From Hymenobacter sp. 15J16-1T3B (GTDB taxonomy: Bacteria > Bacteroidota > Bacteroidia > Cytophagales > Hymenobacteraceae), in the NCBI RefSeq assembly GCF_020711235.1, contig NZ_JAJFAV010000019.1:1-64000 (forward strand): DNA of 64,000 nucleotides, given 5' to 3'. The position numbers and the translations under genes were made by a program. Shown here piece by piece: positions 1 through 64,000 of this stretch (positions are counted from its first letter, which is position 1; every line of letters begins with the position of its first letter). The notes beneath the pieces are model-generated. The model did not search any database, was not told where the DNA came from, and saw only the letters and a list, made by a program, of their open reading frames with translations.

Positions 1-890
1 ACCACCTCCCCGATCTTGCGCCGGCCCCCGAACGCGTCGCGCCGCCACTCCTCCACCACGAACGCCACGTTGTAGTCCCCGAGCAGGTTAGGAGCATTCC
101 ACACTATCTGCCCGGTGCTGTCGTTCATCACCAAGATCGAAGAACTCGACGTGTCGCCCACCGGCGGCCCCGTGTAAGGCACCTGCATGCCGCCGGAGGC
201 AACGTTCGGGAACGTATAGCCCGGAATGTCGACCGGACGGGGCGTATTGTCGCCGCCGGGGCCCACAATGGAAGCTACCGAGCGCGGCTCGTACTGGCAC
301 ACCCGCAGGCGAAAGACGAGGGAATCCTGGTCTTTATCGGAGGCGCCGGGGTTGTGCAAGAACACTTGGCCCGCGGCGGCCCGGTCCACGGCCGGGGCGT
401 TGAGCACCGGCGAGTGGTTGACGCCGATGATGGGGTTGATGTTGACCTGGGTGTGGATGTAAAAGCTGCGGTCCTGCGACGACGGCACGTTGCGAATCCC
501 CGTGGCCCGCAGCTCGCCGATATGGCTAACCACGTACAGGCCGGGGGCGTTGTAGGTATGCTCGAAATAATAGACGCTGCGGGCTACGTTGTTGGCAAGC
601 CGCACCCTCGGCAGGCGGGTGGCGACCAGGCTGGTACCGTCGCCAAAAAAAATGGTTGCGAGGTTGCTTTGCGCATTGCCCGGGTCATCGGCGCCGGCGT
701 CAGCATCGGTATAAAGCACCATCTTGAAAAAGATGCGCAGCGGGTTGTGGGCCGGGGTCGAGTCGGGCTTGGCCTGGATGTCGCCGGCGCGGATGTGGCT
801 GGCCCGGGCGGGTGCCGCCAGTAGGCTCAGCACCAGGAGAATAGGCAGCAGCGCAAGCCGCAGCGGATGGCGGAGTAAGAGAGAAACCAT
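1..890 (-). CDS. Secreted gliding/T9SS-associated surface protein, N-terminal part (cut by window edge)
   Basis: The frame stays open from an ATG at 890 to the left edge, so only the first 296 or so residues are visible. It starts with a basic stretch and a hydrophobic signal peptide ending near ARA, followed by SHIRAGD. This mature N-terminus is typical of large Cytophagales proteins annotated as gliding-motility-associated or T9SS type B proteins. The rest is beta-rich, with PKD/cadherin-like wording such as HTYNAPGLYVV and NHSPVLNAP. The missing C-terminus should hold the sorting domain. Export is well supported; the gliding link is inference from family resemblance. Confidence 0.75.
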   Translation of the reverse strand, partial: MVSLLLRHPLRLALLPILLVLSLLAAPARASHIRAGDIQAKPDSTPAHNPLRIFFKMVLYTDADAGADDPGNAQSNLATIFFGDGTSLVATRLPRVRLANNVARSVYYFEHTYNAPGLYVVSHIGELRATGIRNVPSSQDRSFYIHTQVNINPIIGVNHSPVLNAPAVDRAAAGQVFLHNPGASDKDQDSLVFRLRVCQYEPRSVASIVGPGGDNTPRPVDIPGYTFPNVASGGMQVPYTGPPVGDTSSSSILVMNDSTGQIVWNAPNLLGDYNVAFVVEEWRRDAFGGRRKIGEV

Positions 891-1001
891 AAGCACTGCA
901 GGGGTAAGAAAAAGTAAGGAACGCAGGACGGGCAAACATTCCAACGCCGCACTTGCAAAAATCGTACGCACGGCGCGGGCCGGAGTTTGGCCCGCGCCAG
1001 T

Positions 1002-1781
1002 TTATAGATGCACCAAAGGCACCGGTTGCATATCCAGCGCCGCAATTTGTGCGCGGAAGGCCGTCGGAAGCAGGCTGGTGCGCGCCCAGCGGCTCGGGGC
1101 CAGGTGCTGCACGCGCCGGTACACGGCTATGACGGGCCGCAGCGCCTGCCCCCGGCCCAGGTGCAGCAACCGGCGCACCAGCGGGGGCACCACCAGCCCC
1201 TGGGCCTGGCGCAGCAGGGCGTAGCGCACCGGGCCGAGGTGGCGGCGGTACTGACGGTAGAGGTCGGTGGTGTAGCGGCTGGGCGCCAGATCCGCGGCGA
1301 GGTGCTGCGCACGCTGCTGCTGCCACTCGGCGTAGGTGGCGGGTACGGCCGCAATGCCCATGCGCCGGCCCACGCGCCCGAACACGTCGAACACTTCCGC
1401 CCGTTCGGCCGCCGTCAGGGGGCGCTCCAGCGCTTCGTGGGCCCGAATGGAGTAGTCGATGAGCATAAACAAAACGTCGCGGTAGGCCCAGTCGGGGATG
1501 CGGGCGCCCCGCTTGGCTTCCACCGCGCGGTGGATGTGGGCAATGGTGTCGATGGCACGCTCGGCGGCGGGCCGCTCGGCAAACACAATCTGCCGGGCGT
1601 ACTCGACGGTGGAAAACAGCCGGCCCAGCGGATCGGCGGGCAGCTTGCCGGTGAAATACAGCCAATCGACGGCTTTGTTCAGGGCAAATTCGGCCGCGGC
1701 CCCGGCGAATATGAACAGCACGGTGTCGGCCTTGCCCCAGATGGTGCGCACAATGGAGGTGGGCGCTACGAAATATTCCAT
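1002..1781 (-). CDS. Oxygenase MpaB-like protein (DUF2236)
   Basis: This 259-residue protein resembles the DUF2236/MpaB family, which includes latex-clearing rubber oxygenases and fungal MpaB. The family features visible are an early hydrophobic segment (GKADTVLFIFAGAAAEFALN), the His of IAHIHRAV, and a later RAHEAL segment in the position of the family's second conserved stretch. The substrate is unknown; bacterial members often act on hydrophobic compounds with a b-type haem, but that is family knowledge only. It is a single gene with its own promoter (1825-1854). Confidence 0.75.
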   Translation of the reverse strand: MEYFVAPTSIVRTIWGKADTVLFIFAGAAAEFALNKAVDWLYFTGKLPADPLGRLFSTVEYARQIVFAERPAAERAIDTIAHIHRAVEAKRGARIPDWAYRDVLFMLIDYSIRAHEALERPLTAAERAEVFDVFGRVGRRMGIAAVPATYAEWQQQRAQHLAADLAPSRYTTDLYRQYRRHLGPVRYALLRQAQGLVVPPLVRRLLHLGRGQALRPVIAVYRRVQHLAPSRWARTSLLPTAFRAQIAALDMQPVPLVHL

Positions 1782-1824
1782 GCCTCGAAAAACAGCAAAA
1801 ACTAGCCGGAAAGTTTGATGTCAG

Positions 1825-1854
1825 CAAAATTATCAAAGAGCTTTGTAATGCAAA
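1825..1854 (-). promoter_or_regulatory. Bacteroidetes-type promoter of the MpaB-like gene
   Basis: Read on the minus strand, TTTG (1851-1854) is followed after 18 bases by TAATTTTG (1825-1832). This fits the -33 TTTG and -7 TAnnTTTG consensus of the Bacteroidetes primary sigma factor. The predicted start near 1818 leaves a leader of about 35 bases before the ATG at 1781. Confidence 0.7.
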
Positions 1855-1937
1855 GTTAAAAATTGGCTTGATGAGTAAACCAGAGCAGATTGCTACCGCT
1901 CGTCCTTGGTCCTGTTCGGCCGCTAACTTGTTCGTCG

Positions 1938-2348
1938 ATGCCCCTATCTGCCAACGATTTGCTTGATCTGCGCCGGCGCTACGCGGGGCTGGCGGGCCTG
2001 ACCGTGCTGCTGGGGCTGGCCTCGCGGCGGTTTCAAGCGGGGCTGCCGAGTTGGGTGGGCCTCTACGCCGGCGACGGGCTCTGGGCCCTGCTGGTGTTTG
2101 GGCTGGTGGGGCTGGGGTGGCCGCGCGGGCCGCTGCGGCGCCGGGCGGGGTTGGCCGCCGCTTGGGCCCTGGCCACCGAGCTGAGCCAGCTGTGGCAGGC
2201 GCCGTGGCTGCAGGCGCTGCGGGCCACCCGGCTGGGGGCGCTGGTGCTCGGCCGGGGCTTTCTGTGGTCCGATTTGGGATGCTACGCCGCGGGCATCTTG
2301 CTGGGCTGCGCCCTCGACGGCTGGCTGAGGAACCCGCGCCAGCGCTAA
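1938..2348 (+). CDS. DUF2809 family membrane protein
   Basis: This small integral membrane protein of 136 residues is counted from the ATG at 1938; a TTG further upstream would add 16 residues without membrane character. The DUF2809 signature is clear: GLASR near the N-terminus, YAGDGLWALLVF, ATELSQLWQAPWLQALRATRLGALVLG split over the third and fourth helices, and FLWSDLGCYAAGILLG at the end. Four membrane helices are expected. The function of DUF2809 is unknown. Its stop lies 32 bases from the stop of the convergent ClC gene. Confidence 0.85.
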   Translation: MPLSANDLLDLRRRYAGLAGLTVLLGLASRRFQAGLPSWVGLYAGDGLWALLVFGLVGLGWPRGPLRRRAGLAAAWALATELSQLWQAPWLQALRATRLGALVLGRGFLWSDLGCYAAGILLGCALDGWLRNPRQR

Positions 2349-2380
2349 AGGCGGCCGGCGCTGCGCGCGGGCCTAAGCAC

Positions 2381-4159
2381 CTATTCGCTTTCCTTGATGA
2401 GCTGCTTGCGGTAGCTGGCCAGGATGGCCGACTTGAGCAGGAAGCCCACGTAGCGGCCGTTTTTGAGCACCGGCAACGACCACACGTTCAGCTGCTCCAT
2501 GCAGCGCAAGGTGTCCAGCAGGGTATCGTCGACGTTGACGGTGGCGGGCGGCTCGGTCATTAGGTCGCGCACACGGGTGGTGGTGTAGTGCTGCTCGTCG
2601 AAGAGGGCGTCGCGCACCTGATCGAGCGAGATGATGCCCACCAGTGCCCCATCGTCGTCGACCACGGGGAAGAGGTTGCGGGTGGCGTGGCGGAAGATGT
2701 CGACCAGCTCGCCCAGCGTCGCCTCGGGCTGCACCGGCTCGAAGTCGGTTTCGACGAGGCGGGAGAGGTCGAGCTGGGCCAGCAGGCCCCGGTCGCGGTC
2801 TTGGTGCACGTACACGCCGCGCTGCACCAGCTTGCGCGTGTACACCGAGTAGGGCTCGAAGTAGCGCGTGATGAGGTAGGAGCAGCTCGTCACCACCATC
2901 AGGGGCACGAACAGGGCGTAGCCGCCGGTAATTTCGGCAATAAGGAAGATGGCCGTGAGCGGGGCGTGCACCACGCCGGCCAGCACGCCGGCCATGCCCA
3001 GCACCACGAAGTGCACCTCCGGTACCACAAACCAGCCGCTGATGTTGATGAGCCGGGCGATGAAAAAACCTAGCAGCGCCCCCGAAAACAGCGAGGAACC
3101 GAACATGCCCCCGTTGCCGCCGGCCCCGATGGTGATGCAGGTGGCCAGCACCTTCAGTAGCATGGTACACAGGGCCACGGTGAGCAGAATCCACACGTTT
3201 TCGTCGCGGTACACCGAAAAAATACTGGCGTCGAGCAGGTGCTGGGGCTCCCCGCTGAGCAGGTTTTGCACGATGTTGTACCCTTCGCCGTAGAGCGGCG
3301 GGAAGACGAACACCAGCACGCCCAGCCCGATGCCGCCCAGGGCCACCTTGCGGAACGAGCCCTTCCACCGCTCAAACACCTTGTCGGCGGCGAAGTACAC
3401 CCGGATCATGTACACCGACAGCAGGGCCGCGCACAAACCCAGCACGATGTAAAACGGGATGGTGTCGACGTCCCAGCTGGTGGTGATGAGCACGAAGGGC
3501 TGGCCCGAAAACAGCAGTTTGGACACCACCGTGGCCGTGGCCGAGGAAATCAGCAGCGGGATGAAAAACGGCGCCGACAGCTCGCTCAGCACCACTTCCA
3601 CCGCAAACAGCACGCCGGCAATAGGCGAGTTGAAGATGGCCGCCACGCCCGCCGCCGCCCCGCAGCCCACCAGCAGGCGCCGCTCGCGCCGGCTCACGCG
3701 CAGGATGCGGGCCAGGTTGGAGCCGATGGCCGAGCCGGTGACGGAAATCGGGGCTTCCAGACCGGCCGAGCCGCCGAAGGTGACCGTGAGCAAGGAGCTG
3801 ACCCACTGCGAGTAGAGCTTGGAGCGCGGCACGATGCTGCCCTGCCGGGCCACCGAGTAGATGATGGGCCCGATGCCGCGGCCGAGGTTGCCGTGCAGCA
3901 CGTAGCGGGCGAAGAGCACCGTCAGCCCGATGCCGATGATGGGGTAGAGGAAGAGGGCGAAAACGCGGTTTTGCTCCGGAATCCAGCCGTAGAGCAATTC
4001 CTGCCCCCAGTGCACCGCATTTTTGAGCAGTACTGCCGCCAGGCCCGCCAGCATGCCCACCAGCACGCTCACCAGAATCAGGTACACCCGGTCGCTGACG
4101 TGGCGCAGGCGCCAAAGCAGCAAGGGACGGAGTACTCGGTGAACAACGCTTTGGGACAT
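2381..4159 (-). CDS. ClC-family chloride channel/transporter with C-terminal CBS pair
   Basis: A 592-residue member of the ClC family that moves chloride across the inner membrane. About ten membrane helices run from residue 20 to 430. The ion-path motifs are GRGIGP, GSAGLEAP and GGNGGMFGSS. The Glu of GLEAP is the gating glutamate, so proton-coupled exchange is possible. Two CBS domains follow (roughly residues 450-590), which in other ClC proteins bind nucleotides and tune activity. The ATG at 4159 is chosen over an upstream one because the extra 21 residues look non-coding. It appears to be a single gene. Confidence 0.93.
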   Translation of the reverse strand: MSQSVVHRVLRPLLLWRLRHVSDRVYLILVSVLVGMLAGLAAVLLKNAVHWGQELLYGWIPEQNRVFALFLYPIIGIGLTVLFARYVLHGNLGRGIGPIIYSVARQGSIVPRSKLYSQWVSSLLTVTFGGSAGLEAPISVTGSAIGSNLARILRVSRRERRLLVGCGAAAGVAAIFNSPIAGVLFAVEVVLSELSAPFFIPLLISSATATVVSKLLFSGQPFVLITTSWDVDTIPFYIVLGLCAALLSVYMIRVYFAADKVFERWKGSFRKVALGGIGLGVLVFVFPPLYGEGYNIVQNLLSGEPQHLLDASIFSVYRDENVWILLTVALCTMLLKVLATCITIGAGGNGGMFGSSLFSGALLGFFIARLINISGWFVVPEVHFVVLGMAGVLAGVVHAPLTAIFLIAEITGGYALFVPLMVVTSCSYLITRYFEPYSVYTRKLVQRGVYVHQDRDRGLLAQLDLSRLVETDFEPVQPEATLGELVDIFRHATRNLFPVVDDDGALVGIISLDQVRDALFDEQHYTTTRVRDLMTEPPATVNVDDTLLDTLRCMEQLNVWSLPVLKNGRYVGFLLKSAILASYRKQLIKESE

Positions 4160-4273
4160 GCGGTACGCGGCAAAGACGACTGGGCGGCCGCTAGGGCCCC
4201 TAACGCCGTCGGGTGCCCGCATGATACGGGGATTTGCGGAAATGGTGAAATAAGCGGGTGATTCCGCGGCGGC

Positions 4274-6028
4274 TTACTGGGGCACGAGCAGCTCGACCAA
4301 GAAGCCGTGCCCGGGCGCGGGGCCGGTGCGCAACGTGCCGCCGAGGGCCGTGGCCCGCTGCTGCATGCTGCGCAGGCCCAGCCCGCTGCGGCCCGAGGGG
4401 GCGGCCCCGCCGGCCTGCCCGTCGTCGGCCACGCGCAGGCGCAAGTTGCCGTCGGTGCGCTCCAGGCTCACGTGCAGCTCGGTGGCCTGCCGGGCGTGGC
4501 GGGCGGCGTTGCTGACGGCTTCCTTGAAAATAAGGTAGAGGTGCTGGCGCAGCTCGGGGTTCAGGTGCTCCTCGTCGCGCAGGCCGAGCACGTGCAGCTC
4601 GGTGGCCAGGCCCGCGGGCGGGGCGCACTGGTCGAGGTGGTCCCGCATGCGGTCGAGCAGGGCGCCCACAGTGTCGGCCTCGGCGTCGATGCCCCAGACG
4701 ATGTCGCGCATGGTGCTGGCGGCCTGGCGGGAGTTGGTGAGCAGGCGCTCCAGGGCTGGGTCGGGCTGGGGCTGCTGCTGGCGCAGCAGCTCGGCCTGCA
4801 GGTTCACGCGGGTGAGCAGGGTGCCCACTTCGTCGTGCAGGTCGGCGGCAATGCGGGTGCGCATGCGCAGGGCGGCCGTGGTGGAGGCCAGCAGGTGGCG
4901 GGCCCGCTGCCGCACCACCACCAGCACCAGCATCAGCCCGGCGCCGGCCAACACGGCCAGAAACAGGGTGGTGCGGCGCGTCAGTTCGGCTTCGCGCAGG
5001 CGGGTAGCGGCCTGCAGGGCGGCAATGCGCTGCTGCTGCCGGGCCAGCTGCTGCTCCTTCTGCTGGGTGGCGTGCAGCGTCTGCAGCTCGCGGGCGTGGC
5101 GCGCACTCGATTCCTCGAACAAGCTGTCCTGCAGCACGGCGTAGCGCCGCTGGTAGGTGAGGGCGCGCTGGTACTGGCCGAGCCGCTGCAGCGCCGGCAC
5201 CAGCGTCGTGGTCACGCTCATTTCGTCGTTGAGGTTGTGGGCGGCGCGGGCGGCGTGCAGGGTGGCTTCGAGGCGGCGGGCGGCGGCGGCGTAATGGCCC
5301 AGGCGGTAATCGAGCACGCCGCGCATTTCGTCCAGGAACAGTTGCGTGCCGATGTGGCGCGGCGGCGCGTAGGCGGCAAAGGCCGAGTCGAGCAGCGCCG
5401 CGGCGCGCGGGTACTGCTGCTGTTGTAGGGCCAGGTCGGCGAGGTTGGCCAGCCCCACCGCCACGTTGCCCGGGTCGCGCTCCTGCCGGGCCAGGCGCAG
5501 GGCTTGGCGGTAGCAGTGGGTGGCCAGCGGAAAGTCGCGCGCGATGGTGGCGCAGCAGGCGAGGTTGGTGTAGATGCCGCCCAGCTCGGCGCGACCGGCG
5601 GCGGTGTGGCGCGGCACCAGGCGCAGGGCCTCGCGGCCGTAGGCTATGCCGGGCTGGGGCTGTTTGAGCAGGTAATAGGAATAGCTCAGCCACTCGCAGG
5701 CCACGGCGGCGCGCAGGGAGTCGCCGTCTTCCAGGCCCATGCGCCGCGTCTGCAGCATCTGGATAATGGCCAGGCTGGGCTGGTTTTCGTGTAGGTAGTG
5801 GCCCGCCAGGTTGGCCAGCAGCTCGGCGCGCACCAGCCGGGGCAGCCCGGGGCGGCGGGTGAGGGCAACGACGGTGGGCGCCGTGCGCAGGGTGACGGGC
5901 TGCCGGGCCAGGCGCAGCTGGGCGGCCAGCGGCAGCCCGGGCAGGCGGCGCAGGCTGTCGAGCGGGGACGCGGCGGTGAGCCCATCCGCCAGCAGCACGC
6001 TGAGCAGTAAGCCAAAGAGGCGTTTCAT
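4274..6028 (-). CDS. TPR sensor histidine kinase (HisKA_3/LytS-NarX type)
   Basis: A 584-residue sensor kinase. A signal peptide is followed by an Ala/Leu/Arg-rich TPR-like helical region (about residues 40-330), a coiled coil rich in Gln, one membrane helix (TLFLAVLAGAGLMLVLVVV) and a HisKA_3 domain. The phosphoacceptor is His398 in DLHDEVGT. The HATPase_c domain has the N box (KEAVSNAARHA) and G boxes (DDGQAGG, GLGLRSM). Its natural partner type is a NarL/LuxR response regulator, and one lies 5 kb away at 10987. The genes between the two encode surface proteins, so the four probably form one regulatory unit (inference). Confidence 0.93.
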   Translation of the reverse strand: MKRLFGLLLSVLLADGLTAASPLDSLRRLPGLPLAAQLRLARQPVTLRTAPTVVALTRRPGLPRLVRAELLANLAGHYLHENQPSLAIIQMLQTRRMGLEDGDSLRAAVACEWLSYSYYLLKQPQPGIAYGREALRLVPRHTAAGRAELGGIYTNLACCATIARDFPLATHCYRQALRLARQERDPGNVAVGLANLADLALQQQQYPRAAALLDSAFAAYAPPRHIGTQLFLDEMRGVLDYRLGHYAAAARRLEATLHAARAAHNLNDEMSVTTTLVPALQRLGQYQRALTYQRRYAVLQDSLFEESSARHARELQTLHATQQKEQQLARQQQRIAALQAATRLREAELTRRTTLFLAVLAGAGLMLVLVVVRQRARHLLASTTAALRMRTRIAADLHDEVGTLLTRVNLQAELLRQQQPQPDPALERLLTNSRQAASTMRDIVWGIDAEADTVGALLDRMRDHLDQCAPPAGLATELHVLGLRDEEHLNPELRQHLYLIFKEAVSNAARHARQATELHVSLERTDGNLRLRVADDGQAGGAAPSGRSGLGLRSMQQRATALGGTLRTGPAPGHGFLVELLVPQ

Positions 6029-6077
6029 GCAGAAGGCAAACGGGCGCGCGAGCAGAGCGAGGCCGCGCGCCGACTGG

Positions 6078-6085
6078 TAAAAATA
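6078..6085 (-). promoter_or_regulatory. Candidate -7 box for the sensor kinase gene
   Basis: The minus strand reads TATTTTTA, one base off TAnnTTTG, 49 bases upstream of the kinase ATG. No clear -33 element is seen, so this is a weak call. Confidence 0.35.
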
Positions 6086-6108
6086 CGGGTTGCCGCGGGG
6101 CTTACGCA

Positions 6109-6156
6109 CTGCCGCCCGCCCCAATCAGTGCGCGGCACTCTCGGGGCGGGCGGCAG
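6109..6156 (-). terminator. Long GC hairpin between fibre gene and kinase gene
   Basis: Two perfect 14-base arms (6109-6122 and 6143-6156) enclose a loop with a further 5-base stem (AGTGC/GCACT). It begins 28 bases after the fibre-protein stop codon. There is no T-run, so it may stabilise the 3' end or end transcription by another route. It suggests that the kinase is mostly transcribed on its own. Confidence 0.55.
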
Positions 6157-6183
6157 AAGGTAGCCGACAGGGGTCGGCGGGGC

Positions 6184-9100
6184 TTACTTGGCCTCGGCCT
6201 TGGCCCCCAGCAGGTTTTCCAGGGCTTTCAGGCGCTGGGCCAGGTCGGCGGTCTGCGCGGCCTGGGTTTGCAGCGAGGCGTGCTGCTGATCAAGACGCTG
6301 GCCCTGGGCGTGGTTTTGCTGGCGCAACTGGGCGTTTTGCTGTTCCAGTTCGGCCACTTTGCGGGCCAGTTCCTGGGTGGCCGACACGTTGAGCATGGCC
6401 AGGGCTTCGTAGTCGACGGTGCGCACGTCGGAGTGCTCCAGGCCAAACACGAACACCGCCTGGCCGGCCAGCTGCCGGGCCCCGCGCACCACCAGCGTGG
6501 TGCCGCGGACGGCCTTCACCGTGCCCACGACTTCGCAGGATGCGCCGATGAGCTTGATGCGCTGGCCGGGCGCGGCGGCCGGGGCGGCGGGCAGGGTCAG
6601 CACCAGCAGCGAATCGGCCTGCGCGGCGGCCTGGGTGGCGCTGGCGTAGATGTCGGGCAGGAAGCCGCTATGCTGGTTGACGGCCTGCGGAAACACTTCC
6701 TCCACTTCCTGGGCAATGACCTTCTTGAAGCGGCGCTGCCCGTACTGCACCCGGTCGCGCATGGTGTAGTCGGTGATGCGCAGGCGCTGGAGCAGGGCCA
6801 AATCCTGGGCGGCGTTGCTCAGGCCGATGACGGTTTTGAGGCGGCGGTCGGAGGTGGCGTTGAATTCGGTGGCCAGCACCCGGCCCGTGGCGCGGATGCT
6901 CACCGCGCCGGTGTTGTTGGTGGCGTAGCCGGTGGAGCCGCCGCCGTTGAGGTAGCCGTAGTTGAAGTTGCCGGGCGTCACCGAGCGCTGCACGTCGAGC
7001 GGGTACGCGGGCGCGGTGGTGCCGATGCCCACGTTGGTGCCGCTGAACGTGAGGTAGTTGGTGCCGCCGAAGCCCGGGCCGTCGTTGAACTTGAGCTTGA
7101 AGTTGTCGTTGGCATCCAGGCCCACGGAGGCCCAGGCGTTGCCGGGCGAGTGCACGACCAGGTAGGGGCTCTGCTGGCGGATTTCCAGCGGGCCGTTGGG
7201 CAGGGCCGCGTTGCTGAAGCCCGAACCGATGCCCAGGCGGCCGTTTTTCAGCACCATCTGCTGGCTGCCCCCGCCGGCGTCAAACTGCGTGTCGTTGTGC
7301 GAACCGCCCGCGTACCAGGCAAAAGCCTCGCCCGAGCGGAAGTACTCGGTGCCGCCTTGAATGCCAATGCCGTAGTCGGTATTCCAGAGGTTGAGCATCT
7401 GCCGGGTGCTGGCCCCGAAGCCCAGCGTGCCGCGCACCAATTGGCTGCCGTTCACGTCGAGCAGGGCCGCGGGGCTGGTCGTGCCGATGCCCACGCTGCC
7501 CGCGCCCTTGGGCATCAGGTTCAGGTTTTGGTCGGCGTTGGTGCCCGCCGCGTAGAGCGAGTTGTAGCCGATGCCCACGCCCTGCGTGCCGTTGTAGTGC
7601 CGGAATTCTGCCCCGCCGGCGGCTTGGTCGAAGTCGCCGGTCACGTACAGCGGGCGGCCCGAGGCGTGCGTGCCGGTGCGCCCGGCGGTGGTTTGCACGT
7701 CCAGGCGGTTGGCGGGCGTGGTGTTGCCCGTGCCGATGCCCACCGAGCCGTCGGCTTCAATGCTCACGTTGGGCGTGGTGCCAGCGTTGTCGTCGGAGTA
7801 GAAGCGGATGGGGGCGTTGTTGGTCACCAGGCGCATGAATACGCCGCTCTGGCGGGAGTACAGGCCCAAATCGGATGTAGCAGTAATGGCCGCGCCGCCG
7901 CGCTGAATCACGCCGGCCGGCAGCAGCAGGCCGCCGCTGCTCGTCAGGCCCAGGCCGCTGCTGCCGCCGTTGCCCACGAGTTGGTTGGCGCCCAGGTTCA
8001 GGTTCTGCGTGGCGGTGTGGTTGCCCAGGTTGTCGGCCCCGTTGGGCAGCGTCACGGCGTTGCCCCCGCTGATGCTCAGCGTCTGCCCGCTCAGCGCCAG
8101 CGTCTGGGCGTCGGTGGGCAGGGCTTGCGCGGCGAGCGTGCCGTTGTTATCGGTCGTCACCATGCGCGTGCCGCTGCCACCGAGGCCGTCGAGACGGGTG
8201 CTGCCGGTGACGTGCAGCGCCGCCTGGGGGCTGCTGGTGCCCACGCCCAGGCGGCTAGTGGCGTTGTCCCAATAGAGCTGGTTGCTGCCGCTGAGCTTGC
8301 TGCCGTCGCTGAAAATCACAGTGCCGGCCGCTTGGGAGGTGGTGGCGTTGTTCAGGCTGATGATGGGGGCTTCGGGCTGAAAGCTGAAGCTCAGGCGGGC
8401 GTAGCCCGCCCCGTTCTGGTAGCCTTGGGTGTGCGTCACGTTGCTGGTCAGCGCGGGGTCGGCGTAGGACGAGCCGCCGCCGGCGCCGGCGTTGCCGTGG
8501 CTCATGCCGCCGCCGTAGTAGCCGCCCCCGCCGCCCGCCGCGCCCCAGCTGGTGCCGCCGGTCAGACCCGCGCCCACGCCGGGGCCGGCCGGACTCGTGC
8601 CGCAGTAGCAGTACTGCTGCGGCGTGCCGCCCGTGACGCCGCCGGCCGATTGGCTGCCGCCGGTGCCCGGCGTGCCCGTCGGGTTGCCCGCCGTCGGAAT
8701 CAGCCCGTCGCCGCCGGTCAGGCCCCCGCCGGGGCCCCCGCGGGCGTAGTAACCCGAGCCGCCGCCGCCGCCGGCCACCAGCACCCGGTTGGTGAGGGCC
8801 GTACCCCCGATGCGAATGTCGGTAGCGCCGCCGCCCGGTTCGCTGCCGCGCCCGCCGCCGTTGTAGCCCCCGTCCTGGTAAAGCGTACTTGGATTATAGC
8901 CCCGGTCGCCCCCCACTTCAATGGTGAGCACCTGGCCCGGCGTCACCGTCAGCGTGGCCTGGACCCGGCCGCCCCGGCCGCCCCGGTAGCAGTTGCTGCA
9001 GTTGTCGATGGTGCGGCCGCGGGCCCCGGCCATGTCCACCTGCACGCTGGTCACGTTCGGCGGCACGGTCCAGGTCTGCGAGGTGCCGGTGTAGTTGAAG

Positions 9101-9426
9101 GTCAGCGTCTGCGGGCCGCTGGCGCTGGCCGAGAGGCCCTGCACCGATTCGCCCCAGTAGAAGCCGTTCCAGGTGTTGAGCTTGCCCGCGTCGGTGTTGT
9201 AGATGGTCAGGCCGGCCGCCGGGCTGGCAATGGCGTCGCGTTGCGCCTGCGTCATGCGCGGAGGCAGCAGGCCCTTGGCCGTCGAGGACACCTCCAGCGC
9301 CGCCGAAGCGTGCGGCGTGGTCGTTCCCACGCCCACCGAGCCGGTCGGCGTTTGGGCCCGGGCCGCGGGCGTAAGCAGCGCCAGCAGCAGAGCCGGCAAT
9401 AGCGCAAATCGTAAACGGTGTTGCAT
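6184..9426 (-). CDS. Glycine-rich, fibre-like surface protein with C-terminal S74 self-cleaving chaperone
   Basis: A 1080-residue secreted protein. It has a signal peptide (to about residue 24), a repeated GVGT-TTP-A-AL-V beta segment typical of long tail-fibre-like bacterial proteins, and a glycine-rich domain (about 115-340; GGGATDIRIGG, VAGGGGGSG). A long run of fibre-like beta repeats with recurring VGIGT follows. SDRRLK at 859-864 starts a Peptidase_S74 intramolecular chaperone, and the last 65 residues form a Gln-rich coiled coil. In phage endosialidases this domain drives trimer folding and then cuts itself off at the Ser-Asp motif. The start is the ATG at 9426. No T9SS sorting domain is visible, so the route across the outer membrane is open. 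Confidence 0.85.
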   Translation of the reverse strand: MQHRLRFALLPALLLALLTPAARAQTPTGSVGVGTTTPHASAALEVSSTAKGLLPPRMTQAQRDAIASPAAGLTIYNTDAGKLNTWNGFYWGESVQGLSASASGPQTLTFNYTGTSQTWTVPPNVTSVQVDMAGARGRTIDNCSNCYRGGRGGRVQATLTVTPGQVLTIEVGGDRGYNPSTLYQDGGYNGGGRGSEPGGGATDIRIGGTALTNRVLVAGGGGGSGYYARGGPGGGLTGGDGLIPTAGNPTGTPGTGGSQSAGGVTGGTPQQYCYCGTSPAGPGVGAGLTGGTSWGAAGGGGGYYGGGMSHGNAGAGGGSSYADPALTSNVTHTQGYQNGAGYARLSFSFQPEAPIISLNNATTSQAAGTVIFSDGSKLSGSNQLYWDNATSRLGVGTSSPQAALHVTGSTRLDGLGGSGTRMVTTDNNGTLAAQALPTDAQTLALSGQTLSISGGNAVTLPNGADNLGNHTATQNLNLGANQLVGNGGSSGLGLTSSGGLLLPAGVIQRGGAAITATSDLGLYSRQSGVFMRLVTNNAPIRFYSDDNAGTTPNVSIEADGSVGIGTGNTTPANRLDVQTTAGRTGTHASGRPLYVTGDFDQAAGGAEFRHYNGTQGVGIGYNSLYAAGTNADQNLNLMPKGAGSVGIGTTSPAALLDVNGSQLVRGTLGFGASTRQMLNLWNTDYGIGIQGGTEYFRSGEAFAWYAGGSHNDTQFDAGGGSQQMVLKNGRLGIGSGFSNAALPNGPLEIRQQSPYLVVHSPGNAWASVGLDANDNFKLKFNDGPGFGGTNYLTFSGTNVGIGTTAPAYPLDVQRSVTPGNFNYGYLNGGGSTGYATNNTGAVSIRATGRVLATEFNATSDRRLKTVIGLSNAAQDLALLQRLRITDYTMRDRVQYGQRRFKKVIAQEVEEVFPQAVNQHSGFLPDIYASATQAAAQADSLLVLTLPAAPAAAPGQRIKLIGASCEVVGTVKAVRGTTLVVRGARQLAGQAVFVFGLEHSDVRTVDYEALAMLNVSATQELARKVAELEQQNAQLRQQNHAQGQRLDQQHASLQTQAAQTADLAQRLKALENLLGAKAEAK

Positions 9427-9477
9427 AGAAAGGTGGAAGAGACGTATAGCCGGCCGGCCCGAGGGGCCACCGGACCA

Positions 9478-9508
9478 CAAAACTACCGGAGCCAGCAGGC
9501 CGCACAAA
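9478..9508 (-). promoter_or_regulatory. Promoter of the fibre-protein gene
   Basis: On the minus strand TTTG (9505-9508), 19 bases, then TAGTTTTG (9478-9485). The match to the Bacteroidetes consensus is full, and the predicted leader is about 45 bases. The same -7 octamer occurs before the next gene upstream (10885-10892). Confidence 0.75.
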
Positions 9509-9515
9509 CCAACTG

Positions 9516-9532
9516 TGTACCGCATTTGGGGG
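9516..9532 (-). promoter_or_regulatory. Shared upstream motif, copy 1 (putative activator site)
   Basis: CCCCAAATGCGGTACA on the minus strand sits 30 bases upstream of the -7 box. An identical 16-mer lies 31 bases upstream of the -7 box of the 9634-10827 gene. The position just above the -33 element is where activators usually bind. The response regulator at 10987 is the obvious candidate, by inference. Confidence 0.55.
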
Positions 9533-9566
9533 ACGTCTGTGGGCCCGCGGGCCCACAGCAGCGGGT

Positions 9567-9620
9567 GCCGGGCATCAAAAAGCCCTGCCGGACGCCCGAC
9601 AGGGCATTTTGATGCCCGGC
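9567..9620 (-). terminator. Intrinsic terminator, works in both directions
   Basis: Outer arms of 14 bases (9567-9580 and 9607-9620) and an inner GCCCTG/CAGGGC stem enclose a short loop. T-rich tracts lie within the stem edges. It begins 14 bases after the stop of the T9SS gene at 9634 and separates that gene from the promoter of the fibre gene. Confidence 0.75.
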
Positions 9621-9633
9621 GGATACCTGCCTG

Positions 9634-10827
9634 CTACTGCAGCAACAACTGCGAAGTGGCGCGGTGTGCCCCCTGCTGCACGGTCAGCGCGTACAGCCCC
9701 GGGCGCAGCCCGGCAGTAGCTGCCGCGGGCAGCATTGCGCTGCCCGCCGGCAGCGGTTGGTGGAGCACCGTGCGGCCCAGCGCGTCGACCAGAGTCAGCT
9801 GCACGGGCTGCCCGGCCGCCGCGCCCGGCAAGGCCAGCTGCAGGGGCTGCCCCGCGGCCAGCGGGTTGGGCCAGGCCTGCCAGCCCGCGGCCAGCGCCGT
9901 ACTAGCGGTGGTCGTCAGTACGTTGCTTTCGGTGGAGTAGTCGGCGAAGGCGGGCGTGGCGTACTGCCGGTTGGGGTAGTACAGCTCCAGCAGCGGCTGG
10001 GCCGAGCCCATGCGCCAGAAGTGGTCGAGGAAAAACGTGCTGACGCCGCCCTGGGTCAGGCCAAAAGCCGCCAGCAGGGCCGCCGGGGCCGGCGCGCCGT
10101 TCAGATACACGCTGTCTTGCCGGATGGTGCGGCTGCGCACCAGCAGGACCGGCAGCGGGTCGGAGCCGGCGGCGCGGCCCGCCACGGGGATGCGCAGCGT
10201 GCCCCAGCCCGCCACCGAGTCGACGTAGGTGTAGCGCTGCACCAGGCGGAACGGGGCGCGGTTCAGGCTGGCGCCGGCTATGGTGAGCGTGCCCGTCACC
10301 CCGATGCGGAAGCTTTGCTGGGAGCGGCTGCCGGCCGTCAGCGGCAGCGGGAAGTCGGCAATGCCGCTGGCTCCGCCGTAGGGCGCGTTTTGGCGGTTGA
10401 CCACGATGGAGTCGTTGGCGCCGCCGGTGCGCGAGGCAATGGAAAACGGCTGGCGAGTGATGCTGCGCCCCAGGGCCATCCGGCCGGTGGCGGCCAGGTT
10501 GAAGTAGGTGGTCAGCACGTAGGAGAAGGCGCCGATGGTGCTGGTGTTGGCGCGCGTCCACTGCGCCCCGGCGAAGGCCGGGCTGGCCGGCACCGATAGG
10601 TTCAGCAGGTTGTAGGCCGAGCCGCTGGGCAGCAGGCCGCGGTAGTCCCAGCTCTGGTTGGCGCCGGTGGTGGGCGCGCCCAGGCCCGCGGGCAGGGCGG
10701 CGTCCTGGTAGCGCTCCACGGTGGCGGCCGATGCCGGGAACGTGGCCTGGGTGAGCGTAATGGGCGACTGGGCCAGTGCCGGCAGGGCCAGCAGCGTCAG
10801 GGGCAACAGGGTAAAACGTGGGGTCAT
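9634..10827 (-). CDS. Secreted protein with T9SS type A sorting domain
   Basis: A 397-residue exported protein. The signal peptide is MTPRFTLLPLTLLALPALAQ. A body of about 290 residues has no family I recognise; it is beta-rich, with WDYRGLLPSGSAYNLLNL near the start. The last 80 or so residues are a classic T9SS domain: PNPLAAGQPLQLALP, LVDALGRTV, LRPGLYALTV and a final LLLQ. It is therefore expected to cross the outer membrane and be attached or released there. It shares its promoter layout with the fibre gene downstream and diverges from the response regulator, which suggests co-regulation. Confidence 0.85.
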   Translation of the reverse strand: MTPRFTLLPLTLLALPALAQSPITLTQATFPASAATVERYQDAALPAGLGAPTTGANQSWDYRGLLPSGSAYNLLNLSVPASPAFAGAQWTRANTSTIGAFSYVLTTYFNLAATGRMALGRSITRQPFSIASRTGGANDSIVVNRQNAPYGGASGIADFPLPLTAGSRSQQSFRIGVTGTLTIAGASLNRAPFRLVQRYTYVDSVAGWGTLRIPVAGRAAGSDPLPVLLVRSRTIRQDSVYLNGAPAPAALLAAFGLTQGGVSTFFLDHFWRMGSAQPLLELYYPNRQYATPAFADYSTESNVLTTTASTALAAGWQAWPNPLAAGQPLQLALPGAAAGQPVQLTLVDALGRTVLHQPLPAGSAMLPAAATAGLRPGLYALTVQQGAHRATSQLLLQ

Positions 10828-10884
10828 AGGGGATAAAAAAGAGGAGAGAAGGCGTCGAAAGCCAGTTAAGCCGGCTGTTGGATG

Positions 10885-10915
10885 CAAAACTACCGGGGCA
10901 AAATCCAGCGGCCAA
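10885..10915 (-). promoter_or_regulatory. Promoter of the T9SS gene in the surface locus
   Basis: The minus strand carries TAGTTTTG (10885-10892) with TTGG (10912-10915) 19 bases upstream. The leader before the ATG at 10827 would be about 50 bases. The -7 octamer equals that of the fibre gene. Confidence 0.65.
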
Positions 10916-10923
10916 GGGCGGGT

Positions 10924-10939
10924 TGTACCGCATTTGGGG
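10924..10939. promoter_or_regulatory. Shared upstream motif, copy 2, between divergent genes
   Basis: This 16-base sequence is identical to 9516-9531. It lies between the minus-strand T9SS promoter and the plus-strand response regulator (ATG at 10987), so one bound protein could act on both. A weak plus-strand promoter (TTGG at 10952, GTCCTTTG at 10975) is also present. Confidence 0.55.
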
Positions 10940-10986
10940 ACGGGCCACGCCTTGGTTTCGGCCGGGGCGCTGCCGTCCTTTGCCCC

Positions 10987-11622
10987 ATGAACCCGATTCT
11001 GCTGGCCTTGGTCGAAGACGACCCCGAAGTGCGCGAGCTGCTGCGCGGCTACCTCTGCCGGCAGCCCGAGCTGCGCTGCGTGCTCGTGGCCGACTCCGCC
11101 GAAGCCTTCCTGGCCGAGCTGCCCGACCTGGTGCAGCCCCCGCAGGTAGTGCTGCTCGACATTCACCTGCCCGGCATGAGCGGGCTCGACGCGCTGCCGC
11201 TTATCAAGCAGCGCCTGCCCGACGCCGACGTGCTCATGCAAACCGTGTTCGACGACGCCGACCGCATCTACCGCGCCCTCTGCGCCGGGGCCTCGGGCTA
11301 CGTGCTCAAAAATACCCCGCTGGCCGACATCAAAGCCGCGGTGCTCGAAGTGGTCGGCGGCGGGGCACCTATGAGCCGGGCCGTGGCCCGCAAAGTGCTG
11401 GCCCACTTCAAGCCCAGTCCCGCCATGCAATCGGACCTGCTCTCGGAGCGGGAGCGGGAAGTGGTGCAGGCCATCGTCGACGGGCTGGGCGACAAGCAGG
11501 TGGCCGCCCGCCTCGACCTCTCGGTGGAAACCGTGCGCACCTACGTCAAGCGCATCTACCGCAAGCTGCAGGTCAGCTCGCGCACCGAGCTGGTGAGCCG
11601 CCACGCTCGTGGGCAGCTCTGA
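10987..11622 (+). CDS. NarL/LuxR-type response regulator
   Basis: A 211-residue two-component regulator. The receiver domain (residues 1-125) has the acidic pair after LALVEDD, the phosphoacceptor Asp58 in VVLLDIHLPGMSG, the T/S position in MQTVFDDAD and Lys near GYVLKN. The C-terminal GerE-type helix-turn-helix reads LSEREREVVQAIVDGLGDK, VAARLDLSVETVRTYVKRIYRKL. The ATG at 10987 is the only start that gives a normal N-terminus. It is transcribed away from the two surface genes and is the likely partner of the kinase at 4274-6028 (inference from locus and family match). Confidence 0.95.
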   Translation: MNPILLALVEDDPEVRELLRGYLCRQPELRCVLVADSAEAFLAELPDLVQPPQVVLLDIHLPGMSGLDALPLIKQRLPDADVLMQTVFDDADRIYRALCAGASGYVLKNTPLADIKAAVLEVVGGGAPMSRAVARKVLAHFKPSPAMQSDLLSEREREVVQAIVDGLGDKQVAARLDLSVETVRTYVKRIYRKLQVSSRTELVSRHARGQL

Positions 11623-11677
11623 GCAGGCGGCCGTAGCCGGCCGCACCGGTCGGGGCGGAACCTCCGTAAGCCGTAAA

Positions 11678-11727
11678 CCCCCCTTACCGGCGCGGTTGAG
11701 CTGAGCTCAGCGCGCCGGCAAGGGGGG
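11678..11727. terminator. Hairpin between convergent genes
   Basis: Arms 11678-11694 and 11711-11727 pair over 16 of 17 positions (one A-C mismatch); the loop holds the palindrome CTGAGCTCAG. It lies between the response regulator stop and the MscS stop and could end transcription from either side. There is no strong T-run. Confidence 0.5.
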
Positions 11728-11768
11728 GCAGGAGGCCAATTACCGGCCGAGCGGGCGGCACGGCTTGG

Positions 11769-12608
11769 TTACTGCACGGCCGCCGGGTGCGGGTAGCCTT
11801 GCTGCAGCAGCAGCTCCCGGATGCCCTGCATCAGCTCGCTTTTCAGCTCCTGGGTGCCGCGGCGGTAGTCCTCGGAGTAGGTCCAGAAATACACGTGCAG
11901 GGTGGCCACGGTGCCGTCGGTTTTCTCCAGGATGATGTAGGGCCGGTGCCCTTCCTCGTCCTTCACGTCGTGGAAGGCGCGCACGAAGTCGAGCAGCAGC
12001 TGCTTGAGCTCGGCCGGGCCACCTTTGCCTTCCATGTCCACGGCCACCAGAAAGTCTTGGCGGATGTGGCCGTCGCGGGTGAAGTTGATCAGCGGTTCGC
12101 GCAGCACCATGGCGTTGGGCAGGTAGATGTCCTTGCCGTCGAAGGTTTTGATGAGGGTGGTGCGCAGGTTCAGCGCTTCCACCCGGCCCATGAGCGTCTG
12201 GTTGTCCTTGATCTGAATCGTGTCGTGGATGCGGAAGGGACGGTTGAAGGCCAGCACCACGCCGGCCAGGAAGTTTTCGGCAATGTCCTTGAGCGCGAAG
12301 CCCACCACGAAAGCCGTCAGGCCGGCGCCGGCCACCATGCCGCTCACCACGCCCGTCATGCCGATGACCTGCAGCACCAGCGTGAGGCCGAGCAGAATGA
12401 GGGCCCACTTGGTGAGGCGGGTCAGGAATTCGGCCAGCAGCGGGTCGTGGGAGCGGGCGTGCAGGCGCCCGCCGACGAGGCGGCTGATGCGGTTGGAGAG
12501 GAAAATGGCAATGACCAGCAGGATCAGGGCCAGGGCCAGCTTGGGCAGCAGGTAGAGAAATTGAGTCCAGTAAGCGGAAAGGACCCGGTGGAGGTCGGTA
12601 AGCAGCAT
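11769..12608 (-). CDS. Small-conductance mechanosensitive channel (MscS family)
   Basis: A 279-residue inner-membrane channel that opens under membrane tension and releases solutes after osmotic downshock. Three helices are visible: residues about 15-40, 65-90 and 95-130. The pore helix is Gly/Ala-rich (GMVAGAGLTAFVVGFALKD) and leads into the conserved AENFLAGVVLAFNRPF segment. The beta domain follows with PNAMVLREPLINFT. The ATG at 12608 gives the normal MscS length. No operon partner is evident. Confidence 0.93.
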   Translation of the reverse strand: MLLTDLHRVLSAYWTQFLYLLPKLALALILLVIAIFLSNRISRLVGGRLHARSHDPLLAEFLTRLTKWALILLGLTLVLQVIGMTGVVSGMVAGAGLTAFVVGFALKDIAENFLAGVVLAFNRPFRIHDTIQIKDNQTLMGRVEALNLRTTLIKTFDGKDIYLPNAMVLREPLINFTRDGHIRQDFLVAVDMEGKGGPAELKQLLLDFVRAFHDVKDEEGHRPYIILEKTDGTVATLHVYFWTYSEDYRRGTQELKSELMQGIRELLLQQGYPHPAAVQ

Positions 12609-12692
12609 AGAAGCGGTGGAAAGCGGAAAACAAAGCGCCCGCCGCGCCAAAGGCACGGCGGGCGGCACCGGGTTGTACGGCAAAAGGCGGCG

Positions 12693-13100
12693 TCAAGGTT
12701 GAGCTGGGGCGGTGGCCGGCCGGTTTAGCCAGCGCTGAAACGCCCAGGTGCCCAGCGCGTAGGCCAGCACGTCGAGCCAGTCGGCGGTGTAGCGGGCGGG
12801 GCGCAGCCAGGGCGCCAGCAGCTCAAACCACACGCTCACGTAGAGCCAGGCCGCCCACAGCCAGCTGGCGGGCAGCACCAGCTGCGGCCGGCGGCGCACC
12901 AGGCGCTGCACCACCAGCGCCAGCGTGAGCACAACGGGCATGGCCAGCGCGTCGGCCAGCCAGCTCGTGACCCAGCTCGGCAAGGGTAGGTGCAGGCCGC
13001 GCGTGAGCAGCTGGTAGCCGGCGTAGAGGCCGGCGCAGGTCACAAACAGCGGGCGGTGCAACGGGGCCAGGGCTAGCCGGCCAGCGTGGTGAGAAACCAT
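12693..13100 (-). CDS. Small multi-pass membrane protein, VanZ-like
   Basis: A 135-residue protein with three to four hydrophobic segments and the ending ARYTADWLDVLAYALGTWAF. This motif (Asp-x-x-Asp before a last helix) recalls VanZ-like and related small Cytophagales membrane proteins. Function unknown. The ATG at 13100 makes it overlap the end of the zinc-ribbon gene by 28 bases, which suggests coupled translation. A later start would remove the overlap but lose the first helix. Confidence 0.6.
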   Translation of the reverse strand: MVSHHAGRLALAPLHRPLFVTCAGLYAGYQLLTRGLHLPLPSWVTSWLADALAMPVVLTLALVVQRLVRRRPQLVLPASWLWAAWLYVSVWFELLAPWLRPARYTADWLDVLAYALGTWAFQRWLNRPATAPAQP

Positions 13101-13360
13101 ACGATAAACGACACGGTGGCCGCAAACAGCAGCTGCCCGCCGCGTACCAGGTACTTCAGCCCGCGCAGCCAAGCCGGGTCGGTGGGCGGAATCGGCAGGA
13201 GCATCATCGGCGGCAGTTCCCACTTCCAGGCCTTTTCCATCTGGGCCGCGCGCTCCGGGCCGAAGGGGTCGAGTAGTTCCTGGCAATGCTCGCACCGGTC
13301 ATCGGGCTGGTGCTGGTGCGCCGACCACTGCCCGCAGTGCGGGCAACGCTTGCTGGCCAT
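13073..13360 (-). CDS. Zinc-ribbon protein with C-terminal membrane anchor
   Basis: A 95-residue protein. Two CxxC pairs (CPHCGQW and CEHCQEL, about residues 6-27) form a zinc ribbon. A Pro-rich linker and one membrane helix (LLFAATVSFIVWFLTTL) close the protein. The start was set at 13360 because MASKRCPHC places the knuckle at the N-terminus; an ATG at 13378 is equally possible. Function is not known. It overlaps the next gene (12693-13100) and is probably cotranscribed with it. Confidence 0.7.
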   Translation of the reverse strand: MASKRCPHCGQWSAHQHQPDDRCEHCQELLDPFGPERAAQMEKAWKWELPPMMLLPIPPTDPAWLRGLKYLVRGGQLLFAATVSFIVWFLTTLAG

Positions 13361-13474
13361 GAGCGGGGGGCGTTCCATGCCGCAAACGTACGCCCCGCCG
13401 CCCGAATGGCCGCTCACACAACCATGTGAGTCGGCCGCCGGGCGGGGGGCGCAGCTAATGGGTGGCCTAAAGCC

Positions 13475-13909
13475 TTACAGCTCCATGATATCCTCGTTCC
13501 AGAGCGTGGGCTCGGCCTCGATAAACTCCTGCATCATGTCGACGCACTCCTGCAGATCGAGGATTTCCACCTCCACGCCGTGGCTTTCCAGGAACGCCTT
13601 CGATTCGCCGAAGGTGCGGGCTTCGCCCACCACCACCTTCGGAATCTTGAACTGCACGATGGTACCGGCGCACATGTAGCAGGGCATCAGCGTGGTGTAG
13701 AGCACCGTGTCGCGGTAGGTGCGCTGGCGGCCCGCGTTGTTGAGGCAGTCCATTTCGCCGTGCAAAATGGGGTTGAGCTCCTGCACGCGCTTGTTGTGGC
13801 CGCGGGCCACAATCTGGTTGTCGCGCATCAAAACCGAGCCAATCGGGATACCGCCCTGCGAGCGGCCCAGGCGGGCTTCGTCGATGGCGGCTTGCATGAA
13901 TTCGTCCAT
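13475..13909 (-). CDS. Zinc-dependent nucleoside/cytosine deaminase
   Basis: A 144-residue protein of the cytidine deaminase fold. The catalytic set is complete: His50-x-Glu52 (HGEMD) and PCYMC with Cys77 and Cys80 as zinc ligands. Length, the GGIPIGSVL stretch and the C-terminal WNEDIMEL most resemble the yeast-type cytosine deaminase group rather than TadA. Cytosine to uracil is the likely reaction. The ATG at 13909 is preceded by a good -7 box, and longer in-frame starts lie upstream of that box. Confidence 0.85.
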   Translation of the reverse strand: MDEFMQAAIDEARLGRSQGGIPIGSVLMRDNQIVARGHNKRVQELNPILHGEMDCLNNAGRQRTYRDTVLYTTLMPCYMCAGTIVQFKIPKVVVGEARTFGESKAFLESHGVEVEILDLQECVDMMQEFIEAEPTLWNEDIMEL

Positions 13910-13941
13910 GGGGAAGAAGAGAGGGAATAAAAAACGGGAGG

Positions 13942-13949
13942 CAAAGCTA
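13942..13949 (-). promoter_or_regulatory. -7 box of the deaminase gene
   Basis: Minus-strand TAGCTTTG, a full match to TAnnTTTG, 33 bases before the ATG at 13909. No convincing -33 element. Confidence 0.55.
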
Positions 13950-14014
13950 CGCGGCAAATGCCTAGTACCGCGCCGCGGGCGTTCTTTGTGGCCCGGTCGG
14001 TTCAAGATAACGCC

Positions 14015-14548
14015 ATGATCCACAACTTCACCCTGCGCCTGCTGGGCATCCGCTGGCTCGATACGCTGGACGAAACCGAGGACCTTTGTGCACACGGCTC
14101 CGTGCAGGTGGGCATCGGTGCCGAAACCGTGTCCGACGCCAGCCACCCGGAATGGACTGTCAGCGCCGCCGCCTTGTTTCTGCTGCGCACGCTCACCCGC
14201 AACCACAGTCCCGACGAGCCCGTAGGCGCGGGTCAGCTGTTGCCGTGCTGCGGCTTTACGATGTGGTACTTTCCCGAAAATGGGCCCGACACCCTCGTGT
14301 TAGGCTGCCCCAGCGGCATTGACTGGACGGTACAGCACGAGGGCGACGCGGTGCGGCTGACCACCGCAGCCGGCACCACTGCGGCCGTGCCCAGCGGGGA
14401 GTACCGGGCGCAGGTGCTGGCCTTTGCCGACGAGGTAGAGCGGTTTTATCACCGCAGCAAGCCTAAATCCACGCCCACCGACCCGCTCGACGCGGCTGGC
14501 TACGCCCGCTTCTGGGAGGAGTGGCAGCAGTTGCGTGAGCAGTGGTAG
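14015..14548 (+). CDS. Hypothetical protein
   Basis: A 177-residue soluble protein without a signal peptide. I recognise no family. It contains LGIRWLDTLDETEDLCAHG near the start, CCGFTMWYFP in the middle and a Trp-rich end (FWEEWQQLREQW). Codon use is like that of the neighbours and it is preceded by a TTCTTTG sequence that may be part of a promoter. It resembles the small unknown proteins common in Hymenobacter genomes, some of them immunity-like, but nothing here proves a role. Confidence 0.7.
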   Translation: MIHNFTLRLLGIRWLDTLDETEDLCAHGSVQVGIGAETVSDASHPEWTVSAAALFLLRTLTRNHSPDEPVGAGQLLPCCGFTMWYFPENGPDTLVLGCPSGIDWTVQHEGDAVRLTTAAGTTAAVPSGEYRAQVLAFADEVERFYHRSKPKSTPTDPLDAAGYARFWEEWQQLREQW

Positions 14549-14660
14549 TGGCGGCTGGCCCGATCTGCGCGGGCAGCACACGCCCAGCGCGCCCGGCCCG
14601 GTCTGTCGCCCGCCCCGCGAAGCTGCCCCACTGCTGCTTCCTCACGGAATTGTTGAGCGG

Positions 14661-14686
14661 AGGTGCTTCGCAGGACCCAGCATGAT
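14661..14686. repeat. Possible degenerate REP-like half site
   Basis: This stretch (AGGTGCTTCG...CAGCATGAT) has the same style as the arms of the two repeats at 31.2 and 40.7 kb: a Cys/Gly-neutral GC core ending in CAT-GAT/GAC. No matching second arm is visible nearby. The rest of 14549-14746 holds nothing I can identify. Confidence 0.3.
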
Positions 14687-14746
14687 GGCCTAATAAGCTT
14701 CTGCCGCTTTGGACGCGGCGCCGTCGAGGGGGCGCCGCCGCTTGGG

Positions 14747-17700
14747 TTACCGTGCGCAAATGCCCTTGTAGGGGCAGTACTGGCACACGTTCAGGTCGTC
14801 GGTTTTGCGGATGGGCTCCTGCGGGTCGAGCATGCGCTCCACCAGGCGGGTGAGGGCCTGTTGGCTGGCTTCTTCGAAGAGCTGGCCCTCGGCGGTGAGG
14901 AAGCTCAGGTCGGCGGCCAGCAACTTGGGGTCGGGGCTGCGCAGGGGCACGATGGCGGCTTCGGCGGCCACGTAGCCGCGCTGGGCCAGCATCAGGCGGT
15001 AGAGCCAGAGCTGCCGGACTTTGTCGGCTCCGCCGCCGGCTTCGCTCACGAGGCGCTCCAGGGCCTCGGCGGGCGAATATTTCTTGTAGCCGCTGCCCAG
15101 TAGGTTGAGCCCGCCGCCGTGCACCGCCCCGGTTTTGTAGTCGATGATGCGGCGGCGGCCGTCGGGCAGCTCGTCCACGCGGTCGGCAAAGCCGATGAGG
15201 TGCACCGTGACCCGGTCGCCGGCGCTGGTTTCCACGGTCACGTCGCCGGTCAGGCCTTCTTCCAAGCCCACCACGCGCAAGGGGCCCTCGGCGGCGAGCT
15301 GCTGGGCGAGCGTGTCGAGGTAGCGCTCCACCAGGCGCACGCCCACGCCGCGCAGCACGTGGTTGAGGCCTTCGTCGGGCAGCTGCTGGCGCGGGTTTTC
15401 GGTTTCGGCCCCGTCGTCGAGGGCCAGTCCGCGTTCCAGCAGGCCGGCTATCTGCGGGCGCCAGGCGGCCACGTCGTCGGTAGTGATGGGGCGCTGGTCG
15501 ATGACGAAGGGCGTCATGAGCTGCTCCAGCACGTAGTGCACGGCCGTGCCGAACACGTCGGCACCCAGGTCCTCCTCCACGCCGTCCTGCTCCTTGAACT
15601 TGGCAATGCGCGAGAAGTAGAACTGCAGCGAGCAGGTCAGAAACTGATTGAGCGCCGAAGCCGACAGCCCGCGCTCCAGCAGGCCGCGGATGGCGCCTTG
15701 CATCTCGTAGTCCTTTTCCAGCACTAGGTCGCCCTCGTATTTCTGGCCGGTGGTCGGCTTGGGGGCGGCGGGCTGCTCGAACAGGCTTTGCTGGTTCGGC
15801 GCCGTGGCCGAGCCCCGGGCCACTTCGCCGCCGACCAGCTCACCCGAAGGCAGCACCGTGGCCGATGCGGTGAGGTCGAGCACCTGCAGGCCGGGGTTCT
15901 GGTCTTTTAGGTCATTTTCAATCTGCAGCAGAAAGCGGCTCCGTTCGCCGGCCTGCACGCCCTCGGCCCCCGGCAGGATGTACACCAAATCGACGCGGCG
16001 GGCGCGCTGCAGCAGACGCCAGAACTGGTGGGCGGTGGCGGCTTCGTGCTCGGCGTAGGTGGGCAGGCCGTACTTGGTGAGCACGTCGTAAGGGAAGAGC
16101 GAGGTGTTGCGCTTGGGCGCGGGCAGAATCTGCTCGTTGCAGCTCAGAATCACGACGTGGTCGAAATCCAGGGCGCGAGTTTCGAGCAAACCCATCACTT
16201 GCACCTGCGCAATGGGCTCCCCGGCGAAGGGCAGGCGGGTGCGCGTCATCTGCTCGTAGAGGAAGCGGCGGAAGGAGCGCACCGAGGGCCGTTGCTGGCG
16301 GCAGTCGAAGGCCGAATCGAGCTGGCGCACCAGGGTGTAGAAGAGGTAGAGGTACTCGGCTTCGATGGCCGTGTGCTCCTGCCGGTATACGTCGCGCAGC
16401 AGCTCGATGACCTCGTAGCAGGCCCGCACCACGTCGTCGCAGTTGCGCCAGGGCCGAAACAGCGCCTCCACCAGCGGGTGGTGCCGGCCCAGCTCGCGCA
16501 GCTCCTCTTCGGTGAGCAGCACGGCGTTGCGCTGCACGATCTGCCGGCAGAGGTGGTCGAGCACGTGGTGAAACCGCTCGTCGGGCTGCTGGTCGAGCCA
16601 CTGTTCGTAGCGGCGCAGGAAGGGGTGGGCCAGCAGCTTGGTTACCGTCAGGTGGTGGTAGCGCCGCACGCCGTAGTCGGGGCCGGTTTCGCCCTCCCGA
16701 ATGCCGGTCAGGTGCACCTCGAAGAGCAGGTCGATGAGGTTGAACAGCGGGGTGCTGCGGAAGCTCAAACCCATGGTCACGTTGAACTGCGGCACCTGCT
16801 CGGGCGGCAGGCCGTGGAGCACGGGCAGCAGCAGCGTCTCGTCGGGCAAGACCACCGCCACCGAGCCGCGCGGGTCGAGCTGCAGGCCCTCGGCCACCAG
16901 CTGCCCGGCCACCTTGCCCTGCATGGAGTTGTTGGCCACCCCGATCATCCGAATCTGCCGGGGCACGGTGCGCAGCAAGTCTTCGGCCCCGCCATCGGCA
17001 AAGCCCAGGGCCTCGGCGCCCAGGTCGAGGTGCTTGCGCAGGTCGGCGAAGGGCAGGCCGGCGCGGTTGGGGCCTTCGGTGTAAAACCGGTCGGTGTCGA
17101 AGCGGATTTCGGCCTTGCCCGCCTTCTGCAGCTGGCGCAGCAAATACTGCTCGGCGCGCGACAAAATGCCCAGGCCCAGAAACACGTGCTGGGGTACCGG
17201 CTCCTCGTTTTTGAGCCGGCGCTGCATCACGTCGACGGCCAAGCGGTAGGCCAGGCCGGGGTAGGCGAGGTTGTCGGCTTTGAGGCGGCGGCGCAGGCGG
17301 CGGTACACCTTCTCCAGGTCGTCCCAAAACTTAAACCAGGCGGCCGTGGCCGAGGCCGGCGCGGGCGAGTCGGTCAGGTCCCAGCGTTCCAGCGCCTTGG
17401 CTTCGGAGAGGTACTCAAACAGGCTGGCCGGGTCGGCCAGGTTCTGGTCCAGGTTCGAGAAGTCGTCGAGCAAGAGGCGCGACCAGCCGGTGAAGAGGTC
17501 GAAGTCCAGGTTGGGGTCCAGCTCGCGCAAGATGTCGTAGAGCAGCAGCTGCAGGGCAATGGGTTCCTCCACCTGCACGCCCGCGAGGTCCACCATGTAG
17601 TCCTCCATCGACGTGACGCGCGGGCTCCACAGCGCCTCGCCCACCGGCGCGGCCAGGGCCAGTTCGTTTTTCAGGTACACCACCGCCCGGCGCGTGGGCA

Positions 17701-17839
17701 CCACCACCACCAGGTCCGACAGCTCGGTGCCCGCGTAACGGCCGAGCAAATCCTTGGCCGCTTGGCGCAGAAAAGGTTGCAGTGCGGCCGGGTCGAAGGC
17801 TGGGGTGGGCAGGGCAGGAGCGGGGGCGGAGGCAGTCAT
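14747..17839 (-). CDS. AddB-like PD-(D/E)XK nuclease with Fe-S cluster
   Basis: A 1030-residue protein of the AddB/RecB-nuclease group that helps process DNA ends for recombination. The C-terminal nuclease has RRRIIDYKTG (Asp900, Lys902), and QLWLYRLM supplies the later motif. Four cysteines, Cys736 (LTCSLQFYF) and Cys1019, 1022 and 1028 (CQYCPYKGIC), match the AddB 4Fe-4S cage around the nuclease. The N-terminal half is helicase-like without a clear Walker A, as in AddB. The expected AddA-type partner is at 26270-29701, not next door. A TATCTTTA box lies just upstream (17847). Confidence 0.9.
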   Translation of the reverse strand: MTASAPAPALPTPAFDPAALQPFLRQAAKDLLGRYAGTELSDLVVVVPTRRAVVYLKNELALAAPVGEALWSPRVTSMEDYMVDLAGVQVEEPIALQLLLYDILRELDPNLDFDLFTGWSRLLLDDFSNLDQNLADPASLFEYLSEAKALERWDLTDSPAPASATAAWFKFWDDLEKVYRRLRRRLKADNLAYPGLAYRLAVDVMQRRLKNEEPVPQHVFLGLGILSRAEQYLLRQLQKAGKAEIRFDTDRFYTEGPNRAGLPFADLRKHLDLGAEALGFADGGAEDLLRTVPRQIRMIGVANNSMQGKVAGQLVAEGLQLDPRGSVAVVLPDETLLLPVLHGLPPEQVPQFNVTMGLSFRSTPLFNLIDLLFEVHLTGIREGETGPDYGVRRYHHLTVTKLLAHPFLRRYEQWLDQQPDERFHHVLDHLCRQIVQRNAVLLTEEELRELGRHHPLVEALFRPWRNCDDVVRACYEVIELLRDVYRQEHTAIEAEYLYLFYTLVRQLDSAFDCRQQRPSVRSFRRFLYEQMTRTRLPFAGEPIAQVQVMGLLETRALDFDHVVILSCNEQILPAPKRNTSLFPYDVLTKYGLPTYAEHEAATAHQFWRLLQRARRVDLVYILPGAEGVQAGERSRFLLQIENDLKDQNPGLQVLDLTASATVLPSGELVGGEVARGSATAPNQQSLFEQPAAPKPTTGQKYEGDLVLEKDYEMQGAIRGLLERGLSASALNQFLTCSLQFYFSRIAKFKEQDGVEEDLGADVFGTAVHYVLEQLMTPFVIDQRPITTDDVAAWRPQIAGLLERGLALDDGAETENPRQQLPDEGLNHVLRGVGVRLVERYLDTLAQQLAAEGPLRVVGLEEGLTGDVTVETSAGDRVTVHLIGFADRVDELPDGRRRIIDYKTGAVHGGGLNLLGSGYKKYSPAEALERLVSEAGGGADKVRQLWLYRLMLAQRGYVAAEAAIVPLRSPDPKLLAADLSFLTAEGQLFEEASQQALTRLVERMLDPQEPIRKTDDLNVCQYCPYKGICAR

Positions 17840-17846
17840 GGCTAGG

Positions 17847-17854
17847 TAAAGATA
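17847..17854 (-). promoter_or_regulatory. -7 box of the AddB-like gene
   Basis: Minus-strand TATCTTTA, one base off consensus, ending 8 bases before the ATG at 17839. This implies a leaderless or nearly leaderless message. Confidence 0.45.
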
Positions 17855-17923
17855 CGCTCTGCGGGGGCGGCGGCCGCTTTTTCGGCTACCTTAAGCCCGA
17901 ACTACCACGTTATCATTTACCTA

Positions 17924-18502
17924 ATGCGCATTCTGACGACTGTATCGACGGCGGGCCTGCTGACCCTGGGCCTGAGCGGCTGCGGTTGCCTGATTGGCTG
18001 CGGCTGCCCGGGCTACGAGAAAGACTTGGTCAAGCTGGACAGCCGTGCCCGCGACTGGCTGCCCGCCGCGCCGGCGGCCACGGCCGTGTTCGAATCCAGC
18101 CGCGGCCAGCGCCAAACCGTGGCCTTGGTCCGCTACGACGAGGCCATTGAAGAATTCGACCAGGGCGACGAGTGCCCCTTGGGCAAGCGCGAGTACGTGC
18201 AAGCCCGCTGGGCCGGCCCCGCCCTGCCCGACACGCTTGGGCTGCGCCTCTACGCCGCGCAGGTGAGCCCCGCGGTGCAGGCCAGCTTCAGCGGCAGCTT
18301 CGACGCCTCGCAGTACCGCGCCGCCTCCACCAACACCGCGTACGCCGCCACGCAGCAGCTCGGCGGCCGCACCTTCGACGCGGTGCTCAGCAGCCAGTGC
18401 GTCAGCCGCTGCGACAACCAGCGCGTAACGGAGCTCTTCGTGGCCCGGGGGCTGGGCCTGGTGGCCTTTCGGCTGCAAAACGAGCTGTGGGTGCGGCAGT
18501 AG
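17924..18502 (+). CDS. Hypothetical lipoprotein
   Basis: A 192-residue protein with a type II signal peptide; the lipobox LSGC puts the lipid on Cys20 or so, followed by further Cys/Gly residues (CGCLIGCGCPGYEKD). The body has no family I recognise; two later cysteines in SSQCVSRCDNQ may form a disulphide. Located in the outer envelope by inference. First member of a run of unknown exported proteins reaching to 25286. Confidence 0.7.
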   Translation: MRILTTVSTAGLLTLGLSGCGCLIGCGCPGYEKDLVKLDSRARDWLPAAPAATAVFESSRGQRQTVALVRYDEAIEEFDQGDECPLGKREYVQARWAGPALPDTLGLRLYAAQVSPAVQASFSGSFDASQYRAASTNTAYAATQQLGGRTFDAVLSSQCVSRCDNQRVTELFVARGLGLVAFRLQNELWVRQ

Positions 18503-18610
18503 CCGCGGGGCAGAGCCGCGGCGGCGCGGGGCGGTGGGGGCTGCAATAGGAACTTAGCCGGGTCCGTTCTAGTTTTGCCGCCCCGGTTGCCGCCCTGATT
18601 TCTTCCGCTT

Positions 18611-19030
18611 ATGCTTGTTCTTGCCGGCCTGCCGCTGTACTACGAAAACCCCATCGGACGTCTTTACGAGCATCCCAACGGCTACGTCGTGGTGGATTAC
18701 AACGCCGGACCGCGCGTGCTGGGCGACTTCCAGGCGTTTCTCAACCACTTGGAGCACCTGCTCAAACGCCGGGGCTGGAACAAGATGCTGGCCAACCAGC
18801 GCCTGCTGGCCCCCTTCACCGACGAGGAGCGCACCTGGATTAAGGACCAGTGGCTGCAGGTCAGCCACGCCCTGCAGCGCGAGATGATTGCCGCCGTGCT
18901 CCTGCCCAACGACGTGTTTGCCCGCCTGGCCATGAGCACCTTGATGCAGGGCGCCCGGGAAGGTGCGCTGCACTACCGCGTCTTCAACGACGCGCTGGAG
19001 GCCGCCGCCTGGCTGCGGCAGCTGCCGTAA
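18611..19030 (+). CDS. STAS/SpoIIAA-like protein
   Basis: A 139-residue soluble protein. The pattern of an N-terminal beta strand (GYVVVDYNAG), a helix (LGDFQAFLNHLEHLLKRRG), a strand with KMLANQRL, and a C-terminal helix AAWLRQLP fits the STAS/SEC14-like fold often annotated in Hymenobacter. A second, distant member is at 41917-42315. No Ser/Thr phosphorylation signature is clear, so an anti-sigma role is not implied. Confidence 0.6.
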   Translation: MLVLAGLPLYYENPIGRLYEHPNGYVVVDYNAGPRVLGDFQAFLNHLEHLLKRRGWNKMLANQRLLAPFTDEERTWIKDQWLQVSHALQREMIAAVLLPNDVFARLAMSTLMQGAREGALHYRVFNDALEAAAWLRQLP

Positions 19031-19123
19031 GGGCAATATTGCCAGCCGCTCGTTGCCGCCTCCGCCCGGCCCGGCGGCTGCGCCCAGCACGCTAATCTGC
19101 GCGCCAGCCCTCTTATTTATGTT

Positions 19124-19870
19124 ATGCGCCCAACCGCTATCCTCCCGTTCTTGTTGCCCGCGGCGCTGCTGGCCGCGGGCGGGTTGCCGGCCGAACAAGC
19201 CGCCCGGCGGGCTGCCCCGGCGGTGGCCCGGGCCGAGCAGTTGCGGGTGTACAACGACGTACTGACCCAGCTCGTCGAGCAGCGCTGGAACGACCGGTAC
19301 CTCGGCCCCGACGAGCCGCGCATCCAGCAGGCCCGTAGCAAGGCGCACTTCCACGGGGCCGACACCACCGGGCTGCAGCGCGAAATCAACCGCTTGCGCC
19401 TGCTGCTGCGGCGCCACCCGGAGCGCCAGGGCACCGTCTGCCTGCTGGCCGATTTTCGACCCGTGCTGCCCGAATGGGCCTACTTCGAGGGCGAAGGCGG
19501 GCTGACCCCGTTCGGGGGCACCCTGCGGGCGATGCTGCAGGCCGTGGCCGGCGGGGCCACCCGGGCGGCGCTGGACAGCCTGCGCACCGGCCCGCCGCAG
19601 CTGCGCGCCTCGGAGCTGCTCCTGCCCACGGCCCGCGTGCAGCCCGCACCCGCGCCCCGCAGCGGTGCCAACTACGACTGGTACCTGCAAGGCTGCTCCA
19701 TCGGCATGGTCAGCGTGTCGCGGCTGGTGTTCAACGCGGCTCAAACCAAATGCCTGCTGGCCTACAATTTCTACTGCGGCGGCAAGTGCGGACAGGGCGA
19801 GCTGCTGGTCGTGGAGAAGCGCGGCGGCCACTGGATTATCGTGGCGGCGCAGCAATGCTGGGAGTCCTGA
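19124..19870 (+). CDS. Hypothetical secreted protein
   Basis: A 248-residue protein with a signal peptide (MRPTAILPFLLPAALLAAGG). The C-terminal third has four cysteines (GCSIGM, KCLLAYNFYCGGKCGQG) and ends QQCWES, which suggests disulphides in the periplasm or outside. No family recognised. It is followed after 54 bases by another lipoprotein gene in the same direction, so they may be cotranscribed. Confidence 0.65.
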   Translation: MRPTAILPFLLPAALLAAGGLPAEQAARRAAPAVARAEQLRVYNDVLTQLVEQRWNDRYLGPDEPRIQQARSKAHFHGADTTGLQREINRLRLLLRRHPERQGTVCLLADFRPVLPEWAYFEGEGGLTPFGGTLRAMLQAVAGGATRAALDSLRTGPPQLRASELLLPTARVQPAPAPRSGANYDWYLQGCSIGMVSVSRLVFNAAQTKCLLAYNFYCGGKCGQGELLVVEKRGGHWIIVAAQQCWES

Positions 19871-19924
19871 GAGCGGGCTTTCCCGCTGCCGCTGCCTATC
19901 TTGGCGCTTCTGCCCCGTCCGCTC

Positions 19925-20509
19925 ATGAAACGTCGTGTAACGCCGCTGCTGGCGGCCGCCAGCCTGCTCGCCGCCTGCCACTCGGACCCCGATACCACCC
20001 GGACCGCCGCGGTGCCGGCGGCGCACGCGCCCCAGGCCGCTCCGACCGAGCTGCCGGCCGCGGTAAGCGTTGCCGCGGAAGCGCCCACCACGGAAACGGC
20101 CGCCGCGGACACCGCCGACCAGTACGAAACCATGTACGTGGTCATTGCCGATACCAGCCGGCAGTACCGGCCGCTGCGCCGGCAGCTGCTGCGCCTGCAG
20201 GCCGCCACCGGCCAGCGCATCGACACGATGGGCCGCTTCTACGACCCGCAGAAAGACCTGATCCGGCTGCCCGACGACGACGCGGACGAGCTGTACGCCG
20301 GCGACTATTTTCCGCGCCGCCTGCCCGATGCGACCCTGAGCGTGGAATACACCAACCTATACGCCCCGGCCCACGCCAAAAGCATGGCCCTGGTCACGGG
20401 CATCTACCAGGAGCCCGAGCGCGCCGACAGCCTGCTGGCCGTGGTGCGCCGCGCCGCGCCCACCGCCTTTCGGGTGAAGACGCGTATGTACATAGGCTGC
20501 ATGCACTGA
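19925..20509 (+). CDS. Hypothetical lipoprotein
   Basis: A 194-residue protein; the signal peptide ends in LLAAC, so Cys18 or so is lipidated. An Ala/Pro/Thr-rich linker (about residues 20-65) leads to a charged domain with YVVIADTSRQYRPLRRQLLRLQ. No known family. A TATCTTGG sequence at the -7 position ends a few bases before the ATG at 19925. Confidence 0.65.
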   Translation: MKRRVTPLLAAASLLAACHSDPDTTRTAAVPAAHAPQAAPTELPAAVSVAAEAPTTETAAADTADQYETMYVVIADTSRQYRPLRRQLLRLQAATGQRIDTMGRFYDPQKDLIRLPDDDADELYAGDYFPRRLPDATLSVEYTNLYAPAHAKSMALVTGIYQEPERADSLLAVVRRAAPTAFRVKTRMYIGCMH

Positions 20510-20756
20510 CGGGGCTGCGCTGGCGCATCGAATAATCCTGACGCCCTGGCACTCGGGCTGCCGGGCGTTGCCGCGCCGGCCTAGCACGGGTGAAGGAACG
20601 CCTTCAGCCCGGCTGAGCACCTTTTGCCTCTAGTTGTGCGCATTTGCGGCCGGCTGCAGAGCGAAGGCAGGGCTAAAGCAGCTTTGACGTTATTTTGCGT
20701 GGCTTATATACATCGACCCGCCTCGGGAATACGGGCGCGGAATACTCTCGCTTGTT

Positions 20757-21290
20757 ATGCTGATCAATCGTAGCGCCGGGTGGTTTGCAGTATGGTTGTG
20801 GCTTTGCTGGGCGGCTCTGCCAGCGCGGGCGCAGCAACCCGCCGCTTCGGCTTACCGGGTGCAGCTGGTGCGGGCCGCCTGCACGGCCGACAGCAACGTG
20901 GTCGTAGCCGTTTTCAGCGTCACGCCCACGTACAAAAAGGCGTTTCCGCCTATTCTAAGCACCAAAATTGCCTACGGCTTTGGCGGCGGTCCGGCGCGGG
21001 TAGTGGACATTACCAAGCAGCCAGACGGCAAAAAAGTGGGCTTGGTCATCTACGGCAAAGACGTGCAGACGAAGAATGCCCAGGTCTACCAGCTGGTCAA
21101 GGACCGCGTGCCGCTGACCCAGCCCGGGGACCTGATGCTGCTGGCGTTCTACTTCTACGGCGTCGCCACCGAGCTGCCGCGCGACCGGCGCATGAGCATC
21201 ACATACGGGCTCTGGGAAAAGCGCAACCCCAACCTCCGGCACGAGCAGCAATTCGATGTGGTGGTGGAAGACTACGCCGCCCCCGAGTAG
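20757..21290 (+). CDS. Hypothetical secreted protein
   Basis: A 177-residue protein with a signal peptide ending near ARAQQ. The remainder is beta-rich and charged (VVAVFSVTPTYKKAFPP, VGLVIYGKDVQTKN). No cysteine pattern, no sorting domain and no family I recognise. The 247 bases before it hold no other gene; a TTATTTTG sequence there may belong to its promoter. Confidence 0.6.
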   Translation: MLINRSAGWFAVWLWLCWAALPARAQQPAASAYRVQLVRAACTADSNVVVAVFSVTPTYKKAFPPILSTKIAYGFGGGPARVVDITKQPDGKKVGLVIYGKDVQTKNAQVYQLVKDRVPLTQPGDLMLLAFYFYGVATELPRDRRMSITYGLWEKRNPNLRHEQQFDVVVEDYAAPE

Positions 21291-21333
21291 GGCCCACGCC
21301 GCGGAACCTCCGGGCCGCGGCCGACCTCCTGCG

Positions 21334-21657
21334 CTAGAGCCCGTAAATCTCGGCCCACACGGCCGGCAGCCACACCTCCGTGCCGGCGGGCAGCTCGCCC
21401 ACGCGGTCCGAGTCGAGCAGCAGCACGTAGTCGGTGGTGGCGTCGGCATCGGGGGCGTCGGCGGGGCGCTGCAGCTCCTCCACGGTGGCGGGCACCACGA
21501 GCGGGCCCCCGGGCAGGCGCAGTTCCACTTCCAGGCTGCTGTGCAGCGGAAAACGGTGCAGCGCCGCCTCGTAGCGGCCGGCGCCCACGAGCGTACCCAG
21601 CCCGGGCAGGCGCAGAGTGCTGGCCACGACGAGTAGCAGGTGTTGTTCGGCGGGCAT
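21334..21657 (-). CDS. Hypothetical protein downstream of the GNAT gene
   Basis: A 107-residue soluble protein, rich in Leu, Val and Pro, with an acidic middle (DAPDADATTDYVLLLDSDRVG). The start lies 3 bases after the stop of the acetyltransferase gene, so the two form an operon. It resembles the many small unknown barrel-like proteins with RYEAALHRFPLHSSLEVEL. No function can be assigned. Confidence 0.55.
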   Translation of the reverse strand: MPAEQHLLLVVASTLRLPGLGTLVGAGRYEAALHRFPLHSSLEVELRLPGGPLVVPATVEELQRPADAPDADATTDYVLLLDSDRVGELPAGTEVWLPAVWAEIYGL

Positions 21658-21660
21658 GGT

Positions 21661-22185
21661 TCAGGGCTGCGGCGCGGCGGCCGGGTTGTCGATGGTGTAA
21701 AAGCGCTGCTCGGCGCCGTAGTAGTGGGCCTGGCCCCGGAAGCGCAGGCCGCACTTTTCCAGCACGTGCTGCGAGGCCACGTTCGAGGGCGCGGTGATGC
21801 CCACAATCTGCCGCAGGCCGTGCTGCCCGAAGCCGTACTCGATCAGCGCCCGGCCCATTTCGGTGGCGTAGCCCCGGCCCCAGGCCTCGGGCAGCAGGCG
21901 GTAGCCCAGCTCGATGTGCTCGGAGGTGTCCAGGGGCTTGAGCAAATGGATGCCCACAACCTGCCCGCTGGCTTTGTCGACGGTAAACCAGCGGCCCAGG
22001 CCGGGCCAGCGGGCGTAGTCGGCGGGCATGTTGGCGAGGTACTGCTGCACCACTTCGGCCGGGCGCGGCGCGCCGATGTGGGCCATGATCTGCGGATCGG
22101 ACTGAAAGCGCAGGTACAGGTCGAAGTCGGTGGCGGTGATGGGGCGCAGGGCCAGGCGGGCGGTTTCGGGCAAAACGAAGGACAT
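21661..22185 (-). CDS. GNAT acetyltransferase of the RimJ/RimL type
   Basis: A 174-residue N-acetyltransferase using acetyl-CoA. The family marks are LRPITATDFDLYL at the start, YRLLPEAWGRGYATEMGRALIEYGF (the CoA pyrophosphate loop, here G-R-G-Y-A) and the end NVASQHVLEKCGLRF. The substrate could be a ribosomal protein, a small amine or an antibiotic and cannot be read from the sequence. A TAGTTTTA box 4 bases upstream of the ATG suggests a leaderless message. Confidence 0.9.
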   Translation of the reverse strand: MSFVLPETARLALRPITATDFDLYLRFQSDPQIMAHIGAPRPAEVVQQYLANMPADYARWPGLGRWFTVDKASGQVVGIHLLKPLDTSEHIELGYRLLPEAWGRGYATEMGRALIEYGFGQHGLRQIVGITAPSNVASQHVLEKCGLRFRGQAHYYGAEQRFYTIDNPAAAPQP

Positions 22186-22189
22186 GCGC

Positions 22190-22197
22190 TAAAACTA
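22190..22197 (-). promoter_or_regulatory. -7 box of the GNAT gene, very close to the start codon
   Basis: Minus-strand TAGTTTTA ends 4 bases before the ATG at 22185. Transcription would begin at or within the start codon. Confidence 0.4.
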
Positions 22198-22288
22198 CGG
22201 CGCGGCGGCAAAATCGGCCGGCTCCCGCGCCGAACCCCGCGGCCCGGGGCGCGTACGGAAGCAGACCATCCTTTCCGACGCTACGCCT

Positions 22289-22813
22289 ATGAACCCTACC
22301 CAACTCAGCCGCGAGCTGCGCACCGCCCAAACCCCCGACCTCAAGCGCCGCCGCTGGATTATTGGCCTTTCCCTGCTCGGCGCGGCCATGGGCCAGATCG
22401 TGACGCTCTACCAGACCGGCATCATCAAGCACCTGCCCGACCCGCCCGTGGGCCCGTTTGATTCCGACAAAGTCGACGCCTCCGACTACGGCTACAAGCG
22501 CCTCGACACGCCCGACGCGGCCGCCATGCTCATCACCTACGGCCTGACCACCGCCCTGGCCTCGGCCGGCGGCAAGGACCGCGCCCTGATGAAGCCCTGG
22601 GTGCCGCTGGCCATGGGCGCCAAGCTCCTCGGCGACGTGCTCACCAACCTAACCCTGGCCCGGGAGGAGTGGCAGGAAAACAAGGCGCTGTGCTTCTACT
22701 GCCAGACGGCCAACGTGCTATCGGTAGCCTCGCTGGCGCTGGCCGTGCCCGAGGTGGTGCGCGCCGCCAAAAACGCCTTCACCAGCGGCCCCAACAGCGT
22801 GGCGCAGGTATAA
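22289..22813 (+). CDS. VKOR-like membrane protein with a single CxxC
   Basis: A 174-residue protein with about four hydrophobic helices. The segment NKALCFYCQTANVLS places CxxC at the start of a helix as in vitamin K epoxide reductase-type proteins, which recycle quinones and oxidise DsbA-like partners. The second, loop cysteine pair of true VKOR is absent. It is therefore either a shortened VKOR relative or a protein that only shares the CxxC helix. The neighbours downstream are lipoproteins, so a role in envelope thiol chemistry is possible. Confidence 0.65.
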   Translation: MNPTQLSRELRTAQTPDLKRRRWIIGLSLLGAAMGQIVTLYQTGIIKHLPDPPVGPFDSDKVDASDYGYKRLDTPDAAAMLITYGLTTALASAGGKDRALMKPWVPLAMGAKLLGDVLTNLTLAREEWQENKALCFYCQTANVLSVASLALAVPEVVRAAKNAFTSGPNSVAQV

Positions 22814-22889
22814 GCCCGCATTCCGGCTCGATTTTGCAAGTTGCAGCCCCGGTTTCGCACCCAACGCAGGGCGCGGCCGGGGCTGAGCC

Positions 22890-24059
22890 ATGCGTACCCG
22901 TTTGTATCCGCTGGGCCTGTGCGCCGCGCTGCTGGCCTGCAAGGGGCGCAAGCCCGCCGCCGAATCAGCCGCAGCTTCTGCCGCTCCTGACTCGCCTGTC
23001 GCAGCGGCTGCCGCGGCGCCGCAGCCACTGCGGGCCGATACCGTGGCCCCGTTCCCGACCGTACTCACTCGGCTGGACTCGGCCGCCGGGCTGCCGGTGG
23101 TGCGCCTGCAGGGGCAGCCGTTTCGCGTGGAAACCGCCCGGCGAATCGACCTGACCCGGCCGCTGCCCCCGGGCGAGCCGGCCCCGGAATCCGGCCTGGC
23201 CGATTCGCTGAGCCGGGCCTGGGGCTACGGCTACGACGCCGAGTACACCATCCGCCTGCTCGACGCGGCCGGCCGGGCGCGGTTTGTGACCACGCTGCGC
23301 AAGCCGGATTTTGCCGAGGCCATCGGGGCAACGGCCGTGGCCGGCTACGCCAGCAACGCCCCCACCTTGCTGGCGTACTTGCCGGGCTTTCGGGCCTTGG
23401 CCTTCGAGGTGAGCTTTTTCATGGAGGGCACTGATGACGTGGCCTCGGCCCTGCTATTGCTCGACGCGGGCACCGGCCGGGTGCAGCTCGTGGTGCCCTA
23501 CGAGCGGTGGGACGACGCCGACGGGGCCAACGCGCTGACCCCGGACGGCCGCGCCCTGCTCACCGGTACCGACCTGCTGCGCGCCGACGGCCGCCGCATT
23601 TCGCTGCTGCGGCCGGGCCAGCAGGTGGCCGGCACCCGGTGGCTGAACGCCCATACCCTGCTGGTGGCCTACGTGGGCGCCTACGACCGGCAGGGCAACC
23701 GACGCCCGCTGCGCGGCCCCAACGCCCATTTGCTCAACCTCGACGGCCGGGAGCTGGGCGCGTTTCGCCTCGACGGGCTGGAAGCGGAAGTCGGCTACAT
23801 GCTCCGCGACGAGTACCTGGCCCAGACGCAGACCTACTACCTATACGACGCGGACAACCGCACGCTCCGCCTCTTTCCGCGCGCGCAACCGCTGCAGTAC
23901 CGCACGCTGCCACTGGCGAAGCTGCCGCGTTTTGCGCCGCCGCAGCGCCCCGCGGAGGTCCGCTTTACCGTGTACACCACGGGCGGCTTGCCCCCCGTGT
24001 TCTTCGTCGATACCGGCAGCGGCGCCGTGCGCTACCGGCAGCCGGTGGCGGTGCCCTGA
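22890..24059 (+). CDS. Lipoprotein of unknown function, tandem copy 1
   Basis: A 389-residue protein with a short signal peptide and lipobox LLAC (Cys17 or so), an Ala/Ser-rich linker and a beta-rich domain that may be a propeller. It is clearly a paralogue of the next gene: both share the blocks TPDGR-LLT, QVAGTR-LNA, LVAY and RF-PPQRP-EVRF in the same order. No known family. A tandem duplication is the simple reading. Confidence 0.7.
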   Translation: MRTRLYPLGLCAALLACKGRKPAAESAAASAAPDSPVAAAAAAPQPLRADTVAPFPTVLTRLDSAAGLPVVRLQGQPFRVETARRIDLTRPLPPGEPAPESGLADSLSRAWGYGYDAEYTIRLLDAAGRARFVTTLRKPDFAEAIGATAVAGYASNAPTLLAYLPGFRALAFEVSFFMEGTDDVASALLLLDAGTGRVQLVVPYERWDDADGANALTPDGRALLTGTDLLRADGRRISLLRPGQQVAGTRWLNAHTLLVAYVGAYDRQGNRRPLRGPNAHLLNLDGRELGAFRLDGLEAEVGYMLRDEYLAQTQTYYLYDADNRTLRLFPRAQPLQYRTLPLAKLPRFAPPQRPAEVRFTVYTTGGLPPVFFVDTGSGAVRYRQPVAVP

Positions 24060-24119
24060 GCCGATGTTCCGCGCCGCGGATGCAACTTGCGGCCCGATTT
24101 TCCGGTTAGGCGCTACGCT

Positions 24120-25286
24120 ATGGTGAAGAATATCTGGTTGGCAGGCCTGGCGCTGGCCGTTCTGGGCGCAGGCTGCGGCCCAAGCAAGCACCCCGCGGCC
24201 GTGGCCGACGAGCAAACCGCCACCACCCCGGGCCCCGTGGCCGCCGCCGATACCGCCCTGCCGTTTGCCGCCTTGCCCGCCGGCCCGGTGGCGCGCACCG
24301 TGCAGCTCGACGGGCAGCTCTGCCGCGTCGAAACCGGCGCCCGGGTGGACTCGCGCCGCCCGCTGGTGCTGCGCGACTCTTTGGCCGGGCAGCTGGCCGC
24401 CCCGGAATTGGCCCAGCTGCAAACCAGCGGGGCGGGATTCGACGCAGTGTATACCCTGGGCCTGCGCCGCGCCGACGGCCGGGAGCAATTTCGCACCGAG
24501 CTGCGCAAGGCCGATTTTGTGGCCGCGCTAGGGGAGGAGCTGGTGACCGAAAGCCTGCCCACGGCGCCGGTGTTTGCGGGGTATTTGCCCCGCCTGCACG
24601 CCCTGGCCTTCACGCTCTGGTTTCAGGCCTACGACACCGACTGGGCCGCTTCGGCGCTGCTGCTGCTCGACGCCGGCACCGGGCAGGTGCGCTACCTGGG
24701 CCTGAACCACCGGGCCGAAGACCAGCCCGCCGCCAACGTGCTCACCCCCGACGGCCGCACCCTGCTCACCCGCTACGCTGTGCTCAGCGCCGCCCGCCCG
24801 CCCGTCGACCTGGGCCTGCCCGGCCTGCAGGTGGCCGGCACGCGCCTGCTCAACGCCCGCGCCGCCCTGGTGGCCTACGCCCCGGCCCTCGACGAGCAGG
24901 GCCAGCCGCTGCCCTTGCCGCGGGCCAACGCCTTGGTGCTCGACCTCGTCGACGGCCGCGTGCTCACCCGCCTGCACCTCGGCGCCACGGCCACCGGCTA
25001 CCAGAACGGCCGCGGCCTGAGCTACCAGTACCTGCAGCAAACGCGCACGCACTACTTTTTCAGCCCCGACGACGAAACCTTGGTCCTCATCCCGCGGGAG
25101 CGGCCGACGGCGCTGCGCCGCCTGCGCCTGGGCGCCGTGCCCCGGTTTCGCCTGCCCCAGCGCCCCACCGAAGTCCGTTTCGGCCTGAGTGCGGGCCCGG
25201 GCCCCCAACTGGTGCTCTACGCCGATACCGTGGCCGGCGGGCTGCGCTTTCAGCACACCGCCGAAGCGCAGCCGCCTAAAAGCTAG
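24120..25286 (+). CDS. Lipoprotein of unknown function, tandem copy 2
   Basis: A 388-residue paralogue of the preceding protein. The signal peptide ends LGAGC, so Cys18 or so is the lipid site. The paralogous blocks are YTLGLRRADGREQF, ASALLLLDAGTGQVRYL, TPDGRTLLT, LPGLQVAGTRLLNA and PRFRLPQRPTEVRF. The gap to copy 1 is 60 bases. The start is the ATG at 24120; an upstream one adds residues without signal character. Function unknown; the repeat of LLDAGTGQV suggests blades of a propeller. Confidence 0.7.
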   Translation: MVKNIWLAGLALAVLGAGCGPSKHPAAVADEQTATTPGPVAAADTALPFAALPAGPVARTVQLDGQLCRVETGARVDSRRPLVLRDSLAGQLAAPELAQLQTSGAGFDAVYTLGLRRADGREQFRTELRKADFVAALGEELVTESLPTAPVFAGYLPRLHALAFTLWFQAYDTDWAASALLLLDAGTGQVRYLGLNHRAEDQPAANVLTPDGRTLLTRYAVLSAARPPVDLGLPGLQVAGTRLLNARAALVAYAPALDEQGQPLPLPRANALVLDLVDGRVLTRLHLGATATGYQNGRGLSYQYLQQTRTHYFFSPDDETLVLIPRERPTALRRLRLGAVPRFRLPQRPTEVRFGLSAGPGPQLVLYADTVAGGLRFQHTAEAQPPKS

Positions 25287-25324
25287 CCGCCACGGACGTA
25301 GAAGAAGTTGATCGGGTTCAGTTC

Positions 25325-25477
25325 TCAGTTGCTATCGGAGCCAGCTTCCAGGGGCGTGTCCGGGTGGGCCTGCACTTGGTGCGGGCGGCCTTTGACGTGC
25401 AGAGTGAAGCCGTGGTCTTCCAGAGCGCGGCGAAAAGAAGGGCGGAGCCTAATCCGCAGCCCCAGCTACCTTTACCG
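25325..25477 (-). pseudogene. Probable 3' remnant of a lost gene
   Basis: On the minus strand, a frame without a start codon runs from a TAG near 25478 to a TGA at 25325-25327. It encodes about 50 residues, including FRRALEDHGFTLHVKGRPHQ and VQAHPDTPLEAGSDSN, with the high GC3 of real genes here. The sense strand of this stretch carries no sensible frame. It looks like the tail of a gene cut by a rearrangement next to the DUF4262 gene. I do not recognise the family. Confidence 0.4.
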
Positions 25478-25501
25478 CTCTGTCCTCTTAGTGGTTACCG
25501 A

Positions 25502-26269
25502 ATGGCCGACGTAGAATGCCAGCACGACGAAGCAGCTGCCGAGCAGCAACTGGTATCAGATATCGAGAAATACGGATGCCACATTATTCTCATCCTTGGG
25601 GATGACTACTTGCCGTCTTTCGTCTATTCCGTCGGGCTCACCAAAACGTACGGCCACCCCGAAATCATCTGTTTTGACTTGCCGCGAGAGGTCTTGTTCA
25701 GCGTGGTGGACATGGCCCATGAGTTGATCAAAACCGGACGGGCTCTAAAACCAGGTCAATCCTACGACGACTTTCTGGAAGGTTATGACGTGCAGTTTGT
25801 GCCCGTCAACAACGAGTATTACCCGGATTACTTAAGTTATGCCCGCTGGTTTTACGGCTCAAATGAAGCCTTTGAAACGTTGCAGCTTGTTTGGCCCGAC
25901 AAGCAGCATCGTTTTCCCTGGGACGAAGGCTTCAATCCCAATTGGAGACTAAAGCAGCCTTTGCTCGACCGCAATACCGACTTCAAGTTCTACGAGGAGC
26001 GCGACTTGGGTGTGTTCGTGACGCAGGCAGTGCTGGATGGCCAGCCCATTTTGACCGTTGAGCACGACGACGAAGGGGATTGGCTTTTCTGGGGCGAAGA
26101 CAGGCCTACGGCGGACAACATGAAGCTGGTATGCCTGGAAGAGCTGGTAAAGCGCGACCCAACGCTGAACGACCTACATCAACTACGACCGGGTTGGTGG
26201 GCTTGGCGAGACCAACCAGAAGAGACATGGCATACGGAAAAGGTGCAGCTCGATGAATGCGGCGATTGA
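25502..26269 (+). CDS. DUF4262 domain protein
   Basis: A 255-residue soluble protein. The DUF4262 core is at the start (residues about 18-60): DIEKYGCHIILILGDDYLPSFVYSVGL, split here, then TYGHPEIICFDLP. The second half ends in DWLFWGEDRPTADN and RDPTLNDLHQLRPGWWAWRD, an arrangement seen in DUF4262 proteins near immunity-type genes. Function unknown. Base use is visibly AT-richer than that of its neighbours. Its stop touches the stop of the convergent helicase gene with no gap. Confidence 0.85.
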   Translation: MADVECQHDEAAAEQQLVSDIEKYGCHIILILGDDYLPSFVYSVGLTKTYGHPEIICFDLPREVLFSVVDMAHELIKTGRALKPGQSYDDFLEGYDVQFVPVNNEYYPDYLSYARWFYGSNEAFETLQLVWPDKQHRFPWDEGFNPNWRLKQPLLDRNTDFKFYEERDLGVFVTQAVLDGQPILTVEHDDEGDWLFWGEDRPTADNMKLVCLEELVKRDPTLNDLHQLRPGWWAWRDQPEETWHTEKVQLDECGD

Positions 26270-29200
26270 TCAGCACTCAAACTCCACCACTTCCTCCGTC
26301 TCGAAGTAGTACACCAGGCCGCGCACATCGGTGTAGCCCAGACGCTTGAACAGCTGCCCGTACTGGCGCAGCATGGTCTGGTGCCGGTCTTCGGGCGGGG
26401 GCACGCGGAAGTCGATGAGCGTGACGCGGCCGGGCGCCGGGCCCTGCTGCGGCTCGAACACCACGCGGTCGGGCTTGTAGTCCTCGCGCGGGGCGCCGCC
26501 CACCAGAATTTCCCGCTCCGTCTCGGCAATGACGTCGGGGCGGAAGTAGGGGGCCAGCCGGGCATTATCGACCACCTGGCGCAGGCGCTGCAGCAGCTCG
26601 GGCTGCTCGCGGCGGCTGACCAGGCCCTCGGCCGTCAGCTGGCCGGCCACGCGGGTTACGTCTTGGGCAGTGATGACGCGGCGCAAGGCGAAGTGCAGCT
26701 TGCGGTTCCACTCGCGCTGCTGCTGCTGCTCCGAGAAGTCGAACACCGTGCTGGCGTGCCGCCGCAGCCGCAGGCGCTGCTCCCAGGCGGCCGTTTCGAG
26801 GTTGGTGAGGGAGAAGATGTTGTCGGTGCCTGGTGCCTGGTGCTGGGTGCTTAGAGGAGCCGGGGCGCCCTGGCTGAGCACGTAGGTGAGCTGCTCCTCG
26901 TTCCACTGGCCCAAGTCCACCAGGTAGCGGTAGAGCAGCTGGGCCACGTTCTGCGCGGGCGCGGAGGGGTCGTCCTTGGCGGCCTTGGCCGCGTCGGGGC
27001 GGCGGGTAAGGATGTAGAGGCGCTGGCGCGGGCGGGTAAAGGCCACGTAGAGCAAATTCAGCGCCTCCACAAAGGTTTTTTCGCGCTCCTCGGCGTACTG
27101 CCCGGCCAGCGCGGTCTGCGTCAGCTCCTTGCGCTGCTTCACCACGGCCACCGGCGGCATGTCGGCCACGGGCTTCTCGTCCTCGTCGAGGCGGCCCCAG
27201 AGGTAGGCCCCGCCGAAGGCCGCGGTGGGCTCCAGGCTCCAGTCGGCCCAGGGCACGATGACCACGCCGTAGGCCAGGCCCTTGGCCTTGTGCACGGTGG
27301 TGATGGTGACGGCCCCGCCCCGGCCCGCGGGGGCGTTGATGCTCAGGTTGGCCTTGCGCTGGTCCCAGTAGGCGAGGAAGTTGCCAAGGTTGTTGCCAAA
27401 ACGCAGGGAGTATTCCAGCGTCAGGTCGAGGAAGCGGAACAGGTACTCGCTTTCCTCGCGCCGGTGCAAGAGCCCGAACAAGCCCATGAGCGTTTCGCAC
27501 AGCTCGTAGAGGTCCTGGTTGCCGGTCTGCGTTTCCTGCACGTCGAAGCCCAGCCGGCGCAGCTCGTCGAAAAACGGCCGGCTGCGCTCCTCCTTGGCAA
27601 TTTCCCCAATGCGGCGGGCCCGCGTGGGCGTGGGCGGCACCCCGCGCACCACCTTATCCACCAATAGCAAGGCTTCCACCCGCGCCAGCGAGTCGGCGGG
27701 CTGGTGCAGCACCCGCAGAATGGCCACCAGCAGGTTGACCACTTCGGCAAATTCCAGGGACAGCGAATCGGCCGAAATGATGTCGTAACCGCGCTCCTTC
27801 AGAAACTTAGCCACCCGTCGCGACTGGTCGCGGCGGCGGCAGAGCACGGCCACGTCTTCCAGCCGGAAGCCGTCGGCCAGGGCCTGCTCCACCAGCGCCA
27901 GCGTGAGGTAGAGCGTGCTTTCATCGTAGTCTAGCACGTCGGTGTCGTGGTGGCCGGGCAAGGGCAGCTCCGAGTACCGGCCTTCGGCGGGGCGATAGAG
28001 CCGGGCCGGCGCGTCGTGTTGGGTCAGCAGGATTTCCACGTGGCTGGGCGGACCGGCCAGCGCGGTGGCCGGGGCCTGCTGCCCGAAGTGCTCGTCGTAA
28101 ATCGAGCCGACCAGCTCCGAGTGCGGGTGGCCCTGCGCGACGTGGGCGAAGAAGTCGTTGTTGAACTGAATGATCTGCGGGCCCGAGCGGTAGTTGGTTT
28201 GCAAGGACATGGGCTCCAGCGCCCCGGCCAGGCCGATGTAGCGTTGGGCCAGAATGGCGCGCATTTCCAGGTCCTGGGCGCGTTCCACCAGCGGGCGAGG
28301 CGTGCCTTGGTAGAGGCGCAGAATCTGCTCCATCTCCCCGCCGCGCCAGCGGTAAATGGCCTGCTTCGCGTCGCCCACGGCTAGGCTCAGGTTGCCGCCG
28401 GCCACGGCGTTTTCCACCAGCGGCAGCAGGTTGTTCCACTGCAGCTCCGAGGTGTCCTGAAACTCGTCGATGAGCAGGTGCTGGTACCGCTCGCCCAGCC
28501 GCTCGTAGAGAAACGGCACCGGCTCGCGCAGCACAATGCCGGCGAGGCGGCGGTTAAACTCGCCGATGAGCACCACGTTGCGCTCCATGCTCACCTGCTG
28601 CACGGCCTTGCTCAGCTCGCTCAGCAGCGAGACGTGAAACAGCTGCGGCAGCAGCGCGTCGATCAGCAGGTACTGGCTCAGGTACCGGTCGCGCAGCAGC
28701 TCCAGCTCGTTGAAGGCCTCGGTCAGCTCTGGGGCCACGGCTTCCAGGGCCGGCTTCAGCGGGCCTTTCATCGCGTCGCCGCTGCCCCACTTGCCCGATT
28801 CGGCCGCCTTGCGGGCGGTGCTGGTGGGCGTGCCGGCCGGGTCTTCCAGCCAGCGCAGGGGCTTGGTGAAGTGGGAATGCACGCCCCGGCTGCCGCCGGC
28901 CAGCTGATCCGGCTGCAAGCCGTGGCGCTCCAGCAAAGCCACCGCCCGGTCGCCCACGGCCTGGATGTCGCTGCGCATCTGCTCGCGGCGCTCCTTTAGC
29001 GTCTTGTGCAGCTTGCGGAACTGCTTCAGCTCCATCTGCTGCAGCTGGGCCACCGCCTCGTGCACCGATTCGTTGAGCAGAAACTTGCCGAAGCGCATGA
29101 TTTCCTCGGGCAGCATGTTCCAGCTGCGGCCCTCCTCGGCCTTGCTCAGGGCGTAGTCCTGCAGGGTGCGGGTGAGCAGCTCGTGCTCCTGCCCGCGGTT

Positions 29201-29701
29201 CACCTTGTCGAGCAGCAGCGCCACCGCCGCGTGCAGCACCGATTCGTCGTCCAGCTCCACCTCGAAGGCCGCGGGCAAGCCCAGCTCCCGCGTGAAAGCC
29301 TGCACCACCCGCTGCACGAAGGAGTCGATGGTGCTGACGGCAAAGTCGGCGTAGTGGTAGAGCACCAGGCGGAAGGTCTGCTCGGCGCGGCGGCGCAGCT
29401 CCCGCTCCTGCAGCTCGGGCGCCTCGGGCGGCAGCAGCCCGTCTTCGGCCATTTCGGCGGCTAGCTCGCGCAGCAGCGCGTCGGCCTTAGCGTCGGAGCC
29501 CGGGTGCACGAAGCCGCGCAGGGCGCCGATGATGCGCTCCTTCATTTCGGCCGCGGCGGCGTTGGTGAAGGTAATGGCCAGAATGCTCTTGTAGTAGCCC
29601 GGTTCGTCGGCGCCCAACGCCAGGCGCAGGTATTCCTTGGTCAGCTGATAAGTTTTGCCGGAGCCGGCGGAGGCGGAATAGATGCGAAAGGTAGAAGGCA
29701 T
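26270..29701 (-). CDS. AddA-like UvrD-family helicase/exonuclease subunit
   Basis: A 1143-residue superfamily 1A helicase. Motifs in order: Walker A SAGSGKT (residues 11-17), ITFTNAAAAEM (Ia), LIDEFQDTSELQW (II), GDAKQAIYRWRGGE (III), VHKAKGLAY (V) and LYVAFTRPRQRL (VI). The C-terminus keeps a RecB-like nuclease outline, but the DYK site reads LIDFR (Asp1097, Arg1099), so the catalytic Lys is replaced. It should pair with the AddB-like protein at 14747-17839 in double-strand break processing. The ATG at 29701 is followed by a textbook N-terminus. Confidence 0.92.
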   Translation of the reverse strand: MPSTFRIYSASAGSGKTYQLTKEYLRLALGADEPGYYKSILAITFTNAAAAEMKERIIGALRGFVHPGSDAKADALLRELAAEMAEDGLLPPEAPELQERELRRRAEQTFRLVLYHYADFAVSTIDSFVQRVVQAFTRELGLPAAFEVELDDESVLHAAVALLLDKVNRGQEHELLTRTLQDYALSKAEEGRSWNMLPEEIMRFGKFLLNESVHEAVAQLQQMELKQFRKLHKTLKERREQMRSDIQAVGDRAVALLERHGLQPDQLAGGSRGVHSHFTKPLRWLEDPAGTPTSTARKAAESGKWGSGDAMKGPLKPALEAVAPELTEAFNELELLRDRYLSQYLLIDALLPQLFHVSLLSELSKAVQQVSMERNVVLIGEFNRRLAGIVLREPVPFLYERLGERYQHLLIDEFQDTSELQWNNLLPLVENAVAGGNLSLAVGDAKQAIYRWRGGEMEQILRLYQGTPRPLVERAQDLEMRAILAQRYIGLAGALEPMSLQTNYRSGPQIIQFNNDFFAHVAQGHPHSELVGSIYDEHFGQQAPATALAGPPSHVEILLTQHDAPARLYRPAEGRYSELPLPGHHDTDVLDYDESTLYLTLALVEQALADGFRLEDVAVLCRRRDQSRRVAKFLKERGYDIISADSLSLEFAEVVNLLVAILRVLHQPADSLARVEALLLVDKVVRGVPPTPTRARRIGEIAKEERSRPFFDELRRLGFDVQETQTGNQDLYELCETLMGLFGLLHRREESEYLFRFLDLTLEYSLRFGNNLGNFLAYWDQRKANLSINAPAGRGGAVTITTVHKAKGLAYGVVIVPWADWSLEPTAAFGGAYLWGRLDEDEKPVADMPPVAVVKQRKELTQTALAGQYAEEREKTFVEALNLLYVAFTRPRQRLYILTRRPDAAKAAKDDPSAPAQNVAQLLYRYLVDLGQWNEEQLTYVLSQGAPAPLSTQHQAPGTDNIFSLTNLETAAWEQRLRLRRHASTVFDFSEQQQQREWNRKLHFALRRVITAQDVTRVAGQLTAEGLVSRREQPELLQRLRQVVDNARLAPYFRPDVIAETEREILVGGAPREDYKPDRVVFEPQQGPAPGRVTLIDFRVPPPEDRHQTMLRQYGQLFKRLGYTDVRGLVYYFETEEVVEFEC

Positions 29702-29818
29702 GCGGGGCGGGGTAAGCGGGAATCGACTTGGTAAAGGTCGGAGTAATGGGCCTATCTTCGGTATCGGATTATCCCTGGACCTTGGGCGTCCCAGGGGCTG
29801 ACCTCTATTCTGATTCCG

Positions 29819-30217
29819 GTGGTGACAAGTTTGCTTAAATCGTGGTGGCTGTTCGGCTTGGTTGCCGCTTTGGTGCTGCTGATGGCCTTTGCGCTGGGCT
29901 CTCCCTTCGCCAAAGGGGGCATGGCGGAGGCCGATAAAAACCTGGCGCTGGCGGGCCTGCTGGCCGGCGCGATGCTGCTCGGTGCGGCGTCGGGACTGCG
30001 CGGTTGGGCCAACCGATTGCTGCTGCCCGTACTGGCAGTGCCGGTCCTGTTACTTACGTCCCTGGCATTGATCAGCAAAGGCCTTGACTACACTTTTGCC
30101 GACCCTGAGCGGGAGCCGTTTAACCACGAATTGTGCTGCGGGTTGCTGTACGTCAGCACCTTGGTATGGTATCAGGTGTTGCTGACGCTGTGTCAGCGCT
30201 TCCGCCGCCGAAGCTGA
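29819..30217 (+). CDS. Hypothetical membrane protein
   Basis: About 132 residues, beginning at a GTG (29819 or 29822). Three to four helices are evident: WWLFGLVAALVLLMAFAL, LALAGLLAGAMLLGAAS, LLLPVLAVPVLLLTSLALI, and the Cys-containing CCGLLYVSTLVWYQVLL. Basic residues end the chain, which puts the C-terminus inside by the positive-inside rule. No family recognised and no ATG start, so the exact N-terminus is uncertain. Confidence 0.5.
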   Translation: MVTSLLKSWWLFGLVAALVLLMAFALGSPFAKGGMAEADKNLALAGLLAGAMLLGAASGLRGWANRLLLPVLAVPVLLLTSLALISKGLDYTFADPEREPFNHELCCGLLYVSTLVWYQVLLTLCQRFRRRS

Positions 30218-30277
30218 ACTGCCGAAAGCGCCGTTACTTTGCGGCCCCGTATTCTTACACCTTCATTGCCCTGCCCG

Positions 30278-31102
30278 ATGTTTCAGGCCATCATCAACTC
30301 CATCAAGCGCAAAATCGCCCGCCGCGTCACCAAGAAATACCCCACCCGCGTCGACTCGTTCACGGTGGGCAAGTACGGCACGGTGAAGTTTGCCAACTGG
30401 GAAAACCCGCTGGTGACGCCCAAGAGCATTGCGGCCGAAAACGTGGAGTTCTACCAGCAGTTCCTGCACGAAGGCGACGTGGCCATTGACATCGGCGCCA
30501 ACATCGGCAACATGACCATTCCGCTGGCCCTGGTGACCGGCAAAACCGGCCTCACCCTGGGCTTCGACCCGAACCCCTACGTGTTCGAGGTGCTGGAAGA
30601 GAATACCAAGCTCAACCCGGACAAGACCAACATCGACGCCTACAACTTCGCCATCAGCGAGCAGGACGGCGAGTTTTACTACAACTCCTCGGAGGCCTCC
30701 TTCAACAACGGCGGCATCAGCACCGAGCCCAGCAACCGCCACGGCAAATACTCGCTCAACGTCAAGATCAAGGGCGTGAACCTGCAGCAGTTTCTGGAGC
30801 AGAACTACGCCGAGCGCCTGCCGCGCCTCAAGCTGGTCAAAATCGATACCGAAGGCTACGACAAGGAAATCATCAAGTCGATTTCGGGCCTGCTGCGCCA
30901 GTACAAGCCTGCCGTCATCACCGAGTGCTTCGGCAAAAACGACAGCGCCGCCCGCTTCGAGCAGTTCGAGCTGCTGCGCAACCTGGGCTACTCGCTCTAC
31001 TACTTCGCCGACTTCGCCAGCGACGCCGAAGTGGTGCCCATCCGCCAGAAAGAGGACATGCTGAAGTGGAAGCACTTCGACCTCTACGCCGTGGCCGAAT
31101 AA
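30278..31102 (+). CDS. FkbM family methyltransferase
   Basis: A 274-residue SAM-dependent methyltransferase. The SAM-binding motif is AIDIGANIGNMTIPLAL (about residues 70-86), the acidic residue after the next strand is in LGFDPNP, and the FkbM signature LVKIDTEGYDKEIIKSI follows near 190. Family members O-methylate sugars or polyketides; the substrate here is not indicated. The ATG at 30278 removes 13 improbable residues. An intrinsic terminator follows at once. Confidence 0.92.
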   Translation: MFQAIINSIKRKIARRVTKKYPTRVDSFTVGKYGTVKFANWENPLVTPKSIAAENVEFYQQFLHEGDVAIDIGANIGNMTIPLALVTGKTGLTLGFDPNPYVFEVLEENTKLNPDKTNIDAYNFAISEQDGEFYYNSSEASFNNGGISTEPSNRHGKYSLNVKIKGVNLQQFLEQNYAERLPRLKLVKIDTEGYDKEIIKSISGLLRQYKPAVITECFGKNDSAARFEQFELLRNLGYSLYYFADFASDAEVVPIRQKEDMLKWKHFDLYAVAE

Positions 31103-31118
31103 GCTTGGTGCTGAGACT

Positions 31119-31154
31119 AAAAAGCCGCGTTGGAGCCTCCAGCACGGCTTTTTT
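31119..31154 (+). terminator. Intrinsic terminator of the FkbM gene
   Basis: Arms AAAAAGCCG (31119-31127) and CGGCTTTTTT (31145-31154) with an inner TGGAG/TCCA stem, ending in a T-run. It starts 16 bases after the stop codon. Confidence 0.85.
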
Positions 31155-31193
31155 ATTTAGAAGAGGTTTGAAAAACGCGAAGGGAAATCGTTC

Positions 31194-31366
31194 GTCATCC
31201 TAAGCGAAGGACCTTCCCCGGTTCTAGCACCAACTAGTAAGCGCAGCCACCAACGCCCGCCACGTTGGTGGCTGCGCTTTTATCGTGCCCACGGCTTAAT
31301 GCATGCTCGTTGAATGTAGCGGTGGTGCAGGTAGGAGGAAGGTCCTTCGCTTAGGCTCAGGATGAC
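31194..31366. repeat. REP/MITE-like inverted-repeat element 1
   Basis: Outer arms lie at 31194-31217 and 31337-31366. They match after a 6-base gap (the right arm carries GGCTCA where the left arm is shorter). Inside is a perfect 17-base stem (31239-31255 and 31263-31279) with loop CCCGCCA. The arm sequence, of the GTCATCCTnAGCGAAGGACC type, is a known recurrent intergenic repeat of many Bacteroidetes genomes. It sits between two convergent genes and has no coding sequence. Confidence 0.75.
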
Positions 31367-31383
31367 GTTCTAACATCAGCTAC

Positions 31384-31815
31384 TCACGCGCCCACTGGGC
31401 CCCACAGCCGCTCCACCACGCTGGCCTCCACGCGCTTGGGGCGCTGCGTCTGCGGATCGAGCAGCACCCACTTGGTTTCGGCTTCGCAGAGCAGGGCGCC
31501 GTCCGCAAGCCGTTCGATGCGGGTGAAGCGCTGCGAGGTAGCGCCCTTGAACTCACCAATCCACGTAGTCAGCCGCAGCTCGTCGCCGAGCAAGGCCGAT
31601 TTGCGGTAGCGCACGTGGTGCTCCTGCACCACCCACACGTACTGCTCCCGCTCCCCCTCGGGGTAGGCCGTGAGCCAGTGCGCACCGGCAATGTCCTGAA
31701 TCCACTGCACGTACTGCACGTTGTTGACGTGGTTCAACTCATCGATGTGGCTGGCCACCACCGTGACGGGGCGCGAAAAGCGGAAGGCGGGAATATCAGG
31801 CGTGGGCATGGTCAT
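31384..31815 (-). CDS. Acyl-CoA thioesterase, 4-hydroxybenzoyl-CoA type (hotdog fold)
   Basis: A 143-residue hotdog thioesterase. The family motif around the active Asp is visible: HIDELNHVNNVQYVQWIQDIAG. Asn in place of the Asp at HVNN is common in the YbgC/FadM-like group. The helix is followed by HHVRYRKSALLGDELRL. Substrate is an acyl-CoA of unknown chain. The ATG at 31815 is used; another in-frame ATG at 31809 cannot be excluded. Confidence 0.85.
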   Translation of the reverse strand: MTMPTPDIPAFRFSRPVTVVASHIDELNHVNNVQYVQWIQDIAGAHWLTAYPEGEREQYVWVVQEHHVRYRKSALLGDELRLTTWIGEFKGATSQRFTRIERLADGALLCEAETKWVLLDPQTQRPKRVEASVVERLWGPVGA

Positions 31816-31903
31816 AGCTGAGGGCAAAGGAAGAAAGAGCTACGCAAAAACCTTCGCTGCGGCTCAGCAGTACACCTTAGCGCCAACCATTGCACCCACA
31901 ACC

Positions 31904-32620
31904 ATGCCCTACGAACAGAACTTCGAGTTTCATCCCAGCAACGAGCGGTACCGCCACGACGAGCAGCGCCAACGCCAGCCCCGCGGCCGCCACGACGAGG
32001 ACCGCCGCCGTGACCACGACCAGCGCCGTTCGGATGACCGCCAAGGCAGCCGCTACGACCACGACGCCTCGCAGCGCGGCGACCGGCACGACGACTACGA
32101 CCGCTCCCAGCCGCGCGGCGACTACGGCCGCGACCAGGGTTCCTTCAGCTACGGCCGCCGCCAGGAATACAACGACCAGTACGATACCGACAACTCCTTC
32201 AGCACCTCGCGCGAGCGGCAGAACCCCAGCGCCTTTCAGAGCGGCCTCGGCCCCGGCCATTACGAGGGCGACTACCGCGGCGGCCGCGGCTACTACTCCG
32301 ACGAAGACGCGCGCTGGCGCCGCGGCCACGACGTCGACCGCCCCGACAACCGCGGCCGCCGGCCGCAGGACCCCTACGACGAACGCGGCCGCGCCTACGA
32401 CCGGCCCTCGGGCTACGGCCAGCCCGGCGAGCAAGTCCGCCAAATCGGCGACCAGTACGGCCACGACGGTTACGACGGCAGCAGCCAGGGCGGCCGCTAC
32501 CGCGAGGACAACCGCTACCGCAACGACGACTACCCCGGCCGCGACCGGGCCCGCGACGACCGCGACGGCCGCTACCACTACGATGACGACCAGGACGACC
32601 GCCGCAGCCGGCGGCGCTAG
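31904..32620 (+). CDS. Arg/Asp/Tyr-rich disordered protein
   Basis: A 238-residue protein with almost no hydrophobic residues. Asp, Arg, Gly, Tyr, Gln and Ser make up most of it, in repeated units such as YDRPSGYG, RGGRGYYSD and DDRRSRRR. There is no signal peptide or membrane segment. It looks intrinsically disordered, of a kind that can bind nucleic acid or form condensates (inference from composition). The start at 31904 (MPYEQNFEFHPSNERYRHDE) is the most convincing ATG. A strong terminator follows. Confidence 0.75.
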   Translation: MPYEQNFEFHPSNERYRHDEQRQRQPRGRHDEDRRRDHDQRRSDDRQGSRYDHDASQRGDRHDDYDRSQPRGDYGRDQGSFSYGRRQEYNDQYDTDNSFSTSRERQNPSAFQSGLGPGHYEGDYRGGRGYYSDEDARWRRGHDVDRPDNRGRRPQDPYDERGRAYDRPSGYGQPGEQVRQIGDQYGHDGYDGSSQGGRYREDNRYRNDDYPGRDRARDDRDGRYHYDDDQDDRRSRRR

Positions 32621-32640
32621 ATCGTATTTGCTAATGCCGA

Positions 32641-32673
32641 AAGGCGCCGGAACGTGTTTCCGGCGCCTTTTTT
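32641..32673 (+). terminator. Intrinsic terminator, both directions
   Basis: Stem GGCGCCGGAA/TTCCGGCGCC (32643-32652 and 32658-32667) with a five-base loop and six T after it. It lies between the disordered-protein gene and the convergent alkylation-repair gene. Confidence 0.85.
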
Positions 32674-32693
32674 GTGGGGTTTGGGCAACACCT

Positions 32694-33392
32694 TTACGCC
32701 TTCACCGCCTTGCGGGCCCACATCTTGGCCAAATAGGGCCGGATGGCGGGTGTCTGGCAGGCCGTGGCGCCGTGGTCGATGACGACGGGGCCGATGCGGT
32801 CGGCGGCTTCCTCCACGCGCTGGCGCAGGGCTTCGCTGCGGCCGCCGATGGCAATGAGGGCGCCGTTCATGCCTTCCTTGGCCCGGTTCGGCGCCCGCTG
32901 AAGCTCCTGCTCGATGCGCGCCACGTAGGGCAGGAAGGCGGCATCGGAAGCAGCGTTGTCTTGCAGGGCCAGCCGGCTGAGCAGCGCGTAGCCCAGGCGC
33001 TGCGGGTACTCGCCGGCCGTTGCGGTCCAGGCCGCTGCCGTGGCCCAGGCAAAGTCGGTGCCCGCCACGAGGCCGGCCAGCGCATCGGCTAGGCCGTGGT
33101 TGCGCACGTCGGCGGCCCAGGCGTCGGCGTCGGCCGGGGTGAACTGCTGCGCATCGGCAAGCATGGTGGCCAGGGTGCGGGCCTCGTAGTTGCCGGATTG
33201 CCAGAGCTGCCGGGCCAGCTGGTGCGCCACTGCTTTGTCTTTGCCGCGCCCGACCAGCTGCTTTTTCAGCGCGCCGAGCTGGGCAAAGCTCACCCCGAAG
33301 GTGTTATCACCGAAGCCGTGGCGCAGGTAAAAGGTGCGGGTGGCTTCGCTGCCGAGGGCGCGCAGCTGCGCGTACAGGTCATCGAACGTCAT
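32694..33392 (-). CDS. DNA alkylation repair protein (AlkD-like HEAT repeats)
   Basis: A 232-residue all-helical protein of the DNA alkylation repair family (AlkC/AlkD group), which removes alkylated bases without flipping them. Helical repeats are seen throughout: LYAQLRALGSEATRTFYLRHG, LGALKKQLVGRGKD, AHQLARQLWQSGNYEARTLATML, and DHGATACQTPAIRPYL near the end. The conserved Trp/Asp sites fit the family. The ATG at 33392 is the correct one; upstream in-frame codons are non-coding in look. Confidence 0.8.
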   Translation of the reverse strand: MTFDDLYAQLRALGSEATRTFYLRHGFGDNTFGVSFAQLGALKKQLVGRGKDKAVAHQLARQLWQSGNYEARTLATMLADAQQFTPADADAWAADVRNHGLADALAGLVAGTDFAWATAAAWTATAGEYPQRLGYALLSRLALQDNAASDAAFLPYVARIEQELQRAPNRAKEGMNGALIAIGGRSEALRQRVEEAADRIGPVVIDHGATACQTPAIRPYLAKMWARKAVKA

Positions 33393-33489
33393 GGTGGGGG
33401 AAGAGTGACAAAATACCAAGGAGGCAATATAGGGCGTCCCAATAAAATTAGCAAACGGCGTTAGCAGGGCGCAAAGGCCCTTTTTGGTA

Positions 33490-33520
33490 TTTGCGTGGCA
33501 AACAAATACCTCTATATTTA
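33490..33520 (+). promoter_or_regulatory. Promoter of the cold-shock gene
   Basis: TTTG (33490-33493), 19 bases, then TATATTTA (33513-33520), one base from TAnnTTTG. This gives a leader of about 100 bases, unusually long for a 63-codon gene. Confidence 0.6.
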
Positions 33521-33552
33521 CCAGCGTTTAAGATGAAATGCTTCCGGCACGT

Positions 33553-33577
33553 GGCGCCGACTTACCGTGTCGGCGCC
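33553..33577 (+). promoter_or_regulatory. Stable hairpin in the cold-shock gene leader
   Basis: A perfect 9-base stem (GGCGCCGAC/GTCGGCGCC) with a 7-base loop lies in the leader, 52 bases before the ATG. It is not followed by a T-run. Cold-shock leaders often fold and refold with temperature, so it may be a regulatory structure (inference). Confidence 0.5.
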
Positions 33578-33628
33578 GGGTTTTGGCAAGGTTTGGCTTA
33601 AATACATTCTCCTCATCACCTCCTTACC

Positions 33629-33820
33629 ATGCAGACTGGAACGGTAAAATTCTTCAACGAAACCAAAGGCTTCGGTTTCATCAAAAACGACGCAACCGGC
33701 GAAGACATCTTCGTGCACGTAACCGGTCTCGTCGACGAAATTCGCGAGAAAGACAAAGTACAATTCGAGGTAGAGCAAGGTCGCAAAGGCCTGAATGCCG
33801 TGCAAGTACGCCGCGCCTAG
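33629..33820 (+). CDS. Cold-shock domain protein (CspA family)
   Basis: A 63-residue single-domain protein, the usual length of bacterial CSPs. RNP1 is KGFGFI and RNP2 is DIFVHV, the two RNA-binding strands; the TGTVKFFNETKGFGFI start is textbook. It binds single-stranded RNA and DNA and helps translation at low temperature and in stationary phase. It lies 430 bases upstream of a DEAD-box helicase of the same cold-response set. Confidence 0.97.
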   Translation: MQTGTVKFFNETKGFGFIKNDATGEDIFVHVTGLVDEIREKDKVQFEVEQGRKGLNAVQVRRA

Positions 33821-33844
33821 TTCGCGCTGCCTGCAACGGAAATA

Positions 33845-33898
33845 CCGTCAACCGAAAGCGGCCCGCCTCAGCTGAGGCGGGCCGCTTTCGGTTGACGG
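33845..33898 (+). terminator. 54-base perfect palindrome after the cold-shock gene
   Basis: Every base from 33845 to 33898 pairs with its mirror image across the centre (33871/33872, core CAGCTG), so there is no loop at all in the DNA. It starts 25 bases after the cold-shock stop codon and lacks a T-run. In RNA it folds into a very long stem with only the centre bases unpaired. Likely a terminator or 3' stabiliser. Confidence 0.8.
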
Positions 33899-34066
33899 CT
33901 GCGCCAGAATGAACTATTGTAGGCTGCAATGCGTCCGGCAGGAGCAACGATGCGGCCCGTAGAGCCGCGGCGGTTGGGCGTCTGATCCGCGAGGAAACGA
34001 GGCCCGGCACCGGAGGCCGGCGCGGACAGGTTACAATGTTACCTCGCTTTTCGGCTATATTTTCCG

Positions 34067-34074
34067 TATCTTTG
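34067..34074 (+). promoter_or_regulatory. -7 box of the DEAD-box helicase gene
   Basis: TATCTTTG, a full match to TAnnTTTG, with a T-rich tract about 15-18 bases upstream. The start would be near 34081, giving a leader of about 170 bases rich in T and G. The stretch from 33899 to 34066 holds no gene; an ATGTTACC site lies at 34036. Confidence 0.65.
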
Positions 34075-34249
34075 CACCCGCAATTGCAAATCGGTCCGCG
34101 TCCCGGCCGTGGCGGCTACTGTTGTTTTGCCGCTTGCCTCAAGTAAAAAAGAGTTCGTCTGCTGTCGTCGTCCGTTGTCCTGTCGTGTTGCGTAGGGAAA
34201 GGAACGCGCTGGTTTCCGATTGCCGTTTCAATCACTCCCTACAAGACAC

Positions 34250-36190
34250 ATGGAGAAAGTAAAATTTGAAGAGCTGCAGCTCTCGCAAGAGGTGCAGCGT
34301 GCCATCACGGACATGGGCTACGAGGAAGCCTCGCCCATCCAGACGGCCGCCATTCCCGTTCTGCTCGAAGGCAAAGACGTTATCGGCCAGGCCCAGACGG
34401 GCACCGGCAAAACGGCCGCCTTCAGCATTCCCGCCATTGAGAAAGTCGACGCCGACTCCCGCGAGGTGCAGGTGCTCGTGCTCTGCCCGACCCGCGAACT
34501 GGCGGTGCAGGTATCCGGCGAAATCCAGAAGCTCGGCAAGTACAAGCGCGGTCTGGCCACCGTGCCGATTTACGGCGGCTCGTCGTACGACCGGCAGTTT
34601 AAGGCCCTGGAGCGCGGCGTGCAGGTGGTCATTGGTACCCCCGGCCGCGTGATGGACCACCTGGAGCGCGGTACGCTCAAGCTGGACAACTGCAAGATGA
34701 TCATCCTCGACGAGGCCGACGAAATGCTCGACATGGGCTTCCGCGACGACATCGAGACGGTGCTGTCGCAGATGCCGGAGGAGCGCCAGACGGTGTTCTT
34801 CTCGGCTACCATGAGCAAGCCCATCATGGAGCTGACCAAGAAGTACCAGAAGGATCCGCAGATCGTGAAGGTCAATCATCAGGAGATGACCGTCTCGAAC
34901 ATCGAGCAGATGTACTACGAGGTGCGCGGCCCGCAGAAAAAGGATGTGCTGTCGCGCGTAATCGACATGTACAGCCTCAAGTCGGTTATCGTGTTTGCCA
35001 ACACCAAGCGCATGGTCGACGACATCGTGGCCGACCTGCAAGCCAAGGGCTACTTCGCCGACGGCCTGCACGGCGACATGAGCCAGCAGGCACGTCAGAA
35101 CACGCTTGACAAGTTCCGCAAAGGCACCCTGGAGGTGCTGGTGGCCACCGACGTAGCCGCCCGCGGCATCGACGTGGACAGCGTGGAAGCGGTGGTGAAC
35201 TACGACCTGCCCGCCGACGAGGAATACTACGTGCACCGCATCGGCCGCACCGGCCGCGCCGGTAAGTCGGGCAAGGCCTTCACCTTCGTGTCGGGCCGCG
35301 ACATCTACAAGCTGCGCGACATCATGCGCTTCACCAAGGCGCAGATCAAGCAGGAGCGCATACCGTCCTTCGAGGACGTGTCGGAGGTGAAAACCACCGT
35401 GCTGCTCGGCCAGATCAAGGAAATCATCGAGAAGGGCAACCTGGACAAGTACATCGGCCGCGTGCAGCGCCTGATCGACCAGGAGGAAGAGGTTACGTCC
35501 TTGGACATTGCCGCCGCCCTGCTCAAGATGGTGATGAAGGAATCGAAGCAGGCCGAAAAAGCCCTGGAGTCGGACCGTGCGAAAGGCACGCCGCGCGAGG
35601 GGTACACCCGCCTGTTCGTGACCATGGGCAAGAAAGACCGCCTGCACCCGCGCGACCTGGTCGACCTGATCGTGTCGTCCTCGAGCATCGCCCCGGGCCG
35701 CGTCGGCGACATCGAGCTGTACGACAAGTTCAGCTTCGTGGAAGTGCCCAACGAGAACGTGACGGAAATCGTGGAGCAGCTGGGTCGCACCTCGCTGTAT
35801 GGCCGCCCGGTATCGTTCAGCCTGGCGACGCAACGCGAAGCCGGCGCCGAGGGTGGTGAAGGCGGCGAAGAGCGTCGTCCGCGCCGCACCGGCGGCTTCG
35901 GTGGCCCGCGTGAGGGCGGCTACCAGCGCCGCGAAGGCGGTTACGGTGGTGGCAACCGCGAAGGTGGTTACCAGCGTCGCGAAGGCGGCTACGGCGGCGG
36001 GCAGCGTTCGGGCGGCTACGGCGGCAACCGCGAAGGCGGCTACCGCGGCGGCAACAGCTACGGGGGCGGTAACCGCGAAGGCGGCTACGGCGGCAACCGC
36101 GGCGGGGGCAGCTACGGCGGCCGTCGCGACAACGAAGGCGGCTACAAGCCCCGCCGCGACCGGAACGAAGGCGGCGGCTTCGACGAATAG
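34250..36190 (+). CDS. DEAD-box RNA helicase with DbpA-type domain and RGG-like tail (CsdA/DeaD type)
   Basis: A 646-residue ATP-dependent RNA helicase. Motifs in order: Q motif (FEELQLSQEV and SPIQTAAIP), Walker A AQTGTGKT (48-55), PTRELAVQ, DEAD in LDEADEMLDMG, SAT in FSATM, and HRIGRTGRAGKSG. A DbpA-like RNA-binding fold follows (EGYTRLFVTMGKKD... FSFVEVP). The last 100 or so residues repeat GGYxRR and REGGYGG, an RNA-binding tail. It unwinds structured RNA and aids ribosome assembly in the cold. The start is the ATG at 34250. Confidence 0.96.
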   Translation: MEKVKFEELQLSQEVQRAITDMGYEEASPIQTAAIPVLLEGKDVIGQAQTGTGKTAAFSIPAIEKVDADSREVQVLVLCPTRELAVQVSGEIQKLGKYKRGLATVPIYGGSSYDRQFKALERGVQVVIGTPGRVMDHLERGTLKLDNCKMIILDEADEMLDMGFRDDIETVLSQMPEERQTVFFSATMSKPIMELTKKYQKDPQIVKVNHQEMTVSNIEQMYYEVRGPQKKDVLSRVIDMYSLKSVIVFANTKRMVDDIVADLQAKGYFADGLHGDMSQQARQNTLDKFRKGTLEVLVATDVAARGIDVDSVEAVVNYDLPADEEYYVHRIGRTGRAGKSGKAFTFVSGRDIYKLRDIMRFTKAQIKQERIPSFEDVSEVKTTVLLGQIKEIIEKGNLDKYIGRVQRLIDQEEEVTSLDIAAALLKMVMKESKQAEKALESDRAKGTPREGYTRLFVTMGKKDRLHPRDLVDLIVSSSSIAPGRVGDIELYDKFSFVEVPNENVTEIVEQLGRTSLYGRPVSFSLATQREAGAEGGEGGEERRPRRTGGFGGPREGGYQRREGGYGGGNREGGYQRREGGYGGGQRSGGYGGNREGGYRGGNSYGGGNREGGYGGNRGGGSYGGRRDNEGGYKPRRDRNEGGGFDE

Positions 36191-36233
36191 TCAGCTGCGC
36201 TAGCGAGAGTTCTTGGACGATAATCGTCCCAAT

Positions 36234-36272
36234 AAAAAGGTGCTACGGCTTATAGCTGTGGCACTTTTTTTA
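36234..36272 (+). terminator. Intrinsic terminator of the DEAD-box gene
   Basis: A GTGC..GCAC stem with T-G pairs and a TAT loop is flanked by A5 and followed by T7. It begins 44 bases after the stop codon. Confidence 0.75.
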
Positions 36273-36350
36273 TGCCTTTTCCTGTCGCCAAGCCCGGCAC
36301 TGGACCGAGGGAAGCAGGCGGCCACCGAATAGCAGCTGCCAAAAAGCAGG

Positions 36351-36377
36351 AAAGGCCACCTCAACGAGGTGGCCTTT
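36351..36377 (-). terminator. Hairpin downstream of the DUF2383 gene
   Basis: A perfect 12-base stem (AAAGGCCACCTC and its complement) with loop AAC. It lies 80 bases after the stop of the minus-strand gene at 36459 and serves either strand. Confidence 0.7.
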
Positions 36378-36458
36378 CTTAGTGACTTGCGGGGCCGGCG
36401 GAACGTATCCGCCTACGAAATCCGGGCAAGTCGGAAAAATGGGTTGGAAGTCGGGTTG

Positions 36459-36926
36459 TTACTTCGACGAGTCGCGCAGGCCGCGGATGGTGTCGTGGGC
36501 TTCTTTGATGCCCTGGGCCTGCTTGTCGATGAGGGCTTTGATATCGGAGGGGATGCCCTGGGCCTGCGAGGCTTTTTCGTAGGCTTTCTTGGCGTAGTCT
36601 TCGCCCCGCTCGCACTCGGCCAGGATGGCGTGACGGTCGTTGCCGGTTACCAGCCCTTTCAGGTTGATCCACACGCGGTGGGCGCTGCCGACTACCGAGT
36701 CCGTTTTGTCTTCCTTCGACTGCTCGGGGTGCAGGTTCAGGTTGTGCATGGCGTTTTCCAGCTCCGTGAGGTAGCCGTCGCGCTGCAGGGCGTATTTCTT
36801 GAATACCTCTTTCAGGTCCTGATCTTTCACGTCGGTCAGGGCTTCGGAATAGCCCCGCTCGCCGTCTTTCAGGGTTTCTACGAGTTCGTTCAGAACAGTC
36901 TTGAGGGCAGTGTTTTCGCTGGCCAT
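36459..36926 (-). CDS. PA2169-type four-helix protein (DUF2383)
   Basis: A 155-residue ferritin-like four-helix bundle of DUF2383. Key stretches: NTALKTVLNELVETLKDGERGYSEA, LKEVFKKYALQRDGYLTEL, LKGLVTGNDRHAILAECERGED and AHDTIRGLRD. The family often goes with stress and stationary-phase genes; the helix spacing suggests a dimetal site, but the ligand set (E, H) is not complete by eye. The start is the ATG at 36926. It has a terminator hairpin of its own. Confidence 0.85.
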   Translation of the reverse strand: MASENTALKTVLNELVETLKDGERGYSEALTDVKDQDLKEVFKKYALQRDGYLTELENAMHNLNLHPEQSKEDKTDSVVGSAHRVWINLKGLVTGNDRHAILAECERGEDYAKKAYEKASQAQGIPSDIKALIDKQAQGIKEAHDTIRGLRDSSK

Positions 36927-37025
36927 GATGTTTGGAAGGTTGTGTGGAAAGGTTCGGGATGGAATAGCATACTTTACTGCGGAGGCCGCGAGAAGGTTGC
37001 GGCCGTTACAGGATGGTAACCGCGT

Positions 37026-37547
37026 ATGCGAACTGATATTCGTCAGGAAATCGAACGAGTTCGGCAGGAATTGCACCCAAGCGCGGAGCAGTTTTGGCCG
37101 GTCGGGGCTGGCGACTGGTTTGGTATCCAACTGAGAATGGAGCGGGCGTTTCGTGAACCCGTACTAGCCGCCAAACGCAGGCCGTTGCTATGGAAGCAGT
37201 TGCGCCCGGAATTAGCCACTGCAGTGCTGAGCGACTTGGACGGCAACGAAACGACGCTACCGAAGCTGCGGGCAATGTGGCAGCGGGCGAAGCCGGTTTT
37301 TTTCTTTGCGCAGGAAAGCGTGCAGAACGAAAAAACGTGGTGGTACCAAACCGATGCGGCAACGGCCTGGCAGCTGCTCGAACACCTGAGGCAGCGCCGG
37401 GGCCGCCTGGAAGAATACGGCTTCACCGACCGCAAATACCGCTGGGCTTTGTTCGTAAACCACGCCGACGACGTCATCTTTTGCAGTGAGCCGTTGGTCG
37501 GCCGGGTGCGGCAATTGGGCCAGCAAGCAGGCGTGCGAATCCGATAG
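37026..37547 (+). CDS. Hypothetical protein
   Basis: A 173-residue soluble protein, with no signal peptide. The N-terminal half is helical (RQEIERVRQELHPSAEQFW) and the rest is Trp- and Arg-rich (KTWWYQTDAATAWQLLEHLRQRRG). Function unknown. Codons are somewhat less GC-rich than usual here. It ends 5 bases before the stop of the convergent flavoprotein gene. Confidence 0.65.
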   Translation: MRTDIRQEIERVRQELHPSAEQFWPVGAGDWFGIQLRMERAFREPVLAAKRRPLLWKQLRPELATAVLSDLDGNETTLPKLRAMWQRAKPVFFFAQESVQNEKTWWYQTDAATAWQLLEHLRQRRGRLEEYGFTDRKYRWALFVNHADDVIFCSEPLVGRVRQLGQQAGVRIR

Positions 37548-37552
37548 GGAGC

Positions 37553-38803
37553 TTACCGCCCGGCCATGGCCCGCCCGGCCAAAAATCCCGTCGTCCAGGC
37601 CGCTTGGAAATTGAAGCCGCCGGTGATGCCGTCGATATCGAGCACCTCGCCGGCGAAGTGCAGGCCGGGCACGCGGCGGCTTTCCATGGTTTTCATATCG
37701 ACTTCGCCGAGCGGGATGCCGCCGCAGGTTACGAATTCCTCCTTGAAGGTGGTTTTGCCGCGCACCGCCAGCGGCGTGCGCAGCAGCAGCTCCACGAGGC
37801 GGTTTTGCAGCTTGCCGGCTAGCTCGCTCCAGCGCGTTTCAATGCCAATTCCGGCCTGCTCCACCAGGGTGCGCCACAGGCGCTGCGGCAAGCCGAAAAG
37901 CGGATTGGCCAGCACGGTTTTCTTGCCGTTGGCGGCGCGGTACTCGTGCAGCCACTGCCGCATGGATTCCTCCTTGTGCGTGGGCACCCAACTCACCAGC
38001 GCCGTGCCGGTGTACTGCAGCTCGCTGAGGCGGCGGGCCCCCCAGGCCGAGAGCTTGAGCACGGCCGGACCGCTCACGCCCCAGTGCGTGACCAGCAGCG
38101 GGCCTTCGTACTCCAGCTTTTCGCCGGCCAGCACCACCCGGGCGTGGGGCACGCTCACGCCCATCAGGTCCTTGAGCGGGGAGTTGGGCACGTTGAAGGT
38201 GAACAGCGAAGGCACCGGCTCGCACACCGAGTGGCCCAGCTGCCGCAGCCAGTCGTAGCCGGCCGATTTGGGGTTGCCGCCGGTGGCCACCAGCAGCCTG
38301 CGCACCTGCAGCTGCCGGGCCGGAGCCTGGGCACCGCTCAGCATCAGGTGGAACCCACCCTCGGGGCGGGGCTCGATGTGGTCGGCGGCGGTGCTCAGGA
38401 GCACGCGCACGCCGGCGCGCCGGGCCGCGTCTTCCAGGGCCTGGGCAATGGTTTCGCTCGAGTCGGTGACGGGAAACATGCGGCCGTCGGGCTCGGTCTT
38501 GAGCTTCACGCCGCGGGCCTCAAACCAGCGCACCGTGTCGTGGGCACCGAACTGGCGAAAGGGCTCCTTGAGCTGTTTGCCGCCGCGCGGGTAGTGCCGG
38601 GCCAGCTCGGCGGGCTCGTAGCAGTGGTGCGTCACGTTGCAGCGGCCGCCGCCCGAAATGCGCACCTTGCTCAGCAGCTTGGTGGTTTTTTCGAGCAGCA
38701 CCACGCTCAACTTGGGATTGGCTTCGGCGCAGGCAATGGCCCCGAAGAAGCCGGCGGCCCCGCCGCCTAGCACGGCCACGTCGGCAGAGAGCAGGTCTTT
38801 CAC
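37553..38803 (-). CDS. BaiN/HI0933-family FAD-dependent oxidoreductase
   Basis: A 416-residue flavoprotein. The N-terminal dinucleotide fold reads VAVLGGGAAGFFGAIACAE; the family signatures are SGGGRCNVTH and the C-terminal GGIPLGEVDMKTMESRRVPGL, then EVLDIDGITGGFNFQAAW. Related proteins include BaiN and RdsA, but the HI0933 group as a whole has unknown substrates. Preceded at 30 bases by the stop of an epimerase gene in the same direction. Confidence 0.92.
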   Translation of the reverse strand: MKDLLSADVAVLGGGAAGFFGAIACAEANPKLSVVLLEKTTKLLSKVRISGGGRCNVTHHCYEPAELARHYPRGGKQLKEPFRQFGAHDTVRWFEARGVKLKTEPDGRMFPVTDSSETIAQALEDAARRAGVRVLLSTAADHIEPRPEGGFHLMLSGAQAPARQLQVRRLLVATGGNPKSAGYDWLRQLGHSVCEPVPSLFTFNVPNSPLKDLMGVSVPHARVVLAGEKLEYEGPLLVTHWGVSGPAVLKLSAWGARRLSELQYTGTALVSWVPTHKEESMRQWLHEYRAANGKKTVLANPLFGLPQRLWRTLVEQAGIGIETRWSELAGKLQNRLVELLLRTPLAVRGKTTFKEEFVTCGGIPLGEVDMKTMESRRVPGLHFAGEVLDIDGITGGFNFQAAWTTGFLAGRAMAGR

Positions 38804-38808
38804 GAAGG

Positions 38809-38816
38809 CAAAGGTA
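38809..38816 (-). promoter_or_regulatory. -7 box of the flavoprotein gene
   Basis: Minus-strand TACCTTTG, a full TAnnTTTG match, 6 bases from the ATG at 38803. The message would be leaderless. Confidence 0.5.
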
Positions 38817-38833
38817 CGGCGCCCCGGTCGCGT

Positions 38834-39661
38834 TTAGCAGTAGGGCAGGGCCCCAAGCGGGTCGTCGAAGCGGAAATCGTAGCGTACCGCGGCCCGCAGC
38901 TGCTCGGTCGCAATCAGCTTGCCGCCGCGGCCATCGGCCACGAACTGCGGGACCGGCAGGCCGAGCTGGGCCGTGGCCGCCCGGTAAAACTGCTCGCGCG
39001 AGGGGTGCTGGGCCCCGCACACATTCAGCGTCCGGCCCCAGACCTCCTGCTCGATAACGGCCCGGACAATGCCCACGGCGTCGTCCAGGTACAGCATATT
39101 GACGGGCGCCGCGGGCTGGGGCACTTCGGCGCGGCCGGCCAGGAAGCGGCCTGGGGCGCGGCCGGGGCCCATTAGCCCGCCCAGGCGCAACACGGTGGTT
39201 TGCCAGGGCTGGCCCGGCTGCTGAAACACCCACTCGGCCCGCAGCAGGTGGCTGTCGGCTTCTGCAGCCGCCACAGCATCGGCTTCGGTCATGGTCCGCG
39301 GCTCGTCCGCGTACACGCCGGTGGAGCTGACGAACACGACGCGCCGCACCGCCGACGCGGCCAGCGCCTCGGCCACGGGCTGCAACGCGGCGGCGTAGGC
39401 CGCGCGGTCGGCGGCGGCGCGGGAGGGCGGCACGCTCACCACCAGCACCGCGGCGCCGGCCAGCAGCGGGGCAACATGGGCAGCCGTGGTGGCGGGAACC
39501 AAGCGCAGCAGGTGGGGCCGGATTCCGGCGGCGGTGAGGGCGGGTAGTTTGTCGGCGCTGGTGGTGCTGCCGGCTACAGGGTGGCCGGCTGCGGCCAGCG
39601 CCCGGCCCAGCGGCAGGCCCAGCCAGCCGCAGCCCAGCAGGGCAATGGATGTCGCGTTCAT
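38834..39661 (-). CDS. NAD-dependent epimerase/dehydratase-like protein (YeeZ type)
   Basis: A 275-residue Rossmann-fold protein. It starts SIALLGCGWLGLPLGRALAA (the Gly-rich NAD site) and has VVFVSSTGVYAD in the place of the SDR active stretch. It lacks a clear YxxxK, so it is closest to YeeZ/atypical extended SDR proteins with no settled reaction. The start is the ATG at 39661; it is likely cotranscribed with the flavoprotein. Confidence 0.75.
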   Translation of the reverse strand: MNATSIALLGCGWLGLPLGRALAAAGHPVAGSTTSADKLPALTAAGIRPHLLRLVPATTAAHVAPLLAGAAVLVVSVPPSRAAADRAAYAAALQPVAEALAASAVRRVVFVSSTGVYADEPRTMTEADAVAAAEADSHLLRAEWVFQQPGQPWQTTVLRLGGLMGPGRAPGRFLAGRAEVPQPAAPVNMLYLDDAVGIVRAVIEQEVWGRTLNVCGAQHPSREQFYRAATAQLGLPVPQFVADGRGGKLIATEQLRAAVRYDFRFDDPLGALPYC

Positions 39662-39799
39662 GCCTGCAAAGAACGGCTTCACTGCCGGGAATTGGCCATA
39701 TTCGGGCGGCCGAGTCAGAAAAGTATGCGGCATGCATACAATTTCCGGCAAATGCCGTTCTTGCGTGTCCGCAATTCCCACCTCAAACCTACTCTGCCA

Positions 39800-40675
39800 A
39801 TGGCAACTGCTCCCTACGCCCAACCCATGCTGCGCGACGGCGCCCTCGACGGCAAAACCATCATCGTCACCGGCGGCGGCACCGGCCTGGGCCGCGCCAT
39901 GACCACCTACTTCCTGCAGCTCGGGGCCAACGTGGTCATCAGCTCGCGCAAGCTCGACGTGCTGGAAACCACCGCCAACGAGCTGCGCGAACAAACCCAC
40001 GGCAAAGTGCTGGCCGTGCAGTGCGACGTGCGCAAGTACGACGAAGTGGAGCGCCTCGTGCAGCGCACCCTCGAGGAGTTTGGCCGCATCGACGTGCTGG
40101 TAAACAACGCCGCCGGCAACTTCATCAGCCCCACCGAGCGGCTATCCAACAAGGCCTTCGACGTCATCGTCGACATCGTGCTCAAGGGCTCCTACAACTG
40201 CACGCTGGCCGTGGGCAAGCACTGGATCAAGCAGGAGCAGCCCGGCACCATCCTCAACATCGTCACGACCTACGCCTCCGTGGGCTCGGCCTTCGTGGTG
40301 CCCTCGGCCACGGCCAAGGCCGGCGTGCTGGCTCTCACCCGTTCCCTGGCCGTGGAGTGGGCCAAGTACGGCATCCGCTCGGTGGCCATTGCGCCCGGCC
40401 CGTTCCCGACGGAAGGTGCCTGGAGCCGCCTCTTCCCCGAGCCGCTGGCCTCCAAACTCGACCCGGCCGCCTCGGTGCCGCTCAAGCGCGTGGGCTCGCA
40501 CCAGGAGCTGGCCAACCTGGCCGCCTTCCTCGTCTCCGATTTCGCGGCCTACATCAACGGCGAAGTCATCACCATCGACGGGGGCGAGTGGCTCAACGGG
40601 GCCGGTGAGTTCAACAAGCTTGAGCTGCTGACCCCGGATATGTGGGACATGATCGAGAAGACCATGCGGCGGTAA
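39800..40675 (+). CDS. SDR-family 2,4-dienoyl-CoA reductase
   Basis: A 291-residue short-chain dehydrogenase. The cofactor site is IIVTGGGTGLGRAMT. The blocks NNAAGNFISPTERLS, FVVPSATAKAGV, PGPFPTEGAWSRL and ANLAAFLVSD-A-YINGEV lie where they do in mitochondrial DECR1 and are almost identical in wording. It reduces 2,4-dienoyl-CoA with NADPH during breakdown of unsaturated fatty acids. The ATG at 39800 gives the family's usual length. A repeat element follows. Confidence 0.9.
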   Translation: MATAPYAQPMLRDGALDGKTIIVTGGGTGLGRAMTTYFLQLGANVVISSRKLDVLETTANELREQTHGKVLAVQCDVRKYDEVERLVQRTLEEFGRIDVLVNNAAGNFISPTERLSNKAFDVIVDIVLKGSYNCTLAVGKHWIKQEQPGTILNIVTTYASVGSAFVVPSATAKAGVLALTRSLAVEWAKYGIRSVAIAPGPFPTEGAWSRLFPEPLASKLDPAASVPLKRVGSHQELANLAAFLVSDFAAYINGEVITIDGGEWLNGAGEFNKLELLTPDMWDMIEKTMRR

Positions 40676-40715
40676 TCTTGATGTGCTGCGGTGGTAGTGC
40701 GCCGGGCTGCTTGTA

Positions 40716-40913
40716 GTCATTGCGAGCGAAGCGCGGCAATCGTTTCGCTCGCGGCACCACCAACCGGCTGGCAGAAACTGAAAGCTTGTCAGAATCGAAA
40801 ACGACACCGCCTGAACCTGCAATGCGGGTTTCGGGCGGTGTCGTTCTGGGTCTGTGGGTATGGTTGCGTTTCTGCTACTGGAGGAAGGATTGCCGCGCTT
40901 CGCTCGCAATGAC
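40716..40913. repeat. REP/MITE-like inverted-repeat element 2
   Basis: Perfect 26-base terminal arms (40716-40741 and 40888-40913) of the GTCATTGCGAGCGAAGCGCG type enclose a hairpin with a perfect 12-base stem (40799-40810 and 40834-40845). The element is 198 bases long and non-coding. Its arm family is a common intergenic repeat in Bacteroidetes and other phyla. It lies between two convergent genes. Confidence 0.85.
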
Positions 40914-40971
40914 GATGGGGCGGCCACGGGGCTGATACACTAGCGAATCAGCCCAATGCCGCATCAGCACG

Positions 40972-41835
40972 TCAAAACTTGTAGTCCTTGTAATCCTTGC
41001 TGAATTCGGCGGTGGGAATGGGCTGGTTGGCCACCACCTGCGAAAACTCGAACGACTCGAACAGGCCTTTATCGTCCCACACGGCCACGGCCACGGGCAG
41101 CAGCATTTTCTGGTCGACGCAGAGAATGGTGCGGCGGCCGTAGGCGTTGGGCACCTGCAGTACCTTGCCCTCGGGCAGCACGTCCTCGTAGCCGATGTCG
41201 TTGCGCTGGGCAATGCGGAATTCGCCGCAGCCGAAGCGCTCGGCAATCTTGGCCGCGGTTTCGCCGCCGGTGGTTTTGTAGGAAATGTACTTGAACTGCG
41301 GAAAGTCGGAGCGCAGCAAGTAGCAGGGACGGCCCTGAATGGTGGTGTCGCCCTGGTAGCGGAAGGAGCGGCGGTAGGCCTCGGAGCGCTGCGGCGGAAT
41401 GCGGATCAAATCGGCAATGACGCCGTAGCCCGCGTCGAGCACGGAGTGGTGTTGGTTGCGCCGCATCAGCGCGCCGTTCGGGTCCAGGCTGATGGTTACG
41501 TACGGAAACTTGGCCGGGTACACCCAGGCGTCGCCGTTGTTTTGGCCCTGCACGTAGAGCACCTCGATGCCCTTCTGGTTGCGCAGGTAGATGCGCAGCG
41601 GGGTAGTGGCAATTTTCATCAGCGTGCGCGCCTGCTGGTATCCGTCGGGGTGCCGTTCGGTGGCTTTCACGTTGACGCGCAGGGTTTGCAGCTTGCTGAT
41701 GGCCGTGCCCAAGCGGTTGAGCAGCACATCGGTAGTGGGCGACTCGGCCGGCGGCGGGGCCGGGGCGGCCGGGGGTGCGGTGACCGGGGGGAGCAGAGCC
41801 AGCAGGCTCAGCGGCCAGAGCAACAAGGATATCAT
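40972..41835 (-). CDS. DUF1571 protein with LysM-like insert
   Basis: A 287-residue exported protein with a signal peptide or anchor (MISLLLWPLSLLALLP). The middle matches DUF1571 (VKATERHPDGYQQARTLMKI, PLRIYLRN, LYVQGQNNGDAWVYP, YVTISLDPNG), related to lipoprotein carrier folds. Residues 184-232 read as a LysM domain: a GET turn, KIAERFG, the Asn in RND, and LPEGKVLQVPN. LysM binds peptidoglycan or related sugars, so the protein may sit at the cell wall. The combination is unusual. Confidence 0.75.
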   Translation of the reverse strand: MISLLLWPLSLLALLPPVTAPPAAPAPPPAESPTTDVLLNRLGTAISKLQTLRVNVKATERHPDGYQQARTLMKIATTPLRIYLRNQKGIEVLYVQGQNNGDAWVYPAKFPYVTISLDPNGALMRRNQHHSVLDAGYGVIADLIRIPPQRSEAYRRSFRYQGDTTIQGRPCYLLRSDFPQFKYISYKTTGGETAAKIAERFGCGEFRIAQRNDIGYEDVLPEGKVLQVPNAYGRRTILCVDQKMLLPVAVAVWDDKGLFESFEFSQVVANQPIPTAEFSKDYKDYKF

Positions 41836-41916
41836 GCAGGGGAGAAGCTCAGAGTGGATGGAGCGGGCAGCGGTAGGAATGCAGAAGTAAACTACGCAGA
41901 GTCCGGCACAACGGCC

Positions 41917-42315
41917 CTATGCGCCGCCGGCGGCCCAGGCACGGGCCTGCTCGATAGCGGCGAAACGCCGGATTTCGAAGCCGACGGCGGGCACGACCTG
42001 CTCGTACATGCGGGTGATGGTGTGGCGGTTCAGCACGTCCTGCGACTCGACCAGGGCGAAGCGCTGCAGCCCGGCGCGGTCGAGGCCGGCGAGCAGGTGC
42101 TGGCTCGACCAGTCCAGGTCGCGCGGGCGCACGGCGCCGAGCAGCCGGTCGTCGGCCAGCCAGCCCCGGACGCGGTGCGCCTGCCCAAGCGCCAGCAGCT
42201 GCTTGATGGCGGCCCGAAACTCGGCGCTGGTGGCAAAGCCCAGCCACTGCGTTTCGAGGGCTGGGCCGGGGTGCAGGAACACCGACAGGTAAGGAAGCGA
42301 CAACAGGGGCTGCAT
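41917..42315 (-). CDS. STAS/SEC14-like protein
   Basis: A 132-residue soluble protein, the second STAS-like member of the window. It has a strand (YLSVFLHPG), helix (FRAAIKQLLALGQAHRV), strand (GWLADDRLLGAV), and the end FEIRRFAAIEQARAWAAG, a usual STAS ending. Neighbours in the same direction lie 81 and 91 bases away, so an operon is possible but not proven. Confidence 0.6.
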   Translation of the reverse strand: MQPLLSLPYLSVFLHPGPALETQWLGFATSAEFRAAIKQLLALGQAHRVRGWLADDRLLGAVRPRDLDWSSQHLLAGLDRAGLQRFALVESQDVLNRHTITRMYEQVVPAVGFEIRRFAAIEQARAWAAGGA

Positions 42316-42406
42316 GGGAACGGGTAAACCTGGTAACGCGCCGCCGGGCAGAAAACCGGTCGGGCCGGCGGCGCGTCGAGCAGGCAAAACGCGGCGGGCG
42401 GCGGGA

Positions 42407-42706
42407 TTAGTTCAGGCTGATTTTGGGCAGGCGCGACGCGGTGCTGTCGAACACGAACAGCTCGTCGACCTCGATGCTTTGCAAAAACTGGTAGAGGGGA
42501 AACTGCTCGACCACGGCGCGCACGGCCTCGGGCGTGGCACCCTGCATGGTAACCCAGCCGCGGGAGCGGTTGGCGCTGATGGCGTAGGAGAGAATGATGT
42601 TTTCTTCGATGAGGTTGTTGATGAAGGCGCGGTGACGCGGAATCAGCGCGACAAACTCTTCGTCGAAGGAATCGGGTAAGCGGAGCGTGACGACGTACAA
42701 GCCCAT
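42407..42706 (-). CDS. Muconolactone isomerase/YciI-like small protein
   Basis: A 99-residue protein with a ferredoxin-like alpha-beta fold: MGLYVVTLRLPDSFDEEFVA, a helix (LIPRHRAFINNLIEENI), a strand (ILSYAISANRSRGWVTM), and helix TPEAVRAVVEQFPL. It resembles the muconolactone delta-isomerase and YciI families, dimeric barrels with unknown or varied reactions. The start is the ATG at 42706. Confidence 0.7.
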   Translation of the reverse strand: MGLYVVTLRLPDSFDEEFVALIPRHRAFINNLIEENIILSYAISANRSRGWVTMQGATPEAVRAVVEQFPLYQFLQSIEVDELFVFDSTASRLPKISLN

Positions 42707-42819
42707 GGGAATGCGGCGGCGGGGAAGGGTTGCCCGAATTAACGCCAGGCGCGCGGCGAAGGTTGACACCGACGACCGGAAGGCAACTTTTTTTGGCGCC
42801 GTCCGAACAAGCAGCCCGT

Positions 42820-43584
42820 ATGCAATTCGCCGTCATCACCCCCACGCACAACCGGGCCGCCTTCCTGCCCGAAGCCGTGCAGAGCGTGCGCGCCAGCGTG
42901 CTGGCCCCGCTCGACGCCCAGTACCAGCACCTCATCCTCGACAACGCCTGCACCGACCACACGGCCGCCTTCCTCGCCGAAGCCAGCGGCTGGGACGGCC
43001 CGCCCATCCGCACCTGGCAGCACCGGGCGGCCGAGCGGCTGCTGCCCGGCCCGGCCCGCAACCAGCTCATCCGCGAAGCGCCCGCCGACGCTTGGCTCGT
43101 GCCCCTCGACGACGACGACCTGCTGCTGCAGCGCTGCCTTTACCACTACGGCGCCCAGATCGAGATCAACCCCGACCGGCAGTGGTTCGTGGCCGACTTC
43201 CTGCGCGTGGACGAGGAGCGCCGCTACCTGCCCGGCGAGGACTACTACGCCTGGCGCTTCGAGACGCCGGCCAAGATGCTGGAAGCCATCTTCAAAGCCG
43301 AGCACTTTATCCAGGGCAACGTGTGCTACAGCCGCCGCCTCTTCGACGAGGTGGGCGGCTACGACGAAGCGCTGCGCATGGCCGAGGACCTGGACCTCTA
43401 CGTGCGCTTTTTGCTGGCCGGGCACTTGCCCGTCATCTGCCCGCACCTGAGCCACCTGCACCGCTTCCACCGCGCCAACGTGAGCATCGGCGTGGACGCG
43501 GCCAAGCACGGCGCCGACCTGCAGGTGATTTACGACAAGTACGCCGCACAACTCAAGGAATTGGGCGTGGAGCGGCCGGGGTAA
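42820..43584 (+). CDS. Family 2 glycosyltransferase
   Basis: A 254-residue GT-A glycosyltransferase. The start reads FAVITPTHNRAAFLPEAVQSV; the metal-binding motif is PLDDDDLLL; a later GGYDEALRMAEDLDLYVRFLLAG carries the ED acceptor residues. It transfers a sugar from a nucleotide donor to an unknown acceptor, perhaps a surface glycan. The ATG at 42820 is correct; the in-frame upstream stretch belongs to the promoter region. Confidence 0.93.
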   Translation: MQFAVITPTHNRAAFLPEAVQSVRASVLAPLDAQYQHLILDNACTDHTAAFLAEASGWDGPPIRTWQHRAAERLLPGPARNQLIREAPADAWLVPLDDDDLLLQRCLYHYGAQIEINPDRQWFVADFLRVDEERRYLPGEDYYAWRFETPAKMLEAIFKAEHFIQGNVCYSRRLFDEVGGYDEALRMAEDLDLYVRFLLAGHLPVICPHLSHLHRFHRANVSIGVDAAKHGADLQVIYDKYAAQLKELGVERPG

Positions 43585-43649
43585 TTGAGGTGATAGGTAA
43601 CAGGTGACACGGGACAGGTTGGGCGTTCTGACCCGTCACGTGCCGTTTT

Positions 43650-44156
43650 TTACCAGAACTTCCACCAAGGCTTTAGGGGCGACTCTGGCTTGATCGGTGG
43701 AACAGTACTGACTATGTCCCAAAGCAAAACAGGCGGAGATATTTCTAGATTCTCAGGCTTGGAGCCCTCGCGTAGCAGCGCATTGACCGACTTAAACTCC
43801 GCGCTCCACATGGCCAACAGCATGTGCTCATCCTCGCGCCACTGACGTCGCTCGATTAGCTCCTCGGCCAGCCATTGAGCTGCTACAAAGACTGGCTCGA
43901 GTTCCAGCAGATAGCCCTCGTAGACATTTCCTCGGTCATCTACTATGCTGGAGGTGGTAGAAAGCACTATTGGCAATTGAGCCAAGACGGCACGACCAAA
44001 CGCTAGGGGAGCAAAAGCCACCACTTGTTGGGCTTGGACTAGATCAGTTCCTTGGTCCAATAGAAACTGCAAAACGGAGTTATCATCAGCGTTTGGAGCA
44101 GCAAAAGCTGGTATTGACAGGTTGACAAGAGCCTGAAGCTGCGCTATTCTTTCCAT
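43650..44156 (-). CDS. Hypothetical protein
   Basis: A 168-residue soluble protein, helical, with MERIAQLQALVNLSIPAFAAP at the start and an acidic/Trp-rich middle (EELIERRQWREDEHMLLAMWSAEF). It starts 10 bases after the stop of the amidohydrolase, so they are an operon. Base use is clearly more AT-rich than next door. No family recognised. Confidence 0.65.
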   Translation of the reverse strand: MERIAQLQALVNLSIPAFAAPNADDNSVLQFLLDQGTDLVQAQQVVAFAPLAFGRAVLAQLPIVLSTTSSIVDDRGNVYEGYLLELEPVFVAAQWLAEELIERRQWREDEHMLLAMWSAEFKSVNALLREGSKPENLEISPPVLLWDIVSTVPPIKPESPLKPWWKFW

Positions 44157-44166
44157 CAAGTTGAGC

Positions 44167-45450
44167 TTATAGTTCCCGCACTACCGCGCCCCCCTTCATC
44201 ACCCAGCGCACCTGCCGCAGAGCCTGCACATCCTGCGTCGGGTCGCCGGCTACGGCCACGAGGTCGGCGAGCAGGGCGGATTGCACTTGGCCGCGGTCCG
44301 GCAGGTGCAGCAGGCGGGCGTTGCCGCTGGTGGCTTGGCGCAGCACGTCCAGCGGAGTGAAGCCGTACTCGCGCACCAGCAATTCCAGTTCGCGCGCGTT
44401 GTCGCCGTGGGGAAATACGCCCACGTCGCCGCCGAGCACCAGGGCTACGTCGGCCCGGCGGGCGGCGGCCACGCTGGCTTTTTTCTGCGTGATGCGCTCG
44501 GGCTCGGGGCCCTGGCCCTTGCGCCAGCCGCGGTACTGCAAGATGGCGTCGCCGGCGGCCACGGTGGGGCAGAGGGCCACGCCGCGCTGCTTCATGAGCT
44601 TGAACACCTCCGCCGTGCCCTGGTCGCCGTGCTCGATGGTTTCGACGCCGGCCAGCGCGGCCCGGCGCATGCCCTCGGGCGTGGAGGCGTGGGCCACCAC
44701 CGGCCGGCCGAGGGAGCGGGCCGTGGCCACCAGCACGTTCAGCTCGTCCTGCGAGAAGGTGGCTACGGAGGGGCCGCCGGGTGTCAGGCGGTAATCGGCG
44801 TACACCTTCACCACGTCGGCGCCGCGGCTAACTTGCTCGCGCACGGCCCGCACGATTTCGTCGGGGCCGCTGACTTCCTGCGCGCCCTGCGGCACCGCCA
44901 CATCGACGGAAAGCTTGGGGCCGTAGCAACCGGTGGCCACCAAGGCGCGGGTGGCAATGAGCAGGCGCGGGCCGGGGATGATGCCCTGCTCGATGGCCTG
45001 CTTGAGGCCCACGTCGGCGTAATCCGCCCCTTCGGTGCCCAGGTCGCGGGCGGTGGTGAAGCCGGCCTGCAGGGTGCGCCGGGCGTGCTCGGTGGCCCGC
45101 GCCACCCGCAGCGCCTGCGACTCGCGCAGCACTTGGTCGTCCCAGCTGGTTTCGTTGTAGGGGTGCAGCAGCAGGTGGCTATGACCCTCGATCAGGCCGG
45201 GTAGCAAGGTCAGGCCCGGCAGCGGCACTGCCCGGGCGCCAGCCGGCGCCTTCACCTGGGCGGCCGGGCCCGCGGCTTTGATCAGGCTGCCCTCCACGAG
45301 CACGACCCAACCGGGGTGCAGCGTCTGGCCGTCGAACACGGCGGCGGGCTGGAGCAGGAGCGGGGCGGGCGGCGCCGACTGGGCTAGGCAGCGCCCGCCG
45401 AGTACGCACAAAGCGGCCAGCAGGCAGCGGCGAAAGAGGCGTTGGGTCAT
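44167..45450 (-). CDS. Exported amidohydrolase (imidazolonepropionase-like)
   Basis: A 427-residue metal-dependent hydrolase with a signal peptide (MTQRLFRRCLLAALCVLGG). Metal sites: EGHSHLLLHP (first His pair), VVAHAST and IEHGDQGT (later His), and GGDVGVFPHGDNARELELL, which supplies the Asp. The fold is a TIM barrel; members split C-N bonds in cyclic ureides or dipeptides (prolidase-like ones in Cytophagales). Its export suggests a periplasmic or surface role in peptide or heterocycle breakdown. Confidence 0.9.
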   Translation of the reverse strand: MTQRLFRRCLLAALCVLGGRCLAQSAPPAPLLLQPAAVFDGQTLHPGWVVLVEGSLIKAAGPAAQVKAPAGARAVPLPGLTLLPGLIEGHSHLLLHPYNETSWDDQVLRESQALRVARATEHARRTLQAGFTTARDLGTEGADYADVGLKQAIEQGIIPGPRLLIATRALVATGCYGPKLSVDVAVPQGAQEVSGPDEIVRAVREQVSRGADVVKVYADYRLTPGGPSVATFSQDELNVLVATARSLGRPVVAHASTPEGMRRAALAGVETIEHGDQGTAEVFKLMKQRGVALCPTVAAGDAILQYRGWRKGQGPEPERITQKKASVAAARRADVALVLGGDVGVFPHGDNARELELLVREYGFTPLDVLRQATSGNARLLHLPDRGQVQSALLADLVAVAGDPTQDVQALRQVRWVMKGGAVVREL

Positions 45451-45677
45451 GGCCGCAAGCTACGGCCCGTGGGCAGTATCCCCAAAGAACCTCCGGCGGC
45501 GCCTACGCGGCCGCTGAAAGGGCCAAGCGCGCCGGGCCGCGGCAAAACGGCTTTGTATAAAGGACGCAAGGAGGCCGCCGGCTTGTTTGTGCTAACAATG
45601 TTATTTATTGATTTTTAAAGATAAATATTATAAATATATTCATGGTATAACTCTTTTTGGCGCCAACATAAGGTCGT

Positions 45678-47084
45678 ATGAGAGGGATAACGGCATGGGT
45701 GATGGTGGTGGGCAGTTGGCTGGTAGCCGGGGAGGCTAGGGCGCAGCGCTTTGCCTGCATCGGCGACTTCGGCATGGCCGGGCAGCCCGAGCGCGACGTG
45801 GCCGCGCTGGTAGCAAGCTGGAACCCCGATTTCGTCATCACCGTGGGCGACAACAATTACGAGTACGGCGAGGCCGCGACCATCGACCAGAACATCGGGC
45901 AGTACTACCACCACTACATGTACCCCTACGCCGGCAGCTACGGGGCGGCTTCGCCGGGGGCAGAAAACCGGTTCTTTCCCTCCCTGGGCAACCACGACTG
46001 GGAAACCGGCACCGCCCAGGGCTACCTAAACTTCTTCACCCTGCCCGGCAACGAGCGGTACTACGAGTTTGCGCGCGGCAACGTGCGCTTCTTCGCCATC
46101 GACAGCGACGCGCACGAGCCCGACGGCACCGCGAGTACCTCGGCGCAGGCGCAGTGGCTGCGGCAACGGCTGGCGGCGGCCACCGAACCCTGGAAAGTGG
46201 TGTACTTCCACCACGCGCCCTACTCCTCGGGTGTCTACGGCGACATTCAGGGCATGCAGTGGCCCTTCAAGGCCTGGGGCGCCTCCCTGGTAATGGCCGG
46301 CCACAACCACCACTACGAGCGGCTGACGGTGGACGGGCTGACCTACATCGTCAACGGCCTGGGCGGGCGCAGCCTGTACGGCGTCGGGCAGCCCGGGCCC
46401 TACACCCAGGCCCTGTACGCGGCCGATTACGGCGCGATGCTGCTCAACGCTTCCGCCAATTCGCTTTCCATGCAGTTTTACACCCGCACCGGGCAGCTGA
46501 TCGACGCCTACACGCTGCTGCGCACCAGCACCCCGCTGCCCGTGACGCTGACGGCACTACAGGCCCGGCGCGAGGGCGCGGCCGTGCAACTTAGCTGGAC
46601 TACCGCCCAGGAACTGCGTTGCCGGGGATTCGGCGTGGAAGTGTCGGCCGATGGGCTGCAGTACCGGGAAATCGGTTTCGTGGCCGGCGCGGGCAGCAGC
46701 AGCGCGCCCCGGCACTACGCGTTTACCGACGCTGCGACGTCCCCGCCGGGGCTGCGCTATTACCGCCTGCGCCAGGACGACGAGCAGGGGCTATCCACGT
46801 ATTTCGGACCGGTGCCGGTGCCCGTCGAGGCCGGCCCGGCCTCGCTGAGTACCTACCCGAACCCGTTCGGGCCGGCGCTTACGGTGGACGTGACGCTGCC
46901 CGCGGCCGCTCCGGTCGTGCTCACCCTCACCGACGACCAGGGGCGGGTGGTGTGGCAAGCGGAGCAGGCGGGGCAGGCCGGGCTGAACCATCTGGTGGTG
47001 ACGCCGCCGCTGCCGCCGGGGCTGTACCAGGCCTCGGCGCGCGTGGGCGCGCGGCGGCTGCAGCAGCGGCTGGTGAAGCTGTAG
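45678..47084 (+). CDS. Secreted metallophosphoesterase with T9SS sorting domain
   Basis: A 468-residue exported phosphoesterase. The catalytic set is complete: IGDFGMAG (Asp), GDNNYEYG, GNHDWE, HHAPY and GHNHHYE. The C-terminus (about 385-468) is a type A T9SS domain: YPNPFGPALTVDVTLP, LTDDQGRVVWQ and a final LQQRLVKL. It is exported through the T9SS and may release phosphate from organic phosphate outside the cell. The AT-rich run of 45595-45660 should hold the promoter; no good -7 box was seen. Confidence 0.9.
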   Translation: MRGITAWVMVVGSWLVAGEARAQRFACIGDFGMAGQPERDVAALVASWNPDFVITVGDNNYEYGEAATIDQNIGQYYHHYMYPYAGSYGAASPGAENRFFPSLGNHDWETGTAQGYLNFFTLPGNERYYEFARGNVRFFAIDSDAHEPDGTASTSAQAQWLRQRLAAATEPWKVVYFHHAPYSSGVYGDIQGMQWPFKAWGASLVMAGHNHHYERLTVDGLTYIVNGLGGRSLYGVGQPGPYTQALYAADYGAMLLNASANSLSMQFYTRTGQLIDAYTLLRTSTPLPVTLTALQARREGAAVQLSWTTAQELRCRGFGVEVSADGLQYREIGFVAGAGSSSAPRHYAFTDAATSPPGLRYYRLRQDDEQGLSTYFGPVPVPVEAGPASLSTYPNPFGPALTVDVTLPAAAPVVLTLTDDQGRVVWQAEQAGQAGLNHLVVTPPLPPGLYQASARVGARRLQQRLVKL

Positions 47085-47155
47085 CCGCGGGCCCGCTGTG
47101 GGGCCGCGCCAACGGCAACGGCTGGTTGGGCAACAGAACGGCCCGATAACAACAT

Positions 47156-47192
47156 AAAAACCCGGACCTGCACGGGGCAAGTTCCGGGTTTT
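47156..47192. terminator. Intrinsic terminator, both directions
   Basis: Stem AAAACCCGGA/TCCGGGTTTT (47157-47166 and 47183-47192) between the phosphoesterase stop and the S46 peptidase stop; T4 and A5 flanks make it usable from either side. Confidence 0.75.
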
Positions 47193-47212
47193 GGGCAGGT
47201 GGGCAAAAAGGC

Positions 47213-49501
47213 TTAGCGGGCGGCCGCGGCCTTCTCGCGCTTCACTTTTACTTTGGTTTTCTTGGCCTTCTTGTCGTCGGAGCCGCTGGCTTCCGTGGGC
47301 GCCGAGCCGGGGCCGTTCACCAGCTTCATTTCGCGCACCAGGTGGGTGGCGCCGGCGTATTTATCGACCACGAAGAGCATGTAGCGCACGTCCAGCGTGA
47401 TGTTGCGCACCCGGTCCGGGTCGTACATCAAATCCGACATGGTGCCCTCCCAGTTGCGGTCGAAGTTGGTGCCGATCAGCTCCCCGCGGCCGTTGATGAC
47501 CGGGGAGCCGGAGTTGCCGCCGGTGGTGTGGTTGGTGGCCGTAAACGCCACCGGCACCGTGCCGTTGACGGCGTAAGGGCCGTAGTCTTTCTTCTCGTAG
47601 AGCTCCACCAGGCGGGCCGGAATTTCAAAATCCGAGTTGGTCGGGTCGGCCTTCTGCATGATGCCGTCCAAGGTGGTGTAGTAGTCGTACTGCACGCCGT
47701 CGGCGGGCTGGTAGCCGGCCACCTGCCCGTAGGCCACGCGCAGGGTGGAGTTGGCGTCGGGGTAGAACTTGCGCTGGGGTTGCTGCTGGCGCAGGCCGGC
47801 AATATAGGTGCGCTGCAGCAGGGTAATCTGGTCCTGGGCCTGGGTGTAGGTCGGCAGCACCTTCTGGCGGTAGGTGGCCACGATGGGCGCAATCAGCTGA
47901 TACGCTGGATCATTCAGAATACCGCTGATGTTGCCCTTGGCCACCTCGTCGAGCACTTTCTGGGCGCTTTCCTCCGAGGTCAGGCGGCTGCGCGCATACA
48001 AATCAGCCACGTAGCGCTGCCAGGCCTCGGGCGTGGTGTTTTTCTGGCGCAGCGCCTTCACGTTGTCGGGCAGCAGCTCGGCGGGCGTGCCCTCGGCGTA
48101 GAGCGGCAGCAGGGCGGCGGCCACCTTCTGGTCGGTGGCGATGTTGATGTTGCGGAAGGTGCCGGTGGTGCCCTTGCGGGTTTTTTCCAGCGCCGCGTTG
48201 ATTTCGCTCTGCGGGGCCTTGGCCTGCACCAAATCCACGTACTGCTGTAGGGCGTTGGCGTAGCCCAGCAGCTCGATGCCCAGGGCGGCTTCGGTCACGT
48301 AGTCGCGGGCCTGCACGTAGGGGCGCACCGTGCGGTATTGTTGCTCCAGCTGGGTCAGGATCTGCCCGTAGGCGGCTTGCCGGGCGCCATCACCGGCTTG
48401 CACCCACTGGCGGAACTGCTGCTCCTGCTGCTGCTTGCGGCGCACCGCGTCGAGGCGCTTGAGGCCGCGCATTTCGCCAATCCATTTCTTCCAGTAGTTG
48501 GCCAGCGAGGCGTACTTGGCCGCGTACTGAATGCGCACCTTGTCGGAGGCCTTCATGTCCGCGTCGAGGATGCGCAGCTTGGTGTCGCGGATTTTTACCT
48601 TGGCCGGGTCCGACACCGAGTAGGTTTCGTCGACGCCCCAGCTGGTGAGATATTCGGTGGTGCGGCCGGGAAAGCCGAACACCAGCGTAAAGTCGCCGGG
48701 CTTGACGCCGCCGAGCGAAATCGGCAGGGAGTGGCGCGGCACGAAGGGCTTGTTGTCCTTGGAGTAGGGGGCAGGCTTGTTGTCGGGCCCGGCGTAGATG
48801 CGGAACATCGAAAAGTCACCGGTGTGGCGGGGCCACATCCAGTTGTCGGTGTCGCCGCCGAACTTGCCGATGCTGCTCGGCGGGGCGCCCACCAGGCGCA
48901 CGTCCTCGAACACTTCCGTCACGAAGAGGTAGTACTCGCCGCCGTTGAACATGGGCCTTACAAACGCCTTGTAGTGCGTGCCGGCCACGGCCTTCTGGGC
49001 CACTTCGGCCGAGCGCTGCTGCACGATTCGCTCCCGGTCGGCTTCGGCAATGCCGGCCGGAATGCCCTGCAGCACCGGCGCCGTGACGTCCTCCATGCGC
49101 ACGATGAAGGTGGCCGTCAACCCCGGGTTGGGCAGCTCCTGCTCGCGCGTCATGGCCCAGTAGCCCTTCGTGAGGTAGTCGTTTTCCACCGACGAGTGCT
49201 GCTGAATCTGCCCGTAGCCGCAGTGGTGGTTGGTGAGCAGCAGGCCCTCGTTGCTGATGATTTCGCCGGTGCAGCCGCCGCCAAATTGCACGATGGCGTC
49301 CTTGAGCGAGCCGCGGTTGACGGAGTAAATGTCCTCGGCCGAGAGCTTGAGGCCTTTCTGCTGCATGTCGGCTTCGTTGAGCTGCTTGAGCAGCAGCGGC
49401 AGCCACATGCCTTCGTCGGCGCGGGCGGCGGCGGGCAGCACCAAGGCCAGCAGCAGGGCCCAGGTGCGCGCGGCGCGGCGGGAGAAAAGGGAGGTGAGCA
49501 A
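47213..49501 (-). CDS. dpp11: S46 dipeptidyl-peptidase, DPP11 type by specificity residue
   Basis: A 762-residue exported exopeptidase. The TTG at 49501 is taken as start because the -7 box (49528-49535) lies after the longer TTG at 49543; a good signal peptide (ALLLALVLPAAARA) follows. Catalytic triad: His93 in TNHHCGY, Asp229 in HTGDFS, Ser664 in GGNSGSP. Residue +18 from the serine is Arg682, the Arg673 of P. gingivalis DPP11, where DPP7 has Gly; this predicts release of dipeptides after Asp/Glu. The Lys-rich tail of about 20 residues is unusual. Confidence 0.9.
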   Translation of the reverse strand: MLTSLFSRRAARTWALLLALVLPAAARADEGMWLPLLLKQLNEADMQQKGLKLSAEDIYSVNRGSLKDAIVQFGGGCTGEIISNEGLLLTNHHCGYGQIQQHSSVENDYLTKGYWAMTREQELPNPGLTATFIVRMEDVTAPVLQGIPAGIAEADRERIVQQRSAEVAQKAVAGTHYKAFVRPMFNGGEYYLFVTEVFEDVRLVGAPPSSIGKFGGDTDNWMWPRHTGDFSMFRIYAGPDNKPAPYSKDNKPFVPRHSLPISLGGVKPGDFTLVFGFPGRTTEYLTSWGVDETYSVSDPAKVKIRDTKLRILDADMKASDKVRIQYAAKYASLANYWKKWIGEMRGLKRLDAVRRKQQQEQQFRQWVQAGDGARQAAYGQILTQLEQQYRTVRPYVQARDYVTEAALGIELLGYANALQQYVDLVQAKAPQSEINAALEKTRKGTTGTFRNINIATDQKVAAALLPLYAEGTPAELLPDNVKALRQKNTTPEAWQRYVADLYARSRLTSEESAQKVLDEVAKGNISGILNDPAYQLIAPIVATYRQKVLPTYTQAQDQITLLQRTYIAGLRQQQPQRKFYPDANSTLRVAYGQVAGYQPADGVQYDYYTTLDGIMQKADPTNSDFEIPARLVELYEKKDYGPYAVNGTVPVAFTATNHTTGGNSGSPVINGRGELIGTNFDRNWEGTMSDLMYDPDRVRNITLDVRYMLFVVDKYAGATHLVREMKLVNGPGSAPTEASGSDDKKAKKTKVKVKREKAAAAR

Positions 49502-49527
49502 GAGCGTGTGTTTGGGGATGGTTGCGG

Positions 49528-49535
49528 CAAAATTA
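49528..49535 (-). promoter_or_regulatory. -7 box of the S46 peptidase gene
   Basis: Minus-strand TAATTTTG, a full match. It lies 26 bases upstream of the TTG at 49501 and so fixes that codon as the likelier start. Confidence 0.6.
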
Positions 49536-49632
49536 CGCCGCAAACCCGACTCGCTTCACCCCAGCCTCAGATTCTGCCGTTAACTTTAGTGGTTCGTGCG
49601 CCAGTACAGGCGCCGAGGCCGCCGCTCGTTTA

Positions 49633-50457
49633 ATGCCGTTCACCTTTAGCCATCCTGCCGCGGCCGTGCCGCTGGCCCGCCCTTTGCGCCTGCCCATGTC
49701 GGCGCTGTGGGTGGGCAGCCTAAGCCCGGACTTCATCTATTTCCTGCAGCTGCAGGCCGAAGGCGAGTTTGGGCACTCGTTCTGGGGGCTGTTTTTTTCG
49801 TGCCTGCCCCTGAGCCTGCTGGTGCTCTGGCTGTGGCACGCCGTGGTAAAAGGGCCGGCGGTGGCTTTGTTGCCTGCCTGGGCCGGCCGCCGGGCCGCGG
49901 CTGCCGCGGCCGAGCCGTTTGCCTTTGGCCCCGGCCGGCGCCTGGGGCAGCTCGCCGCGGCCATTCTCGTTGGGGCCGCCACGCACGATGTGTGGGACGC
50001 CTTCACCCACACCGACGGCTGGGTGGCCGAGCACTGGCCGCTGTTGCTGCGCGAGGTGCCCTTTCCGTACTTCGAGCACATGCCCATCTGCAAGCTGCTG
50101 CAGCTCATCAGCACGGGCATCGGGGCGCTGATGCTGGCCTGGTGGGCGTGGCGGTGGCTGCAGCGCCAGCCGGTGGGCGTGGCCCCGGTCCTGCGCCACC
50201 GCCTGCTCTGGACGGCCGGGCTGCTGCTGGGCGCGGCGGCGCTGGGCGTGGCCTACAATGCCCGGCACCTGCCGCCGCTGACGTCCTACGCCGCCGTGCG
50301 CTGGGTTATTGTGCAGAGCATCGTGGCCAGTTGCTCGTTTCTGTGGCTGGGGCTGCTGGGCTTCGGGCTGTGGTACCGGCAGCACGCAAAAAAAGCCGGC
50401 CCCGCAGAGCCGGCTTCGCGGCCGGTGAAACAGCCGGAACCCTCGTTTTACGAGTGA
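49633..50457 (+). CDS. DUF4184 family membrane protein
   Basis: A 274-residue protein of six or so membrane helices. The family opening is MPFTFSHPAAAVPLARPL; then LWVGSLSPDFIYFLQL, GHSFWGLFFSCLPLSL and the short metal-like stretch ATHDVWDAFTHTDGWV. DUF4184 is also linked to phospholipase C-like metal-dependent hydrolases of the membrane (YdjM/LrgB-like description), but no function is proven. The start is the ATG at 49633; TAACTTTA at 49581-49588 is a plausible -7 box. Confidence 0.85.
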   Translation: MPFTFSHPAAAVPLARPLRLPMSALWVGSLSPDFIYFLQLQAEGEFGHSFWGLFFSCLPLSLLVLWLWHAVVKGPAVALLPAWAGRRAAAAAAEPFAFGPGRRLGQLAAAILVGAATHDVWDAFTHTDGWVAEHWPLLLREVPFPYFEHMPICKLLQLISTGIGALMLAWWAWRWLQRQPVGVAPVLRHRLLWTAGLLLGAAALGVAYNARHLPPLTSYAAVRWVIVQSIVASCSFLWLGLLGFGLWYRQHAKKAGPAEPASRPVKQPEPSFYE

Positions 50458-50960
50458 CCCATTTCGGCTATGGCCACCGCGTTGGCGGCCGAGGACGCGG
50501 AAGCCGTGGGCGCTAATGCCGTGGTCGGGGCATCGGCCGCGGCCGAGCTGGTTTCCCACTCGCGGAAGCGGCGGATTTCGTCCTGGAACTTGCCGATAAA
50601 CCAGCTCACCAGGCTGAGGTCGTCCAGAAAGCCGAGCACCGGAATGAAATCGGGCACTAGGTCGATGGGCGAAAGAACGTAGAGCAGCACGCCCAGGCCC
50701 GAAACAATGGTGCTGGTTTGCACCTCGCGGTACGAGCCGTTGACGTAAGCGCGCACCAGGCGCACCACGGTCAGGGCCGCGTCGAAGAGTTGCTTGAACT
50801 TGTTGTCCTTGCTCTCCTCGCTGGCCAGCTTGTCGGCCACTTCGTTGAGCACGAGCACCGCTTTGAAAGGCTTGCCGAGCAGCTTGCCGGCCCGGGAGGT
50901 GAAGACGTTGAAGAGCGCGTTTTTGGAAATCTGGAGGCCGCGTTCGGTCAGGGTTGCCAT
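50448..50960 (-). CDS. YkvA-like DUF1232 membrane protein
   Basis: A 170-residue protein. DUF1232 is clear: VLLYVLSPIDLVPDFIPVLG, followed by FLDDLSLVSWFIGKF. A short hydrophobic segment before it and a disordered Ala/Ser/Thr tail flank it. Function unknown; family members are tied to membrane stress. The last ten bases overlap the end of the convergent DUF4184 gene. Confidence 0.85.
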   Translation of the reverse strand: MATLTERGLQISKNALFNVFTSRAGKLLGKPFKAVLVLNEVADKLASEESKDNKFKQLFDAALTVVRLVRAYVNGSYREVQTSTIVSGLGVLLYVLSPIDLVPDFIPVLGFLDDLSLVSWFIGKFQDEIRRFREWETSSAAADAPTTALAPTASASSAANAVAIAEMGHS

Positions 50961-51085
50961 TGCGTGGGGAAAGGAGGGTGGTGGGCCGTGTACGCGCCGG
51001 GCCGCCGCGCCGTTGTGCCCGGCGGCGCTGGCAACTGTGGGGCGTAGTGGCTACGTTGCGGGCCCGGCCCCGTTTTCCCTCGCCC

Positions 51086-51766
51086 ATGCACCTGCTCACC
51101 CTGCACCTGCTTGCCCCCGATTTGCCCGCGCTGCACCGCTTCTACGCCGAGGTGCTGGGGCTACCCACCCACGCCACGGCCGCCGGGCTACGCGTGCAGC
51201 TAGGGTATTCCGAGCTGATTTTTCGGCCCGCCGCGCTAGGCACGGCCCCGTTTTACCACTTCGCCCTACACGTGCCGCACAACCAGCTCGACGCGGCCTA
51301 CGCCTGGTTTGCCGCCCGCACCCCGCTGCTGCCGTTCACCGACGGCCAGCCCATTGCCGAGTTTCCCAACTGGCAGGCCCGCGCGTTTTACTTCCTCGAT
51401 CCGGCCGGCAACATCCTCGAATGCATTGCCCGCCAGCCCCTGCCCAACGCGTCGCCGCGGCCCTTCGCGGCCGCCAGCCTGCTGGGCCTGAGCGAGGTCG
51501 GGGTGGTTACGCCCGCAGTGCTGCCCACCGCCGAGGCCCTGACGGCCGCCCACGGCATTCCCGCGTTTCACCGCGGCCCGCGCTTGCCCAACTTTGCCGC
51601 CCTCGGCGACGACGAAGGCCTGCTCATCCTCACCGAAACCCAACGCGGCTGGCTGCCCACCGGCCGCCCCGCCGAGCCTCATTGGCTGCGCCTCGAAGGC
51701 GAGCAAGCCGGCCGCCCGTTCGTGCTCGAAGCCAACGAGCACACCGGCGCCGACTCCCGTGCGTGA
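51086..51766 (+). CDS. VOC/glyoxalase-superfamily protein
   Basis: A 226-residue vicinal-oxygen-chelate protein. It opens MHLLTLHLLAPDLPALHRFYAEVLG, and the first module ends ARAFYFLDPAGNILECIAR, with Glu in the usual metal site. A second, weaker module follows (GLSEVGVVTPAVL to GLLILTETQRGW). A dioxygenase, lyase or binding role is possible; no substrate is suggested. It is a single gene with an own terminator. Confidence 0.8.
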   Translation: MHLLTLHLLAPDLPALHRFYAEVLGLPTHATAAGLRVQLGYSELIFRPAALGTAPFYHFALHVPHNQLDAAYAWFAARTPLLPFTDGQPIAEFPNWQARAFYFLDPAGNILECIARQPLPNASPRPFAAASLLGLSEVGVVTPAVLPTAEALTAAHGIPAFHRGPRLPNFAALGDDEGLLILTETQRGWLPTGRPAEPHWLRLEGEQAGRPFVLEANEHTGADSRA

Positions 51767-51839
51767 AGCCCCTTCGGGTACGCTTACCCGTTTTGCCAAC
51801 CGTTCAGGCCCGCTAACACCCGCGGACCCGATACCAACA

Positions 51840-51872
51840 AAAAGCCCCGCTCCGGATCGGAGCGGGGCTTTT
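51840..51872 (+). terminator. Intrinsic terminator
   Basis: Stem AAAAGCCCCGCTCCG (51840-51854) and its perfect mirror (51858-51872) with loop GAT. It lies between the VOC stop and the convergent T9SS nuclease stop and works on both strands. Confidence 0.85.
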
Positions 51873-51896
51873 GCGTAGCCGGGAGGCAGCGGAAGC

Positions 51897-54800
51897 TTAC
51901 TGCTTCACGAAGCGCTCCACGTAGGTTTGCTGCTCGCCCACGATACGTACCACGTACATACCGGCGTGCAGGCTGCCCACTTTGGCGTTCAGCTGCTGGT
52001 TCAGCTGCTCCACCGTGCCGGTGCTGCTCACCACCAGACGGCCGTCGGCGGTGCGCACTTCCAGCTGCAGGTGCTGGCCTTTCTCGGGCACTTCCACGCG
52101 CACCGACTTGCTCACCGGGTTCGGGTACAGGCCTAGCTTGGCCGTACGGGCGCCGGCCGTAGCCGTGGCGGGCGAGAAGGAGTAGCGCGTCAGCACGGGG
52201 TAGTGGTCGGTGGTGGTGCTGCCGTAGTTGGCGACCAGACCGGCTACCTGCGACTGAATTTCGGCCGAGGCGGGGATGTAGTAGGCGTTCATCTCGTTCG
52301 ACACCACCACGTGGTCAATCACGTCGTTGTAGCTCACGGTCGACTTCTTGCCGGCCAGGCTCAGCGGCAGGGTCAGGGCCGGGTAGTTGGCGGCGTCGTT
52401 GGTGAAGGCGCTGTACGAGGTCGTGTTCGGCGTGATGCCGGTGGTGATGGTCTGGTCCAGGTCGTCGTTGAAGTCGCCCAGGATGACGAAGTTCTGCGTG
52501 GGGTAATCCGCGTCCAGCTTGGCTTTCAGGCCATCGGCGCCGCTCTTACGACGGGCGTAAGAGGTCGTGGTGGGGCTGGTGTTGGCCTTGGCGTGGATCA
52601 GCACGAAGGTCACCTGCTTGGTCACGCCGTTCAGCGTCACGTTGGCCGTCATCACGAAGGGGAAGCGGCCCGACGACCAGTAGTTGCGCTCGGCGCAGTT
52701 CTGGGCTTCGGTGCAGCGGAAGAAGGAGGTGAACTGCGGGTTCGACACCACGCTGGTGCGGTAGATGAAGGCCAGCTTCTGGGCGTCGGCGTAGTCCGGG
52801 TCGTTGCGGTCATCAGCGTACGAGCCGAAGTCCGACACGCGGTAGGCGTAGCCGGGCATGGCGGCCACCATCGTGCGCAGGCGCACGGTGTCCACCACTT
52901 CGGCTAGGGCGTAGATGTCGGCGTTCAGCGAGTTGATGATGGTGCTGACGTTGGTGTACTGCTGGTTGTCGTTCGTCGGGCCCATGGTGGCCGAGCCGAA
53001 CCACTCCACGTTCCAGTTCACCACTTCCAGCGTGCTGGTCACGTCGTAGGTGTTGCCGCTCACGGCCACCACCACGCTAGTAGCGCCGGTCGAGGCCAGG
53101 GTGATGTTGCCGGTGTAGTTGCGCGAAGCCGTGGTGGGGGCGAAGCGCACCGTAACGGTGATGGCGCCGGCCGCCGCGGCCGCTTGCGTCACCGTGGCCG
53201 TGCTGCCGAAGGTGGTGCCGTTGGTCGACACCTGGAACGCCGCATCCGAAGACGTGATGGTGGCGCCAGCCGTCAGGTTGCTGAAGGTGGCGGTGAAGGT
53301 CTGCGTGGGGGTGCTGTTCACGGCGCGGAAGCCGAAAGCCAGGCTCGGCACGCTGCTGCGGATGGCGGGCGGCGGGGCGGTGGGCGAGTTGGTCACGGCC
53401 ACGTCGTCCAGGGTCCAGCGGGCCCCTTCGTCGTTGGTCGAGTTGTACACAAAGGCGATGTACACGCCAGCCTGCTTGTAAGCCGAGAGGTCCACGTTGG
53501 TGGTCTGCGTCCATTCGGCCGTGCCGGTGGCCGGGAACGAGCCGTTCAGGTCGGTCCAGGTCACGCCCGAGGCCAAGGGGCTACCCGAGCCGGAGTAGTT
53601 AGTCGACACCATCAGCTTCAGCGGGGCGCCGTTGAAGGCCACGCGGCTCCAGTAGGAGAGCAGCGGGAAGGTGGTGCTGGCCAGGTTCAGGGCCGGCGAA
53701 ATCAGCCAGTCCTCGTTCAGCACGTTCGAGCCGCTGGCGAAACCGTTGATTTGCACGCCGCTCGGGAAAGCGGTGGTGCCGGCCGGGTTTTGCGGGTCGC
53801 GGCCGAAGGTGGTGCAGGCCCAGGTCTGCGGGCCCGTTACGCTGTACTGCGTCCAGCCGTCCGAAATCGACGTGGTGCCGGTGCAGGCCTGGAAGTCGAA
53901 GCTAAGCTGCGAGGGGTCCACGGCGGTGCCCGTCAACGACACGGTGCGGGTGCTAGCGCCGGTGCTGGTGTGGGTGAGGCTGCCGGTAGTGGGGCCAGCC
54001 ACGGTCGGGGCAAACTTCACGTACAGCGTCTTGGCCGTGGCCACTTCCGCCGCGGTCAGCGTCACCGACGAGGCGAAGGTGGTGTTGTCTTTCGACACTG
54101 TGAAGGGGCCGGTGGCGGCCACGGTCACGTCGGTGGTCAGGTTGGCACCCGTCAGGGTGTAGTTCAGCGGAGCCGAGGTCGTGCCGATGTTCTGGCTGGC
54201 GAAGGCCAGCGTCGACACCGAAGTCGTCAGCGTCGGGGCGTTGGGGTTGCCCTGCCAGCTCAGCGAAAAGTCGTCGATGGCTGAGGTGGGGCGGGAGCCC
54301 GAGCCGGTGCTGGCCGTCAGCGCCACGATGCGAATCCACACCGGGCCGGTCTGGTTGTCCAGCGCCGTGCCGAAGCTGGCGGTGACCGTGTTGCTGCCGA
54401 AGGTCGGCGTGGTGCTGCCCGTGCCCGAAGCCAGGGGCGTAAATGCCGTCGGCGTGGCGCCGGTGGCGTAATCCACCGTCCAGTTCACCGTGCGGCCCAC
54501 CGAGTTGTCGAGGGACTGCAGCTTGAAGCTCAGCGAGAAATCCGTTTTGCCCGTGGTGTTGGCGGCTTGGAATACAAACGCGCCGCCCGGGTCACCCAGC
54601 GAGCCGGTTTGGCGCAGAGCCAGCGCCCGGTTGGTCGACGCGTCCTGGTCGGCCGCGGACGAAGTGGCCGTCAGGCCCGTGGCCGAAGCCACGTTTTTGA
54701 AGCCGCCGGCGGTGGCGTTCCACGCCGCTTTGGCAGGCGCAAAAGTTGCCGCCGTGCCGGGAGCCGTAGCCGTGGCACCGGTGTACACCCCGAAACCTGC

Positions 54801-54947
54801 CGGCAACCCCGTCGCGAGGTTGTCGAAGTTCTCGGTGTAAGGGGTGCTAGCCAGCGTAACCGGCGTTTGGGCTTGGGCTGCCTGACTTGCAAAGCCCAGC
54901 AAGCCAGCACTTAGCAAACCAAGTAGTAAAGGTGATTTCATCGACAT
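51897..54947 (-). CDS. Secreted endonuclease/phosphatase-fold protein with T9SS domain
   Basis: A 1016-residue exported protein. Order: signal peptide (to about 26); a choice-of-anchor beta domain (30-240); Ig-like FnIII repeats; a cleaved-adhesin-like domain (about 350-530; WTQYSVTGPQTW); another Ig repeat; an EEP-type domain (about 640-930) with VNWNVEWFG, LAEVVD, LIHAKAN, ILGDFNDDLDQT and DHYPV, all catalytic motifs present; and a T9SS sorting domain with YPNPVSKSVRVEVPEKG. It may cut extracellular DNA or phosphate esters. The ATG at 54947 fits the promoter. Confidence 0.92.
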   Translation of the reverse strand: MSMKSPLLLGLLSAGLLGFASQAAQAQTPVTLASTPYTENFDNLATGLPAGFGVYTGATATAPGTAATFAPAKAAWNATAGGFKNVASATGLTATSSAADQDASTNRALALRQTGSLGDPGGAFVFQAANTTGKTDFSLSFKLQSLDNSVGRTVNWTVDYATGATPTAFTPLASGTGSTTPTFGSNTVTASFGTALDNQTGPVWIRIVALTASTGSGSRPTSAIDDFSLSWQGNPNAPTLTTSVSTLAFASQNIGTTSAPLNYTLTGANLTTDVTVAATGPFTVSKDNTTFASSVTLTAAEVATAKTLYVKFAPTVAGPTTGSLTHTSTGASTRTVSLTGTAVDPSQLSFDFQACTGTTSISDGWTQYSVTGPQTWACTTFGRDPQNPAGTTAFPSGVQINGFASGSNVLNEDWLISPALNLASTTFPLLSYWSRVAFNGAPLKLMVSTNYSGSGSPLASGVTWTDLNGSFPATGTAEWTQTTNVDLSAYKQAGVYIAFVYNSTNDEGARWTLDDVAVTNSPTAPPPAIRSSVPSLAFGFRAVNSTPTQTFTATFSNLTAGATITSSDAAFQVSTNGTTFGSTATVTQAAAAAGAITVTVRFAPTTASRNYTGNITLASTGATSVVVAVSGNTYDVTSTLEVVNWNVEWFGSATMGPTNDNQQYTNVSTIINSLNADIYALAEVVDTVRLRTMVAAMPGYAYRVSDFGSYADDRNDPDYADAQKLAFIYRTSVVSNPQFTSFFRCTEAQNCAERNYWSSGRFPFVMTANVTLNGVTKQVTFVLIHAKANTSPTTTSYARRKSGADGLKAKLDADYPTQNFVILGDFNDDLDQTITTGITPNTTSYSAFTNDAANYPALTLPLSLAGKKSTVSYNDVIDHVVVSNEMNAYYIPASAEIQSQVAGLVANYGSTTTDHYPVLTRYSFSPATATAGARTAKLGLYPNPVSKSVRVEVPEKGQHLQLEVRTADGRLVVSSTGTVEQLNQQLNAKVGSLHAGMYVVRIVGEQQTYVERFVKQ

Positions 54948-54969
54948 GAGGTCGGGTTAAGTGGGAAGG

Positions 54970-54997
54970 CAAAGTTACTTCGGGGTGAGGGCTACAA
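54970..54997 (-). promoter_or_regulatory. Promoter of the T9SS nuclease gene
   Basis: Minus strand: TTG (54995-54997), 17 bases, TAACTTTG (54970-54977). The predicted leader is about 15 bases. A paired ATGTTACC element lies just upstream. Confidence 0.65.
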
Positions 54998-55015
54998 TGT
55001 TACCGAAATGTTACC
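54997..55015. promoter_or_regulatory. Direct repeat of ATGTTACC upstream of the nuclease promoter
   Basis: ATGTTACC occurs at 54997-55004 and 55008-55015, 11 bases apart, so both copies face the same side of the helix. The first touches the -33 element. A third copy is at 34036-34043, before the DEAD-box gene. It looks like an operator. Confidence 0.5.
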
Positions 55016-55102
55016 AAAACATCATGAAGATGAGCCCGCTGCAGCGTGACCGAACAATCCGGCCGCCGCGTATCTTGCGTTCCAAGCCCAACAGCCCGTT
55101 TT

Positions 55103-55645
55103 ATGTCCGAACTCCTGCGCCCCGTCCCGGGCACCTACCCGCCTTACTTCGACACCTATATCAACCGCGTCGGGGCCGACATCGATCCGCTTGAAATGCT
55201 CGGCGTGCAGCCCACGGCCCTGCACCAACTCCTGGCCGAGGTAACCGAGGAACAAGCCTCGTTTCGGTACGCCCCGGGCAAATGGAGCATCAAGCAAGTT
55301 GTGCTGCATATCGCCGATGTGGAACGCATTTTCGCCTACCGCGCCCTGCGCTTCGCCCGCGCCGACCAGCAGGAGCTGCCGGGCTTCGACGAAAACCACT
55401 ACGCCGACCATTCCGGCGCCGACGACCGGACCCTGGCCAGCCTGCTGGCCGAGTACGCGGCCGTGCGCCAAGCTACCCTCGCCCTGTTCCGCAGCTTTAC
55501 GCCCGAGCAGTTGCAGCGCGGCGGCACGGCCAACGGCAACCCCGTCACCGTGCAGGCCCTGCGCTTCATCACGGCCGGCCACGAGGCGCACCACGCCGAA
55601 ATCCTGGCCGAGCGCTACCTGCCGCTGATTACCGCCGAAGCGTAG
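55103..55645 (+). CDS. DinB-family putative metal-dependent hydrolase
   Basis: A 180-residue four-helix bundle. The three metal-binding His are seen: VVLHIADVE, and GHEAHHAEIL with two. Conserved W-S-I-K-Q-V precedes the first. Members include bacillithiol and mycothiol transferases, but many have no known substrate. The ATG at 55103 is the natural start. TATCTTGC at 55071 is a possible -7 box. Confidence 0.85.
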   Translation: MSELLRPVPGTYPPYFDTYINRVGADIDPLEMLGVQPTALHQLLAEVTEEQASFRYAPGKWSIKQVVLHIADVERIFAYRALRFARADQQELPGFDENHYADHSGADDRTLASLLAEYAAVRQATLALFRSFTPEQLQRGGTANGNPVTVQALRFITAGHEAHHAEILAERYLPLITAEA

Positions 55646-55715
55646 CACCCCAAGCAGTTTTAGACCAGACCGCCCGGCTAGTTTGGTCGGGCGGTCTGGT
55701 CTGGCGACGGCGCGT

Positions 55716-56360
55716 TTAGGCCTTGGTGTAATACGGCTCTTTTTCCTTATCGTGGTAGCGTAGGTAGCCGTGCAGCACCAGCTTGATGAGCATGCGGTGG
55801 GCCCGGCGTTTCGATACGTTGATCAGCTTCATGTACTGGGGCAGAGTCAGGCGGGGCTGCTGACGGACGTAATCCAGCGCGGCCTGCTCGTGGCGACTCA
55901 GCGGCAGCCACTCCAGGCGGTGTTCGGGCGGCGGCTCGTTGCGCAGCACCTTGTCGGTCAGCTGACTGGTTTGCACGCTCTGGTCGCCCACGCGCACGTA
56001 GCCGCGCCAGTCATCTTCGCCGACCAGGGCCCGGTGGGGCTTGCGCGGGCTTTCGGCCACGGTCACCACCAGCACCACCCGGTCCTCGTCCTCCACCTCG
56101 TCGATTTGCAGGGGCAGCGGCGGGTCCACGAACTGCTCGGCGGCTTGGCGCAGCAGGTAGCGTTCCTCCTCCGCGTCGCGCACGCCCACCAGCCGGCCGT
56201 TGTCTTCCACGCCTACCAGTACCCGGCCGCCGCGGGCATTGGCCAGCGAAGCCAGGGTGCGCGAAATTCGGCTAGGGTGGGTGGTGCGCTTTTTAAATTC
56301 CAGCGTTTCGCCTTCGCCCTGCGCAATCAATTCCCGCAGGCGCTGCATCGTGAATTTCAT
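55716..56360 (-). CDS. AlbA_2 (Schlafen-type) domain protein with winged helix
   Basis: A 214-residue protein. AlbA_2 is at residues about 10-120: EGETLEFKKR, ISRTLASLANARGGRVLVGVEDNGRLVG, and a C-terminal helix-turn-helix follows (HEQAALDYVRQQPRLTLPQYMKLINVS). AlbA_2 proteins are linked to nucleic-acid or nucleotide binding and to transcription control. The start is the ATG at 56360. Confidence 0.85.
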   Translation of the reverse strand: MKFTMQRLRELIAQGEGETLEFKKRTTHPSRISRTLASLANARGGRVLVGVEDNGRLVGVRDAEEERYLLRQAAEQFVDPPLPLQIDEVEDEDRVVLVVTVAESPRKPHRALVGEDDWRGYVRVGDQSVQTSQLTDKVLRNEPPPEHRLEWLPLSRHEQAALDYVRQQPRLTLPQYMKLINVSKRRAHRMLIKLVLHGYLRYHDKEKEPYYTKA

Positions 56361-56675
56361 CGAACAACTAATGCAAAATCCGGCTGCGCACTTGCCCAAA
56401 TGGCGTTGCCACGTGGTAGCCGCAAAAGAGGATAACGGCGGCTTGCCCACCCCGGGTTCCGTCGCGCAGCGCCGAAGCGGACCCGCGGGCGCGTAAATCG
56501 GGGGCTGTAATTTCTGGACGAATTATTGGTATTCGGCCCGGTTCCTCGCTCCGGTAATAACCGGTCACGTATGGCCCGTAGCGGACAATCACCCCAGTCG
56601 CCGAGGCCAATAAAAAAGCCCGTCGACCGAGGGCGACGGGCCAGGCACGGCCGCAGGACGGCGGTACCAATAAAA
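56361..56675. other. Intergenic stretch of 315 bases
   Basis: Holds the upstream region of the AlbA_2 gene and, at 56612-56641, the terminator of the next gene. Otherwise nothing identifiable; no coding frame on either strand looks real. Confidence 0.5.
56612..56641 (-). terminator. Intrinsic terminator of the small AT-hook-like gene
   Basis: Stem GCCCGTCG/CGACGGGC with a T6 run on the minus strand (56612-56617 as A on plus). It lies 35 bases after the stop at 56676. Confidence 0.75.
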
Positions 56676-56936
56676 TTACGCGTTGGTGGCGTTTTTGGGC
56701 GGACGGCCCGGGCCCCGACGACGGCCTTCACCGCCCTCGTTACCTTCGGCAGCTGCGGCTTTGCGGCCTGGTTTTTTGCGCTCATTGGGCTCGTAAGCCG
56801 GGTCCAGCAGCTCGGCCAGCTCGTTTAGCGCCAGCTGCACTTTGCTGTGGGCGCGACGAATTTCGCGAACCAGATTTTCATTGCGGGTCGCGTCCGACAA
56901 TACTTTCTGTAGATGCTGCAGGTTAAGTTCGGCCAT
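56676..56936 (-). CDS. Small basic protein with AT-hook-like tail
   Basis: An 86-residue protein. The first 48 residues form one or two helices (LQHLQKVLSDATRNENLVREIRRAHSKVQ, ALNELAELL). The tail has two AT-hook-like motifs, KKPGRK and RRRGPGRPPKN, separated by Glu/Gly. DNA binding is probable from the GRP core, by inference. Its upstream region 56937-57192 is AT-rich and empty of genes. No name in common use is known to me. Confidence 0.75.
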   Translation of the reverse strand: MAELNLQHLQKVLSDATRNENLVREIRRAHSKVQLALNELAELLDPAYEPNERKKPGRKAAAAEGNEGGEGRRRGPGRPPKNATNA

Positions 56937-57192
56937 GGGTTAGGGTCGTTTGAAGGGTGTTAAACCTGAGCAAAGGAACGAGAAATAAAAAATAAAGTAC
57001 GGACGTAACCCGTTATTTTTTGGCTTGGAGAGTTTGAACCCGCTTAAACAGGCTGCAAAGGCCATTTTTTATTCGGTAATAATGTCGATTACTGCTGATA
57101 AAACCGGCTCGATATGCCTATTAGTCTGGGGAATTAATTCGTAATTAATCCGACTGTTACGATTCTAAACCGAGCTCTTTTTGCCTTATATT

Positions 57193-58074
57193 TTACTCAC
57201 CGACACCGGTTTCATCGGCTGAAATTCGCCACAGTCGATGGATTTCGGCCCGGTTACTCGCCCGGCCCGAAACTCGGGCGACTTGCCGGTTTTTAAAATA
57301 CTGCCCGTTGGCTTGTGCCGCCTGCGGCAAGGTTGCTACGTGAGTAATGGTAGCCGCGGCTTGCTCGCAGGAGCGGGCGAAGGGCCACGCCGACACCATC
57401 AACAGGCGCAGCAGCCACGAGCTATGCGACCACAGATTGGAGCGCACGACGCCCGGGTGCAAGCAGTGAGCGGTGATACCCGTTAGCTCCAGGCGCTCAG
57501 TCAGTGCTTTGGTAAACAAGATGTTGGCTAGCTTGGAGTCACAGTAAGCCGTGAAAGCGCTGCTGCGGTTGGCGTCGGCCCGGGCCGACGCATTCACCTC
57601 TATTTCGCCGAGCCAGTGCGCCTCTGAGGCCACGGTGATAATGCGGGCGCCCGGCCCCGCGGCTTCTAGTAGGGGCAGCAGACGATTGGTCAGGATAAAC
57701 GGCGCCAAATGATTGGTGGCCCAGCAGAGTTCCTGCCCGTCGACGGTGGTGCTGAGCTGCGCCGGTAGCACGCCGGCGTTGTTGATAAGCACGTCGAGAT
57801 GTGGGTAGCGGGCCAGGACTTCGTCGCTGAGGCGGTGCACCTGCGCCTGCACGGCCAAATCGGCTAGGATCAGGTCGGGCGCGGGTGCTTCGGGTGCGGC
57901 TAGGCGAATGGCGGCGCGGGCCTGCTCGCCGCGGGCCGCGTCGCGGCACACCAAAATCAGCTGAGCCCCGAGGGTAGCCAACTGCCGCGCGGCGGCCAAC
58001 CCAATGCCGGCCGAAGCGCCGGTAAGCAGCACGGTGCGGCCTTGTAAGGAGCCGGCAGCGGAAACGGAAGTCAT
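57193..58074 (-). CDS. SDR-family oxidoreductase (retinol dehydrogenase-like)
   Basis: A 293-residue classical-type SDR. Cofactor site TVLLTGASAGIGLAAARQLA, NNAGV, and the catalytic Ser (VASEAH) and YCDSKLAN (Tyr-x-x-x-Lys with Asp-Ser inside). The segment order fits retinol dehydrogenase/WW-domain-like SDRs. The natural substrate is unknown. The start is the ATG at 58074. A bidirectional terminator separates it from the DUF3127 gene. Confidence 0.9.
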   Translation of the reverse strand: MTSVSAAGSLQGRTVLLTGASAGIGLAAARQLATLGAQLILVCRDAARGEQARAAIRLAAPEAPAPDLILADLAVQAQVHRLSDEVLARYPHLDVLINNAGVLPAQLSTTVDGQELCWATNHLAPFILTNRLLPLLEAAGPGARIITVASEAHWLGEIEVNASARADANRSSAFTAYCDSKLANILFTKALTERLELTGITAHCLHPGVVRSNLWSHSSWLLRLLMVSAWPFARSCEQAAATITHVATLPQAAQANGQYFKNRQVARVSGRASNRAEIHRLWRISADETGVGE

Positions 58075-58118
58075 GCGGTGGAAGTGGCCCCTCAACGGGG
58101 GGCTGCCGGTACGTACGC

Positions 58119-58156
58119 AAAAATGCCGCTCCCGGAAACCGGAAGCGGCATTTTTT
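58119..58156. terminator. Intrinsic terminator of the DUF3127 gene
   Basis: Stem AAAAATGCCGCT and its mirror (58144-58155) plus inner CCGG/CCGG; T6 on plus, T5 on minus. Confidence 0.8.
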
Positions 58157-58179
58157 ATTCGCAAGCTGCGCGGGGCAGT

Positions 58180-58596
58180 TTAGAACGGCAGGTCGTTGTC
58201 GTCGTCCGAGGCAATGGGGGCGGGGCGCTGGGGCTGGGCGTCGCGGCGCAGACCGGGGTTCTGGTTGGCGGCTGGAGCAGCGTAGCCACCGCCCTGGTTG
58301 CCGCCCGCGGGGGCGCCACCGGCAGCTTCGATGCGCCACGCTTCCAGGTTGGTGAAATACAGCATCTGGCCGTTCTTGTTGAAGCCGCGGCCGCGCAGGT
58401 TGAACTGCACGCGGACTTCGTCACCAACTTTGTATTGGTCGATCAGCGCGGTCTTGTCCTGAACCAGCTGAAACTTGATATGCTCGGGATACTGGCCGTC
58501 TACGACTTCCAGCACGAACTCGCGCTTGCGGAATTTCTCGCTCACCTGTTGCTCATCCATGATGTCGTGCAGGCGGCCGGTAGCTTCGTAAGCCAT
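58180..58596 (-). CDS. DUF3127 OB-fold protein (SSB-like)
   Basis: A 138-residue protein. DUF3127 at residues 1-90: YEATGRLHDIMDEQQVS, FRKREFVLEVVDG, KFQLVQDKTALIDQYKVGDEV and YFTNLEAWRIE. A Gly/Pro/Gln linker and an acidic SSB-type tip (DDDNDLPF) follow. Single-stranded nucleic acid binding is likely, and the acidic tip is where SSB recruits partners. The start is the ATG at 58596. Confidence 0.9.
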   Translation of the reverse strand: MAYEATGRLHDIMDEQQVSEKFRKREFVLEVVDGQYPEHIKFQLVQDKTALIDQYKVGDEVRVQFNLRGRGFNKNGQMLYFTNLEAWRIEAAGGAPAGGNQGGGYAAPAANQNPGLRRDAQPQRPAPIASDDDNDLPF

Positions 58597-58941
58597 AGTC
58601 AAAAGAAGGGGAGGTTTGAAAATTAGTAAGCCAAATCTACGAAAAATAATTCCCTGGCGGAGGCCCAAAACAGGGTGCTGCCCGGGGCTATTTTCGGCGG
58701 CTAATATAAGCGTCAGGGAATGAAGCTGATGTGCAAAGTGTGTGGTTTTGCTCAAAAAAATAGTTGACAAAGCTGGCTTGCTAAAAAAATGTGCATATCC
58801 GGCCGGCCCGGCTGCTGACTTGACCAGCTGCCGTCTCCGCACCGCCTCCCGCACGGCGCTCCTATATAATTAAGGAGTCGGCAACCTGAACCACACGGGC
58901 GCTGGGCCGTAATTTTGCCCGCGCACCTACCATCTTGCTGC
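58597..58941. other. Divergent promoter region, 345 bases
   Basis: Minus-strand TAGATTTG (58632-58639) serves the DUF3127 gene; plus-strand TAATTTTG (58910-58917) serves the isoaspartyl peptidase. An A/T run followed by TAAGGAGTCG is at 58863-58880. No gene seen between. Confidence 0.6.
58863..58880. repeat. A/T-run plus TAAGGAGTnG motif, copy 1
   Basis: Eight A/T bases followed by TAAGGAGTCG. Two more copies with the same layout lie at 60071-60088 and 62965-62982. Confidence 0.4.
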
Positions 58942-59916
58942 ATGCCCTCATTTGCCCTTGCCTTGCACGGCGGCGCCGGCACCATTGCCCGCCACCTGCT
59001 CACTCCCGCCGCCGAGGCCCAGTACCGCCACGCCCTGCGCGAGGCCCTCACCGCCGGCTACGACTTGCTGCGCCAGGGCGCCTCGGCCCTCGACGCGGTG
59101 GAGCACACCGTAGTGCAGCTCGAAAACTGCCCCTTGTTCAACGCCGGCCGCGGCGCGGTGTTCACCCACGAAGGCCACCACGAAATGGACGCGTCGGTGA
59201 TGGTGGGACACACGCGGCTGGCCGGCGCGGTAACAGGCGTGCGTGCCATTCAGAACCCCATCCGGGCTGCGCGCCTGGTGATGGAGAAATCGGAGCACGT
59301 GCTGCTGGCCTGGCCCGGTGCCGAAGAGTTTGCCCGCCAGCAGGGGCTCGCGATGCAGCCGCCCGACTATTTTTTCACCGAGCACCGCTACCAGCAGTTG
59401 CAGGAAGCCTTGGCCAGCGGGCAGGTGCGCCTCGACCACAGCGATGATGCCCCGCTCGAAGAACCCAAAGCCGTCAACGAAGACCCCAAAAAGAAGATGG
59501 GCACGGTGGGCGCGGTGGCGCTGGACCAGCACGGCCACCTGGCCGCTGCCACCAGCACCGGCGGCATGACCAACAAACGCTTTTCCCGCATCGGCGACTC
59601 CCCGCTCATCGGGGCCGGCACCTGGGCCGACGACCGGACCTGCGCCATTAGCTGCACCGGCCACGGCGAGTTTTTCATGCGGGCGGTAGTAGCCCACGAC
59701 ATTGCTTGCCTGATGGAGTACCGCGGCTTGAGCTTGGCCGAGGCCTGCCGGGTGGTGGTCCACGACAAACTGGCGCCCGTCGGCGGGGAAGGTGGGCTGG
59801 TGGCCGTCGATGCCCGCGGCAACATCGCGCTGCCCTTCAACTCCGAGGGCATGTACCGCGCCAGCGTCAGCAGCGAGTCACCTCTCTTCGTCGGCATTTA
59901 CAACGACGAGCAGTAA
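58942..59916 (+). CDS. iaaA: Isoaspartyl peptidase/L-asparaginase (plant type, Ntn hydrolase)
   Basis: A 324-residue precursor that cleaves itself before Thr188 (MGTVGAVALD) into alpha and beta subunits. Other family stretches are LHGGAGT, NAGRGAVF and the glycine-rich FSRIGDSPLIGAGTWAD, with GHGEFFMR for substrate binding. It hydrolyses beta-aspartyl dipeptides, including beta-Asp-Arg from cyanophycin. It faces the cyanophycinase across a strong hairpin, so the two make a short degradation route. The start is the ATG at 58942. Confidence 0.92.
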   Translation: MPSFALALHGGAGTIARHLLTPAAEAQYRHALREALTAGYDLLRQGASALDAVEHTVVQLENCPLFNAGRGAVFTHEGHHEMDASVMVGHTRLAGAVTGVRAIQNPIRAARLVMEKSEHVLLAWPGAEEFARQQGLAMQPPDYFFTEHRYQQLQEALASGQVRLDHSDDAPLEEPKAVNEDPKKKMGTVGAVALDQHGHLAAATSTGGMTNKRFSRIGDSPLIGAGTWADDRTCAISCTGHGEFFMRAVVAHDIACLMEYRGLSLAEACRVVVHDKLAPVGGEGGLVAVDARGNIALPFNSEGMYRASVSSESPLFVGIYNDEQ

Positions 59917-60032
59917 CATTCCGCTCCGCGTTGCTGGCTTCCGAATGGTTCGACGACGCGCGAAGCAGCGTTTGGTGCTACTGCCGGGCGTCGGGGCCGC
60001 ATAGGGTTGCCACGTTGCTTACCTGAAAAACA

Positions 60033-60070
60033 GCGCGGGCCGGAACGACAACTGTCGCTCCGGCCCGCGC
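60033..60070. terminator. Hairpin between isoaspartyl peptidase and cyanophycinase
   Basis: A 12-base outer stem (60033-60044 and 60059-60070) and a 5-base inner stem (CGACA/TGTCG) with a 2-base loop. Followed by TATATATATA. It lies between convergent stops. Confidence 0.65.
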
Positions 60071-60088
60071 TATATATATAAGGAGTAG
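60071..60088. repeat. A/T-run plus TAAGGAGTnG motif, copy 2
   Basis: TATATATA followed by TAAGGAGTAG, directly after the hairpin and 4 bases before the cyanophycinase stop codon. Confidence 0.4.
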
Positions 60089-60091
60089 CCG

Positions 60092-61021
60092 CTACGAAAC
60101 GGCCGGCGTGGTGATGGCCGCGGCGGTGGGCCCGAAGGCCTCGTCGTGGGTGCGCTTGTCGACGAAGAATTTTCGTTCGCGGATGTCGTACACGTTGCCC
60201 TTGGCCAGCACGTGCATGGTCATGTTCTCGATGGACAGCGCCGTGCCCTTGGCCGCGCCGGGCGTGTTGTTGTGCCGGATGTTGTGCCCGTCGATGATGA
60301 TGACCAGATTCGAGCCGATGGTTTCAATCAGGTTGCCCTCGCGGATGAGCACGCCGGTGTCTTCGCCCAGCCCGATGCCGATGAGCCGCGGGTGCAGGCC
60401 CACCGCCTCGATGAGCCGGCCGAAACGGCCGCGCTTCACGAAGTGCGAGTCGATGACCACATTTTGAATCAGTGCCAGGCCGGTGCCCATTTTCACGGCG
60501 CCCTTCATCAGGGCCTCGGGCACCGAGCCACCGCGAATCATGATCTGCGACATGGCCATGGCCCCGGCCGAGGTGCCGGCAATGACAAAGTTGGGCTCCT
60601 GCTGGTAGCGGGTGGTCAGCAACTCCAGAAAGCGCGTGCCGCCGAACATTTCCTTGAGCCGCGACTGGTCGCCGCCCGAAAACATGATGATATCGGCCGC
60701 GGCCAGGCGCTGCAGGTACTCGGGCTGGTCGGTGTCGGCGGGCACGCGGATGTCGAGCACGCCCACGTTCAGGCAATTGAGCATGCCGAACGAGGAAACG
60801 TAGATGGCGCCCACTTCCTCCGGAATCATGGAAGCGGTGGTTACGACTTCGATGCGCGGATCGGCTTTGCCGCTTTCCAGCACCACGCGTTTCAGAATCC
60901 CGAGCTCAAAGAAGTTCAGGTAGTATTTCTTGCGGCGGCGCGGGTTGGGGTTGGCGTAGGTGCCTTTGTCTTCGTTGCCGCCAACGGCAATGAGCTTACC
61001 CAGGGGTTTCAGAGCGTCCAA
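60092..61021 (-). CDS. cphB: Cyanophycinase (serine peptidase family S51)
   Basis: A 309-residue peptidase that cuts cyanophycin into beta-Asp-Arg dipeptides. The nucleophile is Ser151 in IAGTSAGAMAMS; GGDQSRLKE and IDSHFVKRGRFGRLIEA are family marks. No signal peptide is visible, so it acts inside the cell like CphB. The TTG at 61021 must be the start: a TAG stands right before it and no other ATG/GTG precedes the conserved core. No cyanophycin synthetase is in the window. Confidence 0.9.
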   Translation of the reverse strand: MDALKPLGKLIAVGGNEDKGTYANPNPRRRKKYYLNFFELGILKRVVLESGKADPRIEVVTTASMIPEEVGAIYVSSFGMLNCLNVGVLDIRVPADTDQPEYLQRLAAADIIMFSGGDQSRLKEMFGGTRFLELLTTRYQQEPNFVIAGTSAGAMAMSQIMIRGGSVPEALMKGAVKMGTGLALIQNVVIDSHFVKRGRFGRLIEAVGLHPRLIGIGLGEDTGVLIREGNLIETIGSNLVIIIDGHNIRHNNTPGAAKGTALSIENMTMHVLAKGNVYDIRERKFFVDKRTHDEAFGPTAAAITTPAVS

Positions 61022-61163
61022 CTAGCTAAAGGAAGGTTGTCTTGGGGTGAAAAATAGACCACGGGCCCGTATGCAAGCCTGAGGCCAAAAATGCCCAGCC
61101 GCCGCGCGGGATAGGCGCGAGGAGCTGCTGCGCAAAGCCGGAAAGTGGCGGCCGCCAAGCGCC

Positions 61164-62966
61164 TTACGCGCCGGCCGGTTTGCCTACTAACGTATCCAGT
61201 GTGCTGGTGGATACAGCGTGGTAGTTGGGGCGGGCGCGCTGGTAAATCTCCCGCGCCCGCGCTGTGCCCTCGGGCGTAGCCAGCAGCGCCTTGTAGAGCG
61301 GCACCAAAAATTTGCGCCGGCCTACGCGGGTCAGAAACTCAGCCAGCGCCGCGTCGGCGGCGTGGTAGCCAGCCCGTACGGCAAGGGGCAGCCAAGCCGT
61401 CAGGATTTCGGCGTTGCCGGATTGAGTGAACCCAAAAGCCTGGTCGAGTTGCTGCAACTGCTCGGCGCTGATGTGTTCGGGCAGGCCGTGCAGGAAGTGC
61501 ACCCACTCGTGGCTGCTCCACGCGGCGGTGTCGAGGGCGGCCGGCGCGACCCCGTGGCGCCAGCTCTGCAAAGCCGCTTCCACGCTGGCAAAGCGCTCCG
61601 ACTGCACCGGCGGCGCCACGGCCGGAATGCCCGGGGCGTTTATCCATTTGTCGAGCTGCAGCTTTTCCTCCGCGCCCGGCACGCGGTCGAGCAGCTCGCG
61701 CCGCAGGTAGGCCACAAAGTGCGCCGTGTCCATGGACTGGAAGGCGTGCTCGGCGAAGTACTTGGTGATAAAGGCGTCGAGCTTTTCGCGGCCGACGATG
61801 CTTTCTAAGGTCAGCAGCAGGTAATTACCTTTCTCGTAGGCAATTTCGTTGAGCCCTTCGTCTGGGTCGCGGCCGGCTAGGTTCAGGTGCAGGTGGGTGT
61901 CGATGCTTTCTTTGCCCAATTCGTCAATGGTGTGGTGCAGGCCGGTTTGGCCGAGCACCTGCAGCATGTCGGCGTAGGACCGGCCGTAGAGGCGCTCCAT
62001 GATGCGACGCTCGAAGTACACCGTGAAGCCCTCGTTTAGCCAGAAGTCGTTCCAGGTGGCGTTGGTCACCAAGTTGCCCGACCAAGAGTGCGCCAACTCG
62101 TGTGCCACCAGGCTGGTCAGGCTTCGGTCGCCGGCCAGGATGGTGGGCGTGACGAAGGTGAGGCGCGGGTTTTCCATGCCGCCGAAGGGAAAGGAGGGCG
62201 GCAGCACCAGCAGGTCGTACCGCTCCCAGCGGTAGGGGCCGTACAGCTCTTCGGCGGCGGCCACCATGGGTTCTAGGTCGCCAAATTCCGCGGTGGCCAC
62301 CGGCAGCGTCACGGGTTCGGCGTACACGCCGGTGCGCGGGCTCAGCGCCTCGAAGCGCAGGTCGCCCACGGCCAGGGCCATCAGGTAGGCCGGAATCGGC
62401 TGGGGCATGCGGAAGCGGTACTCGCCCGTGGCCGACAGCGCCTGCGGGTTTTCGGCGCTCATCAGCGCCAGCAGTTCCTGCGGGCCGCGCACGGTGGCGT
62501 CGTAGGTGAAGCGGATGCCGGGCGAATCTTGGCAGGGAATCCAGGTGCGGGCGAGAATGGCCTGCGACTGGGTGAAGAGAAACGGGTACTGCTTGCCGGC
62601 CGTTTGCTCGGGGCTCAGCCATTGCAGCGCGGCCGCGTCGGGAGCGGTGCGGTAGCGGATGGAAATCTGCTCCTCGCCGGGCCGCACGTGAATGCGCAGC
62701 GGGCGGCCGAGCACCGGGTCGTCGTCGCCCAGCTCGAAGTGGGTGAGAGTCGCGCCGTCGGCCAGGGTCACGGCTTCAATGGCTAGGCCGCGCGTGTCGA
62801 GCCACAGATCCGTCGCGCCGGGCTGCACGTCGAGCTGCCACGTGGCGGTGCCGTGCAGGCTGCGGCTGGCAAAGTCCACGGTCAGGTCGAGCGAGAGGTG
62901 ACGCACCGCGGCTTCGGCGGGGCGGGCGCAGCTGTGCGGGTCGGCGGCGAGCAGGGGAACGGCCAT
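61164..62966 (-). CDS. M1-family metallo-aminopeptidase (LTA4H/aminopeptidase N type)
   Basis: A 600-residue peptidase. Zinc site HELAH at 289-293, with Glu312 in NEGFTVYFERR as the third ligand. The exopeptidase motif GMEN is at 263-266. The three-domain order and length match the leukotriene A4 hydrolase-like subgroup, including the helical C-terminal domain. It trims N-terminal residues from peptides. The ATG at 62966 is preceded by an AT-rich element and a -7 box at 63002. Confidence 0.92.
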   Translation of the reverse strand: MAVPLLAADPHSCARPAEAAVRHLSLDLTVDFASRSLHGTATWQLDVQPGATDLWLDTRGLAIEAVTLADGATLTHFELGDDDPVLGRPLRIHVRPGEEQISIRYRTAPDAAALQWLSPEQTAGKQYPFLFTQSQAILARTWIPCQDSPGIRFTYDATVRGPQELLALMSAENPQALSATGEYRFRMPQPIPAYLMALAVGDLRFEALSPRTGVYAEPVTLPVATAEFGDLEPMVAAAEELYGPYRWERYDLLVLPPSFPFGGMENPRLTFVTPTILAGDRSLTSLVAHELAHSWSGNLVTNATWNDFWLNEGFTVYFERRIMERLYGRSYADMLQVLGQTGLHHTIDELGKESIDTHLHLNLAGRDPDEGLNEIAYEKGNYLLLTLESIVGREKLDAFITKYFAEHAFQSMDTAHFVAYLRRELLDRVPGAEEKLQLDKWINAPGIPAVAPPVQSERFASVEAALQSWRHGVAPAALDTAAWSSHEWVHFLHGLPEHISAEQLQQLDQAFGFTQSGNAEILTAWLPLAVRAGYHAADAALAEFLTRVGRRKFLVPLYKALLATPEGTARAREIYQRARPNYHAVSTSTLDTLVGKPAGA

Positions 62967-62982
62967 ATATTATAAGGAGTGG
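62965..62982. repeat. A/T-run plus TAAGGAGTnG motif, copy 3
   Basis: ATATATTA followed by TAAGGAGTGG, just upstream of the M1 aminopeptidase ATG (in the leader on the minus strand). Confidence 0.4.
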
Positions 62983-63323
62983 GTGAGGTCAACGAGGACA
63001 GCAAAGATAACCGCCCCGGGGCGGGCTGGGTTTGGCGCGCGGTGAAGAAATCAGAGTGGCTCAAGCCGGCGAGGTGCCGCTGAGGGGCGGCGCGCGGCCC
63101 AACCTAAACCGGTTGTTTTGGCGCGGCAGGCCGGTATATATCTGTTTAGAAATGTTTTCGGCGCCGGGCTTTTCGGCTATCTTGCAGGCTGGAAACCCGC
63201 TGGTGAAGGCAACCTGCCGCCCACCGACGGAGTACAACGAGGCAAGCGCCGCTGCGGCCAAACGAGCGTTTGGGCCTTTCACCGCAGCCAAGCGCCCTGC
63301 CGCCTTGTTTTCCACCCTCCCCA
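62967..63323. other. Divergent promoter region, 357 bases
   Basis: Minus-strand TATCTTTG (63002-63009) is a full -7 box for the aminopeptidase. Plus-strand TATCTTGC (63178-63185), with TTTT 19 bases above it, is the likely -7 box for the L,D-transpeptidase and gives a leader near 130 bases. No gene seen. Confidence 0.6.
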
Positions 63324-64000
63324 ATGAACGCTTCGGTTAAATCCGCTTTCTATTCCACCTTCATGCTGTGGCTGGCCCTTTGCCTGCTGCTGGTTACCAG
63401 TGCGTGTAGCCAGGAGCAGAAAGCGAAGGTCCAAGACGCAGCCGCCGACCTGCTGCCCGGCCAGGGCAAGCTCGCCGGCCCGCAGCCGCGCGTCGATACC
63501 GTGTACGTCGAGAAGTACATGGCCGCCAAGCCGGCATTCAAAGACGAAATCGAGTGGGGCAAAAAGTTCTACAAGGAGCGCGACGGCCGCCTCGGCTGGT
63601 TTAAAAACCACGAGCTGGTGCCTCAAACCGAGCGCATGCTCTCCGAGCTGAACAAAGCCGGCGAGAACGGCTTGGACCCCAAAAAGTACCGCGTCGTCGA
63701 CTTCGAGCAGCTCTTTGCCCAGATCAAAAAAGCGCCGGATACCACCGCGCGCAACGCCCTCGAAAAGGAAATCGACGTGGCGCTGTCGGCCACGTACTTC
63801 AACTGGGCCGACGACTTCTACCGCGGCATCGTGGATCCGCGGGAAGTAAAAAACATCGATTGGAAGGTCAAACGCAACAAAATCAAGTTGCACAAGGCCC
63901 TCATGACCATACTCCAAGAGCGCGAAAGTACCTACCCGTACTACGAATTCGCGCCCTTGCACCCCGAATACGACCGGCTGCGCAAGGCGCTGGCCAACTA
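63324..64000 (+). CDS. Murein L,D-transpeptidase lipoprotein, N-terminal part (cut by window edge)
   Basis: At least 225 residues are visible. The lipobox is VTSAC (Cys28 or so), so it is a lipoprotein. The rest is the L,D-transpeptidase scaffold domain seen in YcbB (LdtD)-type enzymes: GWFKNHELVPQTERMLSELNKAGENGLDPKKY and FNWADDFYRGIVDPREV. The catalytic Cys domain is beyond the edge. It should make 3-3 cross-links in peptidoglycan. The call relies on the scaffold domain and awaits the C-terminus. Confidence 0.8.
   Translation, partial: MNASVKSAFYSTFMLWLALCLLLVTSACSQEQKAKVQDAAADLLPGQGKLAGPQPRVDTVYVEKYMAAKPAFKDEIEWGKKFYKERDGRLGWFKNHELVPQTERMLSELNKAGENGLDPKKYRVVDFEQLFAQIKKAPDTTARNALEKEIDVALSATYFNWADDFYRGIVDPREVKNIDWKVKRNKIKLHKALMTILQERESTYPYYEFAPLHPEYDRLRKALAN

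Follow-up and report, generated by a model that had tools for sequence, protein, structure and literature searches.

Hymenobacter sp. 15J16-1T3B carries, in the 64,000-nucleotide stretch of DNA analysed here (the window), a sensor histidine kinase gene and a NarL-type response-regulator gene that enclose exactly two others, for an S74 fibre protein and an exported protein; domain searches bore out this part of an earlier sequence-only reading. The locus raises the question of whether these genes form a dedicated two-component cassette that switches on the surface fibre and the exported protein. We consider this likely. The genes, operators, promoter spacing and their conservation can be read directly from the sequences, and the features of the locus are as follows.

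4274–6028, (−): sensor histidine kinase, 584 aa; HisKA_3 and HATPase_c; TPR matches below the Pfam cut-off
6109–6156: hairpin ending the S74 unit, fold z −6.3
6184–9426, (−): S74 fibre protein, 1080 aa; PF12810 glycine-rich domain and Peptidase_S74
6679–6852, (−): Peptidase_S74 domain; SDRRLK (SDxxxK) motif at residue 859
8413–9039, (−): glycine-rich domain (ALK_LTK_GRD), the sole match in this genome
9478–9485, (−): −7 box TAGTTTTG of the S74 promoter
9505–9507, (−): −33 TTG of the S74 promoter
9518–9533: predicted operator B, an imperfect 7-2-7 inverted repeat upstream of the S74 gene
9567–9620: hairpin ending the exported-protein unit, fold z −7.6
9634–10827, (−): exported protein, 397 aa; main domain rich in beta structure, probable T9SS-type C-terminal domain
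10885–10892, (−): −7 box TAGTTTTG of the exported-protein promoter
10913–10915, (−): −33 TTG of the exported-protein promoter
10926–10941: predicted operator A, flanked by the diverging promoters of the exported protein and the regulator
10952–10954, (+): −33 TTG of the regulator promoter
10975–10982, (+): −7-like GTCCTTTG of the regulator promoter, 4 of 6 consensus positions
10987–11622, (+): NarL-type response regulator, 211 aa; Response_reg and GerE
11678–11727: two-way hairpin where the regulator gene meets the convergent mechanosensitive-channel gene
11769–12608: mechanosensitive-channel gene, convergent with the regulator gene

The three hairpins are real, with arm complementarity of 92–100% and fold z-scores of −5.4 to −7.6. 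The broader proposal that every unit is closed by its own hairpin holds for three of the four units (S74, exported protein and regulator), the three that the search covered.

Surface proteins and the conserved core

The S74 domain of the fibre protein scores 30.1 bits against a cut-off of 22, and both the domain and an SDxRLK motif are present in 20 of 21 fibre proteins. A signal peptide and a C-terminal coiled coil were judged by eye, as were all signal peptides. The fibre tips vary among relatives and are either glycine-rich or composed of NHL and F5/8C domains. For the exported protein, the predicted fold holds a small beta-sandwich that resembles the solved T9SS C-terminal domains 8qb1 (TM 0.76) and 8glk (TM 0.81; both by target length) at a probability of 1.00 over 81–93 columns. 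The T9SS tag itself (TIGR04183) reaches 16.2 bits, below the cut-off of 23, and a profile of 18 relatives matched a solved T9SS tail with an E value of 0.62 at best. DUF3244 and other Ig-like domains also match the predicted fold at a probability of 1.00. T9SS export, as first proposed, is probable. A fold search with the predicted main domain gave no clear match (whole-length TM at most 0.19).

Of 204 genomes of the family, 16 encode the regulator at an identity of at least 75%, and at all 16 loci the regulator and an S74 gene adjoin. At 14 of these loci a kinase gene sits beyond the regulator, on its far side; the exceptions are the window and the locus of H. edaphi. The framing of the surface genes by kinase and regulator is thus incidental, and kinase and regulator were ruled out as conserved end markers because the place of the kinase varies. 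Of these loci, that of H. edaphi shows the same four-gene order, as does that of H. jeollabukensis, where additional genes are present. We also rejected the exported protein as a core member: it is missing from 2 of the 16 loci, and of the 31 genomes with a relative of it, 17 lack the regulator at 75%. Neither regulator nor operator was found within the 20 kb read around the relative of the exported protein in H. translucens (77% identical) or around the S74 protein of Hymenobacter sp. ASUV-10 (82% identical). Surface genes without the two-component genes, which the sequence-only reading had named as evidence against a dedicated system, therefore exist in part of the relatives. The conserved core consists of the kinase, the regulator and the S74 fibre; the exported protein is optional, and sensors and fibre tips are swapped.

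Proposed pairing of kinase and regulator

The regulator has the receiver and GerE helix–turn–helix domains of the NarL/FixJ type, and VraR and NarL are its nearest solved structures by sequence. Residues D11, D12, D58 and K108 are invariant in 17 sequences, with D58 as the phospho-acceptor alongside the acidic pocket. The sensor region of the kinase is a weak TPR match (TPR_12, 26.5 bits against a cut-off of 30.1), and that of the H. edaphi kinase lies above the cut-off at 34.6 bits. The phospho-acceptor His398 of HisKA_3 is invariant across 15 aligned kinases, an alignment that left out the truncated kinase of locus L085, the second kinase of L067 and the kinase of L197. Over 43 loci, the identity of the kinase core and that of the regulator are closely correlated (r = 0.90), and none of 1,000 permutations reached as high a value; this comparison used one of the two L067 kinases and left out the paralogous loci L154 and L157–L160, which gave no good kinase match. 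Shared ancestry also yields synteny and co-variation of a kinase and a regulator.

No operator was found at the kinase gene and its place is variable, so the pairing with the regulator rests on synteny and co-variation. A different kinase elsewhere in the genome might control the regulator, the nearby TPR kinase being a bystander; the variable kinase position, the propeller-sensor kinases that adjoin the regulator in some relatives in place of the TPR type, and the lack of a kinase beyond the regulator in the window all accord with this. We nevertheless judge it unlikely, as the phospho-transfer core is conserved over TPR and propeller types and has a mean identity of 69% among cassette kinases compared with 54% to the kinases of paralogous loci. 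Pairing of the regulator with the neighbouring kinase is the reading that we carry forward.

Operators and promoter spacing

A 15-mer at 9517–9531 is repeated at 10925–10939, within the two stretches that the sequence-only reading had put forward for regulator binding (9516–9532 and 10924–10939). The 6.33-Mb genome holds exactly these two copies, both at this locus, no place with one mismatch and 15 places with two mismatches. The latter number is at chance level, because the reversed control matches 14 times in total when up to two mismatches are allowed, and the promoter layout of both exact copies was found at none of the 15. The 15-mer is part of a 7-2-7 inverted repeat, the symmetry of which fits binding by a NarL-type dimer; the heptamer sequence in the window differs from the NarL consensus. 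A sigma-70 scan was uninformative for this phylum.

Among relatives, all 16 genomes with the regulator at this level of identity (75% or more) have such an operator in the gap that separates it from the divergent surface gene. The exact 15-mer occurs at 17 places in 12 of the 204 family genomes (reversed control, 1 place), and 11 of the 12 carry the regulator at this identity (Fisher p of about 1e-13, uncorrected for kinship); the remaining five regulator genomes have an operator variant instead. The looser pattern TACCKCATTTGVGG was discarded as a stand-alone operator test, since it matches 48 of 204 genomes and its reversed control 41.

The spacing to the promoter is also fixed. At 27 of 29 sites, a TAnnTTTG-like −7 box (5 of 6 positions) lies 40–42 nt from the operator centre, compared with 17 of 3,000 random places, and 23 of the 29 have TTG at +18; the two sites lacking a −7 box are regulator-side copies at loci with doubled operators. 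The 29 sites leave out 14 places with 11–12 of 14 matches that lie outside the regulator–surface gene gaps of the 16 loci, one of which (in L069) has a 5/6 −7 box at 40–42 nt on one side. This rule was derived from the same sites that it describes, and the checks beyond them were the two-mismatch sites of the window's own genome, H. gummosus and six new places. In H. gummosus, a locus found separately and later, an operator with the spacing on both sides lies between the regulator and the exported protein, and a near copy precedes each of its two S74 genes; at L073, the S74 gene lacks an operator of its own. The six new places came from 54 operator-like places, which reduced to 40 once those with an identical 26-base context were counted as one; 15 have the layout, and 9 of these 15 were already among the 29 sites. 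Five of the six are in genomes with a relative of the regulator. This reading left out seven pattern places in other genomes (G160, G162, G166, G173, G185, G186 and G202).

The regulator-facing promoter resembles those of the surface genes but is weaker: all 16 loci combine TTG at +18 with a TTTG box at 41–42, and the box has only 4 of 6 consensus positions at 9 of them, the window included. Given this similar, weaker promoter at every locus, the regulator probably controls its own gene.

Instead of activating these promoters, the regulator could repress the surface genes and itself until a signal releases them, and a single operator between two divergent promoters is a layout that repressors also use. 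The operator, however, is placed upstream of −33 and, wherever there is a −7 box (27 sites), does not overlap it, and upstream placement at a fixed spacing is typical of activators; repression is accordingly a distinctly unlikely reading. We give still less weight to the site belonging to another regulator or being a sigma-factor element, with the two-component genes as mere neighbours. The genome does encode further NarL-type regulators, 46% and 44% identical to this one, but the exact site tracks the presence of the regulator over 204 genomes, has a symmetry suited to a NarL-type dimer and is absent at both surface-gene relatives examined outside the cassette, making this explanation very improbable. 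Recent copying of a promoter region, rather than selection for regulator binding, is scarcely credible: both surface-gene promoters of the window also share CCGGTAGTTTTG, but over 30 sites the −33 to −7 stretch has diverged (0.17 bits per position) and the operator is kept (1.67 bits), at regulator identities down to 75%.

Proposed mechanism and known counterparts

We propose that the membrane kinase senses a signal in the envelope or outside the cell and would phosphorylate the NarL-type regulator, a dimer of which would bind the 7-2-7 inverted repeat directly upstream of the −33 element. From two operators it would activate three promoters, those of the S74 fibre, the exported protein and the regulator's own gene. 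The S74 protein would be exported, form trimers through its C-terminal S74 chaperone, cleave this chaperone off at SDRRLK, and be displayed as a putatively adhesive fibre with middle domains that differ among species; the exported, probably T9SS-borne protein would be displayed alongside. The original suggestion of a signal-controlled surface system is supported by the common promoter site, the fixed spacing kept in relatives and the regulator–S74 adjacency at 16 of 16 loci; the framing is not conserved. A bolder version, which we think quite improbable, is a plug-and-play cassette with a nearly fixed regulator–operator core and swappable sensors and tips, in which the TPR sensor reads the self-cleaved S74 chaperone, or some other part of the fibre, remaining in the periplasm, and the cell so gauges the assembly of its own fibre.

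The sequence-only reading knew of no described unit of this kind, and there the literature disagrees. According to PMC1974823 and PMC11053733, FimS/FimR of Porphyromonas gingivalis, also a member of the Bacteroidota, is a TPR kinase and a regulator of fimbriae; FimS has a periplasmic TPR sensor, and FimR activates surface-fibre genes, binding directly to the promoter regions of mfa1 and of the first gene of the fimA cluster. The FimS/FimR targets are fimbrillins, whereas those predicted in the window include an S74 fibre, and its genes form a compact cassette whose operator was defined by comparison. Domain searches of the two enclosed genes gave no match to fimbrillin families, and the window kinase matches the NCBIfam FimS model with an E value of 1e-7 at 30.6 bits, far below the cut-off of 600. 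Compared by layout, the fibre resembles the MAT fibres of Bdellovibrio bacteriovorus, as these are described in the main text of PMC10769870, in having a signal peptide, a long body of mosaic make-up, exchangeable tips and, at the C-terminus, an S74 domain with SDxxxK; the host differs in phylum and way of life, and that main text does not contain 'two-component' or 'glycine-rich'. MAT fibres are further marked by an N-terminal beta-rich domain of about 130 aa that is conserved among them. Escherichia coli NarL binds 7-2-7 sites and, in the account of yeaR–yoaG in PMC7419079, likewise uses a single repeat directly upstream of the −35 element, although its promoters are of the −35/−10 type and those of the window of the Bacteroidota −33/−7 type. 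By analogy, our reading is that the cassette may work like FimS/FimR, with a fibre like the Bdellovibrio MAT proteins.

We found no account of such a regulator, operator and regulon for Hymenobacter in the open-licence literature. The cassette supplies a regulator, a predicted operator and a predicted three-promoter regulon with exact positions, and control of the S74 fibre is therefore directly testable. It suggests that fibres with the layout used by a predator for prey recognition can be signal-controlled in free-living Bacteroidota, and the swapping of sensors and tips around a constant core offers a natural experiment in the rewiring of inputs and outputs. A search of 390 genomes from 129 genera of the wider order, with E values up to 1e-70 and 7 candidates per genome scored, detected the regulator in 14 genomes and 2 genera, and plasmid-borne relatives occur in three Hymenobacter records, each below 60% identity.

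A predicted NarL-type operator at the window locus and across the family

The sequence-only reading had described two surface genes between a sensor kinase and a response regulator, and all four genes were confirmed where it had placed them. With their neighbours, they are:

2381-4222, CLC channel with CBS domains (neighbour)
4274-6028, sensor kinase
6184-9426, S74 fibre protein
9634-10827, exported protein (probable T9SS cargo)
10987-11622, NarL-type regulator, divergent
11769-12608, mechanosensitive channel (neighbour)

The three hairpins of the locus fold far more strongly than shuffled sequence. Both promoter regions share the 15-mer GTACCGCATTTGGGG (9517-9531, before the S74 gene, and 10925-10939, between the exported-protein and regulator genes), which overlaps a predicted operator of the 7-2-7 type; as set out in the available text of PMC7419079, a NarL 7-2-7 site comprises two inverted 7-base elements separated by 2 bases. 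These are the only two copies in the 6.33-Mb genome, in which no one-mismatch copies were found; two-mismatch copies number 15, about the same as for the reversed control (14 at two or fewer mismatches).

Among 204 Hymenobacteraceae genomes, the exact 15-mer occurs in 12 (17 places; 1 place for the reversed control), and 16 have the regulator (75% identity or higher). The two occur together in 11 genomes (Fisher P about 1e-13, a value inflated by kinship among the genomes). The single 15-mer genome outside the regulator set is an assembly that is 81% complete, and the five regulator genomes lacking the exact 15-mer have GTACCTCATTTGAGG or close variants. Clean versions of the operator are found at paralogous regulator loci, for example CTTGTACCGCA-TT-TGCGGTACAAG, in which two 11-base arms are inverted around TT. 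Within the window's own genus, three of eight genomes lack both the 15-mer and the exported protein.

Spacing between operator and promoter

For the phylum, the available text of PMC7366714 reports a promoter consensus of TAnnTTTG at −7 and TTTG near −33, the −33 part not being seen in Flavobacterium. Across the 16 loci with the regulator, a −7 box matching TAnnTTTG at no fewer than five of six positions starts at a distance of 40-42 nt from the centre for 27 of 29 operators, as against 17 of 3,000 random places, and 23 of the 29 have TTG at +18. The two operators without a spaced −7 box are regulator-side copies in loci with a doubled operator. On the side facing the regulator, all 16 loci have TTG at +18 together with a TTTG box located at 41-42, the latter matching at five of six positions in seven loci and at four of six in nine, including the window. 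Over 30 sites, mean information per position falls from 1.67 bits within the operator to 0.48 between the operator and −33, and to 0.17 between −33 and −7.

Outside these 29 sites, the regulator operator of H. gummosus fits the spacing on both sides, and near copies lie about 105-110 nt upstream of both its S74 genes. A looser pattern gave 40 distinct matches, 15 of which have the promoter layout (nine re-found from the 29 and six new). Five of the six new places are in genomes with a regulator relative (E of 1e-70 or better), as are 5 of the 25 matches without the layout. None of the 15 two-mismatch sites in the window's own genome has it.

Elsewhere, in the 81%-complete assembly (locus L097), an exact 15-mer with the promoter layout (285-299) precedes a 1193-aa protein (391-3972) that combines a T9SS tail with a galactose-binding-like domain. 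Two further genomes each have a DUF6934 gene that is not part of the cassette (L188:977-1435 and L096:9226-9708, both on the minus strand) behind an operator copy with the layout; the distance to the operator centre is 71 nt for one and about 300 nt for the other, and the gene is a possible distant regulon member.

Constant and exchangeable parts of the cassette

Every one of the 16 loci encodes one or more S74 proteins bearing SDxRLK, and in 15 an S74 gene comes immediately behind an operator; in the exception (L073) it follows the exported protein and has no operator of its own. Exported-protein relatives are present in 14 loci, immediately behind the regulator-adjacent operator in 10 of them. 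A kinase lies on the far side of the regulator in 14 of 16, in some with one intervening gene. The nearest named relatives of the window genome are H. edaphi, H. busanensis, H. translucens, H. jeollabukensis and H. gummosus. In the window and H. edaphi the kinase is downstream of the fibre gene, and H. jeollabukensis has a kinase in both places and two fibre genes, each with an operator; this distribution suggests that the window species may retain one fibre and one kinase from a larger ancestral set.

Kinase cores are similar in all 15 aligned proteins but the sensors vary: TPR_12 matches in seven, Reg_prop in three, and the rest have other matches or none at that threshold. S74 domain identity is 80-93% (19 fibre rows reaching the domain), against 16-93% in the middle region. 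Of the 21 fibre proteins aligned (16 loci and H. gummosus), 17 have a glycine-rich domain; in H. ruricola, one member of a pair of adjacent fibres carries NHL and F5/8C domains and lacks a glycine-rich match.

Relatives of both surface genes occur without regulator and operator, so neither gene is tied to the cassette. Among 31 genomes with an exported-protein relative (E of 1e-20 or better), 17 have no regulator at 75% identity; H. translucens has the exported protein at 77% identity with neither regulator nor operator nearby, and Hymenobacter sp. ASUV-10 has an 82% identical S74 protein with neither in the 20 kb read, and a 66% regulator relative elsewhere in its genome. Pairing of kinase and regulator is suggested by synteny and a correlation of 0.90 (43 loci), which common descent would equally give.

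At one locus (L095:5184-6647, minus strand), a 487-aa T9SS-tagged protein follows the S74 gene with ends touching; reading frames of 482-492 aa are likewise placed in six more loci, and none in the window.

Proposed mechanism and related systems

We propose that the kinase senses a signal and that a regulator dimer would then occupy the operators, raising transcription of the regulator's own gene and of the genes for the fibre and the exported protein. The fibre protein contains SDxxxK, the motif given for self-cleaving S74 chaperones in the available text of PMC10769870; a domain-family search found no T9SS tail in it. It is expected to be trimeric and adhesive, with tip domains that may be selected by what each species encounters.

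By analogy, the cassette may work in the manner of FimS/FimR, in which, according to the available portions of PMC1974823 and PMC11053733, FimR binds promoters of fimbrial genes and the FimS kinase has periplasmic TPRs. However, we rejected filing it as FimS/FimR, because the window kinase scores below the cut-off of the FimS model and the target genes are not the same. The fibre is similar in layout to Bdellovibrio MAT proteins. In the open-licence literature searched, we found no regulator and S74 fibre combined as one cassette with its own operator.

The paralogous regulator of locus L130 (74% identity) belongs to a sister cassette: it is paired with a related kinase, a similar inverted repeat separates it from a protein with a glycine-rich domain, and a T9SS-tagged protein comes next, with no S74 match. 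The window's own genome has a cluster of four S74-domain matches (C23:310-8812) without the exact 15-mer. Loci L133 and L134 have two inverted 11-base arms on either side of TT and a −7 box at 42 nt, and several S74 genes lie close by, beside another regulator pair.
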